Source: Mucilaginibacter sp. KACC 22063 (GTDB taxonomy: Bacteria; Bacteroidota; Bacteroidia; Sphingobacteriales; Sphingobacteriaceae). From it: a DNA stretch of 64,000 bases. The stretch covers positions 2,170,001 to 2,234,000 of the forward strand of contig NZ_CP117877.1 in the NCBI RefSeq assembly GCF_028736115.1, read 5' to 3'. Shown here one piece after another: positions 1 to 64,000 of the stretch. The position numbers and the translations under genes were made by a program. The notes below the pieces were generated by a model, which saw only the letters and a program-made list of their open reading frames with translations, was not told the origin of the DNA and did not search any database. Within the stretch, counting starts at the first letter, position 1, and the number at the start of each line of letters is the position of its first letter.

Positions 1-59
1 CTTAAAAAGGGTGAAGTGGGATCTATTGTCTAAAAATTACGATAAAACAACCCTAATTT

Positions 60-3000
60 ATGAATAGTAATTTACCAATCTATAAAAGCTGGAGTAAGTT
101 TTTCATGATGACTTGTAGTGTGCCATTGCTATTACATGCTACAATAACACCAGCCATCGCGGCATCGGGAAACAATTCAGCTGCAAACATAAAATTTAAC
201 AAACTCAATCATCAGTCAAAAAATAATGCGGCTGTTGTCATTACCGGAAAGGTTACCGATGCAAATGGCCTTGGTTTGCCCGGGGTAACTATAAAAATTA
301 AAAATGGCACAACAGGCGCTGTTACTGATAATCAGGGAAATTATTCGATCAATGCTGCGGATTATAATGTAACCCTGGTATTTTCCTATATGGGCTACGC
401 CAGCCGCGAAGTACAGGCAAATGGTGAAAAAGTAGTTAATATACAACTTAAGGAAGAAAACCGGGCGCTCAACGAAGTAGTAGTTGTGGGTTATGGTACA
501 CAGAAAAAGGTTAACCTTACCGGGTCCGTAGCCACTGTAACATCAGATCAATTGGATAACAGGCCAATCACACAAACTTCGCAGGCGCTTGCAGGTTTGG
601 CTTCCGGTGTACAAATTCAGCAGGGGGGGAGCCAGCCTGGTGGCGGTGGCGCCAGCGTTACTGTACGTGGTATTGGTACGTTTAACTCGGGCAGAAGCCC
701 CTTGGTATTAATTGATGGTATAGCCGGCTCAATTGACGATGTTGCTCCTGATAATATCGGCAGTATTTCGGTGCTTAAAGATGCTGCTTCTGCTTCCATA
801 TACGGTAGCCGTGCTGCCAATGGCGTTATTTTAATCCAAACAAAGCGCGGTAAAGCCGGAGCCAATCAAATTGCTTATAATAATTACGTAGGCTGGCAAA
901 AAGTTACCGAGTTGCCGCAATTTGTAAATTCAGCCACCTATGCACAGCTTACCGGTGCAACGCCGGATGTGGTAGCCAAATATGCAAGCGGTACAGATCC
1001 GGATAATTATCCGAATGTATATCATCTTAAGGACCTGTTAAACTCAGGTTCAGGTTTTCAGCAATATCATAATGTGAGTTTTTCAGGTGGAACGGATAAA
1101 AACACCTACCTGTTTTCTACCACCTATCGTAATGATAATGGTATTACTGCACGCACTAATAATAAGCGATACGATATCCTTGCCAACATAGATAGCAAAT
1201 TGACAGATAAGCTAACTATGAAAACCAGTATTACGGGTTTCAATCAAATTCAAAATCAACCTCAATCCAGCTATGGCGGTATCACTAACATTATTGGTTT
1301 TGCCGTTCGTGAACCCAACATTTACGCCGGGCGTAAATCCGACGGAACTTACGGGCACCAGGATAATTATTCGCCCGAGGCCTGGCTGGACGCCCCCGGT
1401 TTTAACAATTTCAGGGCAAAAAACTTTTATGGTAATACCATGCTAACCTGGAATATACTTCAGGGGCTATCTTTAAGCGGTACCGCCGGTTATCATTATT
1501 ATACGGGTGTAAATACTACCTATGTGCCTGATATTTATTTAGACAAAAACACCTACGTTGGACCAAATAACTTAAACGAGTCATTTTATGATGGGCATGA
1601 GGTTACTTTAAATGCGCTTGCCAAATACGTAAAATCAATTAAGTCGCACAATTTTACGCTACTCTTAGGTTATTCTCAGGAAGAGCACCGTGACGATTCA
1701 TTTTCTGCCTATCGTGATAAATTTCCTAACAACCTCTTATATCAGTTAAATGCCGGAGCTACTACAAACATGCAAAACAGCGGGTCTGCAAATGAGTATG
1801 CTTTCCAGTCTTACTTTGGTCGTTTAAACTATGATTACAAAGGAAAATACCTTTTAGAACTGGATGCACGCGAAGACGGTGTTTCACGATTTGCACCAGG
1901 CCATCGGTTCGGCTTTTTCCCGGGTGCATCAGCAGGATGGCGTATTTCGGAAGAGCCGTTCTTTAAAGATGCAGTTAAATGGGTAGATGAATTGAAACTT
2001 AGAGCATCATATGGTTCTCTTGGTAATGCCAATATACCATCTAATTACCCTTATCAGTACAGCATCAGCACAAGTACGGGTTATAATTTTGGCGGGACTT
2101 TAGCACCAGGAGCAGCAGTCACCTCGGCAGCAAACCCGGATATAAAATGGGAGACTACCACATCTATTGATCTTGGTCTCGACTTTAGTTTATGGAATGG
2201 AAAATTAAGCGGGTCTTTAGGCTTATACCAAAGAACTGCAAAAGACATCCTATATAATATTCCTGTATCCAGCACACTTGGGCTTAGTTCTCCGATAGTA
2301 AACGCCGGATCTTTAAGGAATAAAGGTTTTGAAACCAACCTGACTTACAATGCCAAAATTGGTGAGTTCAGCCTGGCGGTTTCTCCTAATTTCTCGTACA
2401 ACAAACAGCAGGTAATTAAAATAGCGGGCGACCTGCAATATGTGATACCTAACTTCTTCCTGGGGCAGCCGTTGAACCCAATTTACGGTTATGTTGCTGA
2501 CGGTATTTTCAAGGATGCTAACGATGTTGCTAATTACCCTGCGCAGCCTATTGCAGGTAAACCAGGTGTAATAAAGTTTAAAGACATCAGCGGGCCAAAC
2601 GGCGTGCCTGATGGAAAGGTTGATGCTTATGACCGAACCATTATCGGCTTTCAAAATCCTAAAACTTCATACGGTTTAAATATCAATGCGGGTTACAAGG
2701 GCTTCGATTTTTCTGTCTTATTTGCAGGCTTAGGTGGCTATCAGGAGCAGATGGGTTCTTACATGGCGTATGCTTATTACAACGGTGGCAACATCCAACA
2801 ATGGCAGGTCGACAATGCATGGACACCTGCAAACCCAAATCCGAATGCTAAGTATCCGCAAATTACTAATCTGAGCCAGGGCAGTGAGAACGTTCAGACC
2901 AACTCTTTCTGGAACAGATCAGGTACATTCCTTCGTTTAAAGAATGCACAGATTGGTTATACCTTACCTGCCAGCGTAACGCAGAAGCTTCATATCAGTA

Positions 3001-3152
3001 AGATCAGGGTATTTGCCGGAGGACAAAACCTGTTCAGCTGGAATCATTTCTATCCAGGATGGGATCCTGAAAACATGCAGGGTTCGGGTGATTCACCAAA
3101 TTATTACCCCATTACAGCGATATATACTTTTGGTGTAAATGTTAAATTTTAA
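60..3152 (+). CDS. SusC/RagA-type TonB-linked outer-membrane transporter (unit 1)
   Basis: Outer-membrane beta-barrel that imports oligosaccharides using TonB energy, paired with the SusD-like lipoprotein that follows. The 1030-residue length is normal for SusC. A signal peptide ending near the AIAASG stretch (about residue 35) is followed by a carboxypeptidase-regulatory-like beta-sandwich (about residues 60-140, starting VITGKVTDANG), a TonB box-like stretch NEVVVVGYG, a plug domain and a C-terminal barrel that ends in an aromatic/Phe terminus (GVNVKF). There is no STN domain, so it is probably not an ECF-sigma signal transducer. It is first in a run SusC-SusD-GH43-GH43-GH97, which suggests it takes up the products or substrates of those enzymes. 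The glycan cannot be read from the SusC sequence itself. Confidence 0.95.
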   Translation: MNSNLPIYKSWSKFFMMTCSVPLLLHATITPAIAASGNNSAANIKFNKLNHQSKNNAAVVITGKVTDANGLGLPGVTIKIKNGTTGAVTDNQGNYSINAADYNVTLVFSYMGYASREVQANGEKVVNIQLKEENRALNEVVVVGYGTQKKVNLTGSVATVTSDQLDNRPITQTSQALAGLASGVQIQQGGSQPGGGGASVTVRGIGTFNSGRSPLVLIDGIAGSIDDVAPDNIGSISVLKDAASASIYGSRAANGVILIQTKRGKAGANQIAYNNYVGWQKVTELPQFVNSATYAQLTGATPDVVAKYASGTDPDNYPNVYHLKDLLNSGSGFQQYHNVSFSGGTDKNTYLFSTTYRNDNGITARTNNKRYDILANIDSKLTDKLTMKTSITGFNQIQNQPQSSYGGITNIIGFAVREPNIYAGRKSDGTYGHQDNYSPEAWLDAPGFNNFRAKNFYGNTMLTWNILQGLSLSGTAGYHYYTGVNTTYVPDIYLDKNTYVGPNNLNESFYDGHEVTLNALAKYVKSIKSHNFTLLLGYSQEEHRDDSFSAYRDKFPNNLLYQLNAGATTNMQNSGSANEYAFQSYFGRLNYDYKGKYLLELDAREDGVSRFAPGHRFGFFPGASAGWRISEEPFFKDAVKWVDELKLRASYGSLGNANIPSNYPYQYSISTSTGYNFGGTLAPGAAVTSAANPDIKWETTTSIDLGLDFSLWNGKLSGSLGLYQRTAKDILYNIPVSSTLGLSSPIVNAGSLRNKGFETNLTYNAKIGEFSLAVSPNFSYNKQQVIKIAGDLQYVIPNFFLGQPLNPIYGYVADGIFKDANDVANYPAQPIAGKPGVIKFKDISGPNGVPDGKVDAYDRTIIGFQNPKTSYGLNINAGYKGFDFSVLFAGLGGYQEQMGSYMAYAYYNGGNIQQWQVDNAWTPANPNPNAKYPQITNLSQGSENVQTNSFWNRSGTFLRLKNAQIGYTLPASVTQKLHISKIRVFAGGQNLFSWNHFYPGWDPENMQGSGDSPNYYPITAIYTFGVNVKF

Positions 3153-3178
3153 GCAACTCATTATAAATCAATATACAT

Positions 3179-4816
3179 ATGAGAAAGAGATTTTACAACA
3201 AAAAAACGATCGGTACAATTATGGCAGTTTGTCTGTTGTCGGTCGTTAATTCGGGTTGTCAGAAAAACTTACTTGATAAACAACCATTATCTTCTATATC
3301 CGACGCTACGTTCTGGAAAACGGCTAACGATGCAACGTTGGCGCTTAACGGGGTGTATGATTCGGGTTCTGGCTGGACAAGCTACAACTTTTGGAGTGGT
3401 ACATCAATGGTAAACCTTGACCTGATGGCAGGTGATGGTTCTGAGAAAGAATCAATCCCGGATCATTTCACCGATGGTACGTTGAATTCTTCATACAGCT
3501 TTGTTGGGGCCTTTTACTCACAGGCTTATACACAAATTGGGAGATGCAATAACTTTCTTGATCATATTGGCCAGGTAAGTATGGATGCGACCGCCAAAAA
3601 TGTGATGATTGCAGAAGTACGCACCATAAGGGCTTATGATTATTTCAACCTGGGGCTATACTTTGGAGGGGTACCGCTTGTACAGCATTTATTAACTACT
3701 GATCAGGCAAACAGCGTAACAAGGGCTTCTCAGGCAGATATATGGGCATTTTGCGAAAGCGAATTAAAAGCCGCTGCAGCTGTATTGCCTGCATACGTGC
3801 CGGATGCACAACAAGGACACATGACGGCCGCTGCAGCACTGGCTATTCTGGGGCGTTTGCAAATGGTTGAGAAAAAATGGGCCGATGCTGCTGTTAGTTA
3901 TAAGGCAATTATTGATATGAATTATTATATCATTGATCCGCGTTATCGTGAATTGTTCCTTAATGCCGGAGAGCTCAGTCACGAAGTGATTCTTTCCATG
4001 CAATACATCAAGGATACCTACAGCCACGTTTTACTTCAATATCTAACCCCTGAAACCTGGGGTGGCTGGCATCAGTATTCGCCATTTAACGAACTTGTAA
4101 AAGATTATGAGTGCATTGATGGAAAAACGATAGACCAGTCGCCATTATACGACAAAAACAACCCGTACAATAACCGCGACCCACGATTGGATTTCAACAT
4201 TATGATACCTGGCCGTACAAGTTTCAGGGGGACTACCTATTCTGCCACTCCGGGCACTAACAAACCAGACCGTCTTGATGAATATCCTGGCGTGTGGAGC
4301 GGCTATTGCATTTACAAGTTCCTGGAAGATGACCCAAATGTTGCGAGCGCTTTTAACTCGGGCAACAACTTTCCGCTTATCCGTTATGCAGAGGTGTTGT
4401 TAAGCTACCTTGAATCAAAGTTAGAGTCGGGTGCAGCAATTGATCAGTCTTTGTTAGATGCAACTATTAATAAAGTTCGCGGTCGCTCGGCAGTACATAT
4501 GCCGGCGGTTACTACTACAGACCCAAGTGCGTTGAGGACGATCATCCGCCGCGAGCGCCACATTGAGTTTGCCTTTGAAGGATTGCGCTATTATGACTGC
4601 TTACGCTGGGGTATATTAGGTACCGAGAACAATCGCCAGTTTACCGGCATGAAACTGACGAACACGCCGTCAAGTTATACCGCATTTCCGGTTGATGCCG
4701 ATGGTTATTACATCTACAAGAAACGAAATTTTATTGTCGGTAAAAATGAATTGTGGCCTATACCACAATCTGAACGAGATTTAAATAAGAATTTAACTCA
4801 GAACCCTGGCTATTAA
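3179..4816 (+). CDS. SusD/RagB-type glycan-binding surface lipoprotein (unit 1)
   Basis: Surface lipoprotein that binds glycans and acts as a lid on its SusC partner. The 545-residue protein starts with a basic, hydrophobic signal and a lipobox VNSGC (Cys about residue 27). It has the typical SusD opening (DKQPLSSISDATFWKTANDA) and the conserved C-terminal RRERHIEFAFEGLRYYDCLR segment, then the NPGY terminus shared by the family. It starts 26 bp after the SusC stop and is followed by a strong hairpin terminator, so SusC-SusD form one transcript that is partly insulated from the GH genes downstream. Confidence 0.95.
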   Translation: MRKRFYNKKTIGTIMAVCLLSVVNSGCQKNLLDKQPLSSISDATFWKTANDATLALNGVYDSGSGWTSYNFWSGTSMVNLDLMAGDGSEKESIPDHFTDGTLNSSYSFVGAFYSQAYTQIGRCNNFLDHIGQVSMDATAKNVMIAEVRTIRAYDYFNLGLYFGGVPLVQHLLTTDQANSVTRASQADIWAFCESELKAAAAVLPAYVPDAQQGHMTAAAALAILGRLQMVEKKWADAAVSYKAIIDMNYYIIDPRYRELFLNAGELSHEVILSMQYIKDTYSHVLLQYLTPETWGGWHQYSPFNELVKDYECIDGKTIDQSPLYDKNNPYNNRDPRLDFNIMIPGRTSFRGTTYSATPGTNKPDRLDEYPGVWSGYCIYKFLEDDPNVASAFNSGNNFPLIRYAEVLLSYLESKLESGAAIDQSLLDATINKVRGRSAVHMPAVTTTDPSALRTIIRRERHIEFAFEGLRYYDCLRWGILGTENNRQFTGMKLTNTPSSYTAFPVDADGYYIYKKRNFIVGKNELWPIPQSERDLNKNLTQNPGY

Positions 4817-4856
4817 TGCGCATCTTTTTAGTTTTTTTTATATTGATTTGTTTTTC

Positions 4857-4889
4857 GACGGCAGGCTTAGGCCTGTCGTCTCTTTTGTT
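4857..4889 (+). terminator. Rho-independent terminator after SusCD unit 1
   Basis: A 10-bp stem (GACGGCAGGC / GCCTGTCGTC, one G-T pair) with the loop TTAG is followed by TCTTTTGTT. It lies 40 bp after the SusD stop. Terminators just after SusCD are common and set a higher SusCD dose than the enzymes downstream. Confidence 0.8.
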
Positions 4890-4897
4890 AAAATTAA

Positions 4898-4931
4898 TTG
4901 CTAAATGCATATTAACTATTAGTAAAATTTG
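4898..4931 (+). promoter_or_regulatory. Candidate Bacteroidota-type promoter for the GH43-GH43-GH97 genes
   Basis: TTG at 4898-4900 and TAAAATTTG at 4923-4931 resemble the Bacteroidota primary sigma elements (TTTG near -33, TAnnTTTG near -7), with one extra base in the -7 element and a spacer of 22. It sits between the SusD terminator and the next start codon at 4951, where a promoter is expected. Only a motif match supports it. Confidence 0.4.
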
Positions 4932-4950
4932 CACAAAACCTTTGAAGTAA

Positions 4951-6543
4951 ATGCTCCGAAAATCTGCGTTCATCATATTCATATGTGCTTTATTCTATTT
5001 AAATGCACATAGTCAAACTGCTCAGCCTGCGCCAGTATGGGGTGATTGGAAAAACTGGGGTGATCAGGGCAATGGCACTTACCGCAATCCGGTTTTGCCT
5101 GGAGATTACAGCGATGTTGACTGTATAAGGGTGGGTGCTCATTATTATGCAGTTTCATCCACCTTTCAGTATTCGCCGGGCTTTGTTGTCCTCCAATCTA
5201 AAGACATGGTGAACTGGGTGATTTTGGGCCACGTTGTAAATGATATTTCTGTTATATCTCCGGCCATGAGTTATAAGCAAATGGATCGTTATGGCAAGGG
5301 TATATGGGCAGGCGCTATTCGCTACCATGACCATCGTTTTTGGATCTATTTCTGTGATCCTGATGAAGGTTATTTTATGAGTACCGCTGAAAAGCCCGAA
5401 GGCCCCTGGACACCATTGCACCGGGTATGGGCAGAAAAAGGATGGGACGATTGCTGCCCTTTCTGGGATGATGATGGGCAAGGGTACCTGATAGGGACGC
5501 ATTTTGCCGATAGCTATAAAATTCACATATTCAAAATGACGGCAGATGGTAAATCTTTAGTCAAAGAATCTGACAGGGTTATTTATCAATCAAATGGTAG
5601 TGAAGCTAATAAGTTATATAAGATCAATGGCTATTATTATCATCTTTTCAGTGAAGTACGAAACAATGTGCGCGTGCTAATGATGGAGCGTTCAGAAAAT
5701 ATCTCGGGGCCGTATGAAGAGCCAAGGCAATTGAGCGAAGGGCAGCCGCAATACAATGAGCCGAATCAGGGTGGCTTGGTTCAAACCGCTTCGGGCAGAT
5801 GGTATTTCCTAACTCATCACGGGTCAGGAGATTGGTCTGGCCGGATACTGAGTTTGCTGCCCGTAACCTGGATAGATGGATGGCCAGTGATAGGTAAACC
5901 AAATACGGCTGGTATCGGTGAAATGGTTTGGTCTGCTGCAAAACCTGTTGCCAATACGCCAAAGGTAGTACCGCAAAGCAGTGACGAATTTACAAGCCTA
6001 ACACTTCAGCCTCAATGGGAGTGGAATTATCAACCGCGAAAAAATAAATGGTCATTAACAGCACGCAAAGGCTGGTTGCGTCTTTACGCGTTTAAGCCTT
6101 TAAAGGATGACCTGCTTCATGCCGGAAACACTTTAACACAACGATCATACCGTACGGTGAAAAATGAGGCCACTATAAAAATCGATATAAGTGGAATGGC
6201 CGATGGCCAGAAAGCCGGATTATCTCACTTTGGTAACCCTAATTATTCAACCTGTGGCATAGAATGCGAGGGCAGTATCAAAAGATTGGTTTATACAGCT
6301 AAAGGGCAATCTATAGAAGGCGCTGTAATAAAGACGAAGTATTTATGGCTGCGGTCTGTTTGGGGATTAGATGGACTAAGTACTTACACTTACAGCACAG
6401 ATGGCAAAATATTTAAGCCCATAGGAGAGCCTTACCAATTACAATGGGGATCATACCGAGGCGACAGGCTGGCAATTTATAATTACAACCCAAAAACTGA
6501 TAGTGGATATTTAGACGTCGACTACCTGCACTATAAATATTGA
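4951..6543 (+). CDS. GH43 family glycosidase with C-terminal beta-sandwich (secreted)
   Basis: Predicted secreted beta-xylosidase/alpha-L-arabinofuranosidase-type enzyme acting on pentose-containing plant polysaccharide. Signal peptide is residues 1-21 (ends NAHSQ). The five-bladed propeller begins GTYRNPVLPGDYSDVD, where D55 is the likely general base. A WDDCCPFWDDDG segment near 165-176 holds the pKa-modulating Asp, and GSEANKLYK near 217 holds the likely acid Glu218. The C-terminal 200 residues (from about 345, SSDEFTSLTLQPQWEWNY) form the concanavalin-like GH43 C-terminal domain. The architecture resembles GH43 subfamily 12, but subfamily and exact substrate are inference. The next GH43 starts 7 bp later. 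Confidence 0.9.
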   Translation: MLRKSAFIIFICALFYLNAHSQTAQPAPVWGDWKNWGDQGNGTYRNPVLPGDYSDVDCIRVGAHYYAVSSTFQYSPGFVVLQSKDMVNWVILGHVVNDISVISPAMSYKQMDRYGKGIWAGAIRYHDHRFWIYFCDPDEGYFMSTAEKPEGPWTPLHRVWAEKGWDDCCPFWDDDGQGYLIGTHFADSYKIHIFKMTADGKSLVKESDRVIYQSNGSEANKLYKINGYYYHLFSEVRNNVRVLMMERSENISGPYEEPRQLSEGQPQYNEPNQGGLVQTASGRWYFLTHHGSGDWSGRILSLLPVTWIDGWPVIGKPNTAGIGEMVWSAAKPVANTPKVVPQSSDEFTSLTLQPQWEWNYQPRKNKWSLTARKGWLRLYAFKPLKDDLLHAGNTLTQRSYRTVKNEATIKIDISGMADGQKAGLSHFGNPNYSTCGIECEGSIKRLVYTAKGQSIEGAVIKTKYLWLRSVWGLDGLSTYTYSTDGKIFKPIGEPYQLQWGSYRGDRLAIYNYNPKTDSGYLDVDYLHYKY

Positions 6544-6550
6544 AATAGTT

Positions 6551-8623
6551 ATGAAAAGACTTTATGCATTTATCATTGGGTGTCTTTTAAGTATTTGCAC
6601 CCTGCATGCGCAATCATGGACGGCAGATAATGGCAACGGTACTTATACCAATCCACTTTTTTACGATGAGTTTTCTGATCCGGATATGATCCGCGTAGGT
6701 AATGATTTTTACCTGACAGGCACCACTATGCACAGTGTACCAGGTTTGCCCATATTACATTCTAAAGATTTAGTGAACTGGAAATTGATCGGTTACGCAC
6801 TTCAACGTTTCAAACTCGGTGATGAATTCGATCTTAAAAACGGGAAGGAAGCCTATGGACAGGGTATATGGGCACCTTGTATACGTTATCATAACGGCAC
6901 TTTTTATATTTTTTCAAACATCAACCATCATGGTTTACAGGTTTTTACGGCTACAAATCCAGCGGGACCATGGACGCAGCACAATCTGGGCCGCCATATT
7001 TATGATCTGTCTGCCCTGTTTGAGAATGGTAAGATCTACATCGTTTACGGAGTAGACGAGATAAAGATGATCGAATTAAAATCCGATCTGAGCGGCTTTG
7101 TTCCGAATACCGACAGAGTACTTATTCCAAGAGGTAACGCTATGGGAGAGGGAAATCATTTTTACAAGATCAACGGCAAGTATTACATCACCAATGCAGA
7201 TAACGGCCGCTTACAGTGCGCGCGGTCATCAAGTATATACGGCCCTTACGAAACTACAGTAATAAGCGCTAAGGAAACGATGGGGACTACGCTTGGCTGG
7301 TTTACAAAGAATGCTTCGTTAGTTACGCCCTTGCCTTCGTCAACTGATAGCCTTATGATCTTTAAACAAAACAGTCAGTTGTTGGGCTCTGTACCTATGC
7401 ACCAGGGAGGTATCGTTGATCTTCCAAATGGCGATTGGTGGGGCTTTTCTATGATGGACTTTCGTTCTGTGGGACGAACTACCTTTTTGTCGCCAGTGAC
7501 CTGGAAAGATGGCTGGCCGTTTTTTGGCATTGAAGGTAATCTTGGGCGCTCGCCACATACGTGGTTTAAACCTAAAGTTGACTCAGGTGAACTGCCACAT
7601 GCGCCATATCAGCGTAATGACGACTTTACTTCAGCTAAGCTGGCCTCTGCATGGCAATGGAACCACAACCCGGTTAACAATGAATGGCAATCTGGGGCAG
7701 GTGTACTTAAATTACACACCATGCCTGCAAAAGATTTTTTATGGGCAAAAAATACGCTTACGCAAAGATGTATCGGCCCGGAATCTTACGCCACTGTAGA
7801 ACTGAACGGCAAAAACATGCATGACGGTGATATCGCAGGTTTGGGATTAATGGACATCCCTTATGCATGGGTAGGCATATTGCGAAAAGGCAGTCACTAT
7901 ATTTTAAGGATGTTTGATCAATACAAACATCAAACAATTGATAAGCCGCTTAATGCACCGCAAATTTATCTGCGTGCTTTTGGGAATTTTGATGAGGATA
8001 TTGCCCAACTCAGTTTCAGCACAGACGGCAAGACATTTGAAAGTGTTGGCGATAGTATACGCCTGCCTTACCAGTTAAAAACTTTTCAGGGCACAAGGTA
8101 TGCGCTGTTTGCTTACAATACTAAAAGTAAAGAAGGCGGCTATGCCAGCTTTAGTCATTTTGTAATAAAAGAGCCATTAGCCGACCGGTCAAAAAATATT
8201 CCGATTGGTAAAATTATTACACTCGCTAATCTGGCTAACAACACAATGGTATGGGCCAATCCGCACGGTGTGTTATGTCCCGGGCAGGTATCTGGATCTT
8301 TCAAAAATGATTCGGCTTATGCCTTTAAGGTACTTGATCGTGGAAACGGTAAAGTGGCGTTACAGGCTATCAATGGAACCGGCTTTGTTACCATTACCGG
8401 CCAGGGCTTATCGGCAGATGTACGCCTTTTGAAAGAAGAATCGGCTGCAAGTCTGTTCATTTGGCAAGATATGCTAAGAGGGCGATGTATGCTTTTATCA
8501 ATGAAAACTAACCGCTATGTAGGGCTTGATCCTCGAACCGGAGAATTGTATTCGGCTGACTGGCCGGGTACATTACCAGGCATGAAAGACGGCACCGTTT
8601 TTAGCTGGCAGCAAATCAACTAA
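6551..8623 (+). CDS. GH43 family glycosidase with extra C-terminal module (secreted)
   Basis: Second GH43, 690 residues, related to the enzyme just upstream but with a longer tail. Signal peptide is residues 1-21 (ends LHAQS). Predicted catalytic residues are D43 (EFSDPDMIRVG, base), D152 (IYDLSALFENG, modulator) and E200 (GEGNHFYKING, acid). A GH43 C-terminal beta-sandwich covers about 355-540. The last 140 residues (about 550-690, with GKVALQAINGTGFVTITGQG and NRYVGLDPRTGELYS) look like a beta-trefoil/fascin-like carbohydrate-binding module. This last assignment rests on the repeated 'valued residue + G-x-Y/F-V' pattern and is less sure. Tight spacing on both sides puts it in an operon with the other GH43 and the GH97. 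Confidence 0.9.
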   Translation: MKRLYAFIIGCLLSICTLHAQSWTADNGNGTYTNPLFYDEFSDPDMIRVGNDFYLTGTTMHSVPGLPILHSKDLVNWKLIGYALQRFKLGDEFDLKNGKEAYGQGIWAPCIRYHNGTFYIFSNINHHGLQVFTATNPAGPWTQHNLGRHIYDLSALFENGKIYIVYGVDEIKMIELKSDLSGFVPNTDRVLIPRGNAMGEGNHFYKINGKYYITNADNGRLQCARSSSIYGPYETTVISAKETMGTTLGWFTKNASLVTPLPSSTDSLMIFKQNSQLLGSVPMHQGGIVDLPNGDWWGFSMMDFRSVGRTTFLSPVTWKDGWPFFGIEGNLGRSPHTWFKPKVDSGELPHAPYQRNDDFTSAKLASAWQWNHNPVNNEWQSGAGVLKLHTMPAKDFLWAKNTLTQRCIGPESYATVELNGKNMHDGDIAGLGLMDIPYAWVGILRKGSHYILRMFDQYKHQTIDKPLNAPQIYLRAFGNFDEDIAQLSFSTDGKTFESVGDSIRLPYQLKTFQGTRYALFAYNTKSKEGGYASFSHFVIKEPLADRSKNIPIGKIITLANLANNTMVWANPHGVLCPGQVSGSFKNDSAYAFKVLDRGNGKVALQAINGTGFVTITGQGLSADVRLLKEESAASLFIWQDMLRGRCMLLSMKTNRYVGLDPRTGELYSADWPGTLPGMKDGTVFSWQQIN

Positions 8624-8652
8624 ATCGAAAACTTTAATTAACATACCTGATT

Positions 8653-10602
8653 ATGAAAGTATTGATAAAATCAAAATTCATTATTTCGCTATGCACACTA
8701 AGTATGCTTTTTCACATAAGCGTATCTGCACAAGACAAACAACCCTATAAGCTTACTTCACCCAACGGAAATATCAAAGTAATTATCGAAGATCATTACA
8801 AGAAGGGAAATGATTCTGTAGCATCGGCTCATTTCAGCATCTACTATAAATCTCAAGGGAAATATACACCGGTTATTTCTGATAACGAGTTAGGTATTTC
8901 AACGGATAAAGAACAATTCAAGAACATTAACTTAAAAGGTGCCGGAGTAATCAAAGCTATATCGGCTAATTATAAAATGATTACCGGCAAACGCCGGTTG
9001 TGTAGTAATGCGGCTAATGAAAGTACACTCAGTTTTGTTAATGCAAATGGTAAGCAACTCAATATTGTATTTCGTGTTTATAATGATGGCATTGCATTCA
9101 GGTATCAGATGCCAAAATGGTCTGAACAACCAATTAACGTTAGGGACGAATACACGGCCTATCATATTCCTGAAAAAACTGACAGGTGGATGCAGACTTA
9201 TGATCCGGGATATGAGGGTTTCTATCCATACAGCACAACTGGTAAAGGAGACAAGAGCCAGCAATGGGCTTACCCTGCTCTTTTCAAGGTTGTTAATCAA
9301 CCTGTTTGGTACTTAATATCAGAAGCCAATAACAGCGAATTTAATTGCGCCGCCAGGCTTACTAATAACAATGACTTTAATACTTACAAGGTTACCTATC
9401 CCGAACCTCGCAAAAATTTCCAGCAACAAGGTGACTTATCGTCACTTCCGTGGTCTTCACAATGGCACACGCTGATTGTAGGTTCGCTGGCTACCATCGT
9501 ACAGTCTACCTTAATTACTGATGTTAGTGAGCCTAATAAATTAAGTAATACAGATTGGATTGAGCCGGGAGCTGTTTCCTGGATTTATTGGGCTAACAAT
9601 CATGGCTCAAAAGATTACAAGAAAGTTATTGAATATGTAGATCTGGCAAAAAACATGGGCTGGCCTTATGTATTGATAGACTGGGAATGGGATGTTATGA
9701 GTAACGGCGGCAATGTTGAGGATGCCGTTAAGTACGCAAAATCAAAAGGCATAAAGCCTATGCTTTGGTACAATTCCGGAACCACTGATTGGTCTGATGC
9801 TACACCGTTTGATAGGTTGCGCACAGAAGAAAAAAGGATAAAAGAGTTTCAATGGCTTAATAAAATAGGCGTATATGGCATCAAGGTTGACTTTTTTGCA
9901 GGCGATCAGCAAGATATGATGAAACTTTACCTGGATATTTTGAAAGATGCTGCTCAATACCATTTGATGGTTGATTTCCATGGTGCTACTATTCCGCGTG
10001 GTTGGGCCAGAACATATCCTAATTTAATGACAGTTGAAGCGGTGTATGGTGCCGAGTGGTATAACAATAACTCTGTAATGACCAACAAAGCCGCAGTTCA
10101 TAATACAACGTTACCATTTACCCGTAACGTTGTCGGCTCAATGGATTATACACCTGTTACGTTTTCAAATAGTCAGCATCCGCATATTACTTCTTATGGG
10201 CACGAACTGGCATTGTCTGTTGTATTTGAATCGGGTTTGCAAAACTTTGCTGACCGTCCAGAGGCTTTTTATAATTTGCCAGATGCCCCACGCAACTTTC
10301 TTAAAACGGTTCCGGTTGCCTGGGATGAAACCAGGCTTCTAAGCGGTTATCCGGGAGACCATGTCGTAATAGCAAGAAGACAGGGTAGCAAATGGTACAT
10401 CGGTGGTTTAAATGGGCAAAATAATGCTAAGACGTTACAGTTTAAGCTGGATTTTGTAAAACAAAAGCATGCAAAAATGAGCGTTATAAAAGATGGTGAC
10501 AATGATAAATCATTCAAAACAGCCGCTGTGCAAGTTTTTAAAGATCAAGATATTAAGGTAGATTGTCTGCCGCGTGGAGGCTTTGTTGCCGTTATAGAAT
10601 AA
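8653..10602 (+). CDS. GH97 family glycosidase, probably retaining (alpha-galactosidase-like)
   Basis: Periplasmic exo-glycosidase of family GH97, 649 residues with a signal peptide ending VSAQ (about residue 26), an N-terminal beta-sandwich (about 30-290), a TIM barrel and a small C-terminal beta domain. GH97 has two mechanistic groups: inverting SusB-type alpha-glucosidases and retaining alpha-galactosidase types. Here KVDFFAGD supplies Asp413 and YGAEW supplies Glu468, with the same 55-residue spacing I recall for the nucleophile and acid/base pair of the retaining Bacteroides enzyme. This points to an alpha-galactosidase or beta-L-arabinopyranosidase activity, which would suit a pectin or arabinogalactan side chain. 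The family is clear and the substrate is inference. Confidence 0.9.
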   Translation: MKVLIKSKFIISLCTLSMLFHISVSAQDKQPYKLTSPNGNIKVIIEDHYKKGNDSVASAHFSIYYKSQGKYTPVISDNELGISTDKEQFKNINLKGAGVIKAISANYKMITGKRRLCSNAANESTLSFVNANGKQLNIVFRVYNDGIAFRYQMPKWSEQPINVRDEYTAYHIPEKTDRWMQTYDPGYEGFYPYSTTGKGDKSQQWAYPALFKVVNQPVWYLISEANNSEFNCAARLTNNNDFNTYKVTYPEPRKNFQQQGDLSSLPWSSQWHTLIVGSLATIVQSTLITDVSEPNKLSNTDWIEPGAVSWIYWANNHGSKDYKKVIEYVDLAKNMGWPYVLIDWEWDVMSNGGNVEDAVKYAKSKGIKPMLWYNSGTTDWSDATPFDRLRTEEKRIKEFQWLNKIGVYGIKVDFFAGDQQDMMKLYLDILKDAAQYHLMVDFHGATIPRGWARTYPNLMTVEAVYGAEWYNNNSVMTNKAAVHNTTLPFTRNVVGSMDYTPVTFSNSQHPHITSYGHELALSVVFESGLQNFADRPEAFYNLPDAPRNFLKTVPVAWDETRLLSGYPGDHVVIARRQGSKWYIGGLNGQNNAKTLQFKLDFVKQKHAKMSVIKDGDNDKSFKTAAVQVFKDQDIKVDCLPRGGFVAVIE

Positions 10603-10795
10603 GTTGTTTTATTACGGTTTACAATATTGTATCGAGGTGATTATCATTAAAGGCTTACTTAATTGTTTGGCCGTCCAAAAAACTTTTATGGTTTTATATA
10701 GACGTTGGGAGCAATGAGTTCGGCAAGCTGCATTTCAGTAAACTACAACGAAATGACGCCTGGATGAAGATGTGCGGCGGGAACTTCGATCTTCA

Positions 10796-10829
10796 GGTTA
10801 CCGCATCTTAATGCGGTAACCTATTTTTA
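10796..10829 (+). terminator. Rho-independent terminator between GH97 and the PfkB kinase
   Basis: Perfect 11-bp stem GGTTACCGCAT / ATGCGGTAACC with loop CTTA, followed by TATTTTTAA on the + strand. It lies about 190 bp after the GH97 stop and 40 bp before the end of the convergent kinase gene. The T-tract is only on the + side, so it mainly ends the GH97 transcript. Confidence 0.75.
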
Positions 10830-10866
10830 AACCTTTCAAAATATAAGATCAGAAAATAAAGGCAAC

Positions 10867-11733
10867 TTAAAGTTGTATAAAGCGGATAACGTCCTCTTCA
10901 GTACCCTTGAACGGGCCGAAGCCACCCACCTTGATTCCTGAAATGGCCGCTGCAAAATTGCCGGCCGTTTCCACGTCGGCACCTTTTATCCGCTGGTAAA
11001 GATAGCCAGCCATGTATGTGTCACCGCAGCCAGTGGCATCATTGATTACAGCGGGCTTATAGGCGGGTATCACGTAAGAGCGGCCTTCAGCGTAAATCAC
11101 TGAACCTTTGCTGCCTAATGTAGCCACCACTTCGTCAACTCCCCACTCTGCCAGCTGTTTGGAGCCTTCCTCAATATCTGTCATACCGGTAAGGGCTTCC
11201 AATTCATGTTCGTTTACCTTGAGTATCGATACATGTTTCAGCGCCTCTATCTTCTGCGGCCAGTCGGTAGCATGCACTTGCTGATCGCGTACCTCGCGCA
11301 AATACCCTTGCGCATCTATCGAAACTTTTCCTTTACCTGCTAAATACGCGATCACATCGGCAGGAATATCATCAGCCAGCAACGCTCCCAGATGAAATAT
11401 CTTAGCATCTAAGTCTTTCAGGTCTTCCAGTTTGAAAGGCGCTGCTTTTTGCAATACACGTTGGGTTCGGTGATCCTCGTTATAGCTATAGGTGTTCTCA
11501 AAATACACCGAATGATCACTGGGGAAACTAATTACCTGGGTACCTTGTTTTTTCAGTTGATCGATCTCAGGCAGCTCGGTCTCGCCAACTGCCGTAACCA
11601 GGCCAAAATTAACATCGATATGCTGCAGGGCGTTGGCAAAGTAGTAGGCAGTACCGCCAGGCATATGTTTAGTTCCCGAAGGAGTTACCACTTTGTCTAA
11701 CGTAATGTGGCCAATACAGCATATATCGAACAT
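10867..11733 (-). CDS. PfkB/ribokinase-family sugar kinase
   Basis: Cytoplasmic ATP-dependent kinase of the ribokinase fold. From the start chosen here it has 288 residues, normal for PfkB. The family start MFDICCIGHITLD begins at 11733; an upstream in-frame ATG at 11793 would add 20 hydrophobic, non-conserved residues and is rejected. The N-terminal GGTAYYFANAL substrate-binding loop and C-terminal NDATGCGDTYMAGYL (anion hole and catalytic Asp) are present. Cys replaces the usual Ala in the GAGD motif. The substrate is not clear: related proteins phosphorylate ribose, nucleosides, ketodeoxygluconate and, in archaea and plants, myo-inositol. An inositol role would fit the inositol oxygenase 6 kb away but is only a suggestion. 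Confidence 0.85.
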   Translation of the reverse strand: MFDICCIGHITLDKVVTPSGTKHMPGGTAYYFANALQHIDVNFGLVTAVGETELPEIDQLKKQGTQVISFPSDHSVYFENTYSYNEDHRTQRVLQKAAPFKLEDLKDLDAKIFHLGALLADDIPADVIAYLAGKGKVSIDAQGYLREVRDQQVHATDWPQKIEALKHVSILKVNEHELEALTGMTDIEEGSKQLAEWGVDEVVATLGSKGSVIYAEGRSYVIPAYKPAVINDATGCGDTYMAGYLYQRIKGADVETAGNFAAAISGIKVGGFGPFKGTEEDVIRFIQL

Positions 11734-12134
11734 AAAAGGGGGAGATGTTAAATAAAAAACAACAAATATACATTTGTTTATTAAGTTTTTCATTGACGAT
11801 CAGGAAGAAGTTGATTTACAAAAAGAGAACGTTGTACATTTTGCTTCTTACCAAATAATAAAATACACTTTATCAGTTGAAAGCTTACTGTAACGTTTGT
11901 GAGATAAAAATTGATAAGAAAGATAAAACAGCGTACTTGAGTAGCTATAAAACAGGTAGATACGGGCTTCTTGATTCATTCCCCAAGGGCTTCATAAGTT
12001 TTTGCTTAATCGGTTTCGTAAATTGATTTACAGAAGAAACGGCATATCCCGGAAAAAATTCCAATTTTACAAACTGATTTGCCTCCGTACTAAGCCCGGA
12101 TGCAAAAAATTAGTAAACCTGAAATATACCGACT
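11734..12134. other. Divergent intergenic region between PfkB and GH28
   Basis: About 400 bp without a convincing gene. It must carry the promoters for the kinase (leftward) and the GH28-GH92 pair (rightward). It is AT-rich and holds the shared 19-bp element at 12006-12024. I see no clear -33/-7 promoter pair and no RNA gene. Confidence 0.6.
12006..12024 (+). promoter_or_regulatory. Candidate LacI-type operator upstream of GH28
   Basis: The sequence TTAATCGGTTTCGTAAATT matches the element at 17129-17147 at 17 of 19 positions. Read on the other strand its left half (GAAACCGATTAA) resembles the CG-centred half-palindromes bound by LacI-family proteins. It ends 111 bp before the GH28 start. The repeat is directly seen; the binding protein is inferred from the LacI-type gene at 16033-17058. 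Confidence 0.6.
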
Positions 12135-13679
12135 ATGAAATTTTTTAACATCTCCCTGATGTTGTTGCTGCCTTTTGCCGTAAATGCGCAAACCAAAGTG
12201 AGTATTGTTGATTATGGCGCAAAAAGCGATGGTAAAACCAATAATGCGCAAGCAATTCAAAAAGCTATTGACGAAACCAGTTCAAAAGGCGGAGGCACAG
12301 TGGTTATTCCTGCCGGGAGATTTTTAACTGCACCAATTAACCTCAAATCTGGCGTAAACTTATTTGTAAGCGAAAAAGCAGTACTGCTGGGAAGTGATAA
12401 ACGATTAGATTATAGTTCTGGAAATGCGCTGCCATTAATTGCGGCAGACGGTCAGCATGATATTTCAATTACCGGCCCGGGAACCATAGATGGCCAGGGC
12501 GACCTGATTCTGGAAGATCTGCTTCGATTATTAAAAGCCGGTACCTTGCAGGATGCTACCTGGCAAAAGTATAATCCGTGGCGGCAAAAACAACCAGAGG
12601 AAAGGAACCGCCCAAAACTTGTCCTTTTCAGGAATTGCAGTAACATTAAAATTAAGCATGTATTCATGAAAAATGCGCTGGATTGGGTACAGGATTACCG
12701 TAACTGCGAAAACCTGGTGGTAGACAGTATGAAGGTAGAAAGCAATACCTACTGGAATAACGATGGTATTGATATCGTAGACTGCCGTAACGTTAGGGTA
12801 ACCAACAGCTTTTTTAACGCTGATGACGATGGTATCTGTTTTAAATCTGAAAACAGGCAACATTACTGCGATAACATTTACGTGGCCAATTGTAAAGTGC
12901 GTTCAAGCGCCAGCGCTATCAAATTTGGCACGGCATCGCATGGCGGGTTTAAACACGTAAAGCTGGAGAATATCGAAATATACGATACCTACCGTTCTGC
13001 AATAGCGATAGAAGCTGTAGATGGCGGCTTTATGGAGGATATCACCCTTAAAAACATCAATGCCAGAAATACCGGTAACGCCATATTTATCCGTACCGGT
13101 CACCGCAACCAGGATAGCGTTAGCAGCTACATCAAAAAAGTATTTATCAGCAATGTGAATGTGCAGGTGCCGGCTGGTAAACCGGATAAGGGTTACCCGA
13201 TGGAAGGCCCGCCCGTACCGGGCGAACACCATGTGTTTCCTTGTGTGATAGCTGGTTTACCTGGTCACCCTGTATCTGACGTGACCATAGAAAATATAAA
13301 GGTGACTTATGAAGGTGGATATGATAAAAAAATACCGACTATCAGCCTTGATTCATTGCACACTATTCCAGAGAAACCTGCTGATTACCCGGAGTTTTCT
13401 ATGTTTGGCGAGCTGCCTGCATGGGCGTTGTATGTAAGGCATGCTGAAAATCTAACGTTTAAGTCTACCACTTTTGATTACCAGAAACCTGATCTGCGCG
13501 CAGCGTGTGTTTTTGATGATGTGAAAGGTTTGAACCTCGAAGATTTTACCATTAAGAAAGCGAAGACTACCCCTGTAATGGTATTGAAAGATGTGAAGAA
13601 CGAGTCGTTCAAAGCACTTCAATTACCGGGAGATAAAAAGGTATCCATCAAGCGAATTAACTACATATTCTATCGCTAA
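12135..13679 (+). CDS. GH28 family polygalacturonase-like enzyme (secreted)
   Basis: Predicted pectin-active enzyme, either polygalacturonase or a rhamnogalacturonan/exo-acting relative. It has 514 residues with a signal peptide ending NAQT (about residue 20). The right-handed beta-helix starts with the family opener VDYGAKSDGKTNNAQAIQ. Catalytic carboxylates are visible as NNDGID (D210) and ADDDGI (D231/D232), with H269 in the FGTASHGG turn. The NND variant instead of NTD and the long C-terminal extension suggest an exo-acting member, as in other Bacteroidota. It is first in a two-gene unit with GH92, separated by 11 bp, behind the candidate LacI operator. Confidence 0.9.
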   Translation: MKFFNISLMLLLPFAVNAQTKVSIVDYGAKSDGKTNNAQAIQKAIDETSSKGGGTVVIPAGRFLTAPINLKSGVNLFVSEKAVLLGSDKRLDYSSGNALPLIAADGQHDISITGPGTIDGQGDLILEDLLRLLKAGTLQDATWQKYNPWRQKQPEERNRPKLVLFRNCSNIKIKHVFMKNALDWVQDYRNCENLVVDSMKVESNTYWNNDGIDIVDCRNVRVTNSFFNADDDGICFKSENRQHYCDNIYVANCKVRSSASAIKFGTASHGGFKHVKLENIEIYDTYRSAIAIEAVDGGFMEDITLKNINARNTGNAIFIRTGHRNQDSVSSYIKKVFISNVNVQVPAGKPDKGYPMEGPPVPGEHHVFPCVIAGLPGHPVSDVTIENIKVTYEGGYDKKIPTISLDSLHTIPEKPADYPEFSMFGELPAWALYVRHAENLTFKSTTFDYQKPDLRAACVFDDVKGLNLEDFTIKKAKTTPVMVLKDVKNESFKALQLPGDKKVSIKRINYIFYR

Positions 13680-13690
13680 AGAATACTTTA

Positions 13691-16024
13691 ATGCTATTCA
13701 ATATCCTGACTGCTCTTTACCTTCGCTGTTCTCATAAAAAGTTATCAGCGAAGGTGCTGTTAACACTAACGGTCGTATTTATCAATTCAGCGGCTATACA
13801 TGGGCAGGGTTTAGTTTCGTATGTACAGCCCATGTGTGGTACTGCGCCGTCCACAACAAAATCAGCGGTTAAGCACGGCGTCGGCACAGAACTGAATGCC
13901 AACACCATCCCGGCGGTAACGCTGCCATTTGCCATGACGCAGTGGACGCCCGAAACCCGGCAATCAGAAACCAAATGCCAGCCGCCTTATGTTTATCAGG
14001 ATACGGTATTAACGGGCTTCAGGGGCACCCATTGGCTCAGCGGATCCTGTACACAGGATTATGGCAGCTTTACCATTATGCCTGTAAGCGGCCACTTAAA
14101 AATTAAGGTTGCCGAGTATCGTACGCATTATTCGCATCAGGACGAGGTTTGTACGCCTTATTACTACAGTTTGTTATTACGTAAATATCAGGTAAAAACG
14201 GAGGTGACAGCTACACTGCGTTGTGCCATGTTTCAGTTTACGGCTAATAAAGCAGATAGTTTGTATCTGCTGATAACACCTAATAGCGACAGGGGAGAGA
14301 GCTTTATTAAAGTTGATCAGCAAAAAGGCTTGATCTGGGGTTACAATCCTGCGCACCGCATCTACCAGGGCTGGGGAAACCCGGCGGGGTTCAGCGGTTA
14401 TTTTGTAATCGAAGTTCAGAGAGGCTTTAAAAAGGGTGTAGTATATCGCGATGGCAAGATATTAAAAACAGACACCGTACATTATGGTGAAGTTGGAGGA
14501 TATGTGGGATTGTATTTAAAAACTGGTGAGCAATTGCGCATTCGTGTAGGTACATCCTTTACCAGCTTGAATGCTGCGCTGGCTAATTTAAAAGCCGAAA
14601 TACCAGGCTGGGATTTTGAAGCCCTAAAGACCAGGAATCAACAGCGTTGGGAGAGTGCGCTTGGCCAGATCATGGTCAAAACAAGCGATGTAAAACAAAA
14701 AAAGATATTTTATACGGCTTTATACCATGCTATGCAGCATCCGCGCTTGTTTAATGATGTTGCAGGTACTTACCCTCGTTTCGCCGGGAATTACCAGATA
14801 GAACATTTAAGTAAAGGGAACTACTACGATGATTTTTCCATGTGGGACATCTACCGGGGGCAGTTGCCAATCTTCGAGATATTGAACCCCCAACTGATCA
14901 ATGATTGCGTACGATCCATGATCCTGAAGGGGCAACAGGGGGGATGGTTACCCATTTTTCCTTGCTGGAATAGCTACACCGCAGCCATGATCGGCGATCA
15001 CGGAACGGCTTTCATAGCATCGGCTTATGTGAGAGGGATAAGAGATTATGACGTTAACGAAGCTTACCGGCTGATGCACAAAAATGCTTTTGAACAATCT
15101 GCAGGGCAAGACTATAAAGATGGAAAAGGTCGCCGTGCGTTGGATTCTTACCTGAAATTTGGCTATATACCCATGGAAGATTCGGTACCCGAGGCATTTC
15201 ATAAAAAGGAACAGGTTAGCCGAACGTTAGAATACGCATTCGACGATTTTGCATTGGCACAGGTAGCTAAGGGCCTCCATAAAACAAAGGATTACCAGCT
15301 GCTGCTAAAAAGGAGTTTAAACTATCAGAACGTTTTTGATCCGTCGGTAGGTATGGCCCGCGGCCGATACCAGGATAAGCACTGGTACCAGCCCTTTAAA
15401 CCAACAAGCAAAGAACCTTACATTACAGAAGGCACCCCACAGCAATACACTTTCTATGTACCGCAGGATGTGAAAGGCCTGGCGCAGAGAATGGGAGGGG
15501 CGAAGATGCTGGAAAAACACATGGATAAGCTGTTTGATAGTGGTGAATACTGGCACGGAAATGAGCCGGGGCAACAGATCCCTTATATGTATAATTACAC
15601 GGGCTCGCCATGGAAAACACAGGCAAGGGTACAACAAATACTGGAAGACGAATACAGTGATGGTCCGGGTGGCCTTAGTGGGAATGATGACGCCGGGCAA
15701 ATGTCGGCGTGGTATGTTTTAGCATCGTTGGGTTTTTATCCGCTTAACCCGGCTACAAGTCAGTATTTGTTAAGTTCACCTATTTTTGACGGCTATCAGA
15801 TTAAGCTGCCGTCTGGCAAACAGTTCCGCGTGGTTACGCACAGGCAGTCGCCTCGGTCTGTTTATATTGCTTCTATCAAAATTAACGGCAAAGTTTACAC
15901 CGCAAACTACATCGAGCATGGAGTGATTACTAAAGGCGGCGTAATGGATGTTTATTTAAGCGATCAACCCAATAAAAGCTGGGGCGTAAAGGCGAAAGAT
16001 CAACCCGCCTCTATTACGCAATAG
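13691..16024 (+). CDS. GH92 family exo-alpha-mannosidase-like enzyme
   Basis: Calcium-dependent exo-acting alpha-mannosidase family, normally periplasmic or surface-linked in Bacteroidota. The 777 residues begin with a long signal segment (hydrophobic core about 22-37, ends IHGQG). The N-terminal GH92 sandwich shows GFRGTHWLSGSCTQDYGSF, and the (alpha/alpha)6 barrel shows DDFSMWDIYRG and GNDDAGQMSAWYVLASLGFY (about residues 663-682), both diagnostic. The usual GNDDCGQ has Ala here for Cys, a mild variation. It is coupled to GH28, so it may not act on mannan; some GH92 proteins sit in loci for other glycans. The gene ends 8 bp before the end of the convergent LacI-type gene. Confidence 0.9.
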   Translation: MLFNILTALYLRCSHKKLSAKVLLTLTVVFINSAAIHGQGLVSYVQPMCGTAPSTTKSAVKHGVGTELNANTIPAVTLPFAMTQWTPETRQSETKCQPPYVYQDTVLTGFRGTHWLSGSCTQDYGSFTIMPVSGHLKIKVAEYRTHYSHQDEVCTPYYYSLLLRKYQVKTEVTATLRCAMFQFTANKADSLYLLITPNSDRGESFIKVDQQKGLIWGYNPAHRIYQGWGNPAGFSGYFVIEVQRGFKKGVVYRDGKILKTDTVHYGEVGGYVGLYLKTGEQLRIRVGTSFTSLNAALANLKAEIPGWDFEALKTRNQQRWESALGQIMVKTSDVKQKKIFYTALYHAMQHPRLFNDVAGTYPRFAGNYQIEHLSKGNYYDDFSMWDIYRGQLPIFEILNPQLINDCVRSMILKGQQGGWLPIFPCWNSYTAAMIGDHGTAFIASAYVRGIRDYDVNEAYRLMHKNAFEQSAGQDYKDGKGRRALDSYLKFGYIPMEDSVPEAFHKKEQVSRTLEYAFDDFALAQVAKGLHKTKDYQLLLKRSLNYQNVFDPSVGMARGRYQDKHWYQPFKPTSKEPYITEGTPQQYTFYVPQDVKGLAQRMGGAKMLEKHMDKLFDSGEYWHGNEPGQQIPYMYNYTGSPWKTQARVQQILEDEYSDGPGGLSGNDDAGQMSAWYVLASLGFYPLNPATSQYLLSSPIFDGYQIKLPSGKQFRVVTHRQSPRSVYIASIKINGKVYTANYIEHGVITKGGVMDVYLSDQPNKSWGVKAKDQPASITQ

Positions 16025-16032
16025 GCATCTTT

Positions 16033-17058
16033 TTAATAGATTTGTATTGCAACAGATGTTGAACTTCTGATATTCAACGCAGAAGGTATTACCATGCTTT
16101 CTTCGGCCAGTACCAGTCCGTCATTTTTTAACGATTTTAAAAGCACCGTTGCGGCCGTTTTTCCCATTTCAAAAGCAGGTTGGGTAATGGTAGTCAGGCT
16201 GGGGTTCAAAATTACTGCCGAAGCCTGGTTTGAAAAGCAGACCACCTTCACTTGTCGTGGAATATTAATTGACAGGTGATTACAAGCCAGGTAGATTTCG
16301 GTGGTCAGCTTTTCAACGGTTGCCAGTATGCCATCCGGGCGATTGGTCTCCTGCATTAAATCTTTTATCAATTGATAATTATATACAGCATCGTCGCCAC
16401 AGTATACAATACGGCAATCATTTTCATCCAGGTTAAAATCTTTGATTGCCTTGTTAAATCCCATGATACGTTCAGACATAATAGAAAGGCTGTTTGATAC
16501 GGCAAGCAATACAATTTTCCGGCATCCGGCCTCAATTAAATGTTTGGTAGCCAGATAACCGCATTCAAAATCGTTAGTCGTGATTTTTGCCGTATTCAGA
16601 TCCGGGCATACACGATCAAAAAACACCACCGGTAACTGCCTGTTGAAATTATGGATATGCTCGAAAGAATCAGTTTCTGCAGTTACAGACATGATCACCC
16701 CATCAACCCGCCCGCCGGATAGTTCCTTCAATATAGCTTTTTCTCTTTCTAGTTTTTCGTGGGTCATGTATATGAGGGTGTGGTAGCCATTTTTAAGCGC
16801 CACTTCTTCTATGCCGTTCAGCGCGAGCGAAAAAAAACTATCAGCAACTTCAGGGATAAGCACAGCGATAGTCTGGCTCCGGTTTCGCCGTAAACTGCTG
16901 GCATAAGCGTTAGGGATGTAGTTTAATTCTTTTGCCAATTCTAAAACCTTTTGCTTGGTCAACTCACTGATCTCGTGACTGTCGCAAAGTGCTTTTGAAA
17001 TAGTAGCGGTAGATACGTTTAGTTTTTCGGCTAAGAACTTGATGGTAACGTTTCCCAT
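16033..17058 (-). CDS. LacI/GalR-family transcriptional regulator
   Basis: DNA-binding repressor (341 residues) with an N-terminal HTH (VTIKFLAEKLNVSTATISKA, residues 4-23), a hinge helix (NAYASSLRRNRSQTI) and a periplasmic-binding-protein-like effector domain (about 60-330). It reads away from the inositol oxygenase gene, and a candidate operator lies 71 bp before its start, so autoregulation together with control of unit 2 is likely. A 17/19 match to that element upstream of GH28 suggests it also controls the GH28-GH92 pair. It is the only sugar regulator in the window; no hybrid two-component sensor or anti-sigma gene is present beside either SusCD pair. The effector is unknown. Confidence 0.92.
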   Translation of the reverse strand: MGNVTIKFLAEKLNVSTATISKALCDSHEISELTKQKVLELAKELNYIPNAYASSLRRNRSQTIAVLIPEVADSFFSLALNGIEEVALKNGYHTLIYMTHEKLEREKAILKELSGGRVDGVIMSVTAETDSFEHIHNFNRQLPVVFFDRVCPDLNTAKITTNDFECGYLATKHLIEAGCRKIVLLAVSNSLSIMSERIMGFNKAIKDFNLDENDCRIVYCGDDAVYNYQLIKDLMQETNRPDGILATVEKLTTEIYLACNHLSINIPRQVKVVCFSNQASAVILNPSLTTITQPAFEMGKTAATVLLKSLKNDGLVLAEESMVIPSALNIRSSTSVAIQIY

Positions 17059-17128
17059 ACTTAATACAGTTACAGCAATTATAAAATGAGCGGAAAATAT
17101 AGGTTAAAATGTCGGCTTTACATTTAAC

Positions 17129-17147
17129 TTAATCGATTACGTAAATT
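17129..17147 (+). promoter_or_regulatory. Candidate LacI-type operator upstream of myo-inositol oxygenase
   Basis: TTAATCGATTACGTAAATT contains the palindromes TAATCGATTA (17130-17139) and TTACGTAA (17137-17144). It matches the element at 12006-12024 at 17 of 19 positions. It lies in the divergent region, 71 bp from the LacI-type start and 119 bp before the oxygenase start, well placed to control both. Confidence 0.65.
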
Positions 17148-17265
17148 TTCCCGGTCTAAAAAGAAAATCTCACAGATAAATTAATCATTTTTAAAATCGA
17201 AAGCCAATTACTAATCTAACCAATTTCTTCGAAACAGAAAGTTTGTTAGATACAATAACCGAGAA

Positions 17266-18156
17266 ATGGAGTCTATAAACAAAATTGCAGATGGTGTTAG
17301 TACATCACCGCTTGCAAATCTTGATGAATGGGAGCAAGATATCTTAAAAAGATATCCGGATCCCGCACAAATTAATGAGGACAAAAAAGCTGAGGAGTTC
17401 AGAAACTATCAGGAGACAGAGAAAGACGGTGTCCGGGAATTTTATCGTCTCAATCACCTGTATCAAACCTATGATTTTGTGGTTGAACACAAAGCTGATT
17501 TCCTGAAATTTGATCGCAGGGAAATGCCGATCTGGGACGCATTTGATTTTCTTAATCAGTTAGTTGACGATTCTGACCCGGATACGGACCTGGACCAGAT
17601 GCAGCATCTTTTGCAAACATCTGAAGCCATACGTAACGACGGCCATCCCGACTGGATGGTACTGGTAGGATTGATCCACGACATGGGAAAAGTGTTGTGC
17701 CTTTTCGGCGAACCGCAGTGGGCTGTAGTAGGGGATACTTTCCCCGTGGGTTGCGCATTCTCTGATAAAATCGTATACTCGGAGTTTTTTAAGGAGAATC
17801 CTGATTTTAATGACGAACGATACAATACTAAATACGGTGTCTACAAGCCGAATTGCGGGCTGGATAATGTACATATGTCATGGGGGCATGATGAGTATGT
17901 TTACCATATGATGAAAAACTACATTCCGGAGCCAGGCTTATACATGCTTCGCTATCATTCCTTCTATTCGCAACATCGCGAGCATGCGTACAATCATTTA
18001 ATGAATGATCATGATCAGGAGATGTTCAAATGGGTTAATCTGTTCAATCCATATGATTTGTATTCAAAAAATCCAAATCAAAAAAGCTGGGAAGAACTAA
18101 AGCCGTATTATGAAGATCTGGTTGCGAAATACCTGCCTGCAACCCTTAAGTTTTAA
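17266..18156 (+). CDS. myo-inositol oxygenase (MIOX)
   Basis: Cytoplasmic di-iron enzyme that converts myo-inositol and O2 to D-glucuronate. The 296-residue length matches eukaryotic MIOX. All six iron ligands expected from the mouse structure are visible: His in MQHLLQTSEA, His-Asp in LIHDMGKVL, His in SWGHDEYVY, His in LRYHSFYSQH and Asp in FNPYDLYSK. The highly conserved GEPQWAVVGDTFPVGC stretch is also present. MIOX is much rarer in bacteria than the inositol dehydrogenase route. It is the first gene of unit 2, followed 44 bp later by SusC, which ties inositol breakdown to an imported glycan. No uronate isomerase or other glucuronate gene lies in the window. Confidence 0.95.
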   Translation: MESINKIADGVSTSPLANLDEWEQDILKRYPDPAQINEDKKAEEFRNYQETEKDGVREFYRLNHLYQTYDFVVEHKADFLKFDRREMPIWDAFDFLNQLVDDSDPDTDLDQMQHLLQTSEAIRNDGHPDWMVLVGLIHDMGKVLCLFGEPQWAVVGDTFPVGCAFSDKIVYSEFFKENPDFNDERYNTKYGVYKPNCGLDNVHMSWGHDEYVYHMMKNYIPEPGLYMLRYHSFYSQHREHAYNHLMNDHDQEMFKWVNLFNPYDLYSKNPNQKSWEELKPYYEDLVAKYLPATLKF

Positions 18157-18200
18157 AAACCATTAACCTAATATATATGAACTAAAATTTACACCCAATT

Positions 18201-21200
18201 ATGAGATTTAACCTAAAACATGGCGGAGGCTTGTTCAAGTCCTCGGTAGCCTTAGTATTATCATTTATTTTTATTTTTCAAACTGCCTTTGCCCAACCAG
18301 GCACCCGTATTACCGGCGTAGTGTCTGATTCTAAAGGCGCAACTATTCCCGGAGCAACGGTAAAAGTTAAAGGTACTACAAGAGCGGTTTCAACCACCGC
18401 AAATGGTACTTTCAGCATCCAGGCTACTTCTGGCGAGGTGCTGGTAATTACTTCTATTGGCTACACTGCTAAAGAAGTTACTGTTACCGGAGAAAAGGAT
18501 TACAAAATTCAACTTGCCGATGCCAATACTTCTTTAAAAGAGATTGTGGTAGTAGGTTACGGTACTGCTACGCGCAAAACGCTGTCAAGTTCTATTAGTA
18601 CTGTTAAGGCAGAAAGCCTTAACCAGGGTGCTATTGCAGACGTTGGCCAGCTTTTGCAAGGTAAGGTACCGGGCTTAAATATTACTGCCAGCGGCGATCC
18701 AAATAAGCCTGCGGCAGTTATTCTGCGTGGTGCTTCTACAGTTAACAGCCCGGGTGGTCCGTTCTACGTAATTGACGGTATCCCTGGTGGAGATATTGCT
18801 GCTGTTGCCCCGGCTGACATTGTTTCTGTAGATGTATTAAAGGATGCCGCAGCAACTGCTATTTATGGTAACCGTGCAGCCAGCGGTGTGATTATGGTTA
18901 CTACTAAACGTGGTAAAAAAGGCCAGTCGCAAGTGGCCTACAGCGGTTACGCCGGTATCGAAAAAGTGAGCAATACGCTTGATCTGATGAACGCTGACCA
19001 ATTGCGTGCTTACGCTAAAGCGAACGGTACATCTATTGCAGGTGCGAATGACGGGGGTACGGATGTGGACTGGATGAAAGCGATTGAGCGCAGCACAGCT
19101 TACTCTCAGAATCATAACCTGTCACTATCTGGCGGCGGCGAGCATGGTACCTATTCTGGTAGCTTAAACTACTTCAAAAAACAAGGTATCCTTGACGCCA
19201 GCTCACTTGAGCGCGTGATCGGGCGCTTGAATATTGATCAATACACCTGGAACGATAAACTGAGATTTAACATCAACGTTTCAAATTCGGTAAGTAACAG
19301 TAACAACACGCCATTACAGAACATTGTATTATTACAGGCTGCCAAGCGCCTGCCAATGTCGCCTATTACTAATGCGGACGGCAGTTACTTTGAAAACCTT
19401 GCCATACCTGGTTACTATAATCCTGTAGCCATGATCAATAATGCGCAGGACAATACTAAATACAATGTATTGATGGGTAGCTTCGTGACTGAGTTGAAAC
19501 TGCCTTTTGGTTTAAAATACAATGTGAACCTTTCTTACCAGAAAACATCATCAATGCATGGAGAGTTTTACAGCAGTTACTTTAACAGATACCCAACAGC
19601 TGGCTTTTACAACAATCCTGACCCAGGGTTAGGTATTTCACATGTCCTGATCGGTGACTTATTCGGTAAAAACGGATCTGCATTGCGCAGCGATTATTCC
19701 AATACATTTAAGACTGTAGAAACTTTCTTTACCTGGGATAAGCAGTTAGGCGACCATAACATCAATGCGGTATTAGGTTATTCTTACCAGGATAACATAG
19801 TAGGTGAGGGCTTCCAGGCTTCGAGCACCAACTTCCCCGCAGATAACATTGGTTTCCAAAACCTGTCCGCGGGTACGCCTTATGCTATTCCTACCTATCG
19901 TATTAATCTGGGTAGCAGCTTAACTTACGGCCGTATACTGATGATTTCAGACTTCTTTAGGTTAAACTACAACTACAAACAAAAATACCTGTTACAGGCC
20001 TCTATCAGAAGAGACGGTAGTTCTGCATTCGGTGCAAACAACCGTTGGGGATACTTCCCTTCTGTAGGTGCTTCATGGCGTATTATTGAAGAAGGCTTCA
20101 TGAAAAATCAAAGCCTGTTCGACGATCTGAAATTACGTTTGAGCTATGGTGTAACCGGTAATTCATCAGGTATCGGCGCTTACAATGCTCAACTGCTTTA
20201 TGTGAGCAATGGCACATTTTATTACAACGGTGCCCAGGTTGGCGCTTACAGCCCGATACAAGGTGCTAACCCGGATTTAAAATGGGAACGTACTTCAACC
20301 AAAAACCTTGGGGTTGACTTCTCTATCCTTAAGGGTAAATTGTCTGGTAGTGTTGACGTTTATGATAAGAATACTTCAGATATGTTGTTCCGCTTTAACG
20401 TCTCTCCGGCATTGGTACCTGGTGGTTCTATTTGGACAAACGCTGGTAGCATCAATAACAAGGGTGTCGAAGTTGCTTTAAATGCTTCTCCGGTAAAAGG
20501 AAAAGACTTCAGTTGGTCAACCATGGTTACCATGGCGATGAACAAAAATAAGATCACCAGCCTGCAAAGCCCTTACGGCAGCACAGATTCAGTTCGATAC
20601 AGCTCGCCGGAAGGCCCTGGCCAATCGGGATCAACCATACAGTTGTTAAAAACAGGATATCCTGTAGGTCAGTTTTTTACTTATAAATATGCAGGTAAAG
20701 ATGCCAACGGTAAGTCTTTATTCTACCGGAAGGATGGTAGCACTACCACTTCACCGGCTCAAGGTGTTGATTACTTCTACACAGGAAGTGCACAACCAAA
20801 AGTAATTCTTGGCTGGGCTAACACCTTCAAATACAAAAAATTTGATCTGAATGTGTTCCTGAGAGGTACATTTGGCAACAAGATTTATAATGCTACCCGC
20901 GCAGATTTATCTTATACCGCCAATGCAACACAGAATAACATCCTGAACAGTGCATCTGGCGATAAGATATCAGATACATTCAATTCATACTATTCTGACC
21001 GCTACCTTGAAAATGGTTCTTATGTACGCTTAGATAATGCTACATTGGGATATACATTTGATAAAGTGATCAAAAATGTGAGTTCAGTTAGATTATATGT
21101 TACTGGAAACAACATTTTCACGATCACTCAATACAAGGGTATAGACCCTGAAGTTAACCAGGGTGGTATAGCACCGGGTGTAGATTATAACAACTTTTAT

Positions 21201-21245
21201 CCTAAAACCCGCACCTTCTTGCTGGGCATAAACGTAACACTCTAA
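18201..21245 (+). CDS. SusC/RagA-type TonB-linked outer-membrane transporter (unit 2)
   Basis: TonB-dependent importer of a glycan fragment, 1014 residues. Signal peptide about 1-32 (ends TAFAQPG), then the carboxypeptidase-regulatory-like domain (TRITGVVSDSKGATIPGATV, about 33-115), the TonB box-like KEIVVVGYGTATRK, plug and barrel. It differs clearly from the first SusC in sequence, so the two units import different ligands. It starts 44 bp after the MIOX stop and is paired with the SusD that begins 20 bp after its own stop. Confidence 0.95.
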   Translation: MRFNLKHGGGLFKSSVALVLSFIFIFQTAFAQPGTRITGVVSDSKGATIPGATVKVKGTTRAVSTTANGTFSIQATSGEVLVITSIGYTAKEVTVTGEKDYKIQLADANTSLKEIVVVGYGTATRKTLSSSISTVKAESLNQGAIADVGQLLQGKVPGLNITASGDPNKPAAVILRGASTVNSPGGPFYVIDGIPGGDIAAVAPADIVSVDVLKDAAATAIYGNRAASGVIMVTTKRGKKGQSQVAYSGYAGIEKVSNTLDLMNADQLRAYAKANGTSIAGANDGGTDVDWMKAIERSTAYSQNHNLSLSGGGEHGTYSGSLNYFKKQGILDASSLERVIGRLNIDQYTWNDKLRFNINVSNSVSNSNNTPLQNIVLLQAAKRLPMSPITNADGSYFENLAIPGYYNPVAMINNAQDNTKYNVLMGSFVTELKLPFGLKYNVNLSYQKTSSMHGEFYSSYFNRYPTAGFYNNPDPGLGISHVLIGDLFGKNGSALRSDYSNTFKTVETFFTWDKQLGDHNINAVLGYSYQDNIVGEGFQASSTNFPADNIGFQNLSAGTPYAIPTYRINLGSSLTYGRILMISDFFRLNYNYKQKYLLQASIRRDGSSAFGANNRWGYFPSVGASWRIIEEGFMKNQSLFDDLKLRLSYGVTGNSSGIGAYNAQLLYVSNGTFYYNGAQVGAYSPIQGANPDLKWERTSTKNLGVDFSILKGKLSGSVDVYDKNTSDMLFRFNVSPALVPGGSIWTNAGSINNKGVEVALNASPVKGKDFSWSTMVTMAMNKNKITSLQSPYGSTDSVRYSSPEGPGQSGSTIQLLKTGYPVGQFFTYKYAGKDANGKSLFYRKDGSTTTSPAQGVDYFYTGSAQPKVILGWANTFKYKKFDLNVFLRGTFGNKIYNATRADLSYTANATQNNILNSASGDKISDTFNSYYSDRYLENGSYVRLDNATLGYTFDKVIKNVSSVRLYVTGNNIFTITQYKGIDPEVNQGGIAPGVDYNNFYPKTRTFLLGINVTL

Positions 21246-21265
21246 TTAATAACGACGAGAAGGAT

Positions 21266-22942
21266 ATGAAAAAGATATTTTTTGGAATTGTTAGCTTGCT
21301 GTCAGCAGTTACAATTTTTACATCGTGTCATAAACTGGATGTTCCTGTAAATACGGAACTAACACCGGATGTTTTTCCGAAAACAGAATCACAGATCGTA
21401 GCAGCATCTGGCCCGGTTTATATTGCATTACGAAGCGATTTTGCAGGCAGTTACTGGTTCTCGCAAAGCTTAACTACAGATGAAGCTGTTCTGGCAGCAT
21501 TCGGCGGAAACTGGTTAGACGGTAACCGTTACCTGGAACTGCATCGCCATACCTGGACAAAGGATAATGCAGGTGTAAGTGCATTATGGTATTACGCATC
21601 TAACCTGATTGGCGTAGTTAATCAAACCGTGGCTGTATTAAAAGACCTGCCAGCAAGTCCGGCAAAAACGACTACAATTGCAGAAATAAAGACTGTACGT
21701 GCGCTTGCCTACTACATTATGCTGGATAACTTCGGTAACGTGCCGCTGGATACGCTATATGGTGATAAAGGCCTGAAACCGACTACGCCACGTGCCAAAG
21801 TATTTGAATTTGTAGAAAAAGAGTTAAAAACAAACCTTCCTAATCTGAGTACCACTACCGGTATGACAACTTACGGAAGGCCGACGCAATATTTTGCCTA
21901 TTCATTACTGGCTAAATTGTACCTGAATGCGCAAGTTTATACCGGTACACCACGTTATAACGATTGTATCGCTGCCTGCGACCAGGTAATTAATTCTGGT
22001 CTGTATGGTATAGAAGCTCCTGCAAATTATATGCAAATGTTTTCTCCAACAAACGGGCCTGGCCAAAAGGAGTTCATCTTCGCAATTCCTTATGACGCCT
22101 CTACCAACGGCGGTAACATGATTTATGCGCGTTACGATCTGAACCGTAACCTGGGGATCAGGTACCTGTATTCAGGTTCTACGCCGGGTGGTTTCACCGA
22201 TCCGATCATGAACCAAAGTAAGGGTAACGGTTTGGCGAACAACATGCCAAGCGGACCAAGGATGACAACTGCCCAGTTCTACGCGAACTTTAATGACCCT
22301 AATGATGTTCGTAACAAGCAATGGTTAACCGGGCCGCAATACTGGCAGGATGGTACACCTATTATGGTTGCAACAACCAAGTCAGGTTACGACCAGTTTT
22401 ACAAAGGCAGTGATGGTGGCAGTACCTATGTTTATCCATTGGTGATTACACCTTTGGTTGATAATGGCTCAAGACTTGGCGCTACTGCGTTTGATTTGGG
22501 TAACGATGAAATTGCATGGAACACCGGTATCCGTAACATTAAATATTTACCAGATTATACCAATACCATTAACAGAAATCAGAGTAATGATGTTCCGGTT
22601 ATCCGCTATTCAGATATTTTGCTGATGAAAGCTGAAGCCATTTTACGCGGTGGTACACCAACACTTGGTGCTACAGCACTATCATTGGTTAACACTTTGA
22701 GAGCTAATCGTACTACTTCTGCTGCATTAACTGCTGTTACTTTAGACGACATTTATGCAGAGCGTTGCCGCGAACTTTCATGGGAAACCTGGCACCGTAA
22801 TGATATGATCCGTTTTGGAAAATATGAAGGTACCTGGGGATTAGGTAAAAACAACAGCGACACATACCGCAGGTTGTTCCCAATCCCTACTTCTGCATTC
22901 CAGACCAATAATACGCTTACGCAAAATCCGGGTTACAATTAA
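21266..22942 (+). CDS. SusD/RagB-type glycan-binding surface lipoprotein (unit 2)
   Basis: Glycan-binding lipoprotein partner of the SusC just upstream; 558 residues. The signal peptide ends in the lipobox IFTSC (Cys about residue 21). Family signs are the VIRYSDILLMKAEAILRGG helix, the ERCRELSWETWHRNDMIRFG segment and the C-terminal TQNPGYN. A strong terminator follows, so the four genes after it may be expressed at a lower level or from their own promoter. Confidence 0.95.
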   Translation: MKKIFFGIVSLLSAVTIFTSCHKLDVPVNTELTPDVFPKTESQIVAASGPVYIALRSDFAGSYWFSQSLTTDEAVLAAFGGNWLDGNRYLELHRHTWTKDNAGVSALWYYASNLIGVVNQTVAVLKDLPASPAKTTTIAEIKTVRALAYYIMLDNFGNVPLDTLYGDKGLKPTTPRAKVFEFVEKELKTNLPNLSTTTGMTTYGRPTQYFAYSLLAKLYLNAQVYTGTPRYNDCIAACDQVINSGLYGIEAPANYMQMFSPTNGPGQKEFIFAIPYDASTNGGNMIYARYDLNRNLGIRYLYSGSTPGGFTDPIMNQSKGNGLANNMPSGPRMTTAQFYANFNDPNDVRNKQWLTGPQYWQDGTPIMVATTKSGYDQFYKGSDGGSTYVYPLVITPLVDNGSRLGATAFDLGNDEIAWNTGIRNIKYLPDYTNTINRNQSNDVPVIRYSDILLMKAEAILRGGTPTLGATALSLVNTLRANRTTSAALTAVTLDDIYAERCRELSWETWHRNDMIRFGKYEGTWGLGKNNSDTYRRLFPIPTSAFQTNNTLTQNPGYN

Positions 22943-22960
22943 TCCGGCAAAAACTTTATC

Positions 22961-22995
22961 AAAACCTTCGGTGCTATGCACCGGAGGTTTTTTTA
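22961..22995 (+). terminator. Rho-independent terminator after SusCD unit 2
   Basis: Stem ACCTTCGGTGC / GCACCGGAGGT (11 bp, one T-G pair) with a TAT loop, flanked by AAA upstream and seven T residues downstream. It starts 19 bp after the SusD stop. This repeats the layout of unit 1, where a hairpin also follows SusD. Confidence 0.88.
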
Positions 22996-23051
22996 TAGCT
23001 TAACTGTAGCAAACACTATCTTCAATTTAAATTTATTCGTTAGAAACAACT

Positions 23052-24257
23052 ATGGCAGAAGGCGCAGCCGTTATACAGTCAGCAGTAAAGCAACCGAGAT
23101 TGATCTCGCTTGATGCGCTCCGCGGTTTCGATATGTTTTGGATCGTGAGCGGTGAGGAGATATTTCATGGTTTTGCAGATGTGGTGAAACAAAAATACGG
23201 CCTTGTTCAAAATACCATTGATTGGCAGATTGCAACCAACGGCCGTTTATCTCTCCTTGAACGTATCGCAGTAGGCATCAGCAACCAGTTGCATCACTCG
23301 GTGTGGAACGGGTTTACCTTTTACGATCTTATTTTCCCGCTTTTCATTTTTATTGCAGGCGTATCCATGCCTTTTTCCTATAAAAACATTACCGACCCGG
23401 CGGTTAAACGCCGCAGGTATATGCAACTGATCAAGCGCACAGTACTTCTCATTATTTTAGGCATGGTGGTTAACGGCGCGTTAAAGTTTCAGGGCTATGA
23501 GCATACTCGCTTTGCAAGTGTGCTTGGCCGTATTGCACTCAGTTGTTTTTTTGCCGCGCTGATCTATCTTAACTGCAAATTAGAGTGGCGGATCGTTTGG
23601 TTTGCCGTAATATTGATCGGCTATTGGCTGCTGCTAACCTTAGTCCCCGTACCGGGCCATGGTGCAGGTGTGCTGACGAAAGAAGGAAGTTTATGCTCTT
23701 ATATCGACCAGCATTTTTTACCTGGTAAGTTACACCGTACAATATACGATCCTGAAGGGCTGTTATCTACTGTTCCTGCAATTGCCACTGCCTTGTTAGG
23801 GGTATTTACCGGAACATTTTTACTGCCCGGAACAAAGAACATAACTGCTGTGAAAAAGATGCTGATGATGTTTGGTGCCGGTATTATGCTGATTTTGGCC
23901 GGGCTGGCGTGGAATGTTATTTTCCCAATCAATAAAACCTTGTGGACCAGCTCTTTTACCCTGTACGCTGGGGGATGGAGCCTGTTGCTGTTTGCATGTT
24001 TCTACGGTATCATTGATGTTGCAGGGATCCAGAAATGGTGCCGCCCTTTTGTGTGGATCGGTACAAATTCTATTTTGATCTATCTGGCTGCACATGGTGC
24101 TGTAAACTTCTTATCCACATCGCAATTTGTCTTCGGAGGATTAGTAAGCATGGCACCGCCGATTTGGGAACGTGCGCTATTATGGATAGGTGTTTTAATA
24201 ATCCAATTAATCTTACTCCGATTTTTATACCTTAGAAAACTATTCCTGAAATTATAA
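23052..24257 (+). CDS. HGSNAT/NagX-like membrane acyltransferase
   Basis: Polytopic inner-membrane protein (401 residues, about ten hydrophobic segments) of the heparan-alpha-glucosaminide N-acetyltransferase-like group. The N-terminal LISLDALRGFDMFW motif and the FYDLIFPLFIFIAGVSMPF segment are characteristic. In human lysosomes HGSNAT moves acetyl from cytosolic acetyl-CoA onto terminal alpha-glucosamine so that the GH89 enzyme NAGLU can remove it. A GH89 gene lies two genes downstream, so the same two-step logic in the periplasm is plausible. Related bacterial proteins (NagX) are often only linked to N-acetylglucosamine loci with no proven activity, so the substrate here is inference. Confidence 0.85.
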   Translation: MAEGAAVIQSAVKQPRLISLDALRGFDMFWIVSGEEIFHGFADVVKQKYGLVQNTIDWQIATNGRLSLLERIAVGISNQLHHSVWNGFTFYDLIFPLFIFIAGVSMPFSYKNITDPAVKRRRYMQLIKRTVLLIILGMVVNGALKFQGYEHTRFASVLGRIALSCFFAALIYLNCKLEWRIVWFAVILIGYWLLLTLVPVPGHGAGVLTKEGSLCSYIDQHFLPGKLHRTIYDPEGLLSTVPAIATALLGVFTGTFLLPGTKNITAVKKMLMMFGAGIMLILAGLAWNVIFPINKTLWTSSFTLYAGGWSLLLFACFYGIIDVAGIQKWCRPFVWIGTNSILIYLAAHGAVNFLSTSQFVFGGLVSMAPPIWERALLWIGVLIIQLILLRFLYLRKLFLKL

Positions 24258-24289
24258 AAGGTTATAATTTTACTGGTTTAAACCTATAC

Positions 24290-25918
24290 ATGAGCAAATT
24301 ACAAACCGCTGATATTATTGTCTTCTTTGTTTATTTTGTAATTGTAGCTACTTACGGCTACTACATCTATTATAAAAGGAGAGCAAAAGAACTGGATGCA
24401 CAGGAATATTTCCTGGCAGAAGGTTCATTAACATGGTGGGCCATCGGTGCTTCGCTGATCGCTTCTAACATTTCTGCGGAACATTTTATTGGAATGTCGG
24501 GTTCGGGCTTTGCGCTGGGTCTAGCTATATCTTCCTACGAATGGATGTCAGCCGCAGCGCTGATCATTGTGGCCGTATTTATCATACCTGTTTATCTCAA
24601 GAACAGGATATTTACCATGCCACAGTTCCTATCGCGAAGATATAACGACCAGGTAAGCACCATTATGGCGATATTCTGGCTGTTGGTTTACGTTTTCGTT
24701 AACCTAACTTCTATCCTGTATTTAGGGGCGCTCGCGATATCTTCCATTTCATCCATTAGCTTTGAGTGGTGTATCATTGGTTTATGTGTGTTCTCTACTA
24801 TTGTTACCCTTGCAGGGATGAAGGTGATCGGTTACACAGATGTAATCCAGGTGCTGGTATTAATTATCGGCGGTTTAGTAACTACTTATCTTTCACTGTA
24901 CCTGTTAGCACAAAATTATGGCTACGGCAACAATATCATCAAAGCACTTGGTGTTTTAAGAAAGGAAGCGCCTGAACACTTCCACATGATCTTTAAGCCT
25001 ACCGATAAATACTATAAAGACTTGCCGGGGATATCCGTTCTAATAGGGGGGATGTTGGTAAATAACCTGGCCTATTGGGGATGCAACCAGTACATTGTAC
25101 AAAGGGCGCTTGGGGCTGACCTGCCAACCGCACGTAAGGGGATATTATTTGCCGCGTTTTTAAAACTGCTGGTGCCGGTTATCGCTGTGCTTCCGGGTAT
25201 CGTAATGTACGTGCTTCACAGCAAAGGTCTATTTGCTGCGGAGATGACCGAAGGCGGAGTTGTAAAACCCGATCATGCTTATCCTACGCTGATGAACCTT
25301 TTGCCTACTGGTTTAAAAGGTGTTGCATTTGCCGCGCTTACTGCGGCTATTGTTGCTTCATTAGCGGGTAAAGCCAACAGTATTTCAACCATATTCTCGC
25401 TTGATATTTACCGGAAGTATATCAACAAAAATCAAAGCGAGAAGAAACTGGTATTTACCGGTCGTATTGCCGTGGTGGTTGCCATGATTATCGGCGGTTT
25501 GGTAGCACCGGCATTGCGCTCGCTTGACCAGGCTTATCAGTTTATACAAGAATATGTTGGCTTTATCGCACCGGGTGTATTAGCTATCTTCCTGTTAGGC
25601 TTTTACTGGAAACGTACCACTGCAGCCGCTGCCATGACCGGTGCGCTGTTCACTATCCCATTTTCTACATTGCTTAAATTCCTTCCGCAATGGAGTAAAG
25701 GCGCTTTCCCCGATTATCCTTTCCTTGATAGGATGATGATCGATTTTGTAGTGATCGTGGTATTAATGGTCATCATTAGTTTAGCCGGAAGCAAGAAACC
25801 AGATGCTGAACATCAGATAGAGGTAGATCCATCCATGTTCCGCGTTAGCCGCAGCTTCGCTGTAGGCGCCATCATCATTACCGGAGTACTCACTGCTTTA
25901 TATACTGCCTTTTGGTAA
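24290..25918 (+). CDS. Sodium/solute symporter (SSS/SGLT family)
   Basis: Inner-membrane sodium-coupled transporter of 542 residues with about 14 hydrophobic segments. It opens with a short N-terminal helix, then EYFLAEGSLTWWAIGASLIASNISAEHF is split by the family as the TM1 unwound sodium site (ASNISAEHFIGMSG), with GRIAVVVAMIIGGLVAP further on. Relatives carry glucose, galactose, myo-inositol or sialic acid. In this locus the likely cargo is N-acetylglucosamine released by GH89 or free inositol destined for MIOX; the sequence alone does not decide. It starts 32 bp after the acyltransferase, and its stop lies 11 bp before the GH89 start. Confidence 0.9.
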   Translation: MSKLQTADIIVFFVYFVIVATYGYYIYYKRRAKELDAQEYFLAEGSLTWWAIGASLIASNISAEHFIGMSGSGFALGLAISSYEWMSAAALIIVAVFIIPVYLKNRIFTMPQFLSRRYNDQVSTIMAIFWLLVYVFVNLTSILYLGALAISSISSISFEWCIIGLCVFSTIVTLAGMKVIGYTDVIQVLVLIIGGLVTTYLSLYLLAQNYGYGNNIIKALGVLRKEAPEHFHMIFKPTDKYYKDLPGISVLIGGMLVNNLAYWGCNQYIVQRALGADLPTARKGILFAAFLKLLVPVIAVLPGIVMYVLHSKGLFAAEMTEGGVVKPDHAYPTLMNLLPTGLKGVAFAALTAAIVASLAGKANSISTIFSLDIYRKYINKNQSEKKLVFTGRIAVVVAMIIGGLVAPALRSLDQAYQFIQEYVGFIAPGVLAIFLLGFYWKRTTAAAAMTGALFTIPFSTLLKFLPQWSKGAFPDYPFLDRMMIDFVVIVVLMVIISLAGSKKPDAEHQIEVDPSMFRVSRSFAVGAIIITGVLTALYTAFW

Positions 25919-25929
25919 AAAACAAAGAT

Positions 25930-28140
25930 ATGGTAATAAGAAAAACTTTATTAGTTATCACTATCATGCTTGCAGCATTTGCTGCAAAAGCACAAACATC
26001 TACACAAGCCACTGCGGGGCTGATCAAACGCTTATTGCCCAATCATTATCGCAGTTTTGTTATTGAAACAACAACAGCTAAAAGCAAAGATGCTTTTGAA
26101 CTTGAAAGCCGCAACGGAAAGATCGTTTTAAAAGGAAATAATGGCGTAGCGTTAGCATCTGCGTTATATTATTATCTGACTGAATATTGCCACTGCCAGG
26201 TTACCTGGAACGGCACCAACTTAAAATTGCCTGCAAAATTACCGGTTGTAGCAAAACGTGTAGTTAAAAGTACGCCATACCAGCTGCGTTACTATCTGAA
26301 CTACTGTACTTTTAATTACAGCATGAGCTGGTGGGACTGGGCGCGATGGGAAAAAGAAATAGACTGGATGGCGTTGCACGGCATTAATATGCCGCTGGCA
26401 ATTACCGGCGAAGAATACACATGGTACCTGGTTTATAAAGATCTGGGTTTTACAGACGAGGAATTGAAAGGTTTCTTTACCGGTCCGGCTTATTTTTCGT
26501 GGTTCTGGATGGGAAATATGGATGCCTGGGGCGGCCCGCTTCCGTTGAACTGGATGAAGAAACACATGGCCCTTCAAAAGAAAATTGTTGATCGTGAGCG
26601 TGCATTAGGCATGAAGCCTGTGCTGCCGGCATTTACCGGGCACGTACCTGCGTCTTTTAAAGAGCGGTTCCCTAATGCCAAATTAAAAACTACCAATTGG
26701 AAGAATGGCTTTGCCGATACCTATATTCTTGATTCTGAAGATCCTTTATTCGCCCGCATCGGGAAATTATTCTTGCAAAAGCAAACACAATTATTAGGGA
26801 CAGATCATTATTACTCTGCAGATACCTTTAACGAAAATGAACCGCCATCTGACGAACCTGCTTACTTGGAGAAATTAAGTGCGCGTATCTACGAGGGAAT
26901 GCGGCAGGCAGATAGTAAGGCGGTATGGGTAATGCAGGGATGGCTTTTTTACAGTGATCGCAAATTCTGGAAAGAAGCACAAACCGAGGCCTTACTAAAG
27001 GCAGTGCCAAACGACAAGATGATCATACTGGATCTGGCTACAGAAATAGAACCGGTTTGGAAACGCACCAATGCTTTCTACGGTAAACCCTGGATATGGA
27101 ACATGTTAAATAACTTTGGTGCGAATACCAACCTGTTTGGCCGCCTGGATGCGGTTGCTACCGAACCGGCTGCTGCACTTAAAGATCCGCGAAGCGGAAA
27201 GCTTACCGGTATTGGTTTAACCATGGAAGGTATAGAGCAGAACCCGGTTATTTATGAACTGCTAACGGATAATACCTGGCGCAACGAGCCAATTAATACG
27301 AAGTCATGGTTGAAAGGCTATATCCGTAACCGTTATGGAAAAGATAATGCCGAGGCCGCTAAAGCCTGGGACATACTCCATAAAACTGTTTATTCAGTGC
27401 CTGCAGACAAATATATCAGGGATGGTGCCGAATCTATCATACAGGCGCGCCCTACTTTGGATAGTTCATCACGTTGGGCCCGTACAAAATTGAATTATAA
27501 AGATGTTGATCTGCTGCCTGCATGGGAAGCTTTAATTAAAGCGTCTGATGATGTGCAGACGAGCAATGGTTACCAGTTTGATCTGGTAGATGTAACACGT
27601 CAAGTACTGGCAAATTATGCCCTGCCTTTGCAGCAGAAGATGGCGGCTGCCTATAAACGCAAAGACATTGATGGTTTTAAAAAATACAGCGCTCAGTTTC
27701 TGGAACTGATTGACGACATGGATCAATTGTTAGCCACCCGTAAAGACTTTTTGCTTGGCAAGTGGGTAGCAGATGCCAGAAGCTGGGGAATTACGCCGAA
27801 AGAAAAATCGCTTTACGAATTTAACGCAAAAGATTTGATCACCTTATGGGGCGATAAAGACTGCCCGTTAAACGAATATGCTTGTAAACAATGGAGTGGT
27901 TTACTTTCTGATTTCTACAAACCACGTTGGGAGCAGTTCTTTACGCAGCTTCAGCTGGATATGGAGGGTAAAAAGCATTTCGATGAAACCCAGTTCACCA
28001 CGTATATTAAAGATTGGGAGTGGAAATGGGTAAACGCCAGGAAAGATTATCCAACCACTACAAAAGGGAATTCTGTTGAAAAGGCAAAGTTTTTGTACGA
28101 GAAATATTGGAAGAGCGTAAATAATATTTATGGCGAATAG
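25930..28140 (+). CDS. GH89 alpha-N-acetylglucosaminidase
   Basis: Secreted exo-enzyme removing terminal alpha-N-acetylglucosamine, homologous to human NAGLU. The ATG at 25930 gives a clean signal peptide (VIRKTLLVITIMLAAFAAKAQ); the earlier TTG at 25912 would overlap the symporter stop and is rejected. Family hallmarks are the small N-terminal domain (to about residue 110), the SWWDWARWEKEIDWMALHGI barrel start, DTFNENEPPS carrying one catalytic Glu, and MEGIEQNPVIYELL carrying the other. The C-terminal all-alpha domain is complete; 736 residues is normal. It is the last gene of unit 2. Targets in nature include heparan-type chains, GlcNAc-capped O-glycans and other alpha-GlcNAc caps; which applies here is unknown. 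Confidence 0.93.
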   Translation: MVIRKTLLVITIMLAAFAAKAQTSTQATAGLIKRLLPNHYRSFVIETTTAKSKDAFELESRNGKIVLKGNNGVALASALYYYLTEYCHCQVTWNGTNLKLPAKLPVVAKRVVKSTPYQLRYYLNYCTFNYSMSWWDWARWEKEIDWMALHGINMPLAITGEEYTWYLVYKDLGFTDEELKGFFTGPAYFSWFWMGNMDAWGGPLPLNWMKKHMALQKKIVDRERALGMKPVLPAFTGHVPASFKERFPNAKLKTTNWKNGFADTYILDSEDPLFARIGKLFLQKQTQLLGTDHYYSADTFNENEPPSDEPAYLEKLSARIYEGMRQADSKAVWVMQGWLFYSDRKFWKEAQTEALLKAVPNDKMIILDLATEIEPVWKRTNAFYGKPWIWNMLNNFGANTNLFGRLDAVATEPAAALKDPRSGKLTGIGLTMEGIEQNPVIYELLTDNTWRNEPINTKSWLKGYIRNRYGKDNAEAAKAWDILHKTVYSVPADKYIRDGAESIIQARPTLDSSSRWARTKLNYKDVDLLPAWEALIKASDDVQTSNGYQFDLVDVTRQVLANYALPLQQKMAAAYKRKDIDGFKKYSAQFLELIDDMDQLLATRKDFLLGKWVADARSWGITPKEKSLYEFNAKDLITLWGDKDCPLNEYACKQWSGLLSDFYKPRWEQFFTQLQLDMEGKKHFDETQFTTYIKDWEWKWVNARKDYPTTTKGNSVEKAKFLYEKYWKSVNNIYGE

Positions 28141-28386
28141 CACTACGTAAGTCCCGATTGACCATTATGACGTGATTGATCTTAGATCTGAAAAAATAGA
28201 GGTTTTGGATCCCCACAATTTCTAATCAATTCTATAGAGTTCTGAAATTGTTATAAATATGTACTTACTGTTGCTTTTAACCAATCGTTATAAAATTCAA
28301 AAAAGTTGTTGACAGAATATGAACAAGATTTAAAGTATGCAAATACATTTATTCTTCAACGGCATAACAGGGATAAATTAAATTGA
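28141..28386. other. Convergent boundary between sugar-use block and biosynthetic block
   Basis: AT-rich 246-bp spacer where the GH89 and the ABC exporter genes meet tail to tail. I see no gene, no strong terminator hairpin with a T-tract on either strand and no attachment-site-like repeat. Confidence 0.5.
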
Positions 28387-30579
28387 TTATTGACCAAGTT
28401 CTAATTGATTCTTTACCAATTCATAATATTTACCCCGGTACGAAGTAAGTTCATGGTGAGTCCCAATTTCATCGATCTCACCATTATTTAATACAATAAT
28501 CTGATCAGCATTTCTTACTGTACTTAGTCTGTGTGCAATTACAACTACAGTTTTATCAATAAAAAACTTTTCTAAGTTATTCATGATCGCCTTTTCGTTG
28601 TTAGCATCCAAAGCATTAGTAGCCTCATCCAGGAAAATGAAATGAGGGTCGCGGTAGACGGCCCTGGCTATCAAAAGCCGTTGTTTCTGGCCGCCACTTA
28701 AGCTTACTCCTACAGTTCCAAGAAGTGTGTTATACTTTTGAGGTAATGTTTCCACAAAATCCCATAGGCATGCCGTTTCTAAAGCAAACTTCACTCTTTT
28801 CTTATCAATGTCTTTCTCCTGCATAGCAACGTTTTGCGCAATAGACGTATTGTATATAAATCCATCCTGCATTACAACACCGCAGTTTTTGTGGTAATCA
28901 TCAGTATCTATCAAGCTTAGGTCTTGATTGTCAACGACAATATTGCCTTGCTGGGGTTCGTAAAATGCAAGCAGTAATTTAAGTAACGTGGTTTTACCGC
29001 TTCCACTTGCCCCTACAATTGCTGTAATTTTACCCTTGGGTATAAACAAGTCTATATTTTTTAAAATATATCGGTTATGAACTCCGGGGTATTTGAAGGA
29101 AAGGTTTTTTACATTTAATCCTAATCTGAACTCCTTGGGAAAAGATTGCGGCTTGGAGATGTTTTCATCTTTTTTTAATTGAACTTCATTTAGGCGTTCA
29201 AACGAAATTTTTGCGTCCTGATAATCACGGAAAAATCCCATAATTTCTTGAACAGGACTGGCAAGCTGACCAACAATATAACTGATGCTTAACATCACAC
29301 CAAAACTGATTGAACCGGAAATAACCCAGTATGAACAAAAAAAAGTTACCAGCAGCATTTTAATCTGATTGATGATACTAATGCCGTTTTGTTGCAGATT
29401 GTTAAGTTTTAAGCTGGCTAACTTGAAGGTATACAGCTTATTCTGCAACTCCGACCATTTTTCCACTTTATCCTCCTGAGCAGTATTAAGCTTAATTTCT
29501 GTCATGCCTGATATTAAATCATGCAGATAGTGGCGTTCCTCTATTGCCAACCCAAACCTGCGATAGTCCAGGTTTTTACGTTTTTTCATAAACATGAAAA
29601 ACCAGAGGAAAGAGATTGCTGTGGCTGATACAAACAGGATGATCATACCGCGGTTTAGCCACAATAATTGAATCGTATAACAGACAACCAATACACTGGA
29701 AAATATAAAGGATACTAATCTTGTTGACAGAAAGGATTCGATTTTTGAATGGTCATCTATCCGTTGATAAAGATCTGCATGGTTTTTAGTATCAAAAAAT
29801 GAAATAGGTAGACGTAATAGCTTTTTTAAAAAAGACGATATAATACTAACGCTTAGCTTTGTACTTAACTTTGTTTGAATTAAATTTCGAAGATAATTTG
29901 AAAGTGTAAGGCTGCCAAACAACATGAATTGTAAAAGAAGGATTTGCCAAACAATATTCAGGTTTTTCCCGGCTAACCCTTTATCGGTCATATATTGAAT
30001 GGTTTTGGGAATAACTAATGAAATTAAGCTGGAGGCACAAATAAAAAGTGTAAGTAACCCTATTGACCTGGCATAGGGTTTTAAATATGACATCATTTGT
30101 ACCAGCGTAGAGTTGGTTGCCGTTTGATCGACTACATTTGCTGTTGCTGTATCTGGTGTTGCCCGGTCAAAAAAAACAGCAATACCCTTCTCGTGCCCAT
30201 GTAACCATCCCTCCAGAAATTCTGTTTCTTTGAGCGTTATAATACCATGTCCGGGATCTCCTATAATGTATCGATCCTTATAAATACGATACAAAACGAT
30301 GTAGTGATTTTTGCGCCAATGTAAAATACATGGGAAAGGATGATGGCTTTTTAAGTAGCTGAGAGTTGTTTTAAAGGCTAATCCCTTCAAGCCGGTTTTT
30401 TCAGCAGCATGAATGATATCTCCAATACTTGTACCCAAACGGGAAGTATTACAAAGTTCACGCAAACTACTTATAGATACATGTATATCATAGAAAGCAG
30501 CAATCATTTTTAAGCATGCGGGGCCACAATCCATTGAGTCCAGCTGCTTCTGAAAAGGTAATCTTTTACGTATTAACAT
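28387..30579 (-). CDS. C39 peptidase-containing ABC exporter (PCAT) of the RiPP locus
   Basis: Inner-membrane transporter that cleaves a double-glycine leader and exports the core peptide. The N-terminal peptidase (about residues 1-135) has Cys18 (SMDCGPACLKM), His92 (WRKNHYIVLY) and Asp108 (IIGDPGHG), the full C39 triad. Six hydrophobic segments follow (about 165-440), then an ATPase domain with Walker A GASGSGKTT (about 517), LSGGQKQRLLIARA (about 626) and FLDEATNALD. 730 residues is normal for the family. It is the last gene of the RiPP operon and overlaps the preceding gene by 7 bp. The matching substrates are the two LYKAIFGG-leader peptides at 34550 and 37408. Confidence 0.95.
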   Translation of the reverse strand: MLIRKRLPFQKQLDSMDCGPACLKMIAAFYDIHVSISSLRELCNTSRLGTSIGDIIHAAEKTGLKGLAFKTTLSYLKSHHPFPCILHWRKNHYIVLYRIYKDRYIIGDPGHGIITLKETEFLEGWLHGHEKGIAVFFDRATPDTATANVVDQTATNSTLVQMMSYLKPYARSIGLLTLFICASSLISLVIPKTIQYMTDKGLAGKNLNIVWQILLLQFMLFGSLTLSNYLRNLIQTKLSTKLSVSIISSFLKKLLRLPISFFDTKNHADLYQRIDDHSKIESFLSTRLVSFIFSSVLVVCYTIQLLWLNRGMIILFVSATAISFLWFFMFMKKRKNLDYRRFGLAIEERHYLHDLISGMTEIKLNTAQEDKVEKWSELQNKLYTFKLASLKLNNLQQNGISIINQIKMLLVTFFCSYWVISGSISFGVMLSISYIVGQLASPVQEIMGFFRDYQDAKISFERLNEVQLKKDENISKPQSFPKEFRLGLNVKNLSFKYPGVHNRYILKNIDLFIPKGKITAIVGASGSGKTTLLKLLLAFYEPQQGNIVVDNQDLSLIDTDDYHKNCGVVMQDGFIYNTSIAQNVAMQEKDIDKKRVKFALETACLWDFVETLPQKYNTLLGTVGVSLSGGQKQRLLIARAVYRDPHFIFLDEATNALDANNEKAIMNNLEKFFIDKTVVVIAHRLSTVRNADQIIVLNNGEIDEIGTHHELTSYRGKYYELVKNQLELGQ

Positions 30580-31451
30580 GTAAAAGAGCCAAAGTAAACC
30601 ATGTTAATGTCCAGTGTTGAATTACCTAAAGTAGAGCCGTCATGAAAACAATTGTCTGTAGGGGCAATATAAAATTCATAGGGCTTTTGAATTACTTTAA
30701 ATACCGGATAGTCAGGAAAAGCTTTAAAAAAAAGCGGAGCAATGTTGTAAATCGTAATGTTTTCATCAGCAGGTGTAAGCTTACGCTTTAACATGGTGTA
30801 GGCCTGTAGTAAGGTTAGGTTGATGAAATAAAAAATACGAGACTGTTTCCCTAAGTTTATCGTCATCCGGTTGCCCCGTTTATGCATGGTGTGAATTTTC
30901 ATTGATTTAGTCCCATCATTGTGGAGGCCGACGTATTTTCTTTCTGGTATGGTAAAGCCGGGGTGTAGTTTACTTACGTCACATGCAACCAGTTCTAAGT
31001 TTGGCAAATTAGCCGCAATGCAATTAAAATTAAATGGCAAACCCTGTGATAGCGGATCAAGAAATTGTTGCATAGCTTCACTAATGCCTTTAACTACTGT
31101 TGAGTTCGACTTAATTCTGTCCATAACTGCTTCCCTGCTGGTCAAATCAGTTATTTTCAGCTGCTCAAAAAGTTCCTTTAATTGGGGGCTAATATCTCCT
31201 ATAGTAATTGTGTTATGACAACGCTTGCTGTTTCCTGCCAGTAAGTTGCTTTCTTTGGTTGAAAGGCTTCTCCAATCATGTTTAGGAACATAAGCATTGT
31301 CGTGGAAAAGCGGTACAAAGTCCCAATCCGAAAATTGTACCCGCTGTAAATTATGGTTCCGATAATGCGTTGTTCCCGAATTAATATAAACGCTGCCCCA
31401 ACCCTCAGGAAGTAGATTGTTGAGCACTATTCCCTTTTTTACTTCCATCAT
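30573..31451 (-). CDS. Unrecognised RiPP-locus protein, paralogue 3 (candidate H-x-D...H metalloenzyme)
   Basis: I do not recognise this family. It is the third of three tandem paralogues. The ATG at 31451 overlaps the TAA of the previous gene by one base (TAATG), which argues for this start over an in-frame ATG at 31475. Conserved blocks are KYVGLHNDGTKSMKIHT, GNRMTINLGK, NLTLLQAYTML and APTDNCFHDGSTLGN. From this start the conserved His-x-Asp is H177/D179 and the distal His is H270, the same spacing as in the neighbours. This is the residue pattern of a 2-His-1-carboxylate iron site as in 2-oxoglutarate oxygenases, but no conserved Arg follows the distal His, so the cofactor is uncertain. 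Predicted soluble; role likely in peptide modification. Confidence 0.75.
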   Translation of the reverse strand: MMEVKKGIVLNNLLPEGWGSVYINSGTTHYRNHNLQRVQFSDWDFVPLFHDNAYVPKHDWRSLSTKESNLLAGNSKRCHNTITIGDISPQLKELFEQLKITDLTSREAVMDRIKSNSTVVKGISEAMQQFLDPLSQGLPFNFNCIAANLPNLELVACDVSKLHPGFTIPERKYVGLHNDGTKSMKIHTMHKRGNRMTINLGKQSRIFYFINLTLLQAYTMLKRKLTPADENITIYNIAPLFFKAFPDYPVFKVIQKPYEFYIAPTDNCFHDGSTLGNSTLDINMVYFGSFTC

Positions 31452-32344
31452 TATTGTAGTGTTAATTTTTTGCAAAAACCTCCAAAAAATATCATCGTCA
31501 TATCAAAAGTCTTATTACCAAGTGTCCGCCCATCGTGAAAGCAATTATCAGTAGGTGCTATATAATACTGATAAGGTTTAAGTTTTACTTTTAGAATAGG
31601 GTAGTTGGGAAAAAGCTTAAAAAATATCTGTGGTATTGTGACCAGGTTCACATCGGGTAGAGATTCTGGATTTTTAGCTTTGATCATATTGTACGCTTGA
31701 ATAAGCGAGAGATTTACAAATAAAAATTCCCGTTCTTCGCGTCCGAAGTTTATTGAAATACGATTCCCATATCGATGTGCAGTATGTATAGACATGGCTG
31801 TCGTACAATCATTATGAAAACCTATGTATTGTACATCTGTTGGGGCATGGTTTTTAGGTAAATGATAAAACTTTGCAGAGACTGATAATAAATTAGGAAA
31901 GCTAACCCCAAAGCAGCGGAATTTGTAGGGCTTATTGTCTGCAATTGTATTTAAGAAAATATTCAGATCATTATTTAACTTTTTTGCGAGTACCTCATGC
32001 TTCCGGAAGATTGCGTAAATATCGTCTACAGTTTCCGATTCATGTAAAGGCAGCTTTTTGAATCTTTTTATCAGAGAATCAGGAAGATCACCAAGAAATA
32101 TGGTGTTATAATCAGTTATCTTATTGCCAGGTTTTAAAATATGCAAGTCTTTATCTGAGAGCGAACACCAATCTGATTTAGCGAGTATGGCACCTTCTTG
32201 AAACTGCGGGGTAAATTTAATTTTCCGAAAGCTCACTTCCGGTATATTTTCCTGTGCTGCATAGCAAATTCCTGAATTGATCATAATTGCATCCTGCTGT
32301 TGTTTCAGTGAATTAATTAGGCCAATTCCTTTTCTGAGTATCAT
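31451..32344 (-). CDS. Unrecognised RiPP-locus protein, paralogue 2 (candidate H-x-D...H metalloenzyme)
   Basis: Second of three tandem paralogues, 297 residues, no signal peptide. Shared blocks are YIGFHNDCTTAMSIHTAH (H177, D179), RYGNRISINFGRE, NLSLIQAYNMI and YYIAPTDNCFHDGRTLGN (H270). The N-terminal 10 residues (MILRKGIGLI) resemble those of paralogue 1, and the middle KHE(V/I)(L/V)xKxL(N/A)xDL segment is also shared, so paralogues 1 and 2 look closer to each other than to 3. It starts 12 bp after paralogue 1 ends. Function not known; three copies in one RiPP operon suggest three separate sites or steps, or a hetero-oligomer. Confidence 0.75.
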   Translation of the reverse strand: MILRKGIGLINSLKQQQDAIMINSGICYAAQENIPEVSFRKIKFTPQFQEGAILAKSDWCSLSDKDLHILKPGNKITDYNTIFLGDLPDSLIKRFKKLPLHESETVDDIYAIFRKHEVLAKKLNNDLNIFLNTIADNKPYKFRCFGVSFPNLLSVSAKFYHLPKNHAPTDVQYIGFHNDCTTAMSIHTAHRYGNRISINFGREEREFLFVNLSLIQAYNMIKAKNPESLPDVNLVTIPQIFFKLFPNYPILKVKLKPYQYYIAPTDNCFHDGRTLGNKTFDMTMIFFGGFCKKLTLQ

Positions 32345-32356
32345 AATTTCCTTCAG

Positions 32357-33184
32357 TTATATTTTATCGAAATTTCCGGTATAGACCAAAGTAATATCCA
32401 CAGAACTCATACCCACAGTGGTGGCATCATGAAAGAAATTATCTGTTGGTGCTATATAATATTGGTATGGTTTAATTTCAATTTTTACTACCGGATAATC
32501 TGGGTGATGTTGAAAGAATAAGCTGGCAATATTATATGGCGTTATCAATGTTTCGCAACTGACCTTTTTTTTGATCATATTATAAGCTTGAATTAACGAT
32601 AGATTTACGGTAGCCAGGTACCTGCTCTCTTTACCCAAATTAATAGATATGCGATTCCCGGATTGATAGGCAGTATGTAACTTATATAAGCGGCTTCGGT
32701 CTACATGTAAACCGATGTATGTAAATTTCTCATTCTTATAAAAGCAGGTAATGGTGTCGCGATTGGGCATCGCTCTGGTTATCCGGTGAAATTTGTATTG
32801 CCTGTTAGTAGAAAACTGCTTGAAAAAATTATCCAGGTCATCAGCCAGATGCTTTACAATTTCTTCATGTTTACGAACAGTTGGGTAAACATCATCAGGG
32901 TTAATACACTCATGTAATTTCATTTTACGAAATGTATTTTCAATTACGTCAGGTACCTTCCCGATTCTGATAGTGTTGCTTAATTTCTGTTTATCAGGTT
33001 GGTCAAATAATGCTGTTTTTGTCTTGTCGTTTAGCGGTTGCCAATCGCGTTTAGGGATAAACGAACCTGGTGTATAAAACAGATTGATATCATCAACCGC
33101 CGGATTTGTGCCTGTATTAATAGTTAGCTGATCTGCAAAATCAGGCAGATCGCTTTTAATAACGATTCCACGTTTGAGTATCAT
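32357..33184 (-). CDS. Unrecognised RiPP-locus protein, paralogue 1 (candidate H-x-D...H metalloenzyme)
   Basis: First of three tandem paralogues, 275 residues, the shortest. It overlaps the radical SAM gene by 4 bp (ATGA), so the two are translationally coupled. Shared blocks are FTYIGLHVDRSRLYKLHT (H160, D162), QSGNRISINLGKESR, NLSLIQAYNMI and YYIAPTDNFFHDATTVG (H252). The residue between His and Asp is Val here but Asn in the other two, and the Cys of DNCFHDG is Phe. Like its neighbours it lacks membrane segments. An iron-dependent oxygenase role is an inference from the metal-ligand-like pattern and from the context only. Confidence 0.75.
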   Translation of the reverse strand: MILKRGIVIKSDLPDFADQLTINTGTNPAVDDINLFYTPGSFIPKRDWQPLNDKTKTALFDQPDKQKLSNTIRIGKVPDVIENTFRKMKLHECINPDDVYPTVRKHEEIVKHLADDLDNFFKQFSTNRQYKFHRITRAMPNRDTITCFYKNEKFTYIGLHVDRSRLYKLHTAYQSGNRISINLGKESRYLATVNLSLIQAYNMIKKKVSCETLITPYNIASLFFQHHPDYPVVKIEIKPYQYYIAPTDNFFHDATTVGMSSVDITLVYTGNFDKI

Positions 33185-34443
33185 AAGTCAATAAGCTGAT
33201 TAAAAGATGTAAGCTGATTTTTAACTTCCTGGTCTATCCGTATTTCAGGAGATTTTTTGAGGCCGGCAACAATATCATCATAGCTGTGTGTTTCAATATT
33301 TAGGTCTTTTATTGTTTGGGCAGGTAGGCTTGAAATAAAATCATCTCTCAGATGAGTGACTAATCGTATGATATCTTTGCAATAAATGGTAGGGTTGTCA
33401 AACCCATTATGATTAGCAAAACGATTACCTAAAAAACCCCCGCCGCAGATATCCAGCATCGGACAATTCAAGCATTGCTCTGCTACCAGATCGTGTGAAT
33501 TATAATAGATTTTAAATATATCTTCAGTAAAAAGGTCATCAATTTCGTTATGATGCACATTGTACCCGTTTCGGGTAATCCCTTCATAGCAGGCTCTAAG
33601 AGAATCAGTCACTTCAATACCTCCATCTGTTTCAATAACGACCACCCCGTTTTTCGTTCGGCCAAACCCCTGATTACCCCGGTTAGCATTTCCGGCAAGC
33701 ATTTCGATTAAGGTTTCAAATAGCCGTATTACAGGACGGTTAACATCTGCTTTCCATAAATTAAAAAGGCTTATAAGCCAGTCGGCATAAGGGGTATAGT
33801 AATCGTATCCAAATTGTTCGGCGCTAAATCCATCAGGCAACCGATCGTAATGGCCATCCGGAAATAAAAGATTAAGTCTTCTGACTTCCAGTTCTTTTAG
33901 CTCTTTATAGAATTCATTAACCGGTATTTTAGGATTGATGACCATTAGTATACCTCCAAGTTCATTCTCCTTACCTAATTGAATGGCTTTGGATACTTCA
34001 TCATAAGAGCCTTTGCCGTTATGAAAGAGTCGGAACTCGTCATGATATGGTTTAGGTCCGTCCAAACTGATCCCAATTCTGATACCAGCCTTGTTTAAAA
34101 AATTATACCAGTCCAGATCTAATGTAACACCGTTTGTTTGCATAGAAAACATAAGTTCAATTTCTTTGCAGGTTTCCCTGAGGATGTGGATAAACTCACT
34201 GTAATATTCTTTGCTTAATAACAAAGGTTCGCCACCATGAAAGATAATATGTATGAACTTGGTATCACTACGTTTACAGTACGAATACAGGCGTTGGGCT
34301 AAGGCTGTAATCGTATCTATTGACATAAATTTAGGTTGCTTCAGATAAGTCTGATCGCCCAGATTATACATATAGCAGTAAGAACAGTTGAGGTTACAGC
34401 GGCTAGCTACCTTGATCACATAAGATGTAACTTGATCGGTCAT
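33181..34443 (-). CDS. Radical SAM/SPASM peptide maturase (FxsB/three-residue cyclophane-type)
   Basis: Predicted iron-sulfur enzyme that crosslinks residues in a ribosomal peptide. From the ATG at 34443 (a GTG two codons upstream is the alternative) it has 420 residues. The SAM cluster motif is C16-x3-C20-x2-C23 (SRCNLNCSYCYMYN), followed by IIFHGGEPLLL and GISLDGP. The C-terminal SPASM-like region carries C324, C327, C333 and C355 in QCLNCPMLDICGGGFLGNR and its continuation. The VIKVASRCN opening and HGGEPLL loop are those of the FxsB/GrrM-like group whose characterised members form three-residue cyclophanes. Targets would be the two precursor peptides. The gene is separated from precursor 1 by a hairpin, which probably lowers its expression. 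Confidence 0.88.
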   Translation of the reverse strand: MTDQVTSYVIKVASRCNLNCSYCYMYNLGDQTYLKQPKFMSIDTITALAQRLYSYCKRSDTKFIHIIFHGGEPLLLSKEYYSEFIHILRETCKEIELMFSMQTNGVTLDLDWYNFLNKAGIRIGISLDGPKPYHDEFRLFHNGKGSYDEVSKAIQLGKENELGGILMVINPKIPVNEFYKELKELEVRRLNLLFPDGHYDRLPDGFSAEQFGYDYYTPYADWLISLFNLWKADVNRPVIRLFETLIEMLAGNANRGNQGFGRTKNGVVVIETDGGIEVTDSLRACYEGITRNGYNVHHNEIDDLFTEDIFKIYYNSHDLVAEQCLNCPMLDICGGGFLGNRFANHNGFDNPTIYCKDIIRLVTHLRDDFISSLPAQTIKDLNIETHSYDDIVAGLKKSPEIRIDQEVKNQLTSFNQLIDL

Positions 34444-34500
34444 ATCCACTATGTTTAGGTTTAAAAATCAAAATGTAAATACAAGAGTAGTTTTTAAATT

Positions 34501-34545
34501 ACAACAAGCTTGGCCTGTACACTTATGCACAGGCCAAACTGTTGT
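34501..34545 (-). terminator. Hairpin (attenuator/terminator) after precursor peptide 1
   Basis: Inverted repeat with an 8-9 bp inner stem (TTGGCCTGT / ACAGGCCAA) and an outer ACAAC / GTTGT stem, starting five bases after the precursor stop on the - strand and followed by TAATTT. It separates the short, probably abundant precursor message from the radical SAM gene; partial read-through is the usual arrangement in RiPP operons. Confidence 0.7.
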
Positions 34546-34549
34546 TTAA

Positions 34550-34753
34550 TCAAGCTCTTAAGAACTGATCGGTTTTGTCATAAGCTGATGCACGCTCTTC
34601 TGAATCAACTATTGCCACTAATGGACAATCAGAACCGGTACCGCCGAATATCGCTTTGTACAAGTCCATTTGTTCATTCTCAGAAGACTGAACAGCATTT
34701 TGCAGGATGCTTTTTCCTTTAGCATCGCTAACCAAGGTTTGATTTTTCTTCAT
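34550..34753 (-). CDS. RiPP precursor peptide 1 with double-glycine leader
   Basis: 67-residue peptide, predicted precursor. The start at 34753 is chosen because the second copy begins with the same MKKNQTL; an in-frame start at 34810 would add 19 unrelated residues. The leader (residues 1-38) ends LYKAIFGG, a C39-type cleavage site. The 29-residue core starts TGSDCPLVAIVDS and ends YDKTDQFLRA. Core features conserved in both copies are one Cys (residue 43) and two aromatic-x-x triplets, Y58-D-K60 and F64-L-R66, which are the kind of sites used by three-residue cyclophane enzymes. Peptide status follows from the leader, size, duplication and neighbours; the modified residues are inference. 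Confidence 0.85.
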   Translation of the reverse strand: MKKNQTLVSDAKGKSILQNAVQSSENEQMDLYKAIFGGTGSDCPLVAIVDSEERASAYDKTDQFLRA

Positions 34754-34880
34754 AACAGATAAGAAATTGATGAATAAATAGCCATCAGTAAGGACATGGC
34801 AACTGCCCATAACTTTAAATATTATTCAGATATGAACCTTCTTATTGATCGATCTCTTGTCGGCCATAGAAAGGTGATCT

Positions 34881-37289
34881 TTACATTAATCTGCCTTTTA
34901 CATCCTGTGATCCTGTGTCACGGTCTCGTTTGTCCTTTACGGTTTGTTTACCAAAATTGTAGCTGATAGCCAGTGCTATACTTCGGGTATCATTGTAGTA
35001 ATTATCCTTTACGCGTAAGGCACCAAGCATATAGTTGTACCGGTCTTTATTGCTTTTAAACCAGTCCTGAGCCGACAGCGTGACACCGAAATTACCGGCC
35101 GTTTTCCTTAAACGAATCTCTGTATCCAGCCGGTTACCAATACGCGTGTTTACTATTGTGGCCGGAAAAGAGTTGGTTATTACCAACGTACTACTAAGTC
35201 CTGCTTTTTTGGATATTGTAAAGGTTTGATTAGTAGCTATTGTAATGGCCAATGTTTGGTTATCAATTGTAATATCGTTAGCATAAGCGCCTTTAGTCAC
35301 TACATACCCCACAAGCAACGTTCCTGATAAGCGCCACCAGGGTTTAGGCTGATTATTGTAGCTTGCTGTGAGGGACTGTCCGTAACGGTTACCATAATTA
35401 GTTTTTTGGTTGATAATAGTGTCCCCTGAAGTATAAGGAAGCGCATAAATTTCTCCAATTGTTTGACTGGCTGCTATCTGTAGGGTAAGTGTTCCCCACT
35501 TCTCATTCAGGCTGTGACTGAGTTCTTCACGATAATATTTAACAGGCTGCAATAAGGGATTTCCGGTAAAATAAGCTTTGTCTGTTGTATAGGTACGAAA
35601 CGGGTTTAAGTCCCAATAACCAGGCCGGGTGATACGGCTTGTTACAGCAAGCACGTAAGCACCTTTTTCTTTAGTTGTGAGCTTTAAAAAGGCTGTAGGA
35701 AAAAGATTAGTATAGTTTCGGGAGACTACCTGGTTGTCTTCGAGCCAGCCTTTGGCTGCTGTATTTTCTAACCTTAAACCTAACTGATAAGACCAAACAG
35801 GGCTTAACTTATAGCTAAAGTTGCCATACAAAGCATTAATATTTTCTTCATACCTAAATCGGTTACTCTGTCCGGGATCTGTTAACCAGATGTTGTTATC
35901 TGACAAGTTTTCGAACAAAAAGGTATTTCTAATTTTAGAAAATGATGCTTTGCCCCCAAAGGATAGATAGCCTTTTTTATTACTGAGCGGCCAGTCGAGA
36001 TCAGCTTTAATTGATTGGTTATTAATATGCTGTGGTGAAGATGTGCGAAAGATAGCCAAGTCGTTTGTTGCTTGCTGTGTCAGTGGGTCTATGGCGGTGT
36101 TAGTACTATTGGAATTATTTCCGGAGCGATAAGCTAACGCATCATAATCAACGCTTAATGTTTTTCCGGCTGAATCCAGTTTGCCCTGATAATTTAAATT
36201 CAGTGAGTATGTTTGTGAGTTAATCCGATCTTTGTTGACTGTCTTTGTTAAAGAATCTGTAGCCGGATAAAGGTCCATTGTTGAGGCATTGCGCGTTTCT
36301 CTGTGCGTAATGCCAGAAAAATCAAACAACATACCCACTACATGATTCTTGTTAAGCTGATAATCGGCACCCACATTAGCTCCGGGATACAATTCTGTAT
36401 ATTTGTTTACCGAGTTAATGTTTCTCTGACTGATTCCATATATAGAACCACCAGGATAAAATATGTCACGATTAGTAGTGGGCTTGCGACTACGATTGCC
36501 CATATACATTGTCGAATAGATGTTCCACTTTCCTGACCGCTCATTTAAATAGAGACTACCAGCCTGGGAGTTGACTGCGGTTTGGCGTGTACTTAACGAC
36601 GCACTACCAATCAATCCTTCCTCCTTATTTTTTTTAGTGACAATATTTATAATTCCCGCTCCGCCTTCAGCTTCGTACTGGCTGGGAGGGGTAGTAATTA
36701 CTTCAATAGCATCCAAATTATCTGATGGTAAACCACTCAGATAAGATTTAAGAGCGGTACCAGATAGTACTTTCTTTTTGTTATTAATATAAACTATAGC
36801 TCCGGTAGTGCCACTAATAGCAAGGGATCCATCTTCTGAAGCCTGTACTAAAGGTGTTTTTTCAAGCACATCCCAAACATTATTCCCTTTTGTTAAGTCT
36901 GTTTGACCAACATTGAACCGAAAACGGTCTAGTTCCCGTTGAAATACCGGCCTTTGCGCCCTGATAGTTACTTCAGACAGCATTTGCGTAGATTTAAGTT
37001 GCAAATTGATCGCTGTATCCCTGCGCAACACAAATTTGATTACAGTATCACGATAAGCTACAAACCTAACCCGCATCGTATAAGATCCGGGTTTCAAATT
37101 CACTATATTGTAGCTGCCCAAGCTATCTGTTATAGCTCCCGAACCTTTAGCACCGGTTTGCTGTAAGATAATTACCGCTAAAGGGAGTGGTTTATCTTTA
37201 TGGTCTGTAATTGTACCATTTAACTTTAGTTGTGCATAAGAATTGATTCCGGCAAGGACAAGGATGATAGATATTATAAACTTAGTCAT
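34881..37289 (-). CDS. TonB-dependent receptor/outer-membrane beta-barrel protein in the RiPP locus
   Basis: 802-residue outer-membrane barrel of the CarboxypepD-regulatory plus plug plus barrel type (outer-membrane beta-barrel family 3-like), without a SusD partner. Signal peptide 1-19 (ends GINSYAQ), a regulatory-like domain about 20-105 (LKLNGTITDHKDKPLPLAVI), a plug with IEVITTPPSQYEAEGGAGII, and a long barrel. It lies between the two precursor genes, 118 bp after precursor 2 and 127 bp before precursor 1. It could let the mature peptide cross the outer membrane, re-import a peptide-bound ligand, or act in self-protection. Position supports a link to the peptide; direction of transport cannot be read from sequence. 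Confidence 0.88.
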   Translation of the reverse strand: MTKFIISIILVLAGINSYAQLKLNGTITDHKDKPLPLAVIILQQTGAKGSGAITDSLGSYNIVNLKPGSYTMRVRFVAYRDTVIKFVLRRDTAINLQLKSTQMLSEVTIRAQRPVFQRELDRFRFNVGQTDLTKGNNVWDVLEKTPLVQASEDGSLAISGTTGAIVYINNKKKVLSGTALKSYLSGLPSDNLDAIEVITTPPSQYEAEGGAGIINIVTKKNKEEGLIGSASLSTRQTAVNSQAGSLYLNERSGKWNIYSTMYMGNRSRKPTTNRDIFYPGGSIYGISQRNINSVNKYTELYPGANVGADYQLNKNHVVGMLFDFSGITHRETRNASTMDLYPATDSLTKTVNKDRINSQTYSLNLNYQGKLDSAGKTLSVDYDALAYRSGNNSNSTNTAIDPLTQQATNDLAIFRTSSPQHINNQSIKADLDWPLSNKKGYLSFGGKASFSKIRNTFLFENLSDNNIWLTDPGQSNRFRYEENINALYGNFSYKLSPVWSYQLGLRLENTAAKGWLEDNQVVSRNYTNLFPTAFLKLTTKEKGAYVLAVTSRITRPGYWDLNPFRTYTTDKAYFTGNPLLQPVKYYREELSHSLNEKWGTLTLQIAASQTIGEIYALPYTSGDTIINQKTNYGNRYGQSLTASYNNQPKPWWRLSGTLLVGYVVTKGAYANDITIDNQTLAITIATNQTFTISKKAGLSSTLVITNSFPATIVNTRIGNRLDTEIRLRKTAGNFGVTLSAQDWFKSNKDRYNYMLGALRVKDNYYNDTRSIALAISYNFGKQTVKDKRDRDTGSQDVKGRLM

Positions 37290-37336
37290 AGACTTCGTCT
37301 CAGCAATAAATAGATTATAAAAAAGCTTAGCTTGGA

Positions 37337-37377
37337 TAGCTTATTCGGTCAGGCTTAATACTGACCAGAATAAGCTA
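37337..37377 (-). terminator. Hairpin (attenuator/terminator) after precursor peptide 2
   Basis: A 16-bp stem (TAGCTTATTCGGTCAG / CTGACC-A-GAATAAGCTA, one bulged A) with an 8-base loop lies 30 bp after the precursor 2 stop. On the - strand a run of six T residues follows about 13 bases later. It stands between precursor 2 and the outer-membrane receptor gene, matching the hairpin after precursor 1. Confidence 0.75.
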
Positions 37378-37407
37378 TTGAAATGAATGGGTTATTTAGG
37401 CTAAGTA

Positions 37408-37617
37408 CTATGCTACGCGCAGAAATTGCTGATCTGTCTTATCATATGCAGATGCACGGTCTTCTGAGTCGGCTACTGCAACTATGGGACAATCGGAACC
37501 GGTACCGCCGAATATAGCTTTGTACAAGTCCATTTTTTCATTTTCGGAAGATTGAATAGCATTTTGCAGGATGCTTTTTCCTTTAGCGTTACTTGCGAGG
37601 GTTTGATTCTTTTTCAT
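37408..37617 (-). CDS. RiPP precursor peptide 2 with double-glycine leader
   Basis: 69-residue paralogue of precursor 1. The leader (1-38) differs at four positions (A8, N10, I21, K28) and ends in the same LYKAIFGG. The core starts TGSDCPIVAVADS, keeps the single Cys43 and the triplets Y58-D-K60 and F65-L-R67, and has one inserted Gln and a Val near the end (QQFLRVA). Conservation is high in both leader and core, so this is a recent duplication with both copies under selection, or simply recent. It is the first gene of the RiPP locus, 172 bp after the oxygenase that closes the NRPS operon. Confidence 0.85.
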   Translation of the reverse strand: MKKNQTLASNAKGKSILQNAIQSSENEKMDLYKAIFGGTGSDCPIVAVADSEDRASAYDKTDQQFLRVA

Positions 37618-37789
37618 ATGTTATGTGATTTTGTGGTTTCGGTATTTGCTTGTGATAGGTTTAAATTACTTCCGTAAGTTAAATTAACTTTTTGTAAAAA
37701 GAAAATATAAATGTTTTATTAAGTAGAAATTAAATAAACTCCTTTCGCGAAAGCGCTAAAAAAGCTTTTATTAATAAAGTAAGAATTGT

Positions 37790-38446
37790 TCACACGCCCT
37801 GTTCCATATCAGCTTCATCCAGCAAATAATCTTTATCGTTTGTCAGCATAATTACCACCATTTTTCGGTCGTAACCGGAATTATTTGCAACAGCGCGATG
37901 AACGGTTCCTGCCGGAAGATAAACAAGAGAAAACGGTTTAAAGCCGGATTTAATTTCTCTCATTGGCTCATGTAATTCACGCTCAATGCCAGTAATTGTA
38001 GTATATATTTCCGTCGCGGTAAGCCCCATGGCTACGCGTTTCCAGTCTTCACCTGATATTTCCGGCTCAAAATAAGAGATCGTATTTTGGGTAACTACCG
38101 GCGTTAGCGGGATGAATATGGTTGAGGTAATGCCCTTATAATCTACATGAGGGAATTGCTCTTTTGTTTCTTGCGGGTTAACGGAAATACCAATGGAAAG
38201 TAACCGTTTGGGAAGGCTATATTTACTAATTATCGAATTAATCATCGCTATCAGCTCTTTCAGTAATTCGTTTTCTTTTTTTTCAAATGGAAATGGGCCC
38301 TTCCCTTCGCAAAAATAATTGATCCAGAAAACTTTTTTCTTTTCAGCAAGCTCCCTGATATCGCCGGCATAAATGTATTCCAATTTAGTTTGTGCCAGTT
38401 GCAATAATGCTCGTTCCTGAGCATTTAATGTTCCAATTACTTTCAT
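37790..38446 (-). CDS. Putative 2-oxoglutarate/Fe(II)-dependent oxygenase of the NRPS operon
   Basis: 218-residue soluble protein. A full 2-oxoglutarate oxygenase ligand set is visible: H100-V-D102 (QFPHVDYKGITSTIF), H183 (YLPAGTVHRAVANNS) and R194 eleven residues later (GYDRKMVVIML). It starts 5 bp after the NRPS/PKS stop, so it is translated with the assembly line and probably hydroxylates an amino acid or the finished product. Overall identity to a named family is not clear to me. The three H-x-D...H proteins in the RiPP locus do not share its sequence apart from the ligand pattern. Confidence 0.75.
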   Translation of the reverse strand: MKVIGTLNAQERALLQLAQTKLEYIYAGDIRELAEKKKVFWINYFCEGKGPFPFEKKENELLKELIAMINSIISKYSLPKRLLSIGISVNPQETKEQFPHVDYKGITSTIFIPLTPVVTQNTISYFEPEISGEDWKRVAMGLTATEIYTTITGIERELHEPMREIKSGFKPFSLVYLPAGTVHRAVANNSGYDRKMVVIMLTNDKDYLLDEADMEQGV

Positions 38447-38451
38447 AACAA

Positions 38452-41400
38452 TTATAGTGGATAAGGTTTATTTAAAAGAGCGTCATAAGATGTTTGTGCA
38501 GATAGCAAATATTTACTGATCATTTCGCCGCCAACATCAAGTATATTGTCGTGCTGGCAATCAAGATTAAAGACCCTGACTTTATCAGCCACTGTCTCGA
38601 TGTTGTTTGCATCGAGTTTCTTGATATATTCGTTTTTGTATACTGCATCTTTTACATCGTTATAGGTTATAACCTGTGTTGCCTTAAACAAAACTACGTC
38701 GGTATGAACCAGCTTACGACTCAAGCTTTTTCTCGCAATTGCCAATTCAGCGTAATATGCTGAAAACACTTTATCTACATATCCTTTATCGTATTTCTTC
38801 AGCATAAGGTCTTTTTCAGATAGTTTTATACGTTCATAATCTTCCTTATTTAAAAAGCCCAGCATTTGGTCATCGTGAATAAATGAATCGAGTAGGGTGA
38901 CTTTGATGTCCTTATATCCCTCTTTTTCAAGAGTAGCCGCTATTTCTAATGAAATCAGTCCGCCAAGTGACCAGCCAAGTAAATTAACATTATCTTTAAG
39001 TGGATATTTTTTTTTGATCGCTGCGAGATAATGGACGGCAATTTTAGTTAGTGAGTCAATTTTCTCTTCGTTCCAAATATTATAGTTGTCGATACCAATA
39101 CAATTATATTTCTGCGAAAGCTGTTCTGCCAGGTTTTGATAAACCTCGGCTCCTCCAAAACCTGGATGGATAAAGAAAATATCTTCCAGGTCAGTATTAT
39201 ACCGAATGTTGTAGGGCTTTATCAATTCTGGTGCCGGGTGTTGAAAAGACACCAGCATGTCGATGGTTTTAAGACGGAAAATATCCGCTACCTTGAAGTT
39301 CCACTTCAACACTTCGCTCAATCGCTGCGAAACCCATACTGCTAATATGGAATTGCCACCGAGGTCAAAAAAATCATCATGAATTGAGATCTTGTATATA
39401 CCGAGCGCGGAGCAAATAATTTGAGCCGCCTTGTAATGTTGTTCGGTATAATCAGTTTCTGAAATGCTTATTGCATCTTCGGTTGGGTTGTTTATTGGCT
39501 CATCTGTGCTTGAATTAAAATAGCTGATATGCTCATCATTAACATCATATCGCGATAAGACGATGCTTTTGGTTTTAGATGAATTCAATAGCTTTTGTAA
39601 AATATCAGAAAATTCGGAACTGGTTATAGAATCAGAAGATTTGTCTTTAATCGCTGCATTTTTCAAGAATTCGGCACTCATACCTATATCTGATATCCTA
39701 TTCAGGTTAATAGATAATAAACGCTGAATATTGGGGTAGTTGCGATGGCAAAGTTCATCCATATACAAGTTGGCAGCGGTATAATCCATATTACCTATAG
39801 AAGGAAAAATGCTGGATACAGAAGAGCAGCAAATCAATTGGCCTATACTAACCGTGCCTGAGAGCCGGGTCAAATTTTCAATACCAGTTATTTTAGGATT
39901 TACTACTGCTGCTACATCCTCGTAAGTTTTATCCCTCAGTACACCTTTAGCTGCTACTCCCGCAGCGTGAAGTATAACGTCTATGTGAGATATATTATTG
40001 TAATTCAGTATTTTATGTAGGTTATCTAAACATTTTTTATTGCTAATATCAATTGCTGCATAAATAACAACATTATCTGTTTCTTTCAGTTCAGATAGTC
40101 TCAATCGTGCTTCATTGCTTAAATCAGCTTCAGATGTGCGGCCTAAAAGAATCAGGATAGAGCTATTGACGTTTTTGGCTACCTGCTTGGCATAAGTAAA
40201 CCCGAGGGCACCTAACCCGCCTGTAACCATGAAAACGGGATGGTTTGATAATGTGTTGTTTGCTGCATTTTTGCTAAACGACGTATCTTGCTGATAGGTA
40301 GGTATCCATATATAATTGCCCCTTGCAACAATAAGGTCTGTCGTTACCTCTTCTTCCAGTAATGGCAAGAAAGTCTGTTCATAGTTATTATCTTGTGAAG
40401 ATAGATCGATATGATAGGCACGCACGCCGAAAGCAAAGTATTCTGCGGGTAGAGATTTAGTTACGCCATAAATAACAGAGGGCCGTGGCTGTAATTGCTC
40501 AATTCCTGTTACTTCAAAATTGTCAAATGATGCTGATACTACTTTCGGTATCTTGTTGCCTGTACTTTCGCACCAATGGAATATGTTTTTTAGGGCAAGA
40601 ATATCAAGGCATGGGTCATCCGGATTAGTAGTGCGAGAAATGTATACAAGAATATCTATTGCGTCCTCTAAAACAACTTTGTTTAAAAGCGCCCCAATAT
40701 GAGCCGAGCTACAAAAGTCGATGTCAGATCCGGGGCTTATGTTGTTGGCTTGTCTGTGAAACGCAAAGCTTAGTTTCCGGCAGTGTTTCTTCAGAATTTC
40801 GAGTAAAATGTCAGTTTTAGGATGATTTTCTGATGTTTCATTAATTAATACCAGGATATTTTTATTACGAAGATTTTCAATGTTTTCTGTAATGTTATTT
40901 AAATCATTTCGTTGCCATGAACGCTTATAAAATATATTATCAATGGCATTGAATTTTCTTGTATTAACAAGTGCGGTTTTCTCTATCCAGCATTTTTGCA
41001 TATCAAACTGATACAGCGGCATATCGTTCAAAAACAAGGCATTTTTAAATGTAGTGACATCATTTGGCTTTTGAATTATTGCGTATTCCCAAAGTTTTGC
41101 AATGAGGTCTTCCTTGGTTTTTACATGGTATACTTTCGAAATAGATTCCTTCGCCGAAGGTAAAAGCTGCAGGGCCTTAATAAATTTATGCCCGCCTTCA
41201 TTAACAAGCTTTTTAATAAAATACCCTAAACTTTTACCTGCGCCTATTTCTATAAAATTCACCCGGTAATTATACTTACGGCACAAAGTCTCTGCCCCTT
41301 TATTAAACTGAACTGTTTGCCGGAGTTGATTGCACCAATATTGTGCAGTCGCTACCTCAGCGTCGGCAATATTCCCGGTTAAATTGCTGATAAATTGCTT

Positions 41401-44400
41401 TTTAGGCGTGTTTAATTTAATTCCTTTTATATGTTCTTTAAATTCATCAATTGCAGCATCCATTAATCTGGAATGAAAGGCGTGGGAAACATTCAATAGC
41501 ATTGCCGGAACAGAACTGTGATCCAAATTTTCTTTCAATAGTTCTATATCAGTTTCATTGCCGGATATGACAATATCATCAGGTGAGTTAATGCACGCTA
41601 TTTCGCACCTATATGCTTTGGCTAAGGGGGCGATAATATCATGTCTGCTATTTACTGCTAACATACTGCCCCGTGGCATCGATTGCATTAGCCTGCCACG
41701 CAGGACCGTGATCCGGATGGCATCTTCCAGGCTAAATACGCCGCATAGCGTTGCTGCCACATATTCACCAATGCTATGCCCAATGTAAGTATCTGCATAT
41801 ATCCCATTGTGATTTAAATACCTGGCTAAGGCATACTCAATAATAAATAGAGCCGGCTGAGTCCATCTCGTTTCATCGATGGCGGTCTGGTTTGAAGTTG
41901 ATGCAGGAAACATAATTTCATACAAGTCGATATCGATGTACCGGTTGGCAATTTTTATGCAATCATCAACGATTTTCTTAAAATCAGGCTCATGGTCATA
42001 CAGATCCTTCGCCATATTGGGATATTGCGACCCCTGGCCCGGAAACATAAAAACGAGCTTATTATTACTTTCGGTGATAATCTGCTTTGGATGGTCTATC
42101 GTTTTTAATTCATCGATAAGCTGGCCGGTATTGTTTGCACAAACAGCTATTCTGCAATCAAAATGTTCTTTTCTCTCCTGCAATGTATAGGCGATATCTC
42201 TTATATTATACACTACATTGTTAGCCTTAGCATTTATGAGCCACTTGTACAACGCTTGCTTAAATTGATTTAGTGAGGCTGCATTTTTTGCCGACAGCGG
42301 AATGATATAATTTTTGCCGGGTTGTACTGGTTCAGCAACAAGTATTTCAGTTTTATTCTGGTTAAGATAGTCTCCAACTACCACATGCGCATTGGTCCCG
42401 CCAATGCCAAATGAACTTATCCCGGCCAGCCGCTGCCGGTGTAACTGCGGAAGCCACGGCAGATTTTCAGTAGTAATATTGAAATTACCGCGTTCGAGGT
42501 GCAGCTCGGGATTGGGTTCGCTAAAATTAACCTGACCCGGAATGGTATTGTTTTCCAGCATGGCGCACACTTTAACCAAGCCTGCAATACCTGCCGCTGA
42601 TCCTGCGTGACCTATATTTGCTTTTACAGCCCCTAACCAAGTGCGATGATTCTTTACTTTGTGCTCTCTGTTCCGGTTAAATTCAAATGCTCCGTAAAGC
42701 GCTTGTATTTCAATTGGATCGCCCAAATTGGTTGCGGTACCATGACATTCTACAAAATCTATTTCATCAGCTGCTATGCCGGCCATGCGTTGGGCATTGA
42801 TGATACACTCGCTTTGCCCCATTACGGAGGGCGCTGTATAGCCTGTTTTACGCGCGCCGTCATTATTTGTGGCATATCCCTTTATAACAGCTATGATGTG
42901 ATCATTATCATTAATCGCATCTTCCATGCGCTTTAACAGCACAGCACCTACGCCTGCGCCAAGTGTAGTACCTGAGGCCTCTTTGTCAAATGTTTTGCAA
43001 TGCCCATCCCGGGATAAGATCAATCCTTCTTCATAAATGTAACCTATTTTTTCATCGGGCATAGTCAATGATACTCCGCCAGCCAAAGCCATGTTGCAGG
43101 TGCCCAATTGCAGGTTTTTGCAGGCCTCTACCACCGAAACCAGCCCGGTAGAACATGCCGTATTAATGGATAAAGCCGGGCCTGACAGGTTTAAAAAATA
43201 AGCAGTCTTTGTGGCCAGTGCATCTTTGCTGTTTGAATTGATGGCTTCCCATGCATTCACATCAGGATTTCCGTTTAAAATGTGAGTCGACAAATAGTCG
43301 CTATCACTGCTCCCGGCAAAAACACCAATATTATGCTCGCCCCTTTGTTTTACATAACCTGCAGCTTCCAGTGCATACCAGCAATGCTCCATAAATTTAC
43401 GGTATTGCGGGTCCAACTGCCGTGCTTCCCTGGCCGACATTCCCCAAAATTGCGGGTCGAAATATTCGATACCCTCTATCGGAGATGACACGCTAATGAA
43501 ACCGGGATCGTCCAGTACATGCGGTTCAACACCGGATTTTTTACACTCCTCGCGCGTGTGGAAAGAGATTCCTTCACGCTGATCTTTAATTAGTTTCCAT
43601 AACTCTGGTATATTCTTAGCACCCGAAAATGAACCTGACATACCGATAATGGCAATCTCATGCTTTTTAATAGCAACAGTATTGTTTTGAAGCTTGTAGC
43701 CTGGATCATTATCTTTACGTAGGCTTAGTACAAGTTTGTTTATGCTATTGAATTTGAAAAGATCGGCAATGGTGATATGCTTAAACTCTTCCAGCTTGTT
43801 TAATTCCTGCTTCAGCCGAATGCTCAGGATGGAGTTACCGCCAATCTCAAAAAAGTTTTGGTAACAGCTAATCTGTTCGCCCGGCAAGCCCAATACTTTA
43901 CCATATGCCCTACAAAGTTCTATTTCAAGTATAGTTTCCGGCTTTACATATGCTGTGGAGGCTTCAAATTCAGGATCGGGAAAGGACTTTTTATCCAGTT
44001 TGCCATTAACAGTAAGCGGAAATACTTCTACTCGCATAAACATTGCCGGAACCATATAAGAAGGAAGTAGCTCCATTAGCTTGTTTTGTATCACTACACG
44101 ACTAACCTCTTTCTCACTTATATAATAACAAACGAGGTATTTCGTAATTATACCATCTATGTTTCTTTCTTTAACCAATACACACGCCTGTTCAATTTCG
44201 TTTATTGCTTTTACAGCGTATTCAATTTCAGTCAGTTCTATGCGATAACCGTTTATCTTAACCTGTTCGTCATTCCTGCCTATGTACTTTAGATTACCGT
44301 CGGGTAGCATGCGCACCAGGTCGCCGGTTTTATATAAGCGTGTATTACCTTTTATTTTATCCTCTTCCGTAGCAAAAGGATTGGGGATAAAGCGTTCGGC

Positions 44401-47400
44401 GGTAAGTTCCGGCTGGTTTAAATAACCTCTTGCCACGCCTGCACCGCCCAGGTAAAGTTCACCGGTTACCCCAATAGGTACCGGGTTTTTATCGGGGTCC
44501 AGCACATATGACCGGATATTTTGAATAGCTTTTCCTATCTGCTCAACTTCGTTCGTATAAATACGTTTCCCGGTTGCGTAAATGCTTAGCTCAGTAGGCC
44601 CGTAGTAGTTAAAAAGGTCTGTTTTAGCCGACCAATTACTTGCCGTTTGCCTGTCGCAGGGTTCTCCGGCGTAAATCATCGTAGTAAGATCAGGATAATC
44701 AATCAGCGGCATCTGGCTTAGCAGCACGGGCGGCAGATAGGCAATATTGATTTTGTTTGAAATAAGATAGACGGATAGGACAGCACTATCTGTTCTGATG
44801 TTGTCTGCCAGTATATGAAGTTCTAACCCGTTTAATAAACCACAGAATATTTCAGATACAGAAACGTCGAAAACATAGGCGGTAAATGCAGTGACTCTTA
44901 TGCCTCCTTTTTTATGATAAACAGGGGATAGGGCATCGATAGTGTTTACTACAGAACGGTGTTCAACCATAACGCCTTTAGGCTTGCCTGTTGTGCCGGA
45001 AGTGTAGATCACATAGGCCAGATCGGTGGAAGAGTTGACAGGACCGAGGTTAGCAATATCATTTTCTGTATAGAAATGTTGGTCCAGGTCAATATATACA
45101 ATCATCTCTTCAGGCCGATACAGCTTTTTCCGTAGTTTTTTTTGCGACAGTATTAATGAGGATTGCGTATCTTCCAATAGGTAATTTATCCGCTCTTGAG
45201 GATAGCCCGGATCGATTGGTACATAAGCTGCGCCGGCTTTTAATACAGCTAAAATACTGATCACCATTTCCAGGCTCCGGTCAACAAATAAAGCAATAAA
45301 AGTATCAGCGTTAAGCAGGCGGCCATTTAATTGCTTGAGCCTGTCTCTAATTTCCCGGGCCAGTTGATTGCTCTTTTCGTTCAGTTCTATATAACTCAGT
45401 TTCTCACCATTGTAAACCAATGCCGTGTCATTATGGCTTAGCTTAACACGCGCCTCAAACAAAGCATGAAGGGTTTTATCCTGCGGATAGGGTTTGTCGG
45501 TTTGGTTCCATTTATAAACCAGCCGGTGGAAGGTTTCTGGTTTAATCAGGCTGAATTTATGGAAAGAAGCTTCAGGCGCTGAGATTAATTGCTCAAGCAA
45601 GTGGCCATAATAATCTGCCAGCCGTTCAATAGTGGTTGCGCCAAATAAAGCCGTTGCATAGCTGATGTGTCCGGTAAGCACAGTCCCGTCATCGTTGAGT
45701 GAGATAGACAGATCAAATTTTTCAACGTCATAAATATCATCAACTTCAATTTCTTTGAGACAGTTAAGTCGCTTCCCGGTTTTATGGTCGCCGCTGTTGG
45801 ATAACTCGAATAATACCTGGAAAACCGGATGGCGGGAAGCATCTCTGGTAACCCCCAGTTCACTCACCAATATTTCAAAAGGAAGGTCCTGGTGAAGCTG
45901 CGCCTGTATCTGCTCAGCGTGTACTTGTTTGATTAAAGCGGCAAAGCTTTCATTTTTTTGCAAAAGAGTGCGGTTGACCAGTACATTTACAAAAAAGCCT
46001 ATAACGTCTGCCGTCTGCCGCTGGTGCCTGTTCGCTACCGGGCTACCCGTGATGATGTCATCCTGCCCGGTATATTTGCTTAAAAGGATATGGATGCTAC
46101 TTAGCAAGGTTGTATGCATCGTAACACCATATTGCCGGCACAACAAACGCAGCTTTTCACTTATTTCCCTGTTAATTTCAAACGGAGTAATTGCACCTTT
46201 ATAATCAATCCGCTCTTGTCTGGGGTAATCTGTGGGTAAATTAAGCGTCTCGTAACCATATAGCTTTGTTTTCCAGTAAATGAGCTGGTTAGCTAATATC
46301 TCGCCCCGAAGGAATGATCTTTGCCAGGCGGCGTAGTCCTTGTATTGTATTTCAGGTAAAGGCAGGCAGAAAGCTTTATCCCTATTTAAATAAGCGTTAT
46401 AATACACGGCCAGCTCATGTTCAAATATTTCCTTCGACCAGCCATCAGTTGCTATATGATGTATGTTGATCAGCAATGCTCTTTTTTGTATCAAACCATT
46501 GTTGCCTATGATGTAAAACTTTACCCGGATGGGATATTCACTGCTTAAATCGAAAGGCATGTCAATGTCGGCCTTGAGCGATTGCTGGTAATCAACTTCA
46601 TTGGCTATCGTTACCATTTCAATAGGTAGGGGATCAGTATGCACCTGTTGAATAGCATCTTCATTGCTGTCATCCATAGTTATGGTACTTCTCAGCACCT
46701 CATGCCTGGCAATTACCTGTTCAATAGCGTACATTAATCCATCAATGTCGGCGTCCGCTGTCAGTTCAAATACTGATGGCAGATGATACGCATTAGTACC
46801 TTCTTCATATCGTTCAATGAACCATAACCGCTGTTGCGCAAATGATAGTATCCCTTCATTGGATTGAATAACCGGAATAATTACCGGCTCTATACCTGCT
46901 GAATGTGTCAGCAATAGTGAAATCGTTTTATACTTAAATATATCTGCAACTTTTATATCACGATCTAACAGCTTGCTCATTCGGTGCGATGCTTGTATCG
47001 CCAATATCGAATTGCCGCCGATTTTAAAAAAGTCGTCATTAAGGCCCACATCATGTGCTCCCAGTGTACGTTCCCATATTTTACATATCTCTTTTTCTAT
47101 TTCAGTAAAAGGAGCAACATATTCTTCCATATTGAGAGCAACAGGATCCGGAAGAGCCTTTTTATCGAGCTTTCCGTTAATTGTTAATAGAAATGATGGC
47201 ATTGTCACGAACACTGCCGGAACCATGTAGGCTGGAAGCTTTGCTGATAGCTCGTTTTGTAATACTGATGGACTGACAGCTTCTTGGGGTTTCTTACTTA
47301 CATAATAACAAACCAGGTATTTGCCAGCGTTATAATCTGTTGTTCTTTCCTTTACCAATACACAAGCCTGTTCAATTCCTTTAACTGTTATCACTGCTTG

Positions 47401-50247
47401 CTCAACCTCAGCCAGTTCTATACGGTAGCCGTTTACTTTTACCTGATCGTCATTACGGCCAATGTATTCCAGATTGCCGTCAGGCAGCCAGCGTACCATA
47501 TCGCCGGTTTTATATAAGCGTGTGTAGCCACTTGCTTTGTCTGCAGCAGTAGCGAATGGATTTAAAATAAAGCGTTCTGCAGTTAGCTCGGGCCGGTTCA
47601 AATAGCCCCTTGCCAGGCAAGCGCCGCCCAGGTAAAGTTCGCCGGACACACCAATTGGAACAGGCTTCCGATTGATGTCGAGCACGTAAGCTGTAATATT
47701 CCCGATTGATGGCTTGCTTAGTATATGGGAGTTGATACCAATAAGCGATGTGATGGTCGTTTCTGTAGGGCCATATTCATTAATAACCATCTCAATTGCC
47801 GCCTTATAGCGGTCGAATAATTTCCTGTGCAGAAGCTCAGCACCAAAAATAACCCGCTTCAGTTTTTTTAAGCCTTTGGGGTCAATAGTGTTTAAGAAAG
47901 ATGGGGTGGCATGCAGGTGCGTTATCCCGTTATTATTAATATAAGTTGTAAAGCAACCGGCATTTAACAATGTTTCTGTATCGATAATAAAAAGCGTCCC
48001 GCTTGATATCAACGATAACCACATTTGCTCAACTGAGGCATCAAAAATGTAGTTGGCAAACAGCAGAAATCGTTCCTGTGCAGCTATTTGATATTTATGC
48101 TGTAGATCAACTAACAAGTTCACTACCGACCGGTGTTCAACCATTACGCCTTTAGGTTTGCCTGTTGTACCGGAGGTGTATATTACATAAGCAAGATCGG
48201 TTGAAGTACTAATAGTGACGGGCTTAGATGTATCGTTTTCGTTATAAAAAGATTCATCGAGGTCGATATAGATAAGTCTTTCTTGCGGGAATTGTATCTT
48301 ATCTTTCAGCGTTTTTTGTGACAATACCAATGCAGCCTGCGTATCTTCCAACAGGTAGGCCGTTCTTTCTGGCGGATAACCAGGGTCAATCGGTACATAA
48401 GCTCCACCAGCTTTTAATACGGCAAGAATGCTTATCATCATTTCCAGGCCTCTGTCAACAAATAAAGCAATAAGCGTATCCGGACTAAGCGGCCTTTTAT
48501 TCAGATAATTGAATTTATTTCTTATTTCACAGGCCAGTTGGTTACTTTTTTCATTAAGTTCTTTGTTGCTCAGTTTTTCATTCTTGTAAACAATTGCAAT
48601 ATCAGCGGGCTTTGACTCTGCATGTGTTTCGAACAGGCTATGAAGGGTTTTATCTTTTGGGTATGGCTTTCCGGTCTTATTCCATTCATAAATCAGTTGG
48701 TGATATGCATCCGGTTTAAGCAGGCTAAATTTGCTGAACGGCATATCTGGTTTCCACACAAGTTGCTCAAGCAAGTGAATGTAATAATCAGCCATCCTTT
48801 CAATAGTGCTTCGTGTAAACAAAGCTGTCGTGTGGCTGAACTGTCCGGCAAGCCCGGTTTGGTCGTCATTCAGTGAGATTGATAGGTCGAACTTTTCAAC
48901 GTCATAAACGTCATCGATCTCCATCTCCTTAATATAATTAAGCTGTTCTTCCGGTTTGTTTGTATGATTTGTCACCTCGAACAATACCTGGAAAATAGGG
49001 TGACGTGAAGTATCTCTTGCTGCCGCCAGTTCATTCACCAGCATTTCAAAAGACATATGCTGGTGTAATTGCGCCTGCACCTGTTCGTCATGTACCTGTT
49101 TGATCAAACCAGCAAAGCTTTCATCATTTGATAGTAAGGTACGGTTGACCAGCACATTCACAAAAAAACCGATCACATCACTGGTTTGCCGCTCATTTCT
49201 GTTTGCGACGGGACTGCCGGTAACAATGTCATGCTGCCCTGTATATTTGGATAACAGTACGTGGATACTGCCAAGCAGTGCCGAATGTAGGGTAACGCCA
49301 TACAGGCGGCAAAGCGCCCGAAGCTGTTTGCTTGTTTCCGGGCCTATCTGGAACGACACAATTGCGCCTTTGTAATCAGGACGCTCCGGCCTGGGATGAT
49401 CTACAGGCAGGTTAAGAGGCTCGTAACCCGATAGCTTATTTTTCCAGTAGCGCAGCTGTTTGACTAACGTATCGCCGCTTAAATATGTACGTTGCCATGT
49501 TGCGTAATCCTTATATTGTATGGTTGGAGAAGGGAGACAAAAACCGGGATTGTTTTGAATATAAGCTTCATAATAAGCGGATAGCTCATTTTCAAATATA
49601 CTCTTCGACCAGCCATCGGTAGCAATATGATGTATATTGATGAGCAGAAATCGCTTCTGTCCGGCCTGTTCCAGCTGATAAAACTTTACCCGGATAGGGT
49701 ATTCATTACTTAAGTTGAATGGCTTCTCGATATCTGCCTTAAGAAGTTGTAGGTAAGCTGCTTCATCAGCTACCGTTACAGTTTCGATTGTTAATGGTTC
49801 GGCGTTTACTTTTTGGATTATATTTTCATCACTGTCGCCCATTAAAATTGTACTTCTTAATACCTCGTGTCGGGTAACGATCTGATTAATGGCATAAATC
49901 AGCCCATCAATAGCAGTTTTCTCAGCAAGCTCAAACACCGATGGTAAATGATATGCACTTGTACCTTCTTCATATCGCTCTATAAACCAAAGTCGTTGCT
50001 GCGCAAAAGATAATATTTCTTTATCTCCGTCGGATTTAAATATGGTGGTTCTTAGAAAGTCTTCTTTTGAGAAAATGCTGTTTAAATTAAGGCAGTTAAT
50101 GATTTCTGGCTTGGTTTGCTTTATCCGTTCTAAATATGTGCCGGGCTCTCCAATATGATCAGGTAGAAATATTTTAATGTTGTTACCTATAAGCCACAAA
50201 CACACACCATTTTGTTTAAGATCGTTGATCAGCTTAATGATGCTCAT
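38452..50247 (-). CDS. Hybrid NRPS/PKS: docking-C-A-T-C-A-T-KS-AT-KR-T-TE
   Basis: Terminal 3931-residue megasynthase. In order: TubC-like docking domain (1-55), condensation (70-500, H206-H207 in HHIATDGW), adenylation (510-1035), carrier (S1080), condensation (H1263), adenylation (1575-2090), carrier (S2139), ketosynthase (C2365 in NTACSTGL, with ECHGTA and NIGHAG), acyltransferase (S2825 in GHSIGEY; HAFHS indicates malonyl-CoA), ketoreductase (TGGLGALG, Y3489 in MDYTAAN), carrier (S3633) and thioesterase (S3760 in GWSLGG, with LDS and CQHD). It adds two amino acids and one malonate that is reduced to a hydroxyl, then releases the chain. There is no dehydratase or enoylreductase. Its ATG overlaps the upstream gene by 4 bp. 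Both condensation domains look like the L-donor type. Amino-acid choices are not assigned. Confidence 0.95.
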   Translation of the reverse strand: MSIIKLINDLKQNGVCLWLIGNNIKIFLPDHIGEPGTYLERIKQTKPEIINCLNLNSIFSKEDFLRTTIFKSDGDKEILSFAQQRLWFIERYEEGTSAYHLPSVFELAEKTAIDGLIYAINQIVTRHEVLRSTILMGDSDENIIQKVNAEPLTIETVTVADEAAYLQLLKADIEKPFNLSNEYPIRVKFYQLEQAGQKRFLLINIHHIATDGWSKSIFENELSAYYEAYIQNNPGFCLPSPTIQYKDYATWQRTYLSGDTLVKQLRYWKNKLSGYEPLNLPVDHPRPERPDYKGAIVSFQIGPETSKQLRALCRLYGVTLHSALLGSIHVLLSKYTGQHDIVTGSPVANRNERQTSDVIGFFVNVLVNRTLLSNDESFAGLIKQVHDEQVQAQLHQHMSFEMLVNELAAARDTSRHPIFQVLFEVTNHTNKPEEQLNYIKEMEIDDVYDVEKFDLSISLNDDQTGLAGQFSHTTALFTRSTIERMADYYIHLLEQLVWKPDMPFSKFSLLKPDAYHQLIYEWNKTGKPYPKDKTLHSLFETHAESKPADIAIVYKNEKLSNKELNEKSNQLACEIRNKFNYLNKRPLSPDTLIALFVDRGLEMMISILAVLKAGGAYVPIDPGYPPERTAYLLEDTQAALVLSQKTLKDKIQFPQERLIYIDLDESFYNENDTSKPVTISTSTDLAYVIYTSGTTGKPKGVMVEHRSVVNLLVDLQHKYQIAAQERFLLFANYIFDASVEQMWLSLISSGTLFIIDTETLLNAGCFTTYINNNGITHLHATPSFLNTIDPKGLKKLKRVIFGAELLHRKLFDRYKAAIEMVINEYGPTETTITSLIGINSHILSKPSIGNITAYVLDINRKPVPIGVSGELYLGGACLARGYLNRPELTAERFILNPFATAADKASGYTRLYKTGDMVRWLPDGNLEYIGRNDDQVKVNGYRIELAEVEQAVITVKGIEQACVLVKERTTDYNAGKYLVCYYVSKKPQEAVSPSVLQNELSAKLPAYMVPAVFVTMPSFLLTINGKLDKKALPDPVALNMEEYVAPFTEIEKEICKIWERTLGAHDVGLNDDFFKIGGNSILAIQASHRMSKLLDRDIKVADIFKYKTISLLLTHSAGIEPVIIPVIQSNEGILSFAQQRLWFIERYEEGTNAYHLPSVFELTADADIDGLMYAIEQVIARHEVLRSTITMDDSNEDAIQQVHTDPLPIEMVTIANEVDYQQSLKADIDMPFDLSSEYPIRVKFYIIGNNGLIQKRALLINIHHIATDGWSKEIFEHELAVYYNAYLNRDKAFCLPLPEIQYKDYAAWQRSFLRGEILANQLIYWKTKLYGYETLNLPTDYPRQERIDYKGAITPFEINREISEKLRLLCRQYGVTMHTTLLSSIHILLSKYTGQDDIITGSPVANRHQRQTADVIGFFVNVLVNRTLLQKNESFAALIKQVHAEQIQAQLHQDLPFEILVSELGVTRDASRHPVFQVLFELSNSGDHKTGKRLNCLKEIEVDDIYDVEKFDLSISLNDDGTVLTGHISYATALFGATTIERLADYYGHLLEQLISAPEASFHKFSLIKPETFHRLVYKWNQTDKPYPQDKTLHALFEARVKLSHNDTALVYNGEKLSYIELNEKSNQLAREIRDRLKQLNGRLLNADTFIALFVDRSLEMVISILAVLKAGAAYVPIDPGYPQERINYLLEDTQSSLILSQKKLRKKLYRPEEMIVYIDLDQHFYTENDIANLGPVNSSTDLAYVIYTSGTTGKPKGVMVEHRSVVNTIDALSPVYHKKGGIRVTAFTAYVFDVSVSEIFCGLLNGLELHILADNIRTDSAVLSVYLISNKINIAYLPPVLLSQMPLIDYPDLTTMIYAGEPCDRQTASNWSAKTDLFNYYGPTELSIYATGKRIYTNEVEQIGKAIQNIRSYVLDPDKNPVPIGVTGELYLGGAGVARGYLNQPELTAERFIPNPFATEEDKIKGNTRLYKTGDLVRMLPDGNLKYIGRNDEQVKINGYRIELTEIEYAVKAINEIEQACVLVKERNIDGIITKYLVCYYISEKEVSRVVIQNKLMELLPSYMVPAMFMRVEVFPLTVNGKLDKKSFPDPEFEASTAYVKPETILEIELCRAYGKVLGLPGEQISCYQNFFEIGGNSILSIRLKQELNKLEEFKHITIADLFKFNSINKLVLSLRKDNDPGYKLQNNTVAIKKHEIAIIGMSGSFSGAKNIPELWKLIKDQREGISFHTREECKKSGVEPHVLDDPGFISVSSPIEGIEYFDPQFWGMSAREARQLDPQYRKFMEHCWYALEAAGYVKQRGEHNIGVFAGSSDSDYLSTHILNGNPDVNAWEAINSNSKDALATKTAYFLNLSGPALSINTACSTGLVSVVEACKNLQLGTCNMALAGGVSLTMPDEKIGYIYEEGLILSRDGHCKTFDKEASGTTLGAGVGAVLLKRMEDAINDNDHIIAVIKGYATNNDGARKTGYTAPSVMGQSECIINAQRMAGIAADEIDFVECHGTATNLGDPIEIQALYGAFEFNRNREHKVKNHRTWLGAVKANIGHAGSAAGIAGLVKVCAMLENNTIPGQVNFSEPNPELHLERGNFNITTENLPWLPQLHRQRLAGISSFGIGGTNAHVVVGDYLNQNKTEILVAEPVQPGKNYIIPLSAKNAASLNQFKQALYKWLINAKANNVVYNIRDIAYTLQERKEHFDCRIAVCANNTGQLIDELKTIDHPKQIITESNNKLVFMFPGQGSQYPNMAKDLYDHEPDFKKIVDDCIKIANRYIDIDLYEIMFPASTSNQTAIDETRWTQPALFIIEYALARYLNHNGIYADTYIGHSIGEYVAATLCGVFSLEDAIRITVLRGRLMQSMPRGSMLAVNSRHDIIAPLAKAYRCEIACINSPDDIVISGNETDIELLKENLDHSSVPAMLLNVSHAFHSRLMDAAIDEFKEHIKGIKLNTPKKQFISNLTGNIADAEVATAQYWCNQLRQTVQFNKGAETLCRKYNYRVNFIEIGAGKSLGYFIKKLVNEGGHKFIKALQLLPSAKESISKVYHVKTKEDLIAKLWEYAIIQKPNDVTTFKNALFLNDMPLYQFDMQKCWIEKTALVNTRKFNAIDNIFYKRSWQRNDLNNITENIENLRNKNILVLINETSENHPKTDILLEILKKHCRKLSFAFHRQANNISPGSDIDFCSSAHIGALLNKVVLEDAIDILVYISRTTNPDDPCLDILALKNIFHWCESTGNKIPKVVSASFDNFEVTGIEQLQPRPSVIYGVTKSLPAEYFAFGVRAYHIDLSSQDNNYEQTFLPLLEEEVTTDLIVARGNYIWIPTYQQDTSFSKNAANNTLSNHPVFMVTGGLGALGFTYAKQVAKNVNSSILILLGRTSEADLSNEARLRLSELKETDNVVIYAAIDISNKKCLDNLHKILNYNNISHIDVILHAAGVAAKGVLRDKTYEDVAAVVNPKITGIENLTRLSGTVSIGQLICCSSVSSIFPSIGNMDYTAANLYMDELCHRNYPNIQRLLSINLNRISDIGMSAEFLKNAAIKDKSSDSITSSEFSDILQKLLNSSKTKSIVLSRYDVNDEHISYFNSSTDEPINNPTEDAISISETDYTEQHYKAAQIICSALGIYKISIHDDFFDLGGNSILAVWVSQRLSEVLKWNFKVADIFRLKTIDMLVSFQHPAPELIKPYNIRYNTDLEDIFFIHPGFGGAEVYQNLAEQLSQKYNCIGIDNYNIWNEEKIDSLTKIAVHYLAAIKKKYPLKDNVNLLGWSLGGLISLEIAATLEKEGYKDIKVTLLDSFIHDDQMLGFLNKEDYERIKLSEKDLMLKKYDKGYVDKVFSAYYAELAIARKSLSRKLVHTDVVLFKATQVITYNDVKDAVYKNEYIKKLDANNIETVADKVRVFNLDCQHDNILDVGGEMISKYLLSAQTSYDALLNKPYPL

Positions 50248-53200
50248 ATCTCAAACTCCTTTCCGGTTATTTCATCATGAATTATTTCGTTGACCGGAGA
50301 GCTTAATATCTGTTCAGGAGTTTTATACCTGAAGATATCGCCTACCTTCAATTCGTATCCAAGTAACTTACTCATCCGGTGCGCTGCCTGTATGGCCAGG
50401 ATAGAATTGCCGCCTATTCTGAAAAAATCATCCTGAATACCTACGCGCTCTGCACCCAGTACTTCCTGCCAAATCCTGCAAATTCCGGCTTCCAGTTCAG
50501 TAGTCGGTAATATAAATTGTGAATTCAGCGTATTGAAGTCAGGTTCGGGCAAGCTTTGCTTGTCTAATTTACCGTTGGGTGTTAGCGGCATATGCGTCAT
50601 TTCCACAAACATGTCAGGAACCATATAAGCGGGTAGGAGCTGTCTGAGATATTTGCCGAGGACGTTTTCGTTGAGACTGTGATTATCACTGTGCGGCACA
50701 TAGTATGCCACAAGATATTTTGTAATGCTGTTGCCTGTTTTTCTTTCTTTTGCCAAAACACAGCTTTGCTTCAGGCCGTCTGCCTGTGCTAAAACCTGCT
50801 CTATTTCTCCTAATTCTACGCGGTGGCCTCTGATTTTTACCTGGTCGTCATTACGGCCAACGTACTCCAGGTTGCCGTCAGATAGCCACCGCACCAAATC
50901 GCCGGTTTTATATAGTTTGTTATACCCAAGTTCCCGGTCTCGTTTAGTGGCAAACGGATTGTCAATAAAGCGTTCATCAGTAAGAGCATGCCGGTTCAAA
51001 TAACCGAGCGCCAAACTAATTCCACCTATGAACAATTCACCGATGACACCTATGGGCACAGGTATATCGCCCTGCCCGAGGACATAATGGCGGCTGTTGG
51101 GGAATAGCTTTCCGATGGTGGCGAAATCATTTTCATTTTTAGGTTCATATACCGTTATTTCTCCGGTTTCAGTGGGTCCGTAATAGTTAAGTATCCGGAT
51201 GTTTTTATTTACACGGGTAATTATTTTAGGAGTAATGGCCTCTCCGCTAAAATATACTTTGATGATGTTGCTTGCATTAATAGCATCGGCCAGCAATTCG
51301 TATTGAGATGGAACCAGATGAAGCGAAGTAACACCGGATATCTCTAACAAGTTGTTCAATTCTGCCAGGTCAAAAACCTCTTTAGTAACCTGTAATTTTG
51401 CGCCAGCGCACAGGTGTGTGAATATGTCGGTAATGGATACGTCGAAAACATAATTTGTTTTGAACAAATAATGATCCTCCGCATCGATACCGGAGCGTTC
51501 GATCATATACAGAATCCGATTAGTGAGCGAAGCATGCGTAAGCATTACGCCTTTAGGTTTGCCGGTAGTGCCCGAAGTATAAATTACACAAGCAAGGTCT
51601 TGCGGCCCGTTAAAGGCGGGGAGGTTGGTCTTTAATCCGGTGAGGTATAAGCTTTCAGCCAGATCAGCAAAAATAAACGACCGGGCAGAAAAATCCATTT
51701 GCCCAGCCAGGAGTCTGTTACTTATAACCAGCTTAATATTGCCATCATTTAATATATATTCAACCCTCTCGCGCGGATAATTTATTTCGATAGGTACGTA
51801 TGCTCCGCCAGCTTTCAACACCGCAAGGATGGCTATCACCATTTCGGGTCCCCTGTCAAGATAGAGTGCCACCAATATATCCCGGGTTAATTCCCTCCCT
51901 ACATCCTGTAGGTATTGTGCCCTTATGTAAAGGGCCAGTTGGTTGCTTTTATTGTTTAGCTCTTCATAAGTCAACTGTTGCCCGGTATATATAAGCGCAA
52001 TACTATCAGGTGTTTTATAAGCTTGATCTTCAAATAATTGCACTACTGTTTTTAAAGGGTATTGCCGATCTGTAACATTCCAGCCGTTTATAATCTTATC
52101 GTATTCATCAGTGTCAGGTAATGATATTTTTTTATGCGCTTTGCCGGGGTTATCCATTATCTGCCGGATAATCCGATTTATGGTGTTCAACAAATACTTT
52201 GCCCTGCTTTCAGTTAAATAAGCTGCATCATAAACCAGTCGTATCACCAACGCACCCTGTTGCTCAAAAACAATCAGGCCTAACGGATAGTCTAATTTAT
52301 CGGCCATATCCCATGCCGTGGCTGTTATTGAGGAGCTGTTTTCTACAGGTTCGAGGTAATTTTCATAAACGAACAATGTTTGAAACAGCCGCTCGCCGTT
52401 TTTTTGAATTTTGGCGAGGTCGGCAAAGCTATGGGTGTTCAACTCCATTATTTTTTGCTGAACGTGCTGCAATTGCTCCCTTATATTCAGGTCATTTTCC
52501 CAATCTATAACTAAGGGCAAGGTATTGATATATAAGCCTACGCTATCTTCAATGCCTTCAATCGGCAAGTCACGTCCAGATACTGTAGTTCCTGCAATAC
52601 TTACCTGTGCAGAACTATAAACCTGTAATAATTTATGCCATGCAAATTGCAAAAGCACGTTAATGGTTATACCTTCCTGTTGACTGAAGGATTTAAGATC
52701 AGCATGCTTTTCGCTGTTGATTATGTGGTTTTGTACGGCCTGGCTCTCTACGCGCCTGTAATTTTCAGTGTGGAGCGGCTTACTTAATAACGAATTGATA
52801 TTATTGGCTGGTTTAGGTGCCGCGAAAGCATCGTCCCAGTATTTCTGTACAGTGTTTTTATGTACGGCAATATATTCCCTGGCGGCAATGTAAGCAGTAT
52901 CTTCTTTTACCTCAATAATTTTATTTCCGGTAAGCGCCTGGTAATATCTATGCAGGCTGGCCAGCAATATTGACTCGCTCCAACCATCGGTTATGGCATG
53001 ATGCTCGGTTTTAATTATGGTGAAATGATCCTCAGCTTGTTTAATAATGGTTAGCCTTAAGAGACCAGGAACGGTAAGATCAAAACCGGTTTTCAGGTCT
53101 TCAGACTGAAAGACAGCTATTGCTTGGTGTTTTCCCTCCTGAGTGGTCAGTTGGCTTAGGTCGTGTAGTCGATAATTCAGCTTACCATTACTGTAAATAA

Positions 53201-56200
53201 CCTGTACAACTTCCTCTTCCCAGTTAAAAGCAGTTCGCAAAATAGGATACTGGGCTATGCAATATGCCCATGCTTGTAAGTATTTTTCGATGTCGATAGG
53301 TTGATGATAATCAAATATGGCCTGCATACGGTAGGTGTCGTCACCCGGCTGATTCAAAGCATGATAAATAAACCCCTGCTGTAGACTGGAAGCAGGATAG
53401 ATAAATGCTATTTGATTTTGATCATGCCGGGCATCGTCTGCCAGTCTGTCTAACAAAGACTGACTGATTTTTACGGCCCTAAAATCGCTTGGAGTAAAGT
53501 TGTTTTGCAACGCGTTTGTGCAATGGGATATAATTAGTTTTAAATGGTACTCAAAGCTATCGGTTAATAGTTTTGTCACAGCTGCGCCTAAACGCGTTTC
53601 TATAATAAACTTTAATCTACCTGCGTTAACCATTCCGTCGACGGATATCAGGTTATTTTCATTGTTTTCAGGATGAACATTATCGCCACTATTATCATCA
53701 ATTATTTTCCAGTCACTGGCTGGGCCATCAAATTGTCCCAGGTAGTTAAAGCTGGTGCGCGGCAGGTGACTTTGAGTAAAAGAGGTTTGTTCACATGTTG
53801 CCAATGCTCCGAAACCTATGCCTTTGTTAGGGACCTTGCGCAGGCTTTCTTTAATAAGTTGTATGCTTTCTTTCAGGGATCCTTTCAGCTCGATCTTAAC
53901 GGGGAACATGGTGGTAAACCAACCCACTGTACGGCTCAGATCTATGGAAGGATCAATCTCTTCCCTTCCATGCCCCTCCAGCGTTATTATCTGGGTATCT
54001 GAATGATTAATGTCTTTAAGCGCATAGGCCAAAGCAGTCAGCAGCAGGTCGTTGATTTCAGTATGGTAGGCGGCCGGTGCGTTCTGCAACAGAGAACTAG
54101 TTAATGCCTCACTTAATTCAAAGCGGCTAACGGTTGGTTTAAACAGAGGCTCCTGCTGATAAGCAGGCATGCCCTTAAGTTGGTTTTGCCAAAAGGCAGG
54201 TTCATCCGGGTGCTGCAAGGCATATTTTTTAACACAGGTTACCCATTGCCTGTAGCTGCTGCTTTTTGGCGGCAATGGTACCCCTTGATAAAGCGCTTTA
54301 AGATCATCCGCTACTATCCGCCAGCTCACACTGTCGATGACCATGTGGTGTGCCGCCATAAATATGCGGGCGCTGCCATCACTGTAACCATGCAGGTAAC
54401 CGAACTGGAATAAGGGTCCATGCTCCAGATCGAAGTTACTTTGCCAGTCAGTCAATGTCTGCTGTATTCCGGCAGCAGTGAGAGTGCTTACATTCAGCGT
54501 TTTTAAAACAGGTACATCAATTCTTTGCTGATAACGCTGCCTCCACTGAAGTTGGTTTGATAGCCTGCTATAAGCAATCCTGAATACATCGTGGCGGTCA
54601 ATCAGCTCATGAATGATACTTTGCAAACGATAAGTATGCAGTTCTGGCACTTTTATTAAAAAGCTTTGGTTCCAATGTCCCGGTTTGGTTATTGATTCTC
54701 CAACATGCGACAGGAACCATTGCTGGATGGGCAGGAAGTCCAACTCGCCGGTCAAAATTCCCTGTTCGGCATCAATAATGGTTTCTGAGGAGTTGATCTG
54801 GAGATGAGCAGCCAGCTCAGCAATGGTTTTATGCTCGAAAATATCTTTCACCTTGCAAGGATACCCGGCCTGCCTGATGCGGCCGGCTACCTGTATACTT
54901 AAAATAGAATCGCCGCCCAGCCTGAAAAAGTTATCAGTGATGCTGATGTTGTCCATACCGAATAGCAGCTCCCATATTTTGCATATTTCCTTTTCTGTTT
55001 CGGTAACAGGCGCCACACGTTCTGTTTCAGCAAGGTTAAAATCAGGGTCAGGCAGGGCGCGTTTATCCAGCTTGCCGTTAACCGTTAACGGGAACGACTC
55101 CATCGCTACGTATGTTGCCGGAACCATATAAGATGGAAGAACTTTTGACAGCTTGTTTTGCAGGGCAGATGAGTTTATATCGGCCTTGCCACTATTTACT
55201 ACATAATAACATACCAGGTATTTGGCCGTTACTGCATCAGTAATCTTCTCACGGGCTAACACACAAGCTTGTTCTATTCCTTCAATAGCTAAAACTGCCC
55301 GTGTTATTTCGGCAGGCTCAATACGGTACCCATTTATTTTTACCTGGTCATCGTTACGGCCAATGTATTGCAGGTTACCGTCAGGCAGCCAGCGTACCAT
55401 ATCGCCAGTTTTATATAATCGATTGTAACCACTTTCTTTATCCGCATCAGTAGCAAATGGATTTAAAATGAAGCGTTCTGCAGTAAGTCCGGGCTGGTTC
55501 AAATACCCTCTTGCCACGCCAATGCCGCCCAGGTAAAGTTCCCCTGTAACTCCAACCGGAACCACATTTTGGTGGGTATCTAAAACATAAGCCCGCGTAT
55601 TATCAATAGGTTTGCCAATATGTACCGGGTCTTGACTGTTTATTTCTGTAAGGGTTGATACTATCGTCGCTTCTGTAGGTCCATAAGTGTTATATATCTT
55701 GGCGCTGGATGTAATTTGTTGATACGGCTCCCCGCCTAAAATAATATATTTCAGATGTGCCGACTGGCTAAGGCTAATCGCTTTCAGGTAGCTCGGCGTT
55801 GTATTTACAACTGTTATCAATTCTTTCTTCAGGTAATTGCGGATGAAATCATTATCTAACAACGAGCTGGGGTCAACAATGTGCAGTGTGCCACCGCTTA
55901 GCAGCGACATGTAAATACATTCTGCGGCGGCATCAAAAATGATCCCTGCGGTTAAGAGTGATTGATCAGAGGGCGTTAAAGGTATGGCCCTTAATTGTGA
56001 TAAAATTTCATTTGTAACAGACCGATGCTCTACCATAACCCCCTTAGGCTTGCCGGTTGTACCCGATGTATAGATAACATAAGCAAGGTCTGCCGATGTG
56101 CAATTTTGTATAAGATTATTGATGTTGTTTTTTTTATAAAACGGCTCGTCCGGGTCAATGAAGATTATTCTGCCTTCTGGAAATATCAATTTTCCCTGCT

Positions 56201-57923
56201 CTTCCAAATATCTTTGCGATAGTATCAGCGCAGCTTGGGTATCATTCAGCAGCCATGCCACACGTTCTGCAGGATAGTCCGGATCGACAGGCACGTAAGC
56301 AGCGCCTGCTTTTAAAATGGCTAACATGCCTATTACTGTCTCCAGGCTTTTATTGGTGAATAATGCAACGAGTGTATCAGGGCTAAGCGGCTTTCCTTCC
56401 TTTTGGTTAAACCGCTTTCTTATCTCCAAAGCGAGTTGGTTGCTTCTGTTATTTAGTTCCCGGTAGCTTAGTGTTGTGCCTTTGTAAACCAGCGCCGTAT
56501 TTTCCGGGGTAATCATCGCCTGTACTTCAAAAAGTTCATGAAGAGTTTTTTCCTTTGGATAAGGTCTGTCTGTCATGTTCCACTCATAAACTATTTGTCG
56601 ATAAGCTTTTGGGGTAATCAGGTGTAGCCTGTTGTGCTTTTTTTCGGGATTGGTTATTACCTGTTTAAGCAGGTAAGCCAGCGTTTCTGTATGCCCTATG
56701 GCTTTATCGCTGTCCAAATAATTGGCATCATACTGTAACTTAAAAACAACTCTTTTTTTATCTTCAAAAGCCAGGATGCCTAAAGGATAATCTACTTTAT
56801 CAATATCATTGCGAATCGTAGTTTTCAGGCCAACCGGCTCATCTGCGGGTTCAGGATAGTTTTCAAACACAAATAAACTATGAAACAGCCGCTCGCCGTT
56901 TTTTTGAATTTTGGCGAGGTCGGCAAAGCTATGGGTGCTCAGCTCCATTATATTCTGCTGAACCTGTTGCAATTGCTGTTTAATGCTTAATTCATTATCC
57001 CAGTCAATTGCTAATGGCAATGTATTTACATACAGACCTACGCTATCTTCAATGCCTTCAATCGGCAGATCGCGCCCGGATACCGTTGTTCCAACTATCG
57101 TTGTTCGTTTCGAGCTGTAAACCTGCAACAATTTATGCCATGCAAACTGCAGTACCGCATTAACAGTAATTCCTTCCTGCCGGCAGAATGACTTCAGCCG
57201 GTCGTAAAAATCGCCGTTTATCTCGTATTGCTGTTCCTCCGGGTTTTCCATGCGCCGATAACTATTTGCATCAAACAGTTTACTGAGCAGCGAATTAATA
57301 TCATTGGCAGTTTCTTCGGCGATAAAATGGTTGCTCCAGTATTCCTGCGTCGCCTGTTTATTTTCTGCTATATATTCCTGGGCCAATATATATGCGACAT
57401 CTTCATCTATACATACTTCACGATTTTCAATAACGGCCTGGTAATACCGGTGCAGGCTGGCCAGTAGCACAGGTTCGCTCCAGCCATCGGTTATGGCATG
57501 GTGCTCGCTTTTCAGTACGGTATAATAATTTTCAGCCTGTTTAATAATATGAATACGAAGCAGGGTAGGGTTGGTCAGGTCAAATCCTACTTTACGATCC
57601 TCAGTTTGTATAAAATCAATGGCCTGATCTTTTTCCTCCTGGGTTGCAAGTTGGCTTAGGTCGTGTAGTCGATAATTCAGCTTACCATTACTGTAGATAA
57701 CCTGTATAACATCTTCTTCCCAGTTAAAGGCCGTCCTTAGAATAGGATAGCGGGCTATACAATACTCCCAGGCCCGGATGTATTTTTCAACGTCTAAAGC
57801 CTGGTAATAATCATACAATATTTGCATGCGGTATGCGTCATCATCGGGCTGGCTTAGCGCATGATAAATAAACCCCTGCTGTAAACTGGTGGCGGGATAG
57901 ATATATTTGATTTCGTTAGACAT
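50244..57923 (-). CDS. NRPS: C-A-T-E-C-A-T
   Basis: 2559-residue synthetase adding two residues. Order: condensation (1-440, H141-H142 in SEHHAITDGW), adenylation (455-960), carrier (S1006, LGGDSILSIQ), epimerisation (1050-1480, H1192 in AAHHMVIDSVSW, plus EGHGREEI and FNYLGQFD), condensation (H1641 in TEHHAITDGW), adenylation (1945-2450), carrier (S2507). The first residue becomes D. Both condensation domains share a YPA(T/S)SLQQGFIYHAL opening, unlike those in the next protein, and both follow an epimerisation domain, so they fit D-donor (DCL) condensation. The carrier-epimerisation segment is nearly identical at DNA level to that in the upstream gene. The start lies 2 bp after the upstream stop. 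Confidence 0.95.
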   Translation of the reverse strand: MSNEIKYIYPATSLQQGFIYHALSQPDDDAYRMQILYDYYQALDVEKYIRAWEYCIARYPILRTAFNWEEDVIQVIYSNGKLNYRLHDLSQLATQEEKDQAIDFIQTEDRKVGFDLTNPTLLRIHIIKQAENYYTVLKSEHHAITDGWSEPVLLASLHRYYQAVIENREVCIDEDVAYILAQEYIAENKQATQEYWSNHFIAEETANDINSLLSKLFDANSYRRMENPEEQQYEINGDFYDRLKSFCRQEGITVNAVLQFAWHKLLQVYSSKRTTIVGTTVSGRDLPIEGIEDSVGLYVNTLPLAIDWDNELSIKQQLQQVQQNIMELSTHSFADLAKIQKNGERLFHSLFVFENYPEPADEPVGLKTTIRNDIDKVDYPLGILAFEDKKRVVFKLQYDANYLDSDKAIGHTETLAYLLKQVITNPEKKHNRLHLITPKAYRQIVYEWNMTDRPYPKEKTLHELFEVQAMITPENTALVYKGTTLSYRELNNRSNQLALEIRKRFNQKEGKPLSPDTLVALFTNKSLETVIGMLAILKAGAAYVPVDPDYPAERVAWLLNDTQAALILSQRYLEEQGKLIFPEGRIIFIDPDEPFYKKNNINNLIQNCTSADLAYVIYTSGTTGKPKGVMVEHRSVTNEILSQLRAIPLTPSDQSLLTAGIIFDAAAECIYMSLLSGGTLHIVDPSSLLDNDFIRNYLKKELITVVNTTPSYLKAISLSQSAHLKYIILGGEPYQQITSSAKIYNTYGPTEATIVSTLTEINSQDPVHIGKPIDNTRAYVLDTHQNVVPVGVTGELYLGGIGVARGYLNQPGLTAERFILNPFATDADKESGYNRLYKTGDMVRWLPDGNLQYIGRNDDQVKINGYRIEPAEITRAVLAIEGIEQACVLAREKITDAVTAKYLVCYYVVNSGKADINSSALQNKLSKVLPSYMVPATYVAMESFPLTVNGKLDKRALPDPDFNLAETERVAPVTETEKEICKIWELLFGMDNISITDNFFRLGGDSILSIQVAGRIRQAGYPCKVKDIFEHKTIAELAAHLQINSSETIIDAEQGILTGELDFLPIQQWFLSHVGESITKPGHWNQSFLIKVPELHTYRLQSIIHELIDRHDVFRIAYSRLSNQLQWRQRYQQRIDVPVLKTLNVSTLTAAGIQQTLTDWQSNFDLEHGPLFQFGYLHGYSDGSARIFMAAHHMVIDSVSWRIVADDLKALYQGVPLPPKSSSYRQWVTCVKKYALQHPDEPAFWQNQLKGMPAYQQEPLFKPTVSRFELSEALTSSLLQNAPAAYHTEINDLLLTALAYALKDINHSDTQIITLEGHGREEIDPSIDLSRTVGWFTTMFPVKIELKGSLKESIQLIKESLRKVPNKGIGFGALATCEQTSFTQSHLPRTSFNYLGQFDGPASDWKIIDDNSGDNVHPENNENNLISVDGMVNAGRLKFIIETRLGAAVTKLLTDSFEYHLKLIISHCTNALQNNFTPSDFRAVKISQSLLDRLADDARHDQNQIAFIYPASSLQQGFIYHALNQPGDDTYRMQAIFDYHQPIDIEKYLQAWAYCIAQYPILRTAFNWEEEVVQVIYSNGKLNYRLHDLSQLTTQEGKHQAIAVFQSEDLKTGFDLTVPGLLRLTIIKQAEDHFTIIKTEHHAITDGWSESILLASLHRYYQALTGNKIIEVKEDTAYIAAREYIAVHKNTVQKYWDDAFAAPKPANNINSLLSKPLHTENYRRVESQAVQNHIINSEKHADLKSFSQQEGITINVLLQFAWHKLLQVYSSAQVSIAGTTVSGRDLPIEGIEDSVGLYINTLPLVIDWENDLNIREQLQHVQQKIMELNTHSFADLAKIQKNGERLFQTLFVYENYLEPVENSSSITATAWDMADKLDYPLGLIVFEQQGALVIRLVYDAAYLTESRAKYLLNTINRIIRQIMDNPGKAHKKISLPDTDEYDKIINGWNVTDRQYPLKTVVQLFEDQAYKTPDSIALIYTGQQLTYEELNNKSNQLALYIRAQYLQDVGRELTRDILVALYLDRGPEMVIAILAVLKAGGAYVPIEINYPRERVEYILNDGNIKLVISNRLLAGQMDFSARSFIFADLAESLYLTGLKTNLPAFNGPQDLACVIYTSGTTGKPKGVMLTHASLTNRILYMIERSGIDAEDHYLFKTNYVFDVSITDIFTHLCAGAKLQVTKEVFDLAELNNLLEISGVTSLHLVPSQYELLADAINASNIIKVYFSGEAITPKIITRVNKNIRILNYYGPTETGEITVYEPKNENDFATIGKLFPNSRHYVLGQGDIPVPIGVIGELFIGGISLALGYLNRHALTDERFIDNPFATKRDRELGYNKLYKTGDLVRWLSDGNLEYVGRNDDQVKIRGHRVELGEIEQVLAQADGLKQSCVLAKERKTGNSITKYLVAYYVPHSDNHSLNENVLGKYLRQLLPAYMVPDMFVEMTHMPLTPNGKLDKQSLPEPDFNTLNSQFILPTTELEAGICRIWQEVLGAERVGIQDDFFRIGGNSILAIQAAHRMSKLLGYELKVGDIFRYKTPEQILSSPVNEIIHDEITGKEFEI
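53685..55138. repeat. 1.45-kb direct repeat, copy 1 (carrier-epimerisation segment)
   Basis: Near-identical to 58193-59646 at a constant offset of 4508 bp, with scattered substitutions and no net insertion at the two ends checked. It spans the end of the adenylation domain (LPSYMVPATYVAMESFPLTV), the carrier and most of the epimerisation domain of the middle NRPS gene. Boundaries are where the two sequences clearly diverge by eye. Confidence 0.9.
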
Positions 57924-57925
57924 AG

Positions 57926-60900
57926 CTATCCCTTCGCTTGTAATTTGTTCAACAAAGATTGGCTGATCTTTACGGCTTTAAAATCACTTGGCGTAAGGGT
58001 GCCGGTTTTATTTTGCAGCACGTTTAAACAATGCTCGTTAATTGCCTTTAGGTGCGTCTCAAAATGGTTGCTTAGTAGGTCGGTTACGTTTTTACCCAGC
58101 TGCGTTTCTATAGTAAACTTCAATTTACCGCCGATTACCATACCTTCCACAAATATCAGGTTATGCTCCCTGTTTTCAATACTAATGCTTGTGCCACTAT
58201 TATCATCAATTAAATTCCAGTCACTGGCTGGGCCATCAAATTGTCCCAGGTAGTTAAAGCTGATAAGCGGCAGGTGACATTGAGTAAAAGAGGTCTGTTC
58301 ACATGTTGCCAATGCTCCGAAACCTATCCCTTTGTTAGGGACCTTTCGCAGGCTTTCTTTAATAAGTTGTATGCTTTCTTTCAGGGATCCTTTCAGCTCC
58401 ATCTTAACGGGGAACATCGTGGTAAACCAACCCACTGTACGGCTCAGATCGATGGAAGGATCAATCTCTTCCCTTCCATGCCCTTCTAATGTTATTCCTT
58501 GTATATCTGAATGATTGATGTCTTTAAGGGCATAGGCCAGCGCAGTCAGCAGCAGGTCGTTGATTTCAGTATGGTAGGCGGCCGGTGCGTTCTGCAACAG
58601 TGAACCGGTTAATGCCTCACTTAATTCAAAGCGGCTAACGGTTGGTTTAAACAGAGGCTCCTGCTGATAAGCAGGCATGCCCTTAAGTTGGTTTTGCCAA
58701 AAGGCAGGTTCATCCGGGTGCTGCAAGGCATATTTTTTAACACAGGTTACCCATTGCCTGTAGCTGCTGCTTTTTGGCGGCAATGGTACCCCTTGATAAA
58801 GCGCTTTAAGATCATCCGCTACTATCCGCCAGCTCACACTGTCGATGACCATGTGGTGTGCCGCCATAAATATGCGGGCACTGCCATCGCTGTAACCATG
58901 CAGGTAACCGAACTGGAATAAGGGTCCATGCTCCAGGTCGAAGTTACTTTGCCAGTCAGTCAATGTCTGCTGTATTTCGGCAGCAGTGAGAGTGCTTACA
59001 TTCAGCGTTTTTAAAGCAGGTACGTCAATTCTTTGCTGATAACGCTGCCTCCACTGAAGTTGGTCTGATGGCCTGCTATAAGCAATCCTGAATACATCGT
59101 GGCGGTCAATCAGCTCATGAATGATACTTTGCAAACGATAGGTATGCAGTTCTGGCACTTTTATTAAAAAGCTTTGGTTCCAATGTCCCGGTTTGGTTAT
59201 TGATTCTCCAACATGCGACAGGAACCATTGCTGGATGGGCAGGAAGTCCAACTCGCCGGTCAAAATTCCCTGTTCGGCATCAATAATGGTTTCTGAGGAA
59301 TTGATATGGAGATGAGCAGCCAGCTCAGCAATGGTTTTATGCTCGAAAATATCTCTCACTTTGCAAGGATACCCGGCCTGCCTGATACGGCCGGCAACCT
59401 GTATGCTTAAAATAGAATCGCCGCCCAGCCTGAAAAAGTTATCGGTGATGCTGATGTTTTCCATACCGAATATCAGCTCCCATATTTTGCATATTTCCTT
59501 TTCTGTTTCGGTAACAGGTGCCACACGTTCTGTTTCAGCAAGGTTAAAATCAGGGTCAGGCAGGGCGCGTTTATCCAGCTTGCCGTTAACCGTTAACGGG
59601 AACGACTCCATCGCTACGTATGTTGCCGGAACCATATAAGATGGAAGGAAAGATGAAATAGTTTGAATGATGCTTTCCCTGCTCAATTGGTTCAGATAGG
59701 GGATGTTGTGATAGCGGTTGTATTTGCTGTTTTCATTAAATACTGTATCCACAAAACCTGATATGAAATCATTTGCCGGTGTTTTCGAAATAATTACATC
59801 AAACCTGTACTTGCCCAGCTCATGATTAAATATCGTATCCCGTTTAATCACTTCAACTCTTATGTTTTTATGCGCTTTTTTGAATTTTGAAAAATAAGCC
59901 GGACTAATTAATAGCTCATTCACCTTAAACGCTGCACGATCAACGTCATGTCGGGAGGCTGGCATACGATTGTGATCAAGCCTTTCTTTAATTAATTCTT
60001 TATGCAGATCGTAATTTCTTATATCACCAAGAAAAATCGAGCCGTTAGCCTTCAACCTGGTAATTGCCTTTTCAACTACATCATCAAAATAATTAATATC
60101 CGGAAAGTACTGGCAAACCGAATTAATGATAATCGTATCATATAATTCACCTTCTGGCAATAAGTCGAGCTGATCTGCCTTTAAGTGATAGAAGGCAGTG
60201 TTAAAAGGTTTACCTTTAAATTGTGCCTTGTGCCTGTTAATGATTGCAAGTGAAAGATCAACCCCGACGTATTTTTTTACGTGGCTTAGCAACGGATACA
60301 TCAACAGGCCGGAACCTACCCCCACCTCAAGTATACAGCCAGGGTTTAAGTTTTTAATTATTGTTAAGATGTTAGTTCGCCATTTTTCCATTTCATCCAA
60401 CGGAATAGGTTCACCGGTGATATAGCTATTCCATCCTGAAAAATCAGCATCCAATATCAGCTCTTCGGTAGTTTTATCGTATTCACTGTCGTAGAGTCCT
60501 TCCCAACCAGCTAATATTTCCTTGTGATCTGTCTTATTATAATTTATGTCCGGGGTGTAATAGGCCACCAGCGTTTTGTACGTTCTTTTTTCCGATGTTC
60601 TGTTTTTAACCACCACACATGACTGGCCAATGCCCTCAATCTGGTTCAAAGCTTGTTCAATTTCGCCCAGCTCTACCCTGAATCCTTTTATCTTCACCTG
60701 GTCATCGTTGCGGCCCAGGTATTGCAGGTTGCCATCTGCAAGCCACCTAACTACATCCCCGGTCTTATATAAACGGTCATAACCTTTTTCCTTATCAGTA
60801 TCTGTTGCAAAATGATTGAATGTAAAACGTTCATCGGTTAACTCCGGATTATTCAGGTATTCCCTTGATAACCCGATACCGCTGATATACAGCTCGCCTT

Positions 60901-63900
60901 TAACGCCCACAGGAACGGGATTCAGGCTGCTATCGAGCACATAATGCTTGAAATTACTGACAGGAATACCCAATGGGATAGATTTGTCGGGCAGATTTTC
61001 ATAAGCTATTTTATAATAAGTAGTTACATCGGTACACTCTGACGGGCCGTAGCTGTTCACGAAATAGCCATTGTGCATTTTTGCTTTAACGGTTTGTAAA
61101 ACACTATCAGGGATTGGCTCTCCGCCTAAAAATATGTATTCAAAAGAATAATGATCCACCTGGAAATAAAGCTCATCCAATATCAGTGAAAATGCGCTTG
61201 GCGAGCAGTTGATGCGGCTAACCGCATGATCTACAATGATATTGCAGATATTGCGTGGATCGAATGGACCGCGGCGGGGTATATAGATCGTAGCTCCGTT
61301 AATAAGTGGTGCCAGGTAGTTTTTCTGTGTAAGGTCAAAACATATTTCTGAGCAGATGATATAGGAAGAGGATGCTGTTAAATTAAACTCATCTGTATAC
61401 CATGTAAGCAAGTTTACCAATGAATGATGCTCCAGCAGCGAAGCTTTTGGTTTCCCGGTAGTTCCGGAAGTGTAGATCACATAAGCGATGTCGCCGGGGC
61501 CGCAATGGCTTTCAAGATTACTTTTGTTTTCAGTGGTATAAAATGCTTCCTCCAGATCTATGTAAACTATCTTTTCAACCGGTAACTTTGAATTAAGACC
61601 AAGGTACTTCTGCGTAAGAACGATTGCGGCGCCGGTATCTTCGATCTGGAAATTAAGCCTTTCTTTAGGGTAGCATGGATCCATAGGGGCGTAGGCGCCG
61701 CCAGCTTTTAGTACCGCTAAAATTGCGATAGTCAGCTCAATGCTACGGTCAAGACATAAAGCAACAATGTTATCGGATTTCATATCCTGACCGGTGCGTA
61801 GCTTGTGCTGCACTCTGATATGCCGGGCCAGTTTATTGCTTTTTTCGTTGAGTTCTTTATAATTAACACTTCGGCCGTCATAAACTAAGGCCGTATTTCC
61901 GGGTGTTCTTTCTACTTGCTCTTCAAACAGGCGACAAATGGTTTTTTCTTTGGCATAAGTTTTTTCCGTTGCGTTCCATTTATGAATAATGCGATCATAT
62001 TCTTCCGGAAGAAGCAGGTTAACCTGGCTGTAGATATTATCGGGAGCACTCACCAATTGATCTAACAGATAAATATAGTGTTCGGTGAGCCTTACAATGG
62101 TGTCTTTATGAAATAGGCTGGTAGCATAGCTGATCAATCCACCAAGTTCTTCTTTGCCGTCATCAATAAATACTGATATATCAAACTTCTCTACCTCATA
62201 AACATCTGCCGCATGATGCGGATTAATATATTTTTTTAAATGCCTTGATGCTTTATTCTGATTACCAAAATTTTGCGCCACGAAAACCACCTGAAAGATC
62301 GGGTGCCTTGAGGGGTCTCTTTCAACACCCATCTCGTCAACCAGCCTGATAAAAGGCAGATCCTGGTAGGTTTGTCCTTCAACTTGTTGCCGGTTTACAT
62401 CTTGAACCAGTTGTGCAAAGGTTTGCCCGGCATGCAAGAGGGTGCGGTTTACCTGCATGTTAACAAAGAAACCGATCATATCTTCGGTTTGCCGGTGATG
62501 CCTGTTGGCAATAGGGCTGCCCATAACAATGTCATCCTGCCCGGTATATTTACCCAACAGCACGTTCATAGCACTCAGCAAAATAGTATTTAGCGTTACA
62601 CCATAATGCCGCGCCAGCATCCTTGCCTTATTGCTCAACTGTTTTTTTATCGTAAAGGAATAATGGGCGCCATTATAACTGATGTTTTGCGGCCTTGGAT
62701 AGTCCGTTGATAGTTCAAGTGTTTGATACCCGCACAACTTCTCCTTCCAGTAATCCATTTGCCTTTTCAGTACCTCGCCTTTGAGATAGTTTCGTTGCCA
62801 GGCCGCATAATCTTTATATTGTATCTCTAATGGCGGCAGGTTGAAACCGGCATCGTTATTAATATAAGCTTCGTAATAGGCTGCCAGCTCCTTCTGAAAT
62901 ATATTTTCTGACCAACCGTCGCTGGCCATGTGATGGATATTTACCATCAGGAATATTTTGCGTTGTGCAGGTTCGCCGTCTTGAGATTGAATAATATAGA
63001 ATTTTGCTTTTATAGGATATTCCTTGGTTAGCTCAAAGGGGCGGTTTATCTCATCTTTTATCAACTGCTCGTAGTCCCGGCCATCGGTAACCAGTATCTC
63101 TTCAATTGGTAATGGTTCATTTCTAACTTCCTGGGTGGCTTGCCCGTCGGGAGATTGTTTAATAATAGTCCTCAATATTTCATGCCGGGCCACCACTTGC
63201 TGTAAGGCATATTTTAAGCCGTCAATGTCGTCTGGGCTTTGCAATTCATAAACATCGGGCATATGGTAGGCATTGGTACCCTGTTCATATTGCTCAATAA
63301 ACCATAAACGCTCCTGTGCGTATGATAGTTCGCCGGTATTTCCGTGTGATACGGGTATTGTAATTTCGCACTGTTTATCCAATTGCGGGATTAATTGTGC
63401 TATGGTGCGGTATTTAAATATATCTGCAACTTTTATATCTTGACCTGTTACCTTACTCATTCGGTGCGAAACCAATATGGCGAGGATAGAGTTGCCGCCC
63501 AATTTGAAGAAATCGTCGGTAATACCCACTTTTTCCACACCGAGTGTTTCCTGCCATATCTTGGAAAGTTCAGCTTCTGTTGCAGTGTTTGGTGCTTCAT
63601 AATTATCAGGCAGGGCACTAAAGTCAGGATCAGGTAACGCACGCCTGTCTAACTTACCATTAGCATTGGTAGGGAATGCTTCTAACGGTACCAATGCCAC
63701 CGGTATCATATAAACAGGAAGAGTTTTAGAGATAGTTTGTAAAACATATAGTGCAGACGGTCCATTTTGGGGGTTCTCCACTACATAATAACCTACCAGA
63801 TATTTGCTGGTATTTGTACCGGTTTGTCGTTCTTTAACAACGACGCAGCTTTGTTTTACGCCCTCAACGGCCGAAATAGCATATTCAATTTCGCCGGGCT

Positions 63901-64000
63901 CTATTCGGTAGCCGTGGATTTTTACCTGGTCGTCTATCCTGCCGAGATATTCAATATTACCATCTGGCAGCCAGCGTACCTGATCGCCGGTACGGTACAT
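57926..64000 (-). CDS. NRPS, 5' end outside window: (A)-T-C-A(N-methyltransferase)-T-E
   Basis: Partial gene; the window starts inside an adenylation domain (YRTGDQVRW, motif A7), so the real start lies beyond 64000 and the in-frame Met at the edge is not it. Visible order (residues counted from the edge): end of adenylation (1-120), carrier (S171), condensation (H356-H357 in HHMASDGW), adenylation (670-1470) interrupted after GRNDDQVKIKGFRVELGEIE by a methyltransferase (about 1150-1420, SAM motif LEVGVGSGLL), carrier (S1529) and epimerisation (H1715). The complete module should add an N-methylated residue and invert it to D. The adenylation core has an unusual CFDLTQKN stretch in place of the FDxSV motif of its neighbours. 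Confidence 0.95.
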   Translation of the reverse strand: MYRTGDQVRWLPDGNIEYLGRIDDQVKIHGYRIEPGEIEYAISAVEGVKQSCVVVKERQTGTNTSKYLVGYYVVENPQNGPSALYVLQTISKTLPVYMIPVALVPLEAFPTNANGKLDRRALPDPDFSALPDNYEAPNTATEAELSKIWQETLGVEKVGITDDFFKLGGNSILAILVSHRMSKVTGQDIKVADIFKYRTIAQLIPQLDKQCEITIPVSHGNTGELSYAQERLWFIEQYEQGTNAYHMPDVYELQSPDDIDGLKYALQQVVARHEILRTIIKQSPDGQATQEVRNEPLPIEEILVTDGRDYEQLIKDEINRPFELTKEYPIKAKFYIIQSQDGEPAQRKIFLMVNIHHMASDGWSENIFQKELAAYYEAYINNDAGFNLPPLEIQYKDYAAWQRNYLKGEVLKRQMDYWKEKLCGYQTLELSTDYPRPQNISYNGAHYSFTIKKQLSNKARMLARHYGVTLNTILLSAMNVLLGKYTGQDDIVMGSPIANRHHRQTEDMIGFFVNMQVNRTLLHAGQTFAQLVQDVNRQQVEGQTYQDLPFIRLVDEMGVERDPSRHPIFQVVFVAQNFGNQNKASRHLKKYINPHHAADVYEVEKFDISVFIDDGKEELGGLISYATSLFHKDTIVRLTEHYIYLLDQLVSAPDNIYSQVNLLLPEEYDRIIHKWNATEKTYAKEKTICRLFEEQVERTPGNTALVYDGRSVNYKELNEKSNKLARHIRVQHKLRTGQDMKSDNIVALCLDRSIELTIAILAVLKAGGAYAPMDPCYPKERLNFQIEDTGAAIVLTQKYLGLNSKLPVEKIVYIDLEEAFYTTENKSNLESHCGPGDIAYVIYTSGTTGKPKASLLEHHSLVNLLTWYTDEFNLTASSSYIICSEICFDLTQKNYLAPLINGATIYIPRRGPFDPRNICNIIVDHAVSRINCSPSAFSLILDELYFQVDHYSFEYIFLGGEPIPDSVLQTVKAKMHNGYFVNSYGPSECTDVTTYYKIAYENLPDKSIPLGIPVSNFKHYVLDSSLNPVPVGVKGELYISGIGLSREYLNNPELTDERFTFNHFATDTDKEKGYDRLYKTGDVVRWLADGNLQYLGRNDDQVKIKGFRVELGEIEQALNQIEGIGQSCVVVKNRTSEKRTYKTLVAYYTPDINYNKTDHKEILAGWEGLYDSEYDKTTEELILDADFSGWNSYITGEPIPLDEMEKWRTNILTIIKNLNPGCILEVGVGSGLLMYPLLSHVKKYVGVDLSLAIINRHKAQFKGKPFNTAFYHLKADQLDLLPEGELYDTIIINSVCQYFPDINYFDDVVEKAITRLKANGSIFLGDIRNYDLHKELIKERLDHNRMPASRHDVDRAAFKVNELLISPAYFSKFKKAHKNIRVEVIKRDTIFNHELGKYRFDVIISKTPANDFISGFVDTVFNENSKYNRYHNIPYLNQLSRESIIQTISSFLPSYMVPATYVAMESFPLTVNGKLDKRALPDPDFNLAETERVAPVTETEKEICKIWELIFGMENISITDNFFRLGGDSILSIQVAGRIRQAGYPCKVRDIFEHKTIAELAAHLHINSSETIIDAEQGILTGELDFLPIQQWFLSHVGESITKPGHWNQSFLIKVPELHTYRLQSIIHELIDRHDVFRIAYSRPSDQLQWRQRYQQRIDVPALKTLNVSTLTAAEIQQTLTDWQSNFDLEHGPLFQFGYLHGYSDGSARIFMAAHHMVIDSVSWRIVADDLKALYQGVPLPPKSSSYRQWVTCVKKYALQHPDEPAFWQNQLKGMPAYQQEPLFKPTVSRFELSEALTGSLLQNAPAAYHTEINDLLLTALAYALKDINHSDIQGITLEGHGREEIDPSIDLSRTVGWFTTMFPVKMELKGSLKESIQLIKESLRKVPNKGIGFGALATCEQTSFTQCHLPLISFNYLGQFDGPASDWNLIDDNSGTSISIENREHNLIFVEGMVIGGKLKFTIETQLGKNVTDLLSNHFETHLKAINEHCLNVLQNKTGTLTPSDFKAVKISQSLLNKLQAKG
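58193..59646. repeat. 1.45-kb direct repeat, copy 2 (carrier-epimerisation segment)
   Basis: Second copy, in the upstream NRPS gene. It begins in the last part of the epimerisation domain and ends at the A10 region right beside the inserted methyltransferase, so the module after the methyltransferase junction is almost a copy of the other. Recent duplication or gene conversion is the simple explanation. Confidence 0.9.

Follow-up and report, generated by a model that had tools for sequence, protein, structure and literature searches.

A probable triceptide-type RiPP locus with several 2-oxoglutarate/Fe(II) oxygenases in Mucilaginibacter and other Bacteroidota

A gene cluster containing two precursor peptides with double-glycine (GG) leaders, an outer-membrane barrel, a radical SAM/SPASM enzyme, three paralogous middle genes and a C39 exporter is located on one strand (minus) at 28387-37617 of the window, the whole 64,000-nucleotide stretch of Mucilaginibacter sp. 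KACC 22063 DNA analysed here (Table 1). The genes are co-located as an earlier note on this DNA described, and from the radical SAM gene onward the junctions overlap or nearly touch (33181/33184, 32344/32357, 31448/31451 and 30573/30579). By conservation, the likely starts of the second precursor, the radical SAM gene and the third paralogue are 34753, 34443 (open frame, 33181-34449) and 31448, respectively. A start at 34810 is disfavoured for the second precursor because the longer frame covers a conserved non-coding element.

Table 1. Features of the cluster, in window coordinates
Feature	Position	Strand	Details
First precursor peptide	37408..37617	-	69 aa; leader ...DLYKAIFGG; core TGSDCPIVAVADSEDRASAYDKTDQQFLRVA
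Outer-membrane beta-barrel (OMP_b-brl_3 + carboxypeptidase-regulatory-like domain; TonB-receptor-like)	34881..37289	-	802 aa; Pfam
Conserved non-coding element GGGCAGTTGCCATGTCCTTACTGATGGC, candidate H-type RNA pseudoknot	34781..34808	-	27 nt upstream of second precursor
Second precursor peptide	34550..34753	-	67 aa; core TGSDCPLVAIVDSEERASAYDKTDQFLRA
Hairpin, strong	34507..34540	-	15 pairs; between second precursor stop and radical SAM start
Radical SAM/SPASM enzyme, predicted three-residue cyclophane maturase	33181..34443	-	420 aa; NCBIfam and ChlB match
2OG/Fe(II) oxygenase type 1 (by homology)	32357..33184	-	MicC match E 7.1e-22; tree clade
2OG/Fe(II) oxygenase type 3 (by homology)	31451..32344	-	MicC match E 1.1e-20; tree clade
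2OG/Fe(II) oxygenase type 4 (by homology)	30573..31448	-	MicC match E 3.7e-21; structure model; tree clade
C39 peptidase-containing ABC exporter	28387..30579	-	Pfam; predicted export with cleavage after GG

The gene set recurs in 32 loci of Bacteroidota, comprising the window and loci L018-L048; L017 (same place as L021) and the contig-end fragments L049 and L050 were dropped before counting. The radical SAM gene adjoins the oxygenase genes in 31 of the 32, the exception lying on a cut contig, and precursors of one family (33 peptides) were found in 30. The contig of L020 begins where its radical SAM gene and precursor would lie, hence their absence; L048 is divergent, with a single oxygenase and a different core. 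In a set of 296 Bacteroidota genomes, the paralogues, a radical SAM protein at least 55% identical to that of the window and the precursor occur in the same three genomes and in no other, which rules out that the genes came together by chance. These three genomes contributed loci to the precursor profile, so what the precursor search adds is the absence from the rest of the 296. The recurrence that the earlier note had proposed to look for, of the radical SAM enzyme and paralogues together with GG-leader peptides, was thus found, and the separation of these genes that it named as evidence against a real system was not.

The flanking and transport genes are less regular. The exporter contains a C39 peptidase domain (PF03412, E 6.2e-33) with ABC membrane and ATPase domains, as the earlier note had it, and is matched at 40% identity or more in 9 of the 32 loci, window counted. 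The barrel protein matches PF14905 (E 3.1e-76); it had been called a TonB-dependent receptor, of which the outer-membrane barrel stands and the TonB plug gives a weak match (E 0.024). At the same threshold the barrel is matched in 14 of the 32 loci and was not found in the other 18, including one truncated at the end of its contig. Exporter and barrel are not constant partners of the peptide locus, and the earlier view that counted both among the parts of the system is not upheld in that form. The NRPS/PKS genes at 37790-64000 are ruled out as a constant part by the 31 other loci, among which only L026 matches the first two genes at E 1e-20 and the 218-aa gene has no match.

The precursors share a leader and the core motif Y-[DNS]-[KR]-x(0-2)-D-x(1-2)-F-L-[RKQL]. 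All 33 were found via the leader and all carry the core motif, so random small frames are ruled out and the two GG-leader peptides reported earlier are real precursors. The GG precedes the core in 31 of 33 (the exceptions are L021, with AG, and L027, with GK), and in the window the double-glycine leader and a C39-ABC gene lie in the same operon. The Tyr of the core and the Asp ahead of F-L are invariant, and each of the 33 peptides has exactly one Cys, which lies in the core. The distance between the Y-[DNS]-[KR] and F-L-[RKQL] modules varies; both modules conform to the aromatic-x-x motif of triceptide cores in every precursor. The motif as a whole suggests two cyclophanes per core. The third residue is Leu (F-L-L) in 6 of 33, which is unusual for a cyclophane and counts against two rings.

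The element GGGCAGTTGCCATGTCCTTACTGATGGC lies upstream of 16 of the 33 precursors and has a single site in its own genome when up to three mismatches are allowed. Pair counts make it a candidate H-type RNA pseudoknot (row L024 of the alignment is off by one base and was counted unchanged). The hairpin behind the second precursor perhaps holds the peptide message above the enzyme message. Rfam found no family on the cluster; one further match, below the gathering score, is regarded as chance.

The radical SAM gene product matches PF04055 (E 4.3e-19), and the CxxxCxxC motif and four C-terminal Cys are conserved in 31 of 31 such proteins. The two best NCBIfam models are YhhB (NF041707) and FxsB (TIGR04269), with scores of 340.3 and 319.5 bits that place the enzyme outside the YhhB equivalog (cut-off 445) and the FxsB subfamily (cut-off 370). 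The same two models rank highest in all 8 relatives scanned (30 were available), which score 320-355 bits with YhhB. The closest solved relative is the radical SAM domain of ChlB (E 5.7e-58). By these comparisons the SPASM enzyme is closest to maturases of three-residue cyclophanes (triceptides), as is expected of a triceptide locus and in agreement with the nearest known class named in the earlier note, and it probably ties the peptide into tight rings. YhhB is reported to join Tyr C3 with Arg Cβ (PMC11002830, in excerpt). The ranking with cyclophane-forming maturases, with ChlB as the nearest solved relative, is counted as support for a triceptide-type reading, which is weakened by the scores below both cut-offs.

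The second and third paralogues share 43% and 37% identity with the first, and the H-x-D...H motif is invariant among the three, so this part of the earlier description holds. No Pfam or NCBIfam model matched them above cut-off; the first gave a weak match to 2OG-FeII_Oxy_2 (E 0.063; 13.9 bits, cut-off 31.2). Matches were weak and scattered in a Pfam scan of the 87-member set A3 and weak in PHROGs for six window proteins, and viral contigs searched with a window paralogue and with the MicC sequence contained no relative. (L018 was omitted from set A3 and from structure modelling and kept in the trees.) Each window paralogue matches MicC (PDB 9vkm; E 1.1e-20 to 7.1e-22), named by its depositors an alphaKG-dependent non-heme iron oxygenase. 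The family profile matches it at E 1.6e-40, and the homology spans nearly the whole length at 25-32% identity with family members. The H-x-D...H motif, N198, R204 and Y260 are invariant across the family (89 of 89) and in all 5 distant relatives compared, MicC among them; R194 is not conserved in MicC. By homology, the paralogues are Fe(II)/2-oxoglutarate oxygenases. The earlier suggestion of candidate oxygenases agrees with this, and the description of the paralogues as unknown is superseded by a solved member whose relatives adjoin GrrM/OscB maturases in Nostoc and Streptomyces. Among the matches listed in a literature search, none dealt with the MicC enzyme, its reaction or its pathway. A paper matching "9VKM" concerns a yeast complex by its title.

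The type 4 oxygenase was the one modelled (mean pLDDT 93.1). Foldseek matched the model to KdoO (E 2.1e-4, TM 0.38), with three rows at E 0.001 or lower among the best 50 of 1,353 matches; 9vkm was absent among those 50 (library up to 2026-04-08). In VIA, the 50 matches listed are 2OG oxygenases (Z up to 9.8, rmsd 3.8, 174 aligned). These modest matches point to the double-stranded beta-helix oxygenase fold, for which the MicC match is the stronger evidence. The HExxH pattern of ChlB-type enzymes occurs in 0 of 3 window oxygenases, which are thereby ruled out as HExxH enzymes, and in 1 of the 89 family members.

A phylogenetic tree separates the oxygenases into four orthologous types and a Chryseobacterium branch, each a single clade, and the order of the types in the operons is fixed and follows the clades. 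Types 1, 3 and 4 (clades of 31, 16 and 13 members, respectively) are those of the window, and the loci carry one to four copies, with two to four in 31 of 32; the loci of Niastella caeni and Flavobacterium omnivorum are among those that lack type 4. A single complex of the paralogues, or inactive scaffold copies among them, would uncouple copy number from modification number. This alternative is very unlikely; the tandem arrangement and tight overlap fit it, whereas the range of copy numbers speaks against it, as do the metal triad and R204: none of the 89 members, whatever the type, lacks them, which disfavours inactive copies. Arg is found four residues ahead of the core Tyr (Y-4) in 12 of 12 loci with type 4 and in 0 of 18 without, the sole perfect match in 558 position-residue tests (types 2 and 4, all 33 precursors). 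This link was found post hoc with type labels assigned by the analysts from the tree, and it amounts to three changes and one independent pair along well-supported branches; for the 18 precursors outside Chryseobacterium-type loci, three further tests fit type 4 perfectly too. It is a hint that Arg at Y-4 is the target of type 4. A tail of at least three residues beyond F-L-x is present in 12 of 12 type 2 loci, yet also in 5 of 18 without type 2, and a tie of type 2 to the tail was dropped.

Taken together, the locus is read, with a probability of roughly two in three, as a RiPP pathway of the triceptide type in which several oxygenases act on specific sites of a core with two cyclophanes. The chemical steps, their order and the transport roles are predicted as follows. 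Two strained cyclophanes close to the C-terminus would be made by the radical SAM enzyme, which would bond a carbon of the aromatic ring to the β-carbon of the second residue after it, once at Y-D-[K/R] and once at F-L-[R/K/Q/L]. Each of the MicC-like oxygenases would next oxidise a residue of its own in this core, most likely as a hydroxylase, with type 4 acting on the Arg at Y-4. The C39 exporter, if present, would cleave after the double glycine and export the product, and the barrel, if present, might serve product passage, uptake or immunity.

The neighbourhoods of MicC-like genes elsewhere count partly for and partly against this reading. In its favour, a GrrM/OscB maturase adjoins the MicC-like gene in two of four plasmid neighbourhoods (Nostoc pTCL26-01_E and Streptomyces ADI95-16); against it, no radical SAM annotation lies within 8 kb in the other two, Methylocystis and Streptomyces NBC_01454. 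One oxygenase, most likely the universal type 1, might instead form a thioether between the invariant Cys and a second residue such as the Tyr, and so create a large ring on the N-terminal side of the cyclophanes. The single core Cys and invariant Tyr would suit such a link, and a 2OG enzyme linking Cys and Tyr in a RiPP has been reported (Xia et al. 2025, cited in the excerpt of PMC12636437), but Cys is absent from the presumed Nostoc precursor, whose gene adjoins that of a MicC-like oxygenase, so the family need not use one, and the Cys may form a disulfide or bind metal; this alternative is considered unlikely. Less likely still, the oxygenases are β-hydroxylases of Asp and basic residues, and the peptide becomes a metal ligand imported via the barrel. 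A 2OG enzyme of another kind β-hydroxylates Asp and His in the ChlB system once the cyclophane has formed (PMC12636437, in excerpt), the Asp ahead of F-L is invariant, and the Methylocystis parvus MicC-like gene has genes for TonB receptors and iron ABC transporters around it; against this, the barrel was not found in 18 of the 32 loci, and no radical SAM gene is annotated in the Methylocystis stretch. The triceptide-type reading could be extended to a modular finishing, in which four old oxygenase types each read their own core residue (for type 4 the Arg flanking the cyclophane, for type 1 an Asp or a Cys-Tyr thioether), the gene set predicts the decoration and an undescribed pseudoknot RNA ahead of the precursor gene sets production; this extension is rather unlikely.

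Characterized RiPP 2OG oxygenases are rare and mostly limited to hydroxylation, according to the excerpt of PMC12636437. Loci with one to four related oxygenases and a near-identical short substrate would allow gene content to be matched to residues and the enzymes to be tested singly. If the reading is true, they would provide a toolkit of enzymes that hydroxylate or cross-link cyclophane peptides site-selectively.

No paper on this locus type was recognized by title or abstract start among the matches listed, and the excerpt of PMC10352776 contains no cyclophane, oxygenase or TonB. The earlier note regarded the locus as an undescribed system; the recurring RiPP set with several oxygenases remains of this claim, and the locus fits better among the triceptides, as a variant, than in a class of its own. 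The MicC-like family is already known. The triceptide maturases include XncB, OscB, MscB, YxdB, HaaB and YhhB (PMC11002830, in excerpt). The present loci share with triceptides a SPASM radical SAM enzyme of the same branch, a short adjoining peptide gene and aromatic-x-x core motifs, and differ in a window radical SAM enzyme below the YhhB and FxsB cut-offs, a YDK and FLR double motif with an invariant Cys, and two to four oxygenases in nearly every locus (31 of 32). ChlB, a radical SAM enzyme with a fused alphaKG-HExxH hydroxylase, which a title in the reference list of PMC12636437 calls a multiple cyclophane synthase, likewise combines cyclophane formation and 2OG-dependent oxidation on the same peptide (same source, in excerpt), a combination that is predicted here, whereas the present oxygenases are separate H-x-D...H proteins in several paralogues. 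MicC shares near full-length homology, the metal triad and R204 with these oxygenases, and differs in its low identity and the missing R194. The Nostoc pTCL26-01_E and Streptomyces ADI95-16 plasmid loci also pair a cyclophane maturase (GrrM/OscB) with a nearby MicC-like oxygenase, but have one oxygenase only, and the presumed Nostoc core carries W-x-N motifs and no Cys.

A peptide cluster is confirmed on the minus strand from 37617 down to 28387, and it is recurrent. It contains genes for a precursor, an outer-membrane barrel protein, a second precursor, a radical SAM/SPASM enzyme, three paralogues and a C39 exporter; from the radical SAM gene onward, neighbouring genes overlap or nearly touch. 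All the parts that the earlier note had placed in one single-strand locus were found. The cluster is a variant of the triceptide kind (RiPPs with three-residue cyclophanes) carrying an ordered set of MicC-like oxygenases. No description of it was found among the entries listed from a library that covers a minority of subscription journals, which does not imply absence from print.

Features of the cluster and its surroundings (window positions unless a locus handle, L plus number, is given)
Feature	Position	Strand	Remark
Three giant open frames	38452-64000	-	first is a hybrid NRPS-PKS
218-aa protein	37790-38446	-	H-x-D and later H; adjoins large NRPS-PKS gene
First precursor	37408-37617	-	
Barrel protein	34881-37289	-	
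Conserved element	34781-34808	-	GGGCAGTTGCCATGTCCTTACTGATGGC; upstream of second precursor
Second precursor	34550-34753	-	
Strong hairpin	34507-34540	-	directly 3' of second precursor; also at same place in related loci
Radical SAM enzyme	33181-34443	-	
Paralogue, type 1	32357-33184	-	
Paralogue, type 3	31451-32344	-	
Paralogue, type 4	30573-31448	-	
C39 exporter	28387-30579	-	
Aspartyl-protease-like gene	L018 11088-12242		Pfam match tested in L018 only
Second radical SAM and uncharacterised gene	L017 15635-17882 (= L021 1-1740)		Flavobacterium omnivorum; adjoin C39 exporter
Divergent member	L048 8601-8840 and 10001-10843		one oxygenase, probable precursor
MicC-like oxygenase	L066 7815-8828		Methylocystis parvus plasmid

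The first giant frame encodes condensation, adenylation, ketosynthase, acyltransferase, ketoreductase and thioesterase domains. Searches of Pfam, NCBIfam, PHROGs and PDB gave no match to the 218-aa protein within the limits applied; this protein may tailor the product of the adjoining NRPS-PKS gene. NRPS/PKS-like frames also lie close to the cluster in a Kordia locus (L026).

The three paralogues, previously proposed as candidate oxygenases, proved homologous to MicC, a solved protein named as an alphaKG-dependent non-heme iron oxygenase (PDB 9vkm), with H-x-D...H kept. They had no Pfam or NCBIfam match above cut-off. A profile of 87 paralogues retrieved MicC as the one relevant solved protein (E 1.6e-40), the five other matches up to E 10 having E 0.047 or worse, and each window paralogue searched singly also matches MicC. 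The third window paralogue was modelled with AlphaFold2 (mean pLDDT 93.1); for this model the best Foldseek rows were the 2OG dioxygenase KdoO (E 2.1e-4, TM 0.38), and the 50 VIA-align rows listed were all 2OG oxygenases (Z up to 9.8, rmsd 3.8, 174 residues). These fold scores are modest, and the oxygenase claim rests on the MicC match. Numbered as in the third window paralogue, residues H176-x-D178...H269, N198, R204 and Y260 do not vary among 89 members and five distant relatives, which would make R204 a candidate 2OG-binding residue.

One scan of a GTDB-based contig collection with eight paralogues yielded 32 loci, all from Bacteroidota judged by title; removal of two contig-end fragments and addition of the window and L018 again gave 32, with 89 oxygenases. 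A radical SAM gene lies beside the oxygenases in 31 loci, and 30 contain a precursor (33 peptides), 14 a barrel protein and nine a C39 exporter. An aspartyl-protease-like gene, present where the C39 exporter was not found, lies directly 3' of the oxygenases in 13 loci (12 Chryseobacterium and L018) and encodes a possible alternative leader protease. Co-occurrence of paralogues, radical SAM and GG-leader peptides, set as a test beforehand, held in a 296-genome sample of the phylum, where the paralogues, a radical SAM protein with 55% identity or more and a precursor fell in the same three genomes. The precursor profile, built from loci including these three, gave E < 1e-26 in them and only E 0.04-0.08 in five others. 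Some radical SAM match was present in 106 of the 296 genomes; in four it had 35-41% identity (E < 1e-70), and no oxygenase was found in these. By reading, three of the four have a different short peptide nearby that carries a GG or an aromatic motif, and two have a protein whose start resembles a C39 exporter, so related systems without these oxygenases seem to exist.

A maximum-likelihood tree of the 89 oxygenases contains clades of type 1 (31 rows, support 96/85), type 2 (13, 97/95), type 3 (16, 86/79) and type 4 (13, 99/93), and the second copy of the Chryseobacterium-type loci forms its own clade (15, 95/85). Types 2-4 are joined at 99/98; type 3 was not monophyletic in a quicker tree with outgroups. 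Gene order matches the types. All four are present in Chitinophaga, Kordia, Tenacibaculum and Aquimarina loci and one Bacteroidetes MAG, type 2 is missing from the window and two Mucilaginibacter loci, and type 4 from Flavobacterium omnivorum, Niastella and Longitalea. Retention of old duplications in order suggests that the types have distinct jobs.

Both window precursors have a common leader ending in DLYKAIFGG, with the cores TGSDCPIVAVADSEDRASAYDKTDQQFLRVA and TGSDCPLVAIVDSEERASAYDKTDQFLRA. All 33 precursors contain a single Cys, located in the core, and the motif Y-[DNS]-[KR]-x(0-2)-D-x(1-2)-F-L-[RKQL], with the less usual F-L-L in six; 31 contain the double glycine. The variable distance between the Y and F modules fits each module being a separate ring. 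L048, with the probable core ...CNTAGSAYADSIYVKKD..., is perhaps close to the ancestral form. Arg four residues before the Tyr (Y-4) occurs in 12 of 12 loci having type 4 and a precursor and in 0 of 18 without type 4, the sole perfect fit of 558 position-residue tests (types 2 and 4, all 33 peptides). Among the 18 peptides outside Chryseobacterium-type loci, type 4 is matched without exception in three further tests, two of which concern leader positions. On the radical SAM tree type 4 and the Arg each change three times, with just one independent pair of changes on well-supported branches. The Y-4 Arg is a putative type 4 target, a lead and not proof because the link was sought after the peptides had been seen.

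The GGGCAGTTGCCATGTCCTTACTGATGGC site occurs once in its own genome at up to three mismatches. Elements of this type precede 16 of the 33 precursors, at the precursor adjoining the radical SAM gene and not before the window's first; a simple pattern found one among 14 Chryseobacterium loci having a precursor. No Rfam match was obtained at gathering score. Without mismatch the pattern occurs in two of the 296 genomes, both cluster-bearing (the third cluster-bearing genome is without it), and only with three mismatches in seven others (reversed control, four genomes). When the element is treated as an H-type pseudoknot, pairing holds in 95.8% of cells, against 27-54% in slid versions, and both-sided changes occur at three of nine pairs, two of them dependent on one sequence; a slide by -3 also gives three such pairs, at only 53.5% pairing. 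Of 500 shuffles, 15 reached three such pairs and one reached the covariation score; none attained the count of both-sided-change cells. Five folded elements were not clearly stabler than shuffles (z -0.2 to -1.4). The covariation lends support to this pseudoknot candidate but does not settle it. The 65 bases 3' of the stop fold below -16 kcal/mol in 17 of 20 precursors examined (no shuffle control), not in the window's first, and the hairpin may set the peptide:enzyme message ratio.

Among NCBIfam models, the window radical SAM scores best with two cyclophane-forming ones, YhhB (340.3 bits, cut-off 445) and FxsB (319.5, cut-off 370); it ranks nearest them yet scores below both cut-offs for membership. 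The same models are the top two in eight relatives (eight scanned of 30 available), and the closest solved protein is the radical SAM domain of ChlB (E 5.7e-58). From these rankings the enzyme is predicted to, and should, work like a triceptide maturase, in agreement with the earlier note, which had named radical-SAM cyclophane peptides as the nearest class. PMC11002830 reports that YhhB links Tyr C3 with Arg C-beta, a linkage compatible with Y-D-[KR] of the cores.

In the best reading, cyclophanes would be formed first, separate residues would then be hydroxylated, and the peptide would be cut at GG and exported. ChlB provides the precedent: its fused 2OG enzyme acts on an already formed cyclophane, where it hydroxylates Asp and His (PMC12636437, introduction). 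The oxygenases might instead make a Cys-Tyr thioether, as reported for a RiPP 2OG enzyme cited there; the presumed Nostoc core LNWDNSFLQWNDSWGNG, beside a MicC-like relative, has no Cys, which counts against a Cys cross-link as the family-wide reaction. Relatives of the third paralogue occur in five plasmid records, four of whose neighbourhoods were viewed. No annotated radical SAM gene lies within 8 kb of the oxygenase in Methylocystis parvus and Streptomyces NBC_01454; the former plasmid carries it amid a TonB receptor, an iron ABC transporter and a nitrogenase-like gene, which hints that some relatives may have a role connected with metals. On the Nostoc and Streptomyces ADI95-16 plasmids the oxygenase adjoins a GrrM/OscB cyclophane maturase. 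These two loci share the oxygenase/cyclophane-maturase pairing; the window cores, unlike the presumed Nostoc core, contain Cys.
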